Shown here one piece after another: positions 1 through 22,468 of a stretch of DNA of 22,468 bases. Numbering within the stretch: the stretch's first letter is position 1; each line of letters begins with the position of its first letter. The notes beneath the pieces were generated by a model. The model saw nothing but the letters and a program-made list of their open reading frames with translations. It made no database searches and had not been told where the DNA came from. Position numbers and translations under genes: made by a program. Source of the DNA: Gemmatimonadota bacterium (lineage in GTDB: Bacteria > Latescibacterota > UBA2968 > UBA8231); NCBI GenBank assembly GCA_028875335.1, contig JAPPEF010000307.1, positions 1 to 22,468 on the forward strand, read 5' to 3'.

Positions 1-806
1 AAGGGTGCGATGTCTGGCTCAACAACCCCCGCCGCCCCTTGGAGGCTTCGGGCACATCGGGCATGAAGGCTGCGGTCAATGGCGTGCTCAACGTCAGCGT
101 ATTCGACGGCTGGTGGGACGAAGCCTGCGACAACCACGCTGGTTGGACCATTGGCCGCGGCGAGGACTATGACGACGAGCAGTACCAAGACGCAGTCGAG
201 TCCAACTCGCTCTACGACTTGCTAGAGACTGAGGTGATTCCGCTGTTCTACCAGCGCGACGCGGACGGATTGCCCGGCGATTGGATCGCCCGCATGAAGG
301 AGACCATTGTCCAGCTTGCGCCGCAGTACAACACGCACCGCATGGTGCGCGAATATACCGAGCGATTCTACTTGCCTGGGCAAACTCGCTTTGAGGAATT
401 GGCGGACGACCGCGAGCGGGTCCAACGGCTGACGCATTGGAAGTCGCATGTGCGCTCCAAGTGGACGCAGGTGCAAATCGGCGCGGTGGATGCTGAATTT
501 CCCCGGTTGCTCAAGGTGGGAATGCAGGTGCCGTTGCGCGCTGCCGTGACGTTGGGCGAGCTAACGCCAGAGGATGTCCGCGTCGAGATCTACGCCGGCC
601 GCCTCAACGCCCAGCGCGAGTTTGCCCAGACCGAGGTGTATCCGCTGGAATTGGACGACCACAACGGCGACGGGACCTACCATTTCGTTGGCACCTTTAC
701 GTGCGCGGCGGCTGGCTCGCACGGCTACACCCTGCGCGTGGTGCCCTCTCATCCTGACTTGCAAAATCCCTTGGAGATGGGGTTGGTGCATTGGGCGCGG
801 GGGTAA
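1..806 (+). CDS. glgP: Alpha-glucan (glycogen/maltodextrin) phosphorylase, C-terminal part
   Basis: This is the 3' end of a gene that starts before the window; the frame is open from base 3. The protein begins in the strongly conserved phosphorylase segment DVWLNNPRRPLEASGTSGMK, which lies in the active-site/PLP domain, where the invariant lysine of family members normally follows. It then reads NGVLNVSVFDGWWDE and ends with a roughly 100-residue beta-rich tail (VPLRAAVTLGELTPEDVRVEIY...), as seen in the bacterial phosphorylases that carry an N-terminal DUF3417. Family knowledge: these cytoplasmic enzymes release glucose-1-phosphate from alpha-1,4-glucans using phosphate and PLP. The catalytic N-terminal half is outside the window, so the family call rests on the visible third. 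The gene converges on folD, with only 11 bp between the two stop codons. The symbol glgP is used by family; malP would be an alternative. Confidence 0.93.
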   Translation, partial: GCDVWLNNPRRPLEASGTSGMKAAVNGVLNVSVFDGWWDEACDNHAGWTIGRGEDYDDEQYQDAVESNSLYDLLETEVIPLFYQRDADGLPGDWIARMKETIVQLAPQYNTHRMVREYTERFYLPGQTRFEELADDRERVQRLTHWKSHVRSKWTQVQIGAVDAEFPRLLKVGMQVPLRAAVTLGELTPEDVRVEIYAGRLNAQREFAQTEVYPLELDDHNGDGTYHFVGTFTCAAAGSHGYTLRVVPSHPDLQNPLEMGLVHWARG

Positions 807-817
807 GGGACGCGGGA

Positions 818-1702
818 TCAGGACATTCTGCACTTCTGCTTGGCCGCCCATACGGTGTTGTAGAGCAATAGCGCGATTGTCATCGGTCCGACTCCGTTGG
901 GCACGGGCGTGATCGCGCGGGCTTTTGGGCGCACCTGTTTGTAGTCCACGTCGCCGACGAGTCGCCAGCCGCGTTCGCGCGAAGGGTCGTCAATTTGGTT
1001 GGTGCCCACGTCGATTACCACCGCCCCTTCTTTGACCATATCCGCCGTGATCCCCCGAGGGAATCCAGCCGCCACCACTAGGATATCCGCTTGGCGCGTG
1101 AAGTGCCCGAGGTCGCGGGTGCCGGTATGGCACAGGGTCACCGTGGCATTGGCTCCGGCCGCCTTGTGCCCCAGCAAGATGGCTACGGGCCGTCCCACGA
1201 GCGTGCTGCGGCCGACTACGACCACGTGCCGGCCTTCTACCTCGATCCCGCTGCGGCTGAGAATCTGCAAGACCCCGTGCGGCGTACAGGGCCAAAAGCA
1301 CTCCTCCTGCCGCACGAGGCGGCCCAAATTGACCGGGTGCAGGCCATCGACATCCTTGTTTGGGTCAATGGCGTTGAGGACCTGCTGCTCGTCTTGCCCC
1401 GGCAGCGGTAGCTGTATTAAGATGCCGTGGATCGCGGCGGCGGCGTTGAGCCGCTCGACAGTGGCTAGCACGTCCTCGGTCGTAGCGTTGGCGGGCAGAT
1501 CTATTTGCTCGGAGTGAATGCCGAGGGCTTCGCAGGCTCGGCCCTTGGCGCGCACGTAGGACTGCGAGGCTGGATTGTCCCCTACTAATACAACCGCCAA
1601 GCCCGGCACCAGACCGTACTCCTGCTTCAGGCGCGCGATGTCCACCAGCAGTTCTTCTTGCACTTGGGCCGCAATCGTCCGGCCATCGAGTCGCTCGCCC
1701 AT
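818..1702 (-). CDS. folD: Bifunctional methylenetetrahydrofolate dehydrogenase / cyclohydrolase FolD
   Basis: 294-residue protein, the usual FolD length. It interconverts 5,10-methylene-THF, methenyl-THF and 10-formyl-THF with NADP in the cytoplasm, supplying one-carbon units for purines and formyl-methionine. Visible signatures are the catalytic Tyr/Lys in SYVRAK (Tyr49, Lys53), QLPLPGQ, KDVDGLHP (residues 116-123), the Rossmann segment GRSTLVGRP (164-172) and the C-terminal signature PVPNGVGPMT. The open frame continues about 105 residues further upstream, but that part is antisense-like composition inside serS. The ATG at 1702 is chosen because the family N-terminus starts there and because it overlaps the serS stop by one base (TGATG), a typical translational-coupling arrangement. 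serS and folD are therefore probably co-transcribed. Confidence 0.96.
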   Translation of the reverse strand: MGERLDGRTIAAQVQEELLVDIARLKQEYGLVPGLAVVLVGDNPASQSYVRAKGRACEALGIHSEQIDLPANATTEDVLATVERLNAAAAIHGILIQLPLPGQDEQQVLNAIDPNKDVDGLHPVNLGRLVRQEECFWPCTPHGVLQILSRSGIEVEGRHVVVVGRSTLVGRPVAILLGHKAAGANATVTLCHTGTRDLGHFTRQADILVVAAGFPRGITADMVKEGAVVIDVGTNQIDDPSRERGWRLVGDVDYKQVRPKARAITPVPNGVGPMTIALLLYNTVWAAKQKCRMS

Positions 1703-3063
1703 CACGCGCCTTTCGGTTGCAGGACGCTCTTCTGCACGACTCGTTGCAGAGCTTCGGGAACCTGTACTGCGCCGTCGGGTTGTTGATAATTGTCCAAAAT
1801 GGCGATCAACAGCCGGCCCATTGCGCAACCCGTGTCGTTGACTAGGTGGCAAAACCCTCGCCCAGCCGCGCCCTTGTAGCGGATGTTCAAGCGCCGGGCC
1901 TGATAGTCGGTGGCGTTGGTGTCGGTCATTACCTCCATGAACTCTCCCGTCCCGGACATCCACACTTCCACGTCCCGCTGCCGATGGCTGGCCAGATAGC
2001 CCGCGTCGCCGTGGCACTTATCGACGACCCGGTAGGGCAGGGCTAACTCTTGCAAAAGCCATTCGTTGATCTGGCCGAATTCTTCGTACAGGGCTTCAGA
2101 CTGATCGGGCAGGCACACGGCGTTCATTTCGATTTTGTCGAATTGGTGCATGCGCTTGATACCCTTCACGTCTTGGCCCCACGACCCGGCTTCCGAGCGA
2201 AAGCAGGCCGTATAGGCGAAGAGCTTGACCGGCAGTTCGGCCGAGTCCAAGGTCTGGTCCATGAAGTAGCTGAAATTGGCCGGCTCGGAGGATCCGACTA
2301 GAAAAAGTTCGGCCCCTTCTTCTACGTTATCGGTCTTGATGGCATAGACTTGGTCGCGTCCTTCGGGAAAGTGCGAGGTGCCGTACAGCGAGCGCTCCCG
2401 CACTAGGAGCGGCGGCACTAACATCTCGTACCCGCGCGCTAAAAGCTCGTCGATGAGGAGCTGGCTCAGGGCGTATTGCATCCGCGCGACATCGCCGCGC
2501 AAATAGGCAAAGCGCGAGCCGGAAACTTGGCCGCCCTGCAAGGTGTTGATGCCGCCTAATTTGACGCCGAGCTCGGCGTGGTGGAGAGGCTCAAAGGAGT
2601 CGTCTTGGGTGTGCAGAGGACGCTTCGGCATGTACTCGGCGCTGGTGTTACCACGGCCCAACTTATCCGCCGCTAGGTAGCCTTGCCCCGGAATCCAGGC
2701 ATTCTCCTCGACATTGTCTTCCTCGCCAGCACCGGTAGGCATGTCGGGATGCGGCCAGTTGGGAAACCAATCCATGATTTCCTGCCACTCGGCGACGACG
2801 GTTCCCAACTCGTGCTCCAGCACCCGCCCGCGTTCGCGCAACTCCCGCCCCTTTTCCCGCGCTGCATCCGGGTCGTTGCGACCGAGTTGCGCTAGTTGCT
2901 TTTTCTCGCTGTTGAGTGCGTCGATGTTCCGTTGCAGCTTTTGCCGCGCCGCGTCGAGGGCTAACCAGCGATCCACATTAGCTTTGGCCGGATCAACTTT
3001 CCGCACCCGTATCGCCTCGCGCATGGCGTCGGGATCGGTGCGCACGGCCTTTGGGTCAATCAT
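1702..3063 (-). CDS. serS: Seryl-tRNA synthetase (divergent)
   Basis: 453-residue class II aminoacyl-tRNA synthetase that charges tRNA-Ser (and tRNA-Sec where present) with serine. Residues about 28-100 are charged and helical, fitting the tRNA-binding antiparallel coiled coil. The catalytic core shows motif 2 (FRSEAG, 288-293, then MHQFDKIEM) and motif 3 (GCAMGRLLIAILDNYQQPDG, 412-431). Several positions differ from common bacterial SerRS: the serine-site segment reads GSSEPANFSYF instead of the usual T-x-E-V-P-x-T-N, and the segment usually reading EISSCSN is EVMTDTNATDYQARR. The glutamates and the motif 2 arginine are kept, so activity is likely. It starts at the ATG at 3063 and ends on the folD start codon. 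It may be the only SerRS or a diverged second copy; the window cannot tell. Confidence 0.93.
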   Translation of the reverse strand: MIDPKAVRTDPDAMREAIRVRKVDPAKANVDRWLALDAARQKLQRNIDALNSEKKQLAQLGRNDPDAAREKGRELRERGRVLEHELGTVVAEWQEIMDWFPNWPHPDMPTGAGEEDNVEENAWIPGQGYLAADKLGRGNTSAEYMPKRPLHTQDDSFEPLHHAELGVKLGGINTLQGGQVSGSRFAYLRGDVARMQYALSQLLIDELLARGYEMLVPPLLVRERSLYGTSHFPEGRDQVYAIKTDNVEEGAELFLVGSSEPANFSYFMDQTLDSAELPVKLFAYTACFRSEAGSWGQDVKGIKRMHQFDKIEMNAVCLPDQSEALYEEFGQINEWLLQELALPYRVVDKCHGDAGYLASHRQRDVEVWMSGTGEFMEVMTDTNATDYQARRLNIRYKGAAGRGFCHLVNDTGCAMGRLLIAILDNYQQPDGAVQVPEALQRVVQKSVLQPKGA

Positions 3064-3403
3064 AATACTCGCTCTCAGTTTTGGGTCAAAAATGGATTAA
3101 AAATAAGAACGCCGCTGGCGCGAATCGTGGCAATATCGCAGAAGCCTTAGCTTTTCAGAGTGATCTTTTGCAGCCACTCGTCCCGCCCACCGTAGGCGGC
3201 AAACACGGCTTCGAGCAAGAGCCGCAGAAAGGGCTACTAGAAAACAAATATTTTATAATGATTGAGACTCGAAAACAGCTTATGGACCACTATGATGCCC
3301 CAAGTAGTGAACTGAAGGCCGATGATCCAGCGAAAGCGTTGATCGAGTCGGCGGTGCTATGTAGGAGTGTGCCGAGATTTCGGTTTGAGCAAAGGATAGT
3401 TTG
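3064..3403. other. 340-bp intergenic stretch between serS and the island genes
   Basis: No gene is supported here. It holds the serS upstream region, the apparent old 3' end of lysR (3147-3226, including the 65-bp repeat copy at 3162-3226), and about 180 bp of lower-GC DNA behind the HEPN-like gene. An open frame on the plus strand runs through both the lysR remnant and the unique DNA, so it is not a coherent coding sequence. Confidence 0.6.
3162..3226. repeat. 65-bp direct repeat, left copy (displaced lysR 3' end)
   Basis: Matches 4272-4336 at 64 of 65 positions in the same orientation; the only difference is A at 3189 against G at 4299. Read on the minus strand in the lysR frame it encodes the same C-terminal residues (…DEWLQKI), then continues into unique sequence as TLKS and a TAA stop at 3147-3149. 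It therefore looks like an authentic alternative lysR terminus rather than random homology. Confidence 0.93.
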
Positions 3404-3884
3404 TTACTTCAGCTTGTGATCAACTTCTTCCAAGAAGATTTTTGAGACCTTGAAAATCTTGTTCGTATCGTCGAACATCTTCCCCTTGGTTCGAGAGCGC
3501 CTATTTCTATTGGTTGGAGAGAAATCTATGTCCATTTCGTGGACAATCTGATTACGTGCTGTGAATATCCGAGCTAGGTCGTTTGGGTCTTTTGTAATTG
3601 AATTGGACTGGATATCAAAAAACGAACCTACCCTTAGCATCCTTTATCAGTTGCTTTACTAGGGCGTCCAGGCCAGCACAAGCAAATGTGAGCATGGCTC
3701 TGAGAAGGTCTTGTTCTTTGTCGGTGGATACTCCTCTCGCTTTGCGCGTCGTCCGCGTAGTATTAAAAATTTCAAGAAAGGAACTTGAGGTGTCGTGAGC
3801 ATTGCGTAGGAGAATATAGGCATTCCAACAACACTGTTGACAATCCGGCTCAGAGGGATAGTGATCGAAGCGCGATGACATCAA
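3404..3884 (-). pseudogene. HEPN-like protein gene, interrupted by a +1 frameshift in a homopolymer
   Basis: Two overlapping frames (3884-3615, 89 codons; 3640-3404, 78 codons) join into one protein of about 159 residues if one base is removed from the run of six A/T pairs at 3617-3622. The junction then reads KGRFVFDIQSNS instead of stopping at TGA. The joined protein has a helical segment (KEQDLLRAMLTFACAGLDAL, about 57-74) and, in the second half, RNQIVHE with Arg110 and His115. This matches the R-x4-6-H signature of HEPN domains, many of which are RNases in toxin-antitoxin and antiviral systems. The start overlaps the stop of the upstream gene (ATGA). GC content is visibly lower than in flanking genes. 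The break may be a sequencing error, a real inactivation or a phase-variable tract. The exact family is not recognised with certainty. Confidence 0.6.
3617..3622. other. A6/T6 homopolymer at the frameshift site
   Basis: Six consecutive A on the plus strand. With five, the HEPN-like reading frame is continuous; with six it ends at a TGA immediately downstream. This is the simplest single change that repairs the gene. Confidence 0.7.
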
Positions 3885-4198
3885 ACAGCCTCTAGTTCTT
3901 CAATGTCCTCAGCAAATGGCGGCAACGGTGAGTACTCTGCGTACCCTGGATACCCTGGATACTCTGGATACTCTGGATACCCTGGATACCCTGGATACCC
4001 TCTATTGGGCCGATCACTAAACCGATACAGTCGATTGTCTTGCGTTATTGTGCCAAGATACTCGCCGTTGGGGTCGAAGACATCTCCGTCCTTCCAAGGT
4101 GTCCAGCCAATCCAGTTGGCATTGGTGTCAAATACATACTTATCTCGCTTAAAGGCGATCCACTGGCCAGAAGAGCTAAATAGGTATTTGGTCATCAC
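3881..4198 (-). CDS. 4-fold beta-flower-type protein with C-terminal YPG/YPE repeat
   Basis: 105 residues with no signal peptide or membrane segment. The N-terminal half (about 1-65) is made of four similar short units, each an aromatic-rich beta hairpin: LFSSSGQWIAF, VFDTNANWIGW, VFDPNGEYLGT and the DNRLYRF unit. This pattern of four F-D/S-x-N-G-x-W/Y repeats is what I recall from proteins annotated as '4-fold beta flower'. Residues about 67-88 are a GYPGYPGYPEYPEYPGYPGY tract, followed by an acidic tail (FAEDIEELEAV). The start is the ATG at 4198, with an AGGA ribosome-binding site upstream; a second in-frame ATG follows at once. It overlaps the HEPN-like gene by ATGA, so the two are probably translated together. 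Function is unknown; pairing with a HEPN-like partner suggests a conflict or toxin-antitoxin role, which is inference. Confidence 0.72.
   Translation of the reverse strand: MMTKYLFSSSGQWIAFKRDKYVFDTNANWIGWTPWKDGDVFDPNGEYLGTITQDNRLYRFSDRPNRGYPGYPGYPEYPEYPGYPGYAEYSPLPPFAEDIEELEAV
3932..4003. repeat. Tandem 9-bp repeat, about eight units
   Basis: Seven consecutive 9-bp units of the form RTACYCTGG start at 3941, with a degenerate eighth unit at 3932-3940. In the minus-strand gene each unit encodes Tyr-Pro-Gly or Tyr-Pro-Glu. Unit number could vary by slippage. It is too short, and has no spacers, to be a CRISPR array. Confidence 0.9.
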
Positions 4199-4259
4199 TA
4201 GTCGTCCTGCCTAAAGAAGGTGAAGAGCGAATTAGACTATTAATATAGTTGAAAGACCA

Positions 4260-5180
4260 CTACTTGGCAGCGATCTTTTGCAGCCACTCGTCCCGCCCGC
4301 CGTAGGCGGCAAACACGGCTTCGAGCAAGAGCCGCACGGCTTGGCCAAAGTAGCGGCCACGCCGCCAGGCCACGCCGATTTCGCGCTCAAAGGCCACGCC
4401 GCGCACTTCTACTGTTTTGAGCGCGCCGCTGGCTAACGACTCGCGGATGGTCAGCCGCGGCAAAAACGAGATGCCCACCCCGGCCTCCACCAACTTGCGC
4501 ATGGCCTCTGGGCTGCGCAGTTCCATCACTGCGCCCGGCGCTAGGCCGGCTTCGGCGAACTTCTCGTCAATCACCTTGCGCGAGATCGAGTCGGCGTGAA
4601 AGAGGATCAGCGGCTCTTCTACCACCTCGGCGAGGGCGACGAACTCGCACCGGGTGAAGCGATGCGCTGGCCCGACGACCAAGGGCATGTCGTCGCGATA
4701 AATCGGCACGACGTCGATTTTGGGATGGGTATAGGGCAGGTGGATCAGCGCGAATTCAGCGCGCTGCATTAGCAGGTCGTCAATGAGATAGCGCGAGGGG
4801 GCCACTTGGGTCTTGAGTGCGACGCCCGGATAGCGGCGCATGTACTCTTTGAGAATTTCCGGCAGGAGGTAGATGACGGCCGCGTCCACCGCGCCGAACT
4901 GAAAGCCTCCTCCCGGTTCTAGGTCGCTCCGCTGCAGCCGCTCGCTCGCCTCCTCCAACAAGTCCTCGACTTGGACGGCATAGCTCAGCAACAGGCGGCC
5001 CTCGGTAGTAAGGGCTACGTGCCGATTATCGCGGTTGAAGAGCTGGACTCCCATGCTCTTTTCCAACTCCAGAACCGCACTGGAAACCGTCGGTTGGGTT
5101 ACGTTCATCTGGCGCGCCGCTTGGGTAAAGCTGCCCGTGCGCGCCACGGCGAGGAAGTAGCGCAGGTGTTGCAGGTTCAT
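4260..5180 (-). CDS. LysR-type transcriptional regulator
   Basis: 306 residues, typical for the family. Residues 1-60 form the winged helix-turn-helix (MNLQHLRYFLAVARTGSFTQ, then AARQMNVTQPTVSSAVLELE), and about 90-300 form the periplasmic-binding-like effector domain. LysR regulators bind DNA as tetramers and respond to a small metabolite. The gene follows a PhyH-family oxygenase by 10 bp on the same strand and is probably co-transcribed with the two oxygenases it may control; no classic divergently transcribed target is adjacent. No strong Shine-Dalgarno is seen before the ATG at 5180. The last 65 bp of usable coding sequence are duplicated 1.1 kb downstream. The present C-terminus is QKIAAK, whereas the displaced copy would end QKITLKS, suggesting that DNA insertion replaced the tail without breaking the gene. 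Confidence 0.95.
   Translation of the reverse strand: MNLQHLRYFLAVARTGSFTQAARQMNVTQPTVSSAVLELEKSMGVQLFNRDNRHVALTTEGRLLLSYAVQVEDLLEEASERLQRSDLEPGGGFQFGAVDAAVIYLLPEILKEYMRRYPGVALKTQVAPSRYLIDDLLMQRAEFALIHLPYTHPKIDVVPIYRDDMPLVVGPAHRFTRCEFVALAEVVEEPLILFHADSISRKVIDEKFAEAGLAPGAVMELRSPEAMRKLVEAGVGISFLPRLTIRESLASGALKTVEVRGVAFEREIGVAWRRGRYFGQAVRLLLEAVFAAYGGRDEWLQKIAAK
4272..4336. repeat. 65-bp direct repeat, right copy (inside lysR 3' end)
   Basis: Partner of 3162-3226 with one mismatch in 65. It encodes the C-terminal residues of the intact LysR protein on the minus strand. The two copies are exactly 1,110 bp apart and bracket the low-GC two-gene island. Confidence 0.93.
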
Positions 5181-5190
5181 GGGCGCAGCG

Positions 5191-6066
5191 CTAGGTGGGC
5201 TGCGCAGCTTTCGCCGATCCGAAGGTCGAGTGGCGCAATACGGTCTGGGTAGCGTAGATGGAGCCGCCGACCTTGGCCCCGGGCATCGGCATGCTCACGG
5301 GCACGTCGGCGACGCGGATGTGCCGGCTTGGCTCGCCGCGCACGAAGGTCCGGCAATAGCCCTCCCAATCAGGCGCTGGCACCAAGGGCCAGGAGTCGCC
5401 GGCGCAATACTGCAAGAGCAGGAGCCGACGCGGATAGGGCGAGGTGTTGGGCAGGGAGCCGTGCAGGGCGCGGACGTGGTGGAGGGAGATGCCGCCTGCT
5501 GCTAGCTCGATCTTTTCGGCTGTGGAATCGTCGAAATCCTCCGTGGTCACCGCGCCGGCGAAATGGCCGTCGAGGTGGTGGTTGTAGATCGGGCCCTTGT
5601 GCGACCCGGGGATGACGAGCAAGCAGCCGTTGGTCTCGTTCATATCGTCGATGCACACGCCCACGGCGAGGAGGTCGTCGTTGGTGTGCGGATAAAAAGC
5701 CCAGTCCTGATGCCACTCCACCGGGCTGCCGAACTCGCCGGATTTCATGTTGAGCTTGTCGCCGTTGGTGCGGATGCGCGGGCCGATTAACTGGCCGACG
5801 ATGTCCAGAATTCGCTCGTGGTGCAGGGTGCTGCGGTAGATTTCGTGCTGGGCGACTGGGCTTTTGAGCCGCCGTAGCTTGGGGTTGTCGGGCGCGTGTC
5901 CCGGCTCCAAGTCGAATACGGTATCGCTTTCGGTCGCGGTGCGCGACTGATCGACGAACTCGTCGGTGGTTTGCCGCAGCGCCTCTACTTCTCCGAGGGT
6001 CAATACTCCCTCGACGCCGAGGTAGCCTTTTTCGTGGTAGCTGGCGATTTGTTCTTGAGTCAGCAT
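5191..6066 (-). CDS. Phytanoyl-CoA dioxygenase (PhyH) family Fe(II)/2-oxoglutarate oxygenase
   Basis: 291 residues from the chosen start. The double-stranded beta-helix fold is supported by a canonical facial triad: EWHQDWAFYP gives His119 and Asp121, and ALHGSLPNTS gives His202, followed by Arg213/Arg214 (PRRLLLLQY), a likely 2-oxoglutarate anchor. GCLLVIPGSHKGP is the usual PhyH core segment. Family members are cytoplasmic enzymes that hydroxylate (sometimes otherwise oxidise) small molecules with O2 and 2-oxoglutarate; the substrate here is unknown. An ATG at 6072 is only 2 nt behind a GGAG Shine-Dalgarno, while the ATG at 6066 sits 8 nt behind it, so the inner start is preferred. The gene lies 13 bp (7 bp if the outer ATG is used) behind a second PhyH gene and 10 bp ahead of lysR, forming one apparent operon. 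Confidence 0.92.
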   Translation of the reverse strand: MLTQEQIASYHEKGYLGVEGVLTLGEVEALRQTTDEFVDQSRTATESDTVFDLEPGHAPDNPKLRRLKSPVAQHEIYRSTLHHERILDIVGQLIGPRIRTNGDKLNMKSGEFGSPVEWHQDWAFYPHTNDDLLAVGVCIDDMNETNGCLLVIPGSHKGPIYNHHLDGHFAGAVTTEDFDDSTAEKIELAAGGISLHHVRALHGSLPNTSPYPRRLLLLQYCAGDSWPLVPAPDWEGYCRTFVRGEPSRHIRVADVPVSMPMPGAKVGGSIYATQTVLRHSTFGSAKAAQPT

Positions 6067-6079
6067 GGACATTTCTCCG

Positions 6080-6823
6080 TCATTTTAGCCTGAGTAGTTC
6101 GCGCTGTTGCTCGGGCAATGCCTCGTAGATTTCGTTGCTGAAGCGCAGGTGCTGTCCGCCCCAGTCGGGCATGTATCCTGTGCTGTAGCAATAATATAGG
6201 GTCCGGCGAGGACGACCGGAAGTATTGACTAGCGAGCCGTGGGTCAATGCCTCGGTAAAGATGATGGCGTCCCCAGCCGCGGCTGGCACTGCTTGTAGCG
6301 CCGGATTTTCATCTGGGTGGGGACCCCAAGGCCTAGGGAAGTTGCTTTTGTGAGCACCGGGGATCACTGCAAAACAGCCGTCTTGCTCGGCGCAGTCGAG
6401 CAGGGGAAAGACCGCCTTGGTCAGGGTCGAGACCATCTGCCCGTTGCGGCAGTGATACTGACACTTGGGAATGATGGGCGTGCCGTGCATGTGCAGGCCA
6501 GTGTAGCCACCGCCCCAGCGATAGATGGTATAGGTGTGGTTGAGTCGGTACGGCCCTCCGGTGACTGTGGCGACGACGTCTAGGACCGCGGGAATATCGA
6601 TCAACGCGCGGAAGACTTCGTCTCCTTCGAGAATGTTTGAAATATAGAGGTTCTGTTGCGTGCGCTGGTCGCCCAAACACAGCGGCGGTGGGTAATCAGA
6701 TTCGTCCATGGTCTCGAAGCGGTCCAGAACCTGATTGCAGGCGGCGACCACTGCTGCGGGCACGACGCCCTTGAGTACGATGTAGCCCTGCAGGTCGAAG
6801 AGGTACTGCTGTTGAGCGTCCAT
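6080..6823 (-). CDS. PhyH-family oxygenase with a non-canonical metal triad
   Basis: 247 residues from the ATG at 6823, which has AAAGGG 9 nt upstream and gives an N-terminus (QQQYLFDLQGYIVLKGVVP) like other PhyH proteins. The frame stays open 43 codons further, but that extension would run through the divergent promoter region. GCFAVIPGAHKSNFPRP and ALTHGSLVNTSGRPRRTLYY are clear PhyH segments, the latter giving the distal His195 and Arg206/207. The proximal motif reads GLHMHGTP: His111 is followed two places later by His113, not by the Asp or Glu usual in H-x-D/E triads. It may use a three-histidine site or a different ligand. It is the first gene of the PhyH-PhyH-LysR unit. The substrate is unknown, and it may not act on the same compound as its neighbour. 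Confidence 0.88.
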   Translation of the reverse strand: MDAQQQYLFDLQGYIVLKGVVPAAVVAACNQVLDRFETMDESDYPPPLCLGDQRTQQNLYISNILEGDEVFRALIDIPAVLDVVATVTGGPYRLNHTYTIYRWGGGYTGLHMHGTPIIPKCQYHCRNGQMVSTLTKAVFPLLDCAEQDGCFAVIPGAHKSNFPRPWGPHPDENPALQAVPAAAGDAIIFTEALTHGSLVNTSGRPRRTLYYCYSTGYMPDWGGQHLRFSNEIYEALPEQQRELLRLK

Positions 6824-6969
6824 GATGTGTTTCCCTTTGCTGGTATTGTTGCCTATCATCCCTCTATTTGAATGCGCTGGCGGTTGGTACGCAAAGCAAG
6901 AAGTTGCTCCTTGCCGGACGATGGGGCAAGCCGCCGACCGGGCCGCACCCAAATGGAGAATCTGTACTT
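6824..6969. promoter_or_regulatory. Divergent intergenic region between oxygenase unit and methyltransferase
   Basis: 146 bp separating two divergent starts. It must hold the promoter of the PhyH-PhyH-LysR unit and that of the methyltransferase. It would be the natural place for a LysR site, but I could not identify a convincing T-N11-A box or consensus promoter by eye. Confidence 0.4.
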
Positions 6970-7764
6970 GTGACTGACGCGAATTACGACAATTCCTGGT
7001 GGCCGCTGATATACGACCAGTGGAACGAGCGGGGCGACAGGCAGCAGACGCACGAGCGCGAGTTCCAATTCTATAGCAAGCAGCTCGCCGGAGAGACGGG
7101 TCCGGTCCTCGAAGCAGCTTGCGGCACTGGTTCGATTCTGCTCCGCCTTTTGCGCCAGGGCGTTGACATCAGGGGTTTCGATTGCGCCGCAGGGATGCTG
7201 GCCGTTTTGCGGCGCAAGGCAGCGGATTTGGGGCTGGGCGATATCGACCGCCGCGTCTGCTGTCAGGACATGGTTGACTTCTGCTGCGACCAGTCCTTTG
7301 CGGCCATCCTGATTCCGGCCAGCTCGTTCATGCTCTTGCCCACACAGGCAGCCCAAATCGCCTGTCTCGAACGCATCCGCGCCCATCTGGTGCCTGGTGG
7401 GCGGCTACTGATGAATTTCTACATCCCGTCGCTTGCCGACGATCTGCTTGCTCACGTCAGTCCGTCTCCGTCGCTGGAGGAATTCGGCGAATTTCCCCAC
7501 CCCGAAACAGGCCGTCAAATCAGCGTCCGGTTCAAAAAGACCGTCGATCTGGGCGAGCAGACTGAGCACTACCAGTGGTTTTTTGCCTACGACGGAGAAA
7601 CAGCGGCCGTGCCCATGACGGCCCGCTGGATATACAAAGAAGAATTTCAGCTATTGCTGCGCTTGGCAGGATTTAGCCGCTGGCAGCTTTTTGGCACCCA
7701 CGACGGCCAGCCGTACACAGGTTCAAAAGAGATCGGGACGACGTACTGGGTCGTCGATCGCTGA
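6970..7764 (+). CDS. Class I SAM-dependent methyltransferase
   Basis: 264 residues from the GTG at 6970. Motif I is VLEAACGTGSILLRLL (46-61), followed by the acidic SAM-ribose position in GFDCAAGML, a motif IV region (AAILIPASSFMLL) and LVPGGRLLMNFYIPS. This is the standard Rossmann-type methyltransferase core, with a C-terminal beta segment (EHYQWFFAYDGET) as in small-molecule methyltransferases. The acceptor is unknown. An ATG at 6868 would add 34 residues but has no Shine-Dalgarno and sits close to the divergent oxygenase start. The GTG has GGAG 11 nt upstream and gives an N-terminus (YDNSWWPLIYDQWNERG) ending where family homology plausibly begins. It is transcribed away from the PhyH unit, so a shared control region is possible. 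Confidence 0.87.
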   Translation: MTDANYDNSWWPLIYDQWNERGDRQQTHEREFQFYSKQLAGETGPVLEAACGTGSILLRLLRQGVDIRGFDCAAGMLAVLRRKAADLGLGDIDRRVCCQDMVDFCCDQSFAAILIPASSFMLLPTQAAQIACLERIRAHLVPGGRLLMNFYIPSLADDLLAHVSPSPSLEEFGEFPHPETGRQISVRFKKTVDLGEQTEHYQWFFAYDGETAAVPMTARWIYKEEFQLLLRLAGFSRWQLFGTHDGQPYTGSKEIGTTYWVVDR

Positions 7765-7885
7765 GCGAATCGAAGCGATAAATCCTTCTGAAACGGCTGC
7801 TGGTGCGCCGCCAAGGCTGCTTGCCTCTCTGCCCGCAATTGCAGAAATTATGTCCGCGTATTTCAAGGAGAATTGAGGTCCTATT

Positions 7886-8374
7886 TTGCCAAACACGCCG
7901 CGCAGAACGCTTAGTCTTTTCATCCTGTTGTTTTTGAGCTGGCTACTTTTGTCGGGCATATACACAGGTCTGCTTTTGGGCTTAGGTGTGCTGTCTTGCC
8001 TTGTGGTCGTCGCCGTCTGCCGCCGTATGAAGATCGTCGATCCCGAAGGGCATCCCATCCACCTGATCCCCGGCCTGCTGCGCTATGCGCCTTGGTTCCT
8101 CTGGGCAGTAATCAAATCCAATATCGATGTCGCGCGGCGGATCTTGCACCCTCGGCTGCCGATAGCACCCCGCGTGATCCGAGTTGAGGCAAGCCAAAAG
8201 ACCCACTTGGGGCAAGTCATTTACGCCAACTCCATCACCCTGACGCCGGGCACGGTCTCCGTTGAAACCGACGAGGGCACCATCGATGTCCACGCCTTGA
8301 CCCGCGAATCCGCCGAGGACGTGCGCTCTGGGGACATGGACCGCCGCGTAACTGACATGGAGGGGGAGCGCTAG
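7886..8374 (+). CDS. mrpE: Mrp-type Na+/H+ antiporter subunit E
   Basis: 162 residues. Two N-terminal membrane segments (about 8-45: LSLFILLFLSWLLLSG, then GLLLGLGVLSCLVVVAVC) are followed by the family's cytoplasmic part with YAPWFLWAVIKSNIDVARRIL and GQVIYANSITLTPGTVSVE. MrpE is a structural subunit of the heteromeric monovalent-cation/proton antiporter in the inner membrane. The start is a TTG at 7886 with GAGG 7 nt upstream; no ATG fits the family N-terminus. It is the first gene of the antiporter operon, with 121 bp upstream in which I see no confident promoter. Its stop TAG shares one base with the GTG of the next gene. Confidence 0.93.
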   Translation: MPNTPRRTLSLFILLFLSWLLLSGIYTGLLLGLGVLSCLVVVAVCRRMKIVDPEGHPIHLIPGLLRYAPWFLWAVIKSNIDVARRILHPRLPIAPRVIRVEASQKTHLGQVIYANSITLTPGTVSVETDEGTIDVHALTRESAEDVRSGDMDRRVTDMEGER

Positions 8375-8640
8375 TGTTCGTCGCTGCAATGGTAGGGGTG
8401 TTAGCCACTATGCTGCTGGCCTTGGTCCGCGCCCTGAAGGGCCCCACCGTGTACGATCGCGTGCTCGCCGTCAATATGTTCGGCACCAAGACCGTATTGC
8501 TGTTGTCGGTGATCGGCTTTTTGACCGGTCGGCCCGACTTTCTCGACTTGGGGTTGGTCTATGCGCTAATCAACTTCATCGGCACCATCGCCATCCTCAA
8601 GTACGTCTCGACCGTTGGCGAGGAGGAGGCCCAAGCCTGA
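8374..8640 (+). CDS. mrpF: Mrp-type Na+/H+ antiporter subunit F
   Basis: 88 residues with three predicted membrane helices, the usual MrpF size and topology. The segment RALKGPTVYDRVLAVNMFGTKTV is the characteristic R-x-x-x-G-P-x-x-x-D-R family signature, followed by GRPDFLDLGLVYALINFIGTIAILKY. It starts at a GTG overlapping the mrpE stop by one base (TAGTG) and ends one base into mrpG (TGATG), so translation is probably coupled along the operon. MrpF is a small integral subunit required for assembly of the antiporter in characterised systems. Confidence 0.94.
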   Translation: MFVAAMVGVLATMLLALVRALKGPTVYDRVLAVNMFGTKTVLLLSVIGFLTGRPDFLDLGLVYALINFIGTIAILKYVSTVGEEEAQA

Positions 8641-8954
8641 TGGAAGCTCTGCTCTATTATGCTAGCTGGGTCTGCCTGCTGTTGGGGGGTGGCTTTTGCT
8701 TCGTCGGCGGCGTGGGGCTTCTGCGCTTGCCCGACTTCTACAGCCGTATGCACGGCGGCGGTGTTACTGATACGTTGGGCGCGGGTTTGATCCTCTTGGG
8801 GCTTATGTTCCAGAGCGGTCTGTCGCTGGCGACCGTCAAGCTGGTGATGATCGGGCTGTTCTTGCTGCTGGCCAGCCCGGTCGCTACCCACGCCATTGCC
8901 CGCGCGGCGCGGCACAGTGGGCTTGAGCCTCAAGGCACTGGGGAAAAACAGTGA
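8640..8954 (+). CDS. mrpG: Mrp-type Na+/H+ antiporter subunit G
   Basis: 104 residues, three membrane helices. GGVGLLRLPDFYSRMHGGGVTDTLGAGLILLGL is the MnhG/PhaG signature (R-L-P-D-x-Y-x-R-x-H), and the C-terminal helix ends VATHAIARAA as in the family. The ATG at 8640 overlaps the mrpF stop by one base, and the end overlaps the next gene by four bases (GTGA). The consecutive E-F-G order matches known mrp/mnh operons, although there these genes are usually last, whereas here they come first. Confidence 0.94.
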   Translation: MEALLYYASWVCLLLGGGFCFVGGVGLLRLPDFYSRMHGGGVTDTLGAGLILLGLMFQSGLSLATVKLVMIGLFLLLASPVATHAIARAARHSGLEPQGTGEKQ

Positions 8955-9928
8955 CTGCGATAATAATTGACATCGACATCGCACTGATGACGTTCCTCGC
9001 CATTATCGCCGTGGCCATTATTCAGGTGCGGGACCTTTTTGCCGCGGTGGTGCTCACCGGCATCTTCAGCCTGCTGTCGGCTTGTATCTTTACCTCGCTC
9101 GACGCGGTCGATGTGGCTTTTACCGAAGCGGCGGTGGGTGCTGGCTTGGCGACGGTTCTCTTCTTGGCTGCGCTCACCGTGACCGGGCCCAGAGAAAAGA
9201 CCCAACCCCAACACTCTTGGAGTGGCCTCTGCGTCTGCCTCCTGACCGGCGGGGCGCTGATCTATGGCACGCTGGATATGCCGCACTTGGGAGATCCCAA
9301 CGCTCCGGTCCACCAGCACGTGGCCCCTCGCTATATCGCCGAGTCCCCCGAGGAAATTGGCATTCCCAACATGGTCACCTCCGTGCTAGCCAGCTACCGA
9401 GGTTATGACACCTTGGGCGAGGTGACGGTGATCTTTACCGCTGGGTTGGCCGTGCTCTTGCTCTTGCACGGCAGCCGTCCCGCGCAGGAAGCCGACGACA
9501 GCGAGTCCATGCAGCACGCGATGATCCTCCGCGTCATGTCCAAGCCCTTCATCCCGCTGATTCTGCTCTTTGGACTTTACGTGCAGTTCCACGGCGACTT
9601 TGGTCCGGGTGGCGGTTTTCAGGCCGGCGTGATCTTTGCCGCAGCCTTTATCCTCTACGCCCTGATCTACGGGGTCGAGGAGGTGCGCCGGGTAGCTCCA
9701 CCGGGCCGCGTCCAAGTCTTTTTTGCCTTGGGACTCCTGCTCTACATCGGCACGGGCTTGGCCTGCCTGTTGGCTGGGGGCAATTTTCTCGAATACAAGG
9801 TGCTGGCCAGCGATCCCACGCACGGCGAGCACTATGGCATTTTGCTGATTGAGCTAGGGGTTGGCATTACCGTGGCCGCGGTCGTAATCAGCATTTTCTG
9901 CCACTTCGCCAGCCGGGAGCGGCCATGA
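8951..9928 (+). CDS. Fusion of MrpA C-terminal domains (MbhD/DUF4040, MbhE-like) with MnhB
   Basis: 325-residue membrane protein starting at a GTG that overlaps mrpG by 4 nt. Residues about 10-75 match the MbhD/DUF4040 domain (RDLFAAVVLTGIFSLLSACI, then DVAFTEAAVGAG with its conserved Glu). About 75-170 resemble the MbhE-like segment that normally lies at the C-terminus of MrpA. About 185-320 are the MnhB domain (PLILLFGLYVQFHGDFGPGG, then GFQAGVIFAAAFILY). In classical operons MrpA carries a NuoL-like antiporter module followed by these MbhD/E domains, and MrpB is separate. Here the NuoL-like part is absent and the tail is fused to MrpB. The protein probably forms the proton-entry/cation-path part of the complex next to MrpC. 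Confidence 0.88.
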   Translation: MTAIIIDIDIALMTFLAIIAVAIIQVRDLFAAVVLTGIFSLLSACIFTSLDAVDVAFTEAAVGAGLATVLFLAALTVTGPREKTQPQHSWSGLCVCLLTGGALIYGTLDMPHLGDPNAPVHQHVAPRYIAESPEEIGIPNMVTSVLASYRGYDTLGEVTVIFTAGLAVLLLLHGSRPAQEADDSESMQHAMILRVMSKPFIPLILLFGLYVQFHGDFGPGGGFQAGVIFAAAFILYALIYGVEEVRRVAPPGRVQVFFALGLLLYIGTGLACLLAGGNFLEYKVLASDPTHGEHYGILLIELGVGITVAAVVISIFCHFASRERP

Positions 9929-10281
9929 GTTCGTTCTTTGGTCTGTACAACTACTGGATCGTCATTTTCCTGATGATGGCCGGCTTCTACAACGTCATTG
10001 CCCGCGGCAATCTGATCCGAAAGCTGGTCGGCCTCAATATCTTCCAGACCTCGGTTTTTTTGCTCTACATTAGCATGGGCAAAGTCGAGGGGGGAACTGC
10101 GCCCATCCTCGCCGAAGGCGCGACGGCGTACTCCAACCCCCTGCCTCACGTCCTCATTCTCACCGCCATTGTAGTAGGCATCGCCACCACCGCTGTGGGA
10201 TTGGCGCTAGTGGTGCGCATCCGCGCGGCTTACGGGACTATCGAAGAAGACGAGATCCAACGCCGGGAAGAGGGGTCGTGA
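9925..10281 (+). CDS. mrpC: Mrp-type Na+/H+ antiporter subunit C (NuoK-like)
   Basis: 118 residues with three membrane helices, homologous to NuoK of complex I. YNVIARGNLIRKLVGLNIFQTSVFLLYIS is the MnhC-type core, and PLPHVLILTAIVVGIATTAVGLALVVRI is the conserved last helix. The ATG overlaps the preceding stop by ATGA, and the stop overlaps the next start by GTGA. MrpC sits between the MrpA-tail/MrpB domains and the D subunits in structures of the complex, which agrees with its position in this gene order. Confidence 0.94.
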   Translation: MSSFFGLYNYWIVIFLMMAGFYNVIARGNLIRKLVGLNIFQTSVFLLYISMGKVEGGTAPILAEGATAYSNPLPHVLILTAIVVGIATTAVGLALVVRIRAAYGTIEEDEIQRREEGS

Positions 10282-11759
10282 TCGCCGCCCATCTACCCGC
10301 CCTGCAGATCGTCTTGCCGCTGATTGCTGCGCCGCTCTGCCTATTGCTGCGTCCGCAGCGCTTGCTATGGCCGTTTGTCGTGGCCGTCGGCTGGGGCACG
10401 CTGGCGCTGGCCGTATTACTGTTGCAGCAAGTCCTCTCCTACGGTCCCATCTCCTATGCTCTGGGCGGCTGGAGTCCACCTTGGGGCATCGAGTTCCGAG
10501 TAGATGTCCTCAATGCGTATTTGATTCTACTGGTGGCGCTAATCGGTGCCGTGGTCCTGAGCTACGCACCGGCGAGTGCGGCGCGCGAAGTCGAAGCAGA
10601 GCGCCGCCCGTATTTCTGCGCGATTTTTCTGCTTTGTCTAGCTGGTTTGTTAGGCATTGCCATTACCGGCGACGCCTTTAATGTCTTCGTGTTTATGGAA
10701 ATCTCGTCGCTTTCGGCGTATGGGCTGATTAGTCTCGGCCGGGACCGCCGCGCCCTTATGGCGACGTATAACTACCTGATCTTGGGCACGATTGGCGCGA
10801 CCTTTATTCTGATCGGCATTGGCCTGATGTACGCGATGACTGGCACGCTCAACATGGCCGATCTCGCCGAGCGGATCAAAGCAGTCGCCGACACCCGCAC
10901 CATTCACGTGGCCTTTGCCTTTATAAGTGTTGGCTTCACCCTCAAGATGGCGCTTTTCCCGCTGCATATCTGGTTGCCCAACGCCTACACCTATGCGCCT
11001 TCGGCCGTTACTGCCTTTATCGCGGCGACTTCGACTAAGATCGCGGCGTACGCCTTCTTGCGCTTCGTCTTCACGATTTTTGGCGCGGACTTTGCCTTTG
11101 GGACTATGCGCCTCGATGTCCTGCTGTTGCCGCTGGTGCTCTTGGGCATTTTCATCGCCTCGGCTGTGGCTATCTACCAGACCGATCTCAAGCGACTTTT
11201 GGCCTATTCGAGCGTGGCGCAGATCGGCTATGTGATGCTCGGCGTTAGCTTAGGATCGGCCACTGGGCTGACGGCCGGGATCGTCCACCTGTTCAATCAC
11301 GCGCTGATGAAGGCGGCGCTCTTCCTAGTCGCTGGCTGCATCTTCCTCCGCATCAACTCCCTGCAATTGGCCAACCTCAGCGGGTTGGGCAAGCGCCTGC
11401 CGCTGACTTCGTGCGCCTTTGTCCTCGCTGGCTTGGGACTAGTCGGCGTGCCGTTTACCGTGGGCTTTATTAGCAAGTGGTACTTGATCTTGGGCGCGCT
11501 GGAGCGCGGTTGGTGGCCAGTGGCCGCGCTGGTGGTGGTCAGTTCGCTGCTAGCGCTGGTCTATATCTGGCGTTTTGTCGAGATCGCCTATTTCCGCCCG
11601 GTTCCCGAAGATGCCGAGCCTGTCGCCGAAGCCCCCCTCTCGATGCAGATCCCCGTATGGCTGCTCATCGCGCTTACCATTGGCTTTGGGATGCAGACCT
11701 CGTTGACGGCTGGGGTCTCCCGCAAGGCAGCGCACTGGCTCTTGGGAGTTGCCCCGTGA
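10278..11759 (+). CDS. mrpD: Mrp antiporter subunit D, copy 1 (NuoL/M/N-like)
   Basis: 493 residues with about 14 membrane helices, typical for the antiporter-like module shared with complex I. Key charged residues are present: Glu141 in TM5 (FVFMEISSLSAYG), Lys223 in TM7 (SVGFTLKMALFPLHIW) and Lys254 (AATSTKIAAYAF), with the PLHIWLPNAYTYAPSAV loop between them. It starts at a GTG overlapping mrpC by 4 nt and ends overlapping the next D gene by 4 nt. These modules move protons through a central hydrophilic axis. Of the three D-like genes here, this one looks most like standard MnhD. Confidence 0.94.
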   Translation: MIAAHLPALQIVLPLIAAPLCLLLRPQRLLWPFVVAVGWGTLALAVLLLQQVLSYGPISYALGGWSPPWGIEFRVDVLNAYLILLVALIGAVVLSYAPASAAREVEAERRPYFCAIFLLCLAGLLGIAITGDAFNVFVFMEISSLSAYGLISLGRDRRALMATYNYLILGTIGATFILIGIGLMYAMTGTLNMADLAERIKAVADTRTIHVAFAFISVGFTLKMALFPLHIWLPNAYTYAPSAVTAFIAATSTKIAAYAFLRFVFTIFGADFAFGTMRLDVLLLPLVLLGIFIASAVAIYQTDLKRLLAYSSVAQIGYVMLGVSLGSATGLTAGIVHLFNHALMKAALFLVAGCIFLRINSLQLANLSGLGKRLPLTSCAFVLAGLGLVGVPFTVGFISKWYLILGALERGWWPVAALVVVSSLLALVYIWRFVEIAYFRPVPEDAEPVAEAPLSMQIPVWLLIALTIGFGMQTSLTAGVSRKAAHWLLGVAP

Positions 11760-13210
11760 GTGCCTCCACTGCTATTGCCGTGGCGGTGCTCCTGCCTTTG
11801 GGTGTTGCGCCATTGATCGCCCTTTTGGGCCGCCGTCCCAATTTGCGCGAGACCGCGACTTTGCTCGCCGCTTTAGGTACGTTTGCTGCGGTCTGCACCT
11901 TGGTGCCCAAAGTCGCCGCAGGTGACCGACCGGCGGTACATCTGGTGGAGGTCTTTCCGGGTCTGTCCCTAGCCTTTGAAGTCGAGCCGCTCGGCGCGCT
12001 CTTTGCGCTGATCGCCGCTGGGTTGTGGATGGCGACCTCGGTGTACTCCATTGGCTACATGCGGGGACATCACGAGGAAAACCAGACCCGCTTCTTCGCC
12101 TTCTTCGCCTTGGCGATCGCCGCTGCCTTGGGCGCGGCATTTGCCGGCAACATGCTGACGCTGTTTTTCTGCTATGAGGCGCTGACGCTTTCGACCTATC
12201 CACTGGTCACCCACCACCGCAGTGGGGAGGCTAAAGCGGGAGGTCGCGTCTATATGGGGATACTGCTTGCGACCTCGATCGGTTTCCTGCTCACAGGCTT
12301 AGTCGCCACCTACTACATCGCTGGGACTCTTGACTTCGTTTCCGGTGGGATTCTCGCCGGCAAGGCCCCGACGTGGACCATCGGCGTCCTGCTTTTTCTT
12401 TACGCCTTCGGCACGGGCAAAGCCGCGCTGATGCCCTTTCACCGCTGGCTCCCCGCCGCTATGGTGGCTCCGGCCCCAGTCAGCGCCCTCCTGCACGCAG
12501 TCGCCGTGGTCAAGGCGGGCGTCTTCACCATCCTCAAGGTGGTCGTCTATATCTTCGGCATCGACCTGCTTGCCGACACGGGCTTGGGCACTTATTTGGC
12601 CTACGCGGCCTGCGCCACGATTCTCATTGGCTCGCTGGTGGCGATGACCAAGGACAATCTCAAGGCCCGCTTGGCGTATTCCACGGTCAGCCAGCTTTCC
12701 TACATCGTGCTCGGCGCGGCCTTGGCCAATAGTTGGGGCGTCCTCGGCGGCAGCCTGCACATCGCCATGCACGCCTTCGGCAAGATAACCCTCTTCTTCT
12801 GCGCCGGGGCCATCGCGGTCGCCCTGCACAAGACCGAGATCAGCGAGATGAAAGGAATTGGCCGGCAAATGCCGTGGACGATGGGAGCTTTTCTCATCGG
12901 CTCGCTGAGCATCATCGGCTTGCCGCCGCTGGGAGGAGCCTGGAGCAAGTGGTATCTCATTATCGCCGGGCTGGACGCAGAACAGTACGTGGCCATTGGC
13001 GTACTCTTGATAAGCTCGCTGCTCAACATCGCCTATCTATTGCCAGTGGCCGTCAACGCCTTCTTCTACGCAGCACCCGATGGAAAAGACGGCCTACAGG
13101 AAGCTCCACTGGCCTGCGTCCTGCCGCTGATTTGCACGGCGCTGGGCGGCCTAGTGCTCTTCCTCTATCCCGACCCGCTTCTCGACCTCTGCCGCCAGAT
13201 CGGAGGATAA
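11756..13210 (+). CDS. Mrp antiporter subunit D-like, copy 2
   Basis: 484 residues from the GTG at 11756, which overlaps the copy 1 stop (GTGA). The frame is open 93 codons further upstream, but only as a shadow of copy 1. About 14 membrane helices are expected. The conserved charges are Glu141 (LFFCYEALTLSTYPL), Lys222 (GTGKAALMPFHRWLP) and Lys253 (VAVVKAGVF). HRWLPAAMVAPAPVSALLHA is closer to the NuoL/NuoM style than copy 1, so it may fill the place of the missing MrpA N-terminal module. That replacement is inferred from gene content, not shown. A 4-bp gap separates it from the small membrane protein gene. Confidence 0.92.
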   Translation: MSASTAIAVAVLLPLGVAPLIALLGRRPNLRETATLLAALGTFAAVCTLVPKVAAGDRPAVHLVEVFPGLSLAFEVEPLGALFALIAAGLWMATSVYSIGYMRGHHEENQTRFFAFFALAIAAALGAAFAGNMLTLFFCYEALTLSTYPLVTHHRSGEAKAGGRVYMGILLATSIGFLLTGLVATYYIAGTLDFVSGGILAGKAPTWTIGVLLFLYAFGTGKAALMPFHRWLPAAMVAPAPVSALLHAVAVVKAGVFTILKVVVYIFGIDLLADTGLGTYLAYAACATILIGSLVAMTKDNLKARLAYSTVSQLSYIVLGAALANSWGVLGGSLHIAMHAFGKITLFFCAGAIAVALHKTEISEMKGIGRQMPWTMGAFLIGSLSIIGLPPLGGAWSKWYLIIAGLDAEQYVAIGVLLISSLLNIAYLLPVAVNAFFYAAPDGKDGLQEAPLACVLPLICTALGGLVLFLYPDPLLDLCRQIGG

Positions 13211-13214
13211 AGCC

Positions 13215-13475
13215 ATGACCTCAGAAAAAAGACACCTATTCGACCAGCCGCGGAACGTCCACCGCTTGATACGGATTTTCTTCGTCCTCTGCGTCTTGCT
13301 CTTGGGCGCGGATCTGCTCTTCCACCGGCACTTGAACTTTGCTGAGGGTGTCTTCCCGGTCGAGGGATGGTTCGGCTTTTACGCGATATACGGGTTTGTC
13401 GCTTGCGTGCTATTGGTTTTGACGGCCACGCAAATGCGCAAGGTGCTGATGCGCCGCGAGGATTACTATGACTAG
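13215..13475 (+). CDS. Small two-helix membrane protein of Mrp operons
   Basis: 86 residues with two clear membrane helices (about 20-36, IRIFFVLCVLLLGADLL, and about 52-70, FYAIYGFVACVLLVLTA) and a charged C-terminus (MRKVLMRREDYYD). I recall similar short proteins, with the same FDQPRNV-like start and REDYYD-like end, sitting between D subunit genes of Mrp clusters, but they have no assigned function that I can name. It begins at the ATG at 13215, 4 bp after copy 2, and overlaps the next D gene by 8 nt. Position and topology suggest a small accessory subunit, possibly joining two D modules. Confidence 0.85.
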   Translation: MTSEKRHLFDQPRNVHRLIRIFFVLCVLLLGADLLFHRHLNFAEGVFPVEGWFGFYAIYGFVACVLLVLTATQMRKVLMRREDYYD

Positions 13476-15156
13476 CCTGCACCCAGCGGCCTTCTTGCTG
13501 TTAGGTGGGCTGTTGCTGCCTCTTTTGCCGCTGGCCGCGCGGCGGGTGGCGTTGCTTCTTCTGCCGTTGGCCGGATTTTACAATCTCCTCGGCTACCAGA
13601 TAGGCGACGGCCAAGTCGGCTCCCTAGCCGGGTACGAGCTGCACTGGGTGCGCGTTGACCAACTCAGCCTGCTCTTTGGCTATCTCTTCCACGTGGCCGC
13701 CTTCCTCGCCGCGCTCTTTTCGCTGCACCTGCGCGACCGCTTGCAACAGGCGACCGGCTTCCTGTACGCGGGTGCGGCTGTAGGCGCGGTCTTTGCCGGC
13801 GATCTCATTGTGCTCTTCATCTTCTGGGAGTTGTTGGCGATTAGCTCGGTCTTTCAGATTTGGGCCACCCAAAGCGCAAGGGCCATTGCCGCAGGTACGC
13901 GCTACCTGTTGATCCACATCAGCTCTGGCTTACTGCTCTTGGTCGGCACGGCGTGGCACTACCAGCAGACCGGCTCGCTGGCGCTGGGACATCTGGGCAT
14001 CGATAGCTGGGCCACGCGGCTGATCTTTCTCGGCGTTGGCATTAAATGCGCCTTCCCGTTGTTGCACTCGTGGCTGGTGGATGCCTATCCAGAGTCCACG
14101 CCCACCGGCGCGGTTTTTTTAAGCTCCTTTACCACCAAGACTGCGGTCTATGTGTTGGCGCGCAGTTTTGCCGGCACCGAATTCCTGCTCTACATCGGCG
14201 CGGCCATGGCGATGTTCCCCATCTTCTATGCGGTTATTGAAAACGATCTGCGCCGCGTGTTGGGCTACAGCATGATCAACCAGATCGGCTTTATGGTAGT
14301 AGGCGTCGGCTTGGGGCCGGGCATGGGCGTCAACGGCGCGGTTGCCCACGCCTTTAATGACGTACTCTTCAAGGGCCTGCTCTTTATGTCAATGGGTGCC
14401 GTGCTCTACCGCACCGGCAGGATCAACGGCTCGGATCTTGGGGGGCTGTACAAATCCATGCCTTGGACTTGCGGCTTCTGCATGATCGGAGCCGCGTCGA
14501 TTTCGGCCTTCCCGCTCTTTAGCGGCTTTGTTAGTAAGTCAATGGTCATGCAGGCCGCGGCCAACGAAGGACATCTCGTGGTGTGGTTGCTGTTGCTGTT
14601 TGCCTCGGCCGGCGTCTTCCATCACGCTGGCATCAAAATCCCTTTCTTTGCTTTCTTCGCTCACGACGCAGGGATTCGCTGCCGCGAAGCACCGCGCAAC
14701 ATGCTCTTGGCGATGGGGATTGGGGCGGCGCTGTGCATTGGCATCGGTTCGTTCCCGCACTATCTGTACCGGCTCCTGCCCTACCCGGTTGCCTACGAGC
14801 CGTACGATGCGACCCACATCGTTTTACAGCTTCAGTTGTTGTTCTTTTCGGCACTGGCCTTTGTCGCACTCAAGCTGACGGGCATCTACCCGCCGGAGCT
14901 GCGCTCGGCCAATATCGACGTGGACTGGACCTACCGAAAGCTGCTGCCAAATGCCGCGCGGTTGTGCGTGCAGGTGGGTGCGCCGCTGTGGGATGGATTG
15001 ATCGCCTGGGGCAAGCGACAGGTCTTCGCTCTGATAGATCAGGTGCGCCAGTACCACGGTCCGACCGGCGTTTTTGCGCGGGCGTGGCCTATCAGTAGCA
15101 GCGTGTTATTGGTGACGATTTTCTTGGCGGTGTACTTGTTTGTGTACTTGGGATAA
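13468..15156 (+). CDS. Mrp antiporter subunit D-like, copy 3
   Basis: 562 residues, longer than the other two because of an extended C-terminal part (about 470-562) that ends in one more membrane helix (SSVLLVTIFLAVYLFVYLG). The antiporter core is recognisable: Glu121 (FIFWELLAISSVF), Lys193 (GIKCAFPLLHSWLVDAYPES) and Lys224 (FTTKTAVYVLARS). Later segments include RRVLGYSMINQIGFMVVGVG and AFNDVLFKGLLFMSMG. The ATG at 13468 overlaps the small membrane protein gene by 8 nt. It is the last gene of the operon and converges on the gluconokinase gene, with 9 bp between stops. The tail segment about 480-530 (DVDWTYRKLLPNAARLCVQV) is predicted amphipathic and probably cytoplasmic. Confidence 0.92.
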   Translation: MTSLHPAAFLLLGGLLLPLLPLAARRVALLLLPLAGFYNLLGYQIGDGQVGSLAGYELHWVRVDQLSLLFGYLFHVAAFLAALFSLHLRDRLQQATGFLYAGAAVGAVFAGDLIVLFIFWELLAISSVFQIWATQSARAIAAGTRYLLIHISSGLLLLVGTAWHYQQTGSLALGHLGIDSWATRLIFLGVGIKCAFPLLHSWLVDAYPESTPTGAVFLSSFTTKTAVYVLARSFAGTEFLLYIGAAMAMFPIFYAVIENDLRRVLGYSMINQIGFMVVGVGLGPGMGVNGAVAHAFNDVLFKGLLFMSMGAVLYRTGRINGSDLGGLYKSMPWTCGFCMIGAASISAFPLFSGFVSKSMVMQAAANEGHLVVWLLLLFASAGVFHHAGIKIPFFAFFAHDAGIRCREAPRNMLLAMGIGAALCIGIGSFPHYLYRLLPYPVAYEPYDATHIVLQLQLLFFSALAFVALKLTGIYPPELRSANIDVDWTYRKLLPNAARLCVQVGAPLWDGLIAWGKRQVFALIDQVRQYHGPTGVFARAWPISSSVLLVTIFLAVYLFVYLG

Positions 15157-15165
15157 CTCGCTTAA

Positions 15166-15651
15166 TCAGATCTGCAAGACCGTGCGGATGGTTGCGGCAA
15201 TGGCGGCGGGCGAAGGGCCGATGTCCACGCTCAGGGCGTCGCGCGGCTCTTCGAGGGTTGCAAACTGGCTGTCGAGCAGGCTGGCCGGCATGTAGCGATG
15301 CTGCCGCGTCTCGAGCCGCTGGGCGATGAGTGCCCTTGGGCCTTTGAGATGGACGACCTGCACGCCGGGCCGCCCGCTGACCAAGATGTCGCGGTAGCTC
15401 TGTTTGAGCGCGGAGCAGCCGAGTATCGCGCCTTGCTCGGCGCGGAGCCATTGGCCGATAGCCGCAGAGAGGGTCTCTAGCCAAGGCCAGCGGTCTTCGT
15501 CGGTAAGCGGCGTGCCGTTGGCCATCTTGCGCACGTTGGCTTCTGGGTGGAAATCGTCCGCGTCGTAATAAGCCCAGCCGAGCTGTTGGGCGAGCTGTTC
15601 GCCCACCGTCGTCTTACCGCTGCCCGTTACGCCCATTAGTACGATGACCAT
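15166..15651 (-). CDS. gntK: Gluconokinase (GntK/IdnK family)
   Basis: 161 residues. The N-terminal Walker A reads MGVTGSGKTTVG. YDADDFHPEANVRKMANGTPLTDEDRWPWL is the strongly conserved gluconate kinase segment (binding gluconate and marking the lid region), and CSALKQSYRDIL and HRYMPASLLDSQFATLEEP complete the family pattern. The enzyme makes 6-phosphogluconate from gluconate and ATP, feeding the pentose phosphate or Entner-Doudoroff route. The ATG at 15660 lies directly against its GGGAG Shine-Dalgarno (no spacer), whereas the ATG at 15651 is 9 nt away and gives the usual MVIVLMGV start, so the inner start is chosen. No gluconate transporter or LacI-type GntR regulator gene is visible nearby. 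Confidence 0.94.
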   Translation of the reverse strand: MVIVLMGVTGSGKTTVGEQLAQQLGWAYYDADDFHPEANVRKMANGTPLTDEDRWPWLETLSAAIGQWLRAEQGAILGCSALKQSYRDILVSGRPGVQVVHLKGPRALIAQRLETRQHRYMPASLLDSQFATLEEPRDALSVDIGPSPAAIAATIRTVLQI

Positions 15652-15717
15652 GCGCTGCATCTCCCGCGTTGTGCACTGCGGGCTTGAACATATAGGAGCG
15701 CGGCTGTTGCAACAAGG

Positions 15718-16941
15718 TCAGTTATTCACTAACGCGGCGTGCGGATTAATGGGTAGTTCCAAGACCACACAGGCCCCTTGAGCGCAGCCTGCGACGAAGA
15801 GGCGGCCGTGGTGTTCGCGAGCAATGCCCGCGCATATACTCAATCCCAGTCCACTGTGCTGGCTCGACGCCTTGGTCGTGAAGAACGGCGCAAAAATATC
15901 GGCCCGGATTCCCTCGGGGATGCCTGGCCCATTATCCTCGACTTCTAGTACAATCCAGCCTTGGCGGGTCGATAGCCGCAGCGCGATTCGCCCTGCGGCT
16001 CGCACTTGCTTTATGGCGTCGCGGCTATTTTGGATGAGATTGAGGACGACCTGTTGGAGCTGGCCGGCATGGGCCTCGATATAGGGCAGGTTTGGGGCTA
16101 GGTCCTCGGCGACTTCAATCTGGTCTTTTAGGAGCGTCCGGCGCATCAGCAGGACTGTCTCCTGTACGAGGTGGGTGAAATTGACCCACTCTTTCCGGGG
16201 CTTCTGCTGGCGCGCACACGCCAACAGCCGCTCGCTGGTGCTGCGTGCCTGCAGGCTGGCCTCGTACACGGCCTGTACGCCTTCGCCGACTGCCAGTGCT
16301 AAGTCGCCTTCGCGCAGCAGGCTGATCTCGCCGATGATCGCCTCTAAGTATTGGTTGATTTCGCCCGCGAACGCGGTCGTCAGTGGCCCCATCACCCGCA
16401 ATTTCTGCTCTTGGCGTAGCTGTGCTTCCGTAGCCTGCAGCTGCGCTAGGTCTTCTTGCCGGCAGTATAATCCGCTGAGGACCTCGCCCAAGCCCTTGAA
16501 CAAGCCGACATCCGAGTCGCTACAGGCAATGGCCTCTTTGCGATAAACGGCTAAGACGCCTTGATCAAAGGTCGTTTCGAGAATGGCTTTGACATTGCAA
16601 CACATCTGCTGGGACAGCCAGGCGCATTCCCCGTGATGGCTCGGCGCTCGGTAGCAGGTCGCGGCTGATTTCCACGCCCCCAACACCCACTGCTGTCCTT
16701 CCGTTAGCGGCGACCAATACCCATCGGCTGTCAAGGGATGGACGCGCATCTTGCACTCGCCGTTGTCGGCTTGCACCCGGTACAACCGGCAACCGTCATA
16801 AGCGACCCCAGCATGGTCCAGAGTCTGACGAATCTGCGATAGGACCATGAATTCGCCTTCCGGTTCTTTGTGCCGCCAAACCGCGAGCCGCAAGTCCCGC
16901 AACAGGTCTTCGTTAGCATTGCCGCCGCTGTGTTTTCCCAT
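15718..16941 (-). CDS. Histidine-kinase-like protein with degenerate phospho-acceptor site
   Basis: 407 residues, no membrane segments. Residues about 30-160 resemble a GAF-type sensor region and include several cysteines and histidines (CYRAPSHHGECAW; MCCNV). Residues 180-250 occupy the place of the dimerisation/HisKA domain, but the H-box reads AFAGEINQYL where kinases have A-H-E-I-N: Gly193 replaces the acceptor histidine. The ATP-binding domain is intact, with the N box LNLIQNSRDAI (Asn305), G1 EDNGPGIP (Asp336), F box FAPFFTTKA and G2 SGLGLSI. No response regulator is adjacent. It may act as an ATP-binding sensor or a partner of another kinase, or be phosphorylated elsewhere. Start at the ATG at 16941, with a perfect palindrome 25 bp upstream. 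Confidence 0.85.
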   Translation of the reverse strand: MGKHSGGNANEDLLRDLRLAVWRHKEPEGEFMVLSQIRQTLDHAGVAYDGCRLYRVQADNGECKMRVHPLTADGYWSPLTEGQQWVLGAWKSAATCYRAPSHHGECAWLSQQMCCNVKAILETTFDQGVLAVYRKEAIACSDSDVGLFKGLGEVLSGLYCRQEDLAQLQATEAQLRQEQKLRVMGPLTTAFAGEINQYLEAIIGEISLLREGDLALAVGEGVQAVYEASLQARSTSERLLACARQQKPRKEWVNFTHLVQETVLLMRRTLLKDQIEVAEDLAPNLPYIEAHAGQLQQVVLNLIQNSRDAIKQVRAAGRIALRLSTRQGWIVLEVEDNGPGIPEGIRADIFAPFFTTKASSQHSGLGLSICAGIAREHHGRLFVAGCAQGACVVLELPINPHAALVNN

Positions 16942-16966
16942 GGTATGACCCGTATTTCAATGTTCG

Positions 16967-16978
16967 GCAAACGTTTGC
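16967..16978. promoter_or_regulatory. Perfect palindrome GCAAACGTTTGC, LacI/PurR-type operator candidate
   Basis: A 12-bp perfect inverted repeat whose core is identical to that of PurR-type LacI-family operators (known consensus ACGCAAACGTTTGCGT). It lies 25 bp upstream of the histidine-kinase-like start codon and about 190 bp before the hflX promoter. No LacI-family regulator gene is present in the window, so the binding protein is unidentified. Confidence 0.55.
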
Positions 16979-17147
16979 AATACAAGGTAATACCACAGAT
17001 TCAATTTTCCAAAAAGTCGAGGACAAACGACGAGTTTGCCCGTAGTGACGGCAAAATGGTCGATTTCCCTTCAAATGAAAACTCTCTTGTCGCAAACGAC
17101 CTGTCCGCGCATTGGAGCGCAAATTCGCCCTTGGGGTGTTGACAAAG

Positions 17148-17176
17148 TGATGCGCTCTATTTGTGTTTGATGCGCT
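17148..17176. repeat. Direct repeat TGATGCGCT twice, 20 bp apart
   Basis: The 9-mer occurs at 17148-17156 and 17168-17176, a centre distance of 20 bp, about two helical turns, immediately upstream of the putative hflX -10 box. The spacing would place two protein-binding sites on the same face of the DNA. Confidence 0.55.
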
Positions 17177-17191
17177 ATACAGTTGTATAAT
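17161..17191 (+). promoter_or_regulatory. Putative hflX promoter
   Basis: A perfect TATAAT at 17186-17191 lies 19 bp before the hflX ATG. A -35 candidate TTGTGT (17161-17166) is at the long spacing of 19 bp; a perfect TTGACA at 17139 is too far away to pair with it. The box is preceded directly by TG, close to an extended -10. The -10 call is fairly good, the -35 weak. Confidence 0.5.
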
Positions 17192-17210
17192 CAAGTCCAA
17201 AGAAGGCCGA

Positions 17211-18509
17211 ATGGAAGCAAATCACACGCTGCACCAAGAACGCGCCATTCTCGTCGGCGTCGCCCTGCCCACGATGCCGGCTTGGGAGGCCGAACATTCC
17301 CTCGACGAACTCGGTCGCTTAGTCGCCACCGCTGGCCTCGTCGAAGCCGAGCGCCAGATCCAACGGCGCGACCGCATCGACCCTGCCCACTACGTCGGCA
17401 AGGGCAAGGCCGCCGCTCTCAAGCAGCTTGCAGCCCAGTGCCAAGCCGACGTGATCGTCTTTGACAACGACCTCTCGCCAGCCCAGATGCGCAACTTGGA
17501 GCGCATCACCAAGCGCCGCATTATCGACCGCAGCGCCGTGATCTTGGACATTTTCGCACGCCACGCTCGCACCCACACGGCTCAGCTCCAAGTCGAACTG
17601 GCCCAGCTCAACTACCTCCTGCCGCGCCTGACTCGCTACTGGACCCACCTGTCGCGCCAAGCCGGCGGAGGAGCCATCCGCGGCATGGGAGCAGCCGGCG
17701 TCCGCGGCCCGGGCGAAACCCAATTGGAAATCGACCGCCGCCTGATTCGCCGTCAGATCAATTCTCTAGAGGCCAAGCTCGACAAGATCGGCGTGCAGAT
17801 GGCGACCAACCGCAAAAATCGCGCGGATGTTTTTAAGGTGGCCCTCGTGGGTTATACCAACGCCGGCAAGTCCACCCTGATGAGGGCACTCTCCGGCGCG
17901 GATGTCCTAGTCGAGGACCAGCTCTTTGCCACCTTGGACTCGACTACCCGCGCCGTTGATCTCGACCGCAACCACAAGATCCTGCTCACCGACACGGTCG
18001 GTTTCATCAACCGCCTGCCCCACCACCTGTTTGCCTCTTTCCGCGCCACGCTCGAAGAGGCCGTGGAGGCCGATTTGCTGCTCCACGTGATCGATTTGAG
18101 CTTTCCGTACTACGAGTCGCAAATCGCCACGGTCGAGCAAGTCCTCCATAGCCTCGGGCTTGCCGACAGCCCCACCCTGATGGTGTACAACAAAATCGAC
18201 CAAGTAGCCCCCGGCGAAGAAGGGCGGATCGTGGCTGCGTACGCGGACCGCGAAGATGCCATCGCAGTCTCGGCCAGCCGGGCTATCAATCTCGACGCAC
18301 TGCGCGACAAAATCCGCGCGTACAGCGTCGCTGGAGACGTCACCTTGGAACTGCAGGTCCCCCAAGCCGAAGGCCGGCTCTTGGCCTATTTACACCAACA
18401 GGGTCAGGTCCTCGCAGAAACCTACACGGGCAACGACGTCTACCTGTGCGTGCGCTTGGAAAAGACCTGGGCCAAGCGCTGGCGGCTAGATCGCTTCGTT
18501 CCCACCTAG
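17211..18509 (+). CDS. hflX: Ribosome-associated GTPase HflX
   Basis: 432 residues from the ATG at 17211. The N-terminal HflX domain shows DPAHYVGKGKAAAL, FDNDLSPAQMRNLE and the strongly conserved RGPGETQLEIDRR (165-177). The G domain has the P-loop GYTNAGKST (214-222), DTVGF (261-265) and NKID (327-330). HflX binds the 50S subunit and splits stalled or hibernating ribosomes, and acts as a heat/stress factor. A GTG at 17163 would extend it by 16 residues, but that stretch contains the TATAAT promoter box; the ATG has AGAAGG 4 nt upstream. The next gene follows on the same strand after 61 bp, so read-through is possible. No hfq or hflKC gene, frequent partners elsewhere, is in the window. Confidence 0.96.
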   Translation: MEANHTLHQERAILVGVALPTMPAWEAEHSLDELGRLVATAGLVEAERQIQRRDRIDPAHYVGKGKAAALKQLAAQCQADVIVFDNDLSPAQMRNLERITKRRIIDRSAVILDIFARHARTHTAQLQVELAQLNYLLPRLTRYWTHLSRQAGGGAIRGMGAAGVRGPGETQLEIDRRLIRRQINSLEAKLDKIGVQMATNRKNRADVFKVALVGYTNAGKSTLMRALSGADVLVEDQLFATLDSTTRAVDLDRNHKILLTDTVGFINRLPHHLFASFRATLEEAVEADLLLHVIDLSFPYYESQIATVEQVLHSLGLADSPTLMVYNKIDQVAPGEEGRIVAAYADREDAIAVSASRAINLDALRDKIRAYSVAGDVTLELQVPQAEGRLLAYLHQQGQVLAETYTGNDVYLCVRLEKTWAKRWRLDRFVPT

Positions 18510-18570
18510 CCCGACGGCTCAGACCTACTATCGCGATTGAAGGCCGTTGCATTGGCGGATAACGCGTCGT

Positions 18571-19380
18571 ATGCAAACTAACCGAGAAACGGAACCACAA
18601 CTCGCCTTCGCCATAACCACGATTTCGCGCCCCGGCCCTCGGGAGCTTGCGAATGCACATTGCCTTGCCGACGAAACTGGCTACCGCTATGTACCCCGCG
18701 CCCGCCGCTCGCTCTCTAAAATTGCCGCGACCGAGGCACTCACGGGCCTGATCGTCGTCGAGCGCGGTAATCTCAACCTCTGGGTCGCTGGACGGTGCTT
18801 CCGCTACCATCCCAACATGGCCAAATTGCGGATCCTCGCTTTGGAACAAGGCAAGCACGACATTTTGGTTGATGCCTTGCAACTCAAATTAGGTGACTGC
18901 GTCCTCGACTGTACCTGCGGTCTGGGTGCGGACGCTATCGTTGCCTCTTGCAAGGTCGGCGCGACAGGTCGCGTTCGCACCCTCGAAGCCTCGCCGCTAT
19001 TGGCCCTGCTAGTCGAGCGTGGCATGGCCTCCTATGCGCTCGATGATCTGCCCGACTTGGCCCCTGCCATGCGCCGCGTCGAAGTCCTAAACGCCGACTA
19101 TGCCGACTACCTGCGCCGCGAAGCCAACAACGCTTGGGATGTCGTTTACTTCGATCCCATGTTTGGCGAAACTATTGCCGACGCTCAGGGCCTAGACCTG
19201 GTCCGCTGTTTGGCCTGGGTGGGTGGTCCGTCTTCTGCGGATCTAGGCGAGGCCCGTCGCGTCGCCCGCCGCCGAGTGGTGATGAAGGATCGCCGGCCCG
19301 GTCGAACACTCGCTCGTCTCGGTTTCGCCAAAGTCGAGGAGAGTCGCCGCGTCTGCTACGGCGTGCTGCCCGCTTGGTAG
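18571..19380 (+). CDS. RsmJ-like class I SAM-dependent methyltransferase
   Basis: 269 residues from the ATG at 18571. The N-terminal region (about 10-100) contains YRYVPRARRSLSKI and HPNMAKLRILALEQGKHD. The SAM-binding domain has motif I VLDCTCGLGADAIVAS (111-126), an acidic position at Glu139 and the catalytic-type VVYFDPMFGE (191-200). The combination of LDCTCGLGADA and DPMF is typical of the RsmJ group, whose E. coli member methylates a guanine at the N2 position in 16S rRNA. This protein is somewhat diverged, so the exact target is uncertain. A TTG at 18547 would add 8 residues and has AAGG too close. Position behind hflX fits a ribosome-related role. Confidence 0.8.
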   Translation: MQTNRETEPQLAFAITTISRPGPRELANAHCLADETGYRYVPRARRSLSKIAATEALTGLIVVERGNLNLWVAGRCFRYHPNMAKLRILALEQGKHDILVDALQLKLGDCVLDCTCGLGADAIVASCKVGATGRVRTLEASPLLALLVERGMASYALDDLPDLAPAMRRVEVLNADYADYLRREANNAWDVVYFDPMFGETIADAQGLDLVRCLAWVGGPSSADLGEARRVARRRVVMKDRRPGRTLARLGFAKVEESRRVCYGVLPAW

Positions 19381-19410
19381 AGACGTTTTATCCGCTGAAA
19401 GGAACGAATC

Positions 19411-20184
19411 GTGGAGCTATCCTGTTGTGCTTGGGCCTTGACCGGCTCGGAAGAAGACGCCCTCACTGCGCTGGCTGCTATCGGCTTCCGCTCCATTGAC
19501 GTGCAGGCAAAGACCTTTGTCAGTCCAGAGTCGCGAGCGCGCATCGACGATCTCGGCCTGTCGGTCTCCTGCCTCGCGCTGTGTTTTAACATGGAAGACG
19601 GTGCGGCCCTCGACGGTGCGACAGCCGCCGCTCGACAAGCGGCCCTCGACCACTGCCGGGAGGCGCTGGACCATGCTGCCGCCCTCGGTGCCAGCACTGC
19701 GTACGTAGTCCCAGGGTCCGATCCAGCCGCGCTACCTCAGTTTAGTGAGGCCTTGGGGCAAGTGGCGGACTTCGCGGCTGCACGCGCGATCCGCGTCGGG
19801 GTTGAGCATTTTCCTGGCAAGGCATTGCCGACGGCCGCCGGGACCTTGGAGTACTTGTCCAGCCTAAACCACCCCAACCTCTACTTGCTCCTCGACACCG
19901 GCCACCTACAGATGTCCAAGGAAGATCCGGCCGAGGTCATAGCCGCCGCCGGAGACCGGCTCGGATACGTGCACCTAGATGACAACGACGGGGAGGGCGA
20001 TTTGCACTGGTCCTTGCTGGAAGGCGTGCTGACCGAAGAAGCGCTAGCCGCGACTTTCTCCGCTCTCGCCCTAAGCCCATACGCTGGCCCGGCGAGCATT
20101 GAACTCAGCCCTCAACTCTCCGACCCTGTAGCCGCCCTAACCCAAAGCCGCGCTTGTGCCCTGCAAGCGGCTAAAAGAGAGTAG
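19411..20184 (+). CDS. Sugar phosphate isomerase/epimerase-like TIM barrel
   Basis: 257 residues starting at a GTG with GAAAGGA 7 nt upstream. It is a xylose-isomerase-like (AP endonuclease 2 superfamily) barrel: likely metal ligands are Glu132 (GVEHFPG), Asp162 and His165 (LLDTGHLQ), His188 (YVHLDDNDGEGD) and Glu231 (ASIELSP). Members isomerise or epimerise keto sugars and inositol-type compounds with a divalent metal; the substrate here is not identified. It ends 3 nt before the solute-binding lipoprotein gene, implying joint expression and possibly a shared nutrient. The family contains many catabolic enzymes, and none of the specific signatures (xylA, hyi, iolE) is matched clearly enough to name it. 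Confidence 0.85.
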   Translation: MELSCCAWALTGSEEDALTALAAIGFRSIDVQAKTFVSPESRARIDDLGLSVSCLALCFNMEDGAALDGATAAARQAALDHCREALDHAAALGASTAYVVPGSDPAALPQFSEALGQVADFAAARAIRVGVEHFPGKALPTAAGTLEYLSSLNHPNLYLLLDTGHLQMSKEDPAEVIAAAGDRLGYVHLDDNDGEGDLHWSLLEGVLTEEALAATFSALALSPYAGPASIELSPQLSDPVAALTQSRACALQAAKRE

Positions 20185-20187
20185 TCA

Positions 20188-21921
20188 ATGCCTATTTATA
20201 TCCTGCTTTTAGCGACTTTGCCCTTCGTCGCCTGTAGTGGCGGCGAGGGTGGATATGTTCTCAAAAAGGTGCCGCGCAACCGAACCTTGATCATGGACTG
20301 CTCCGAGGCCAATACCTGCTCCGGCCAGATCCAGGATTACAACTCCTTCAACCCCTTCATTCCGGGTGGCATCTCGCGGATAGGATATAACTTCCTCTAC
20401 GAGCCGCTCTACTTCTTCAATGCCTACGAAGAAAATTCCGAGCTAACACCCTGGATCGCCGAGAGCCATCATTTCAACGAGGACTACACCGAACTTGTGG
20501 TCAAAATTCGTCCGGGCGTCGAGTGGAGCGACGGGCATCCTTGGTCGGCGCACGACTTTGCCTTTACCATCAACATGCTCGTGGAGCACGCTCCACAGCT
20601 CGTGTACTCGACGGATATGGCGACTTGGGTCCAAGAGGCGGTCGCCCTCGACAGCCTGACGGCGCGCGTCGCGCTCAAGGCACCCAACCCGCGCTTCCTT
20701 TTCAGCTACTTCGTCCACAGCGGCGACCAAGGTGTCCCCATTGTGCCCAAGCACATCTGGGAAGGCAAAGATCCGCTGACTTTTTCCAACTTTGACCTGA
20801 GTAAGGGCTGGCCGGTTCTGACCGGCCCCTATCGCATTGTGCGCTCGGAACCAGCCCAACGGATCTGGGATCTGCGCGAGGGCTGGTGGGCTGAGAAACT
20901 AGGCTTTCAGGAGTTACCCCAGGTCGAGCGGCTGATCTACCTGACCTATATGGAGGAGCACAAGCGCGTGCAAAACCTGATCGCCAACAACATCGACACC
21001 TGCTTGGAACTGCGTCCGGCCAACATGGTCTCCTTATTGGAGCGCAATCGCAACATCACGACTTGGACGGGCCGCGAGCCGCCGTACAGCTACATCACTT
21101 GGTGGCCCATATCCCTGGGGTTCAATGGGCTGGAGGCCCCTTGGTCCGACCCGGAGATGCGCCGCGCGGTCAACTACGCCATCGACCGCGACCAGCTCGT
21201 ATCCATAGGCTGGCAAAACTCCGGTGCGTGGACCCTGCTGCCCTTGCCCGATCTCCCGCAGATGCATCGGTACTTTACTCTCGCCGAGGACTTGGTTGCC
21301 GAGCACAAAGTCGGCGTCTTTGACTTGGAAAAGAGCGCGGAGATTTTCACCCGCAAAGGCTACGAACACAACGGGGTCTTCTGGGAAAAGGACGGGCAGC
21401 GCCTGAGCATGGTCATTGACATCTTCTCCCACTTTCAGGATCTGACGCCGGTGCTCATCGCCCAGCTCAAAAAGGCTGGCATCGACGCTTCCTTCCGCAT
21501 GACCTCGGATTTTACCACGCGCCTGCGCCAGGGCACGGCCCGCGCGTACCTGATCGGCAACTTTAGCTCTATGCGCGATCCCTATTTTGTGCTGCGCCAG
21601 TACCACAGCCGCTTTGTCCAGCCCACCGGCGAACCAGCCGACATGCCGTGGCGCTGGCAAAACCCGGCCTACGACGCGCTGATCGACCAGATGGGTCAGA
21701 CCCCGACCGACGCCCCGGAGATGGACGAACTCTACCGCAAGGCCATGGACCTCTGGCTCGCCGAGTTACCCTCCATACCCATCGTCCAATGGCCGCACCG
21801 CATCCCGCACAACGAGACCTATTGGACTAATTGGCCCAGCGCGAAAAATCCCTATATCAACAGCGCTTACTGGAGCCGCACTTGGCTCTTGGTGCTGCTG
21901 AACTTGCGGCCGCAGGTGTAA
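20188..21921 (+). CDS. ABC transporter substrate-binding lipoprotein, SBP_bac_5 (peptide/nickel type) family
   Basis: 577 residues. The N-terminus (MPIYILLLATLPFVACSGG) is a hydrophobic stretch ending in a lipobox-like V-A-C, with Cys16 as the expected lipidated residue; it lacks the usual positive charge near the start, which is odd. The body matches family 5 binding proteins: SFNPFIPGG, FLYEPLYFF, LTPWIAESHHFNEDYTELVV, IRPGVEWSDGHPWSAHDFAF, and later PEMRRAVNYAIDRDQLV. Such proteins bind oligopeptides, sugars or metals outside the inner membrane and deliver them to a permease. The start is 3 nt behind the isomerase gene. No permease or ATPase gene follows, since the next gene is convergent, so the transporter partner must be elsewhere. 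Confidence 0.92.
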   Translation: MPIYILLLATLPFVACSGGEGGYVLKKVPRNRTLIMDCSEANTCSGQIQDYNSFNPFIPGGISRIGYNFLYEPLYFFNAYEENSELTPWIAESHHFNEDYTELVVKIRPGVEWSDGHPWSAHDFAFTINMLVEHAPQLVYSTDMATWVQEAVALDSLTARVALKAPNPRFLFSYFVHSGDQGVPIVPKHIWEGKDPLTFSNFDLSKGWPVLTGPYRIVRSEPAQRIWDLREGWWAEKLGFQELPQVERLIYLTYMEEHKRVQNLIANNIDTCLELRPANMVSLLERNRNITTWTGREPPYSYITWWPISLGFNGLEAPWSDPEMRRAVNYAIDRDQLVSIGWQNSGAWTLLPLPDLPQMHRYFTLAEDLVAEHKVGVFDLEKSAEIFTRKGYEHNGVFWEKDGQRLSMVIDIFSHFQDLTPVLIAQLKKAGIDASFRMTSDFTTRLRQGTARAYLIGNFSSMRDPYFVLRQYHSRFVQPTGEPADMPWRWQNPAYDALIDQMGQTPTDAPEMDELYRKAMDLWLAELPSIPIVQWPHRIPHNETYWTNWPSAKNPYINSAYWSRTWLLVLLNLRPQV

Positions 21922-21930
21922 GGGGTACAA

Positions 21931-21949
21931 ACGGCGTACTCGTCGCCGT
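21931..21949. terminator. Short hairpin between convergent genes
   Basis: ACGGCG and CGCCGT form a 6-bp stem with a 7-nt loop in the 32-bp gap between the binding-protein stop and the citrate synthase stop. There is no strong T-run on either side, so a terminator role for either or both genes is only suggested by position. Confidence 0.35.
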
Positions 21950-21953
21950 AACA

Positions 21954-22468
21954 TTAATCCGACGTATGGCGTGGATCGGGTCCGGTGTACTTAGCACGCG
22001 GCCGTATTAGGCGTCCGGTCTGATATTGTTCAATGGCGTGGGCAATCCAGCCGATGGTTCGGCCGAGGCAGAACAGCAACAGGGCTGCTCCTTTTTCCAA
22101 GCCCAAAGCTCGGCGCAGAGTCACCAGCCCCAGATCCACATTGTGGGCAAGCCCCGTCCGCTTGCCGACTTCCTCGATCAAGGCTTTCGCCATCGTCAAT
22201 TCCGAAGCATTGGGGACCGCTTCCTCCAGCAGTTCCATGAGGATCTTCGCACGGGGGTCAACGCCTCGATAGACCACGTGTCCGAAGCCTTCGATTACAT
22301 CTCCCCGCTTGAGCCTGCTGGTAATGGTATCGCCCACGCTGTTCGCCGATTCAGCTTCGTCCCACAAGGCTTCCAGCCGACTGGTCGCTCCACCGTGACG
22401 GGGACCTTGCAGGGCGCTGAGGCCAGCCGTTATCACCGCATACAGACTGGCGCCGCTCGAGGCCACGG
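21954..22468 (-). CDS. Citrate synthase family protein, C-terminal part
   Basis: The gene runs off the window; about 170 C-terminal residues are visible and the first codon seen (GTG) is internal. VASSGASLYAVITAGLSALQ, GPRHGGATS, the active-site region FGHVVYRGVDPRAKIL (catalytic His region) and the C-terminal IAHAIEQYQTGRLIRPRAKYTGP are diagnostic for citrate / 2-methylcitrate synthases. Citrate synthase condenses oxaloacetate with acetyl-CoA; methylcitrate synthase uses propionyl-CoA in the methylcitrate cycle. The visible part does not separate the two, and neither prpB, prpD nor acn is in the window. It converges on the binding-protein gene. Confidence 0.93.
   Translation of the reverse strand, partial: VASSGASLYAVITAGLSALQGPRHGGATSRLEALWDEAESANSVGDTITSRLKRGDVIEGFGHVVYRGVDPRAKILMELLEEAVPNASELTMAKALIEEVGKRTGLAHNVDLGLVTLRRALGLEKGAALLLFCLGRTIGWIAHAIEQYQTGRLIRPRAKYTGPDPRHTSD

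What the first reader, a model, noticed from the sequence alone, without database searches (positions are those of the whole stretch)
3147..4336. A two-gene low-GC island inserted at the 3' end of lysR, leaving a 65-bp direct repeat and a displaced alternative lysR terminus
Seen: 3162-3226 and 4272-4336 match at 64/65 in direct orientation, exactly 1,110 bp apart. In the lysR frame the intact gene ends QKIAAK-stop, while the left copy continues as QKITLKS and a TAA stop, also a clean terminus. Between the copies lies visibly lower-GC DNA with two overlapping genes unrelated to either side. Known: integrative elements often enter the 3' end of a gene and restore its reading frame with their own copy of the att sequence. 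Inference: this island entered the lysR tail this way, or by repeat-mediated recombination. No integrase is present, so it would be a minimal or non-autonomous cassette.
Basis: partly seen in the sequence, partly recalled or inferred. Interest (0 to 1): 0.8.

Follow-up and report, generated by a model that had tools for sequence, protein, structure and literature searches.

The report
Toxin-like gene pair joined by recombination
A small two-gene cassette, possibly a toxin and its antidote, sits beside a regulator gene in one sponge-associated bacterium probably because DNA of a relative was joined in by ordinary recombination at one end and a sloppy join at the other, leaving a copied gene tail and no dedicated integration enzyme.

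Summary
The repeat is real: 64/65, or 66/68 over 3159-3226 and 4269-4336. The predicted empty site exists: in 5 of 11 genus genomes lysR ends LKS or PKS directly before serS. But the two relatives that carry the island (G011, G004) have no left repeat copy, and lysR ends AAK or TGK there. The window reads as a chimera of two allelic spacers: A-type (serS side, with its own lysR tail) joined at a 6-bp match, GCCGCA (3221-3226), to a B-type spacer remnant, the island and a B-type lysR tail. One homologous end plus one illegitimate end explains the 65-bp duplication better than att-site integration; the homologous crossover could not be placed. The island is Bflower (PF21784) followed by a HEPN gene; 28 of 39 HEPN loci found in named public genomes have Bflower directly upstream. 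In the window the HEPN gene is broken: relatives have 200 bp more, and the part with the catalytic motif lies in another frame. A toxin-antitoxin or abortive-infection role is inferred, not shown.

The parts
1702..3063 (-). serS, seryl-tRNA synthetase, left flank
   Evidence: Pfam PF00587 and PF02403
3064..3158 (.). A-type serS-lysR spacer, 95/95 identical to the spacer of the empty site in G001
3159..3226 (-). left repeat copy: displaced A-type lysR tail; in the lysR frame it runs on to QKITLKS-stop just beyond the repeat, as lysR of G001 does
3221..3226 (.). 6-bp microhomology GCCGCA shared by the A-type lysR tail and the spacer of G012: proposed illegitimate junction
   Evidence: sequences
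3227..3251 (.). remnant of the serS-side spacer seen in G011 (23/25) and G012 (22/25); G012 lacks the island
3227..4268 (.). B-type segment (the island), 45.6% GC
3404..3881 (-). HEPN (RiboL-PSP type) pseudogene; relative to G011 200 bp are missing at 3639/3640 (GCA at the junction). The part with the R-x4-H motif (3404-3640) is in another frame, with an ATG of its own
3881..4198 (-). Bflower gene, 105 aa, intact, with GYP-repeat tail
3933..4001 (+). 9-bp tandem repeat that encodes the GYP tail
4269..4336 (-). right repeat copy: 3' end of the intact lysR, which ends IAAK as in G011
4260..5180 (-). lysR, LysR-family regulator, 306 aa

Best explanation
The genus (Candidatus Latescibacterota, by record titles of matching contigs) has at least two versions of the serS-lysR spacer. 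A-type is short and empty, with lysR ending LKS/PKS. B-type holds a Bflower-HEPN pair (G011, G004) and lysR ends AAK/TGK. The window is a chimera: a B-type fragment recombined with an A-type chromosome by homology within or upstream of the lysR 3' end, and its other end was joined without long homology at GCCGCA inside the A-type lysR tail. The A-type tail was kept and displaced, which made the 65-bp direct repeat. This is the outcome called homology-facilitated illegitimate recombination; no integrase is needed. The chimeric anatomy is shown; the homologous crossover, the direction of transfer, RecA dependence and the route of DNA entry are inferred. The cassette itself is probably a toxin-antitoxin-like unit (HEPN RNase as toxin, Bflower as partner); here the HEPN gene has since been broken. 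That function is inferred from domain, operon overlap and patchy spread.
For: Empty site in G001, G005, G006, G009, G010. Occupied sites without a left copy in G011 and G004; the island-lysR junction of the window aligns with that of G011 throughout and less well with G004. Left flank 3064-3158 is 95/95 identical to A-type G001. 3227-3251 matches the spacers of G011 (23/25) and G012 (22/25); a 26-mer of that spacer (up to 3 mismatches) occurs in 2 of 25 family genomes, only at this locus. Six shared bases with G012 at the join; by hand calculation the chance of 6 or more at a random join is about 0.0013. HEPN at this locus only in the phylum (2 of 64). ComEC in 9 of 11 genus genomes, DprA in 11 of 11, Ku in 0 of 11. 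Function: Bflower directly upstream on the same strand in 28 of 39 HEPN loci; nearest in-frame start codon within -4 to +37 nt of the Bflower stop in 26 of those 28; R-x4-H invariant in 31 homologues that I chose of 161; HEPN broken with Bflower whole in the window and in L049 (first copy), L070, L075, L078, L084, the reverse in none of 30 copies.
Against: The homologous crossover cannot be placed: A/B-informative sites are mixed in lysR (4 A-like, 3 B-like) and phyH (3 and 5), against 10 and 2 (plus 1 other) in serS, and many branches of the gene trees have low support. The direction could be the reverse (A-type left arm into a B-type cell). The exact donor is not held: G011 has GGCGCG where G012 has GCCGCA, G012 lacks the island, and occupied G004 has no stretch like 3227-3251 (best 10 of 26 mismatches). 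The pattern search allowed 3 mismatches and the window itself has 4, so equally diverged remnants elsewhere would have been missed. The window's own assembly is not held, so the junction was not confirmed by reads or a second strain. Function: both genes are broken in L086; 11 of 39 HEPN loci show no Bflower (one of them, L082, begins near a contig end) and some Bflower genes have no HEPN neighbour. Decay of 7 HEPN against 1 Bflower has a chance of about 0.2 from gene length alone. The R-x4-H part in the window is an ORF of its own with an ATG, so a fragment could still be made.
Confidence: 0.76

Rival explanations
1. Site-specific integration: a minimal or non-autonomous integrative element entered the lysR 3' end, its att copy restored the reading frame, and the 65-bp repeats are attL and attR.
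For: Entry at a gene's 3' end with a restored stop, a direct repeat and an empty site in 5 of 11 relatives.
Against: Island in G011 and G004 without a left repeat copy; not found elsewhere in 64 genomes of the phylum; no Pfam recombinase in the five island ORFs or fragments scanned (of 11 ORFs of 40 codons or more that overlap it, one being lysR itself); the left border carries spacer DNA.
Confidence: 0.06
2. The repeat-flanked state is ancestral; empty sites arose by recombination between the repeats, and G011/G004 lost the left copy.
For: Deletion between the copies would give an empty site with the LKS terminus; Bflower and HEPN show pairwise dN/dS of 0.12-0.26, so the pair is not brand new.
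Against: The two window copies differ at 2 of 68 sites while the window's left copy and G001's tail differ at 4 of 68, which suggests a young duplication but on few sites; needs loss of the left copy in both G011 and G004, whose spacers next to serS are of the other type.
Confidence: 0.09
3. Assembly or amplification chimera of two strains that live together (A-type and B-type).
For: Metagenome-derived relatives (record titles); both alleles exist; own assembly not held.
Against: The left join shares 6 bases with the only comparable spacer (G012), far below an assembler's usual word length (recalled); the right junction also exists in G011.
Confidence: 0.09
4. The cassette is not a toxin-antitoxin unit but another accessory operon, for example an RNA-processing HEPN protein with a structural Bflower partner. 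(This is about the cargo and can hold together with the best explanation of the join.)
For: No PADLOC or NCBIfam model hits the pair (one weak TIR hit of the window's Bflower at E 0.074); no paper found; no structure could be predicted; the decay pattern is within what gene length gives.
Against: HEPN family with invariant R-x4-H, tight operon, patchy spread over about 11 phylum-level groups.
Confidence: 0.38

Closest known systems
Homology-facilitated illegitimate recombination (HFIR); model for displaced T6SS immunity genes in Vibrio cholerae (PMC5361080, passages read; PMC3240628, search listing with the start of its abstract only)
   Same: One end by homology, the other by illegitimate joining; a native gene part is kept and displaced next to the new cassette.
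   Different: Here a natural case that duplicates the 3' end of a regulator gene in an uncultured phylum, with 6 bp at the join; the cargo is a HEPN pair, not an effector-immunity pair.
Integrative elements that enter gene 3' ends (ICE, IME, genomic islands; recalled)
   Same: 3'-end insertion, restored reading frame, direct repeat.
   Different: No integrase found, no repeat around the same cassette in the two relatives that carry it, no second site found.
HEPN toxin modules, e.g. HEPN/MNT (PMC7641770, PMC11586414: search listings only), and the Ribo L-PSP-HEPN family of PMC3710099 (passages read)
   Same: HEPN domain with R-x4-H, two-gene operon, patchy spread.
   Different: Partner is a Bflower protein with a GYP-repeat tail, not a nucleotidyltransferase.
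PF21784 Bflower (4-fold beta flower protein)
   Same: Window protein scores above the Pfam cut-off.
   Different: The description shown gives no function; no paper on an operon with HEPN turned up.

Membership tests
Homology-facilitated illegitimate recombination | One end of the segment joined through extended homology | tested here: inconclusive
   Right junction is the allelic island-lysR junction of G011, with lysR 92.9% identical, but the crossover point cannot be placed
Homology-facilitated illegitimate recombination | Other end joined with little or no homology | tested here: met
   6-bp match GCCGCA between A-type lysR tail and G012 spacer
Homology-facilitated illegitimate recombination | RecA dependence and uptake of linear DNA | not testable with these tools
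   Only ComEC (9 of 11) and DprA (11 of 11) seen in the genus
Integrative element (att-site type) | Integrase or other recombinase gene in the element | tested here: not met
   Pfam scan of five island ORFs or fragments shows Bflower only; the rest is a broken HEPN gene
Integrative element (att-site type) | att repeats flank the element in each host | tested here: not met
   G011 and G004 have one copy only
Integrative element (att-site type) | Empty site in relatives and restored 3' end of the target gene | tested here: met
   5 of 11 genus genomes empty; lysR ends IAAK-stop
PF21784 Bflower | Score above the Pfam cut-off | tested here: met
   34.2 bits against 25
PF18735 HEPN_RiboL-PSP | Score above the Pfam cut-off | tested here: inconclusive
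   P0002 29.2 bits against 28.4; P0012 24.0 and P0021 27.5 and the G004 protein 24.2 are below; window fragments no hit
HEPN RNase | R-x4-6-H catalytic motif | tested here: met
   R176 N177 H181 invariant in 31 homologues chosen of 161; in the window the motif is encoded but in another frame than the first part
Type II-like toxin-antitoxin module | Two adjacent co-directional genes with overlap or short spacing | tested here: met
   26 of 28 linked loci within -4 to +37 nt, by nearest in-frame start codon
Type II-like toxin-antitoxin module | Toxicity of one product, neutralised by the other | not testable with these tools
   Needs expression in a laboratory strain

The most novel reading that the evidence does not exclude
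Bflower-HEPN is an undescribed, widespread toxin-antitoxin or abortive-infection module in which a beta-flower protein with a Gly-Tyr-Pro repeat tail restrains a HEPN RNase, and it spreads between sponge symbionts as an allele of one chromosomal site through integrase-free recombination.
Probability: 0.37. Interest if true: 0.6.

Novelty: new member of a known kind. Interest (0 to 1): 0.42.

Why it matters
If right, it is a natural footprint, resolved to a few bases, of how a small toxin-like cassette can move between related chromosomes without an integrase, and a warning that a direct repeat plus a restored gene end does not prove site-specific integration. It also points at a two-gene unit seen in about 11 phylum-level groups (my grouping of record titles) for which no described function turned up in the searches made here.

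Tried and rejected
Site-specific integration was tested against occupied relatives, other sites in the phylum and gene content, and set aside. A programmed +1 frameshift at the T-run in the HEPN gene was considered, because the local sequence looked like a slippery stop; rejected once whole relatives showed that 200 bp are missing. A mobile palindrome at the left border was tested by a pattern search; the 26-mer occurs only at this locus in G011 and G012, with at most 3 mismatches (the window's own copy has 4). Mapping the homologous crossover in lysR by A/B-informative sites and gene trees gave no clear breakpoint. PADLOC and NCBIfam gave no model for the pair. A sequence profile against solved structures gave only weak hits, best Csm6 at E 0.32 over the catalytic region. 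HEPN relatives in viral contigs: none by that search, though one viral contig found through Bflower carries the pair (L099); plasmids: one distant match. A scan of genes around the module for defence neighbours was prepared (118 ORFs) but not run. tRNA and Rfam searches of the window found nothing. For that I lowered the best explanation from 0.78 to 0.76 and the novel case from 0.40 to 0.37, and raised the rivals of ancestral repeats (0.08 to 0.09), assembly chimera (0.08 to 0.09) and other operon (0.35 to 0.38).
Full report
Observation. The direct repeat is as described: 64/65 between 3162-3226 and 4272-4336, 66/68 when extended to 3159-3226 and 4269-4336. Of 29 duplicated 20-mers in the window, 26 belong to it and 3 to the 9-bp tandem repeat in the Bflower gene. 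GC of 3227-4268 is 45.6%, the rest 60.3%. lysR ends QKIAAK; the left copy read in the lysR frame ends QKITLKS-stop.

Empty sites. The window's own assembly is not held; the nearest genome, G001, shares 32% of sampled 31-mers. In G001, lysR ends QKITLKS and is followed after a spacer by serS, with one copy of the repeat; 95 bp of that spacer are identical to the window's. Of 11 genus genomes in the family search, five have this empty arrangement (G001, G005, G006, G009, G010). Their lysR ends ITLKS, IALKS or IAPKS (four translated; G006 read by eye). Two carry the island (G004, G011). G012 has no lysR match at the site and an 88-codon ORF instead. G003 and G008 have a 202-codon ORF between serS and lysR, a pyridoxamine-phosphate oxidase by Pfam for G008. 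For G007 serS lies on a 3,273-base contig without a lysR match.

Occupied sites. In G011 and G004 the island lies between serS and lysR, but the left repeat copy is missing and the spacer next to serS is of another type. lysR there ends IAAK and ITGK, and the window's intact lysR ends IAAK. The island pieces match G011 at 85.8-86.4% and G004 at 77.3-85.6%, against 92.6% and 90.5% for serS.

Junction. Left of 3226 the window is A-type. From 3227 it reads GAAAGGGCTACTAGAAAACAAATAT, which matches the serS-side spacer of G011 (23/25) and of G012 (22/25). G012 lacks the island, so I read this stretch as spacer, not cassette. G004, although occupied, has nothing like it (best 10 mismatches of 26). 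A 26-mer of it with up to three mismatches occurs in 2 of 25 family genomes, once each, at this locus; the window's own copy has four mismatches, so that search would miss remnants as diverged as this one. In G012 the spacer reads GGGCCGCAGAAAGGG, in the A-type tail AGAGCCGCACGGC, in the window AGAGCCGCAGAAAGGG: six shared bases at the join. The chance of six or more shared bases at a random join is about 0.0013 (hand calculation, equal base frequencies). G011 reads GGCGCG there, so the true donor would be G012-like in this respect.

Mechanism. The anatomy follows if a B-type fragment recombined by homology at or upstream of the lysR 3' end and was joined illegitimately at GCCGCA inside the A-type lysR tail. 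The displaced A-type tail is the left copy. Shown: the two spacer types, the chimera, the short match. Inferred: the homologous crossover, direction, the route of entry, RecA. Informative A/B sites were 10 A-like, 2 B-like and 1 other in serS, 4 and 3 in lysR, 3 and 5 in phyH, so the crossover could not be placed and the reverse direction (A-type arm into a B-type cell) stays open. ComEC was found in 9 of 11 genus genomes (not in G001 and G006, 87% and 75% complete), DprA in 11 of 11, Ku in none of 11; this permits transformation and speaks against classical end joining, no more.

Known parallels. PMC5361080 (passages read) proposes homology-facilitated illegitimate recombination for T6SS effector-immunity modules that displace but keep an older immunity gene, and calls the process quite rare; PMC3240628 (search listing with the start of its abstract) describes it as homologous at one end and illegitimate at the other. 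The window looks like a case of that kind.

Cargo. Gene 1 (3881-4198, minus) is a Bflower protein (PF21784, 34.2 bits against 25) with a GYP-repeat tail and a conserved end. Gene 2 overlaps it by a base (TGATG) and is the start of a HEPN protein; full-length relatives that I printed have 222-229 aa. P0002 scores 29.2 against 28.4 for PF18735; P0012, P0021 and the G004 protein (24.2) fall below. R176, N177 and H181 are invariant in 31 homologues chosen of 161. PMC3710099 (passages read) lists Ribo L-PSP-HEPN as a family with the motif conserved and predicts RNase activity for HEPN domains with it. In the window 200 bp present in G011 are missing at 3639/3640 (the same gap against G004), and the last part is in another frame. 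That part is a 78-codon ORF with its own ATG and holds the motif, so a fragment could be made; a whole HEPN protein cannot be read from one frame. Pairwise dN/dS over the kept codons is 0.26 and 0.13 for Bflower and 0.22 and 0.26 for HEPN (window against G011 and G004).

Distribution. A scan of named public genomes with the HEPN alignment gave 39 loci; 28 have Bflower directly upstream on the same strand, 11 do not (one of the 11, L082, starts near a contig end). In 26 of the 28 the nearest in-frame start codon lies within -4 to +37 nt of the Bflower stop; L084 was not measured and L086 gave -23. Within the phylum the HEPN gene is in 2 of 64 genomes, Bflower in 6 of 64, 5 over the cut-off. Of 30 module copies (28 loci, a second copy in L049, and the window), HEPN is broken in 7 and Bflower in 1, which is also one with broken HEPN (L086); L050 is cut by a contig end (the unbroken state of the others rests on single-stretch profile matches). 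HEPN is about twice as long, and 7 or more of 8 breaks in it has a chance of about 0.2 by length alone, so this is a hint at most.

In print: searches for RiboL-PSP with HEPN, beta flower with antitoxin, 4-fold beta flower, and beta flower with HEPN returned no paper; HEPN with RiboL gave 9, none on this pair by title. Most subscription papers are not held.

Verdict. The att-type reading is not supported; integrase-free recombination with one illegitimate end is favoured. The cassette is a possible, uncharacterised toxin-antitoxin-like pair with a broken HEPN gene in this strain.

Noticed in passing
L005 3835-5753 (G001) and L036 4423-6301 (G004): A 1.9-kb insert at the other (5') end of lysR in two relatives encodes a DarT domain protein and a macro-domain protein in G001; the two inserts are 86.8% identical, and GGTTCATG (one change in G001) recurs at both ends. 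The window lacks it, so both ends of lysR vary.
   Followed up: partly
window 6868-7764: A methyltransferase ORF lies in a stretch (about 6850-7830) where G001, G006, G010, G011 and G012 show no match over most of it, while G009 matches throughout and G004 from about 6892 on.
   Followed up: no
L077, L079, L080, L083: HEPN relatives without Bflower share another recurrent upstream ORF (motif like WSYDKDGDFTHT), which suggests partner exchange.
   Followed up: no
L099 2995-4142: The Bflower-HEPN pair occurs on a contig of the viral collection, with overlapping genes.
   Followed up: partly
L049 4049-6669: Two tandem Bflower-HEPN units in a Thiosymbion record, the first with a broken HEPN.
   Followed up: partly
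window 3933-4001: 9-bp tandem repeat inside the Bflower gene; G004 carries two more units in the alignment.
   Followed up: partly
L041 2515-3126 (G012): lysR has no match and an 88-codon ORF rich in RIDETN repeats stands in its place.
   Followed up: partly
window 3404-3640: The motif-bearing 3' part of the broken HEPN gene is an ORF with its own ATG at the deletion junction; whether it is made is unknown.
   Followed up: no
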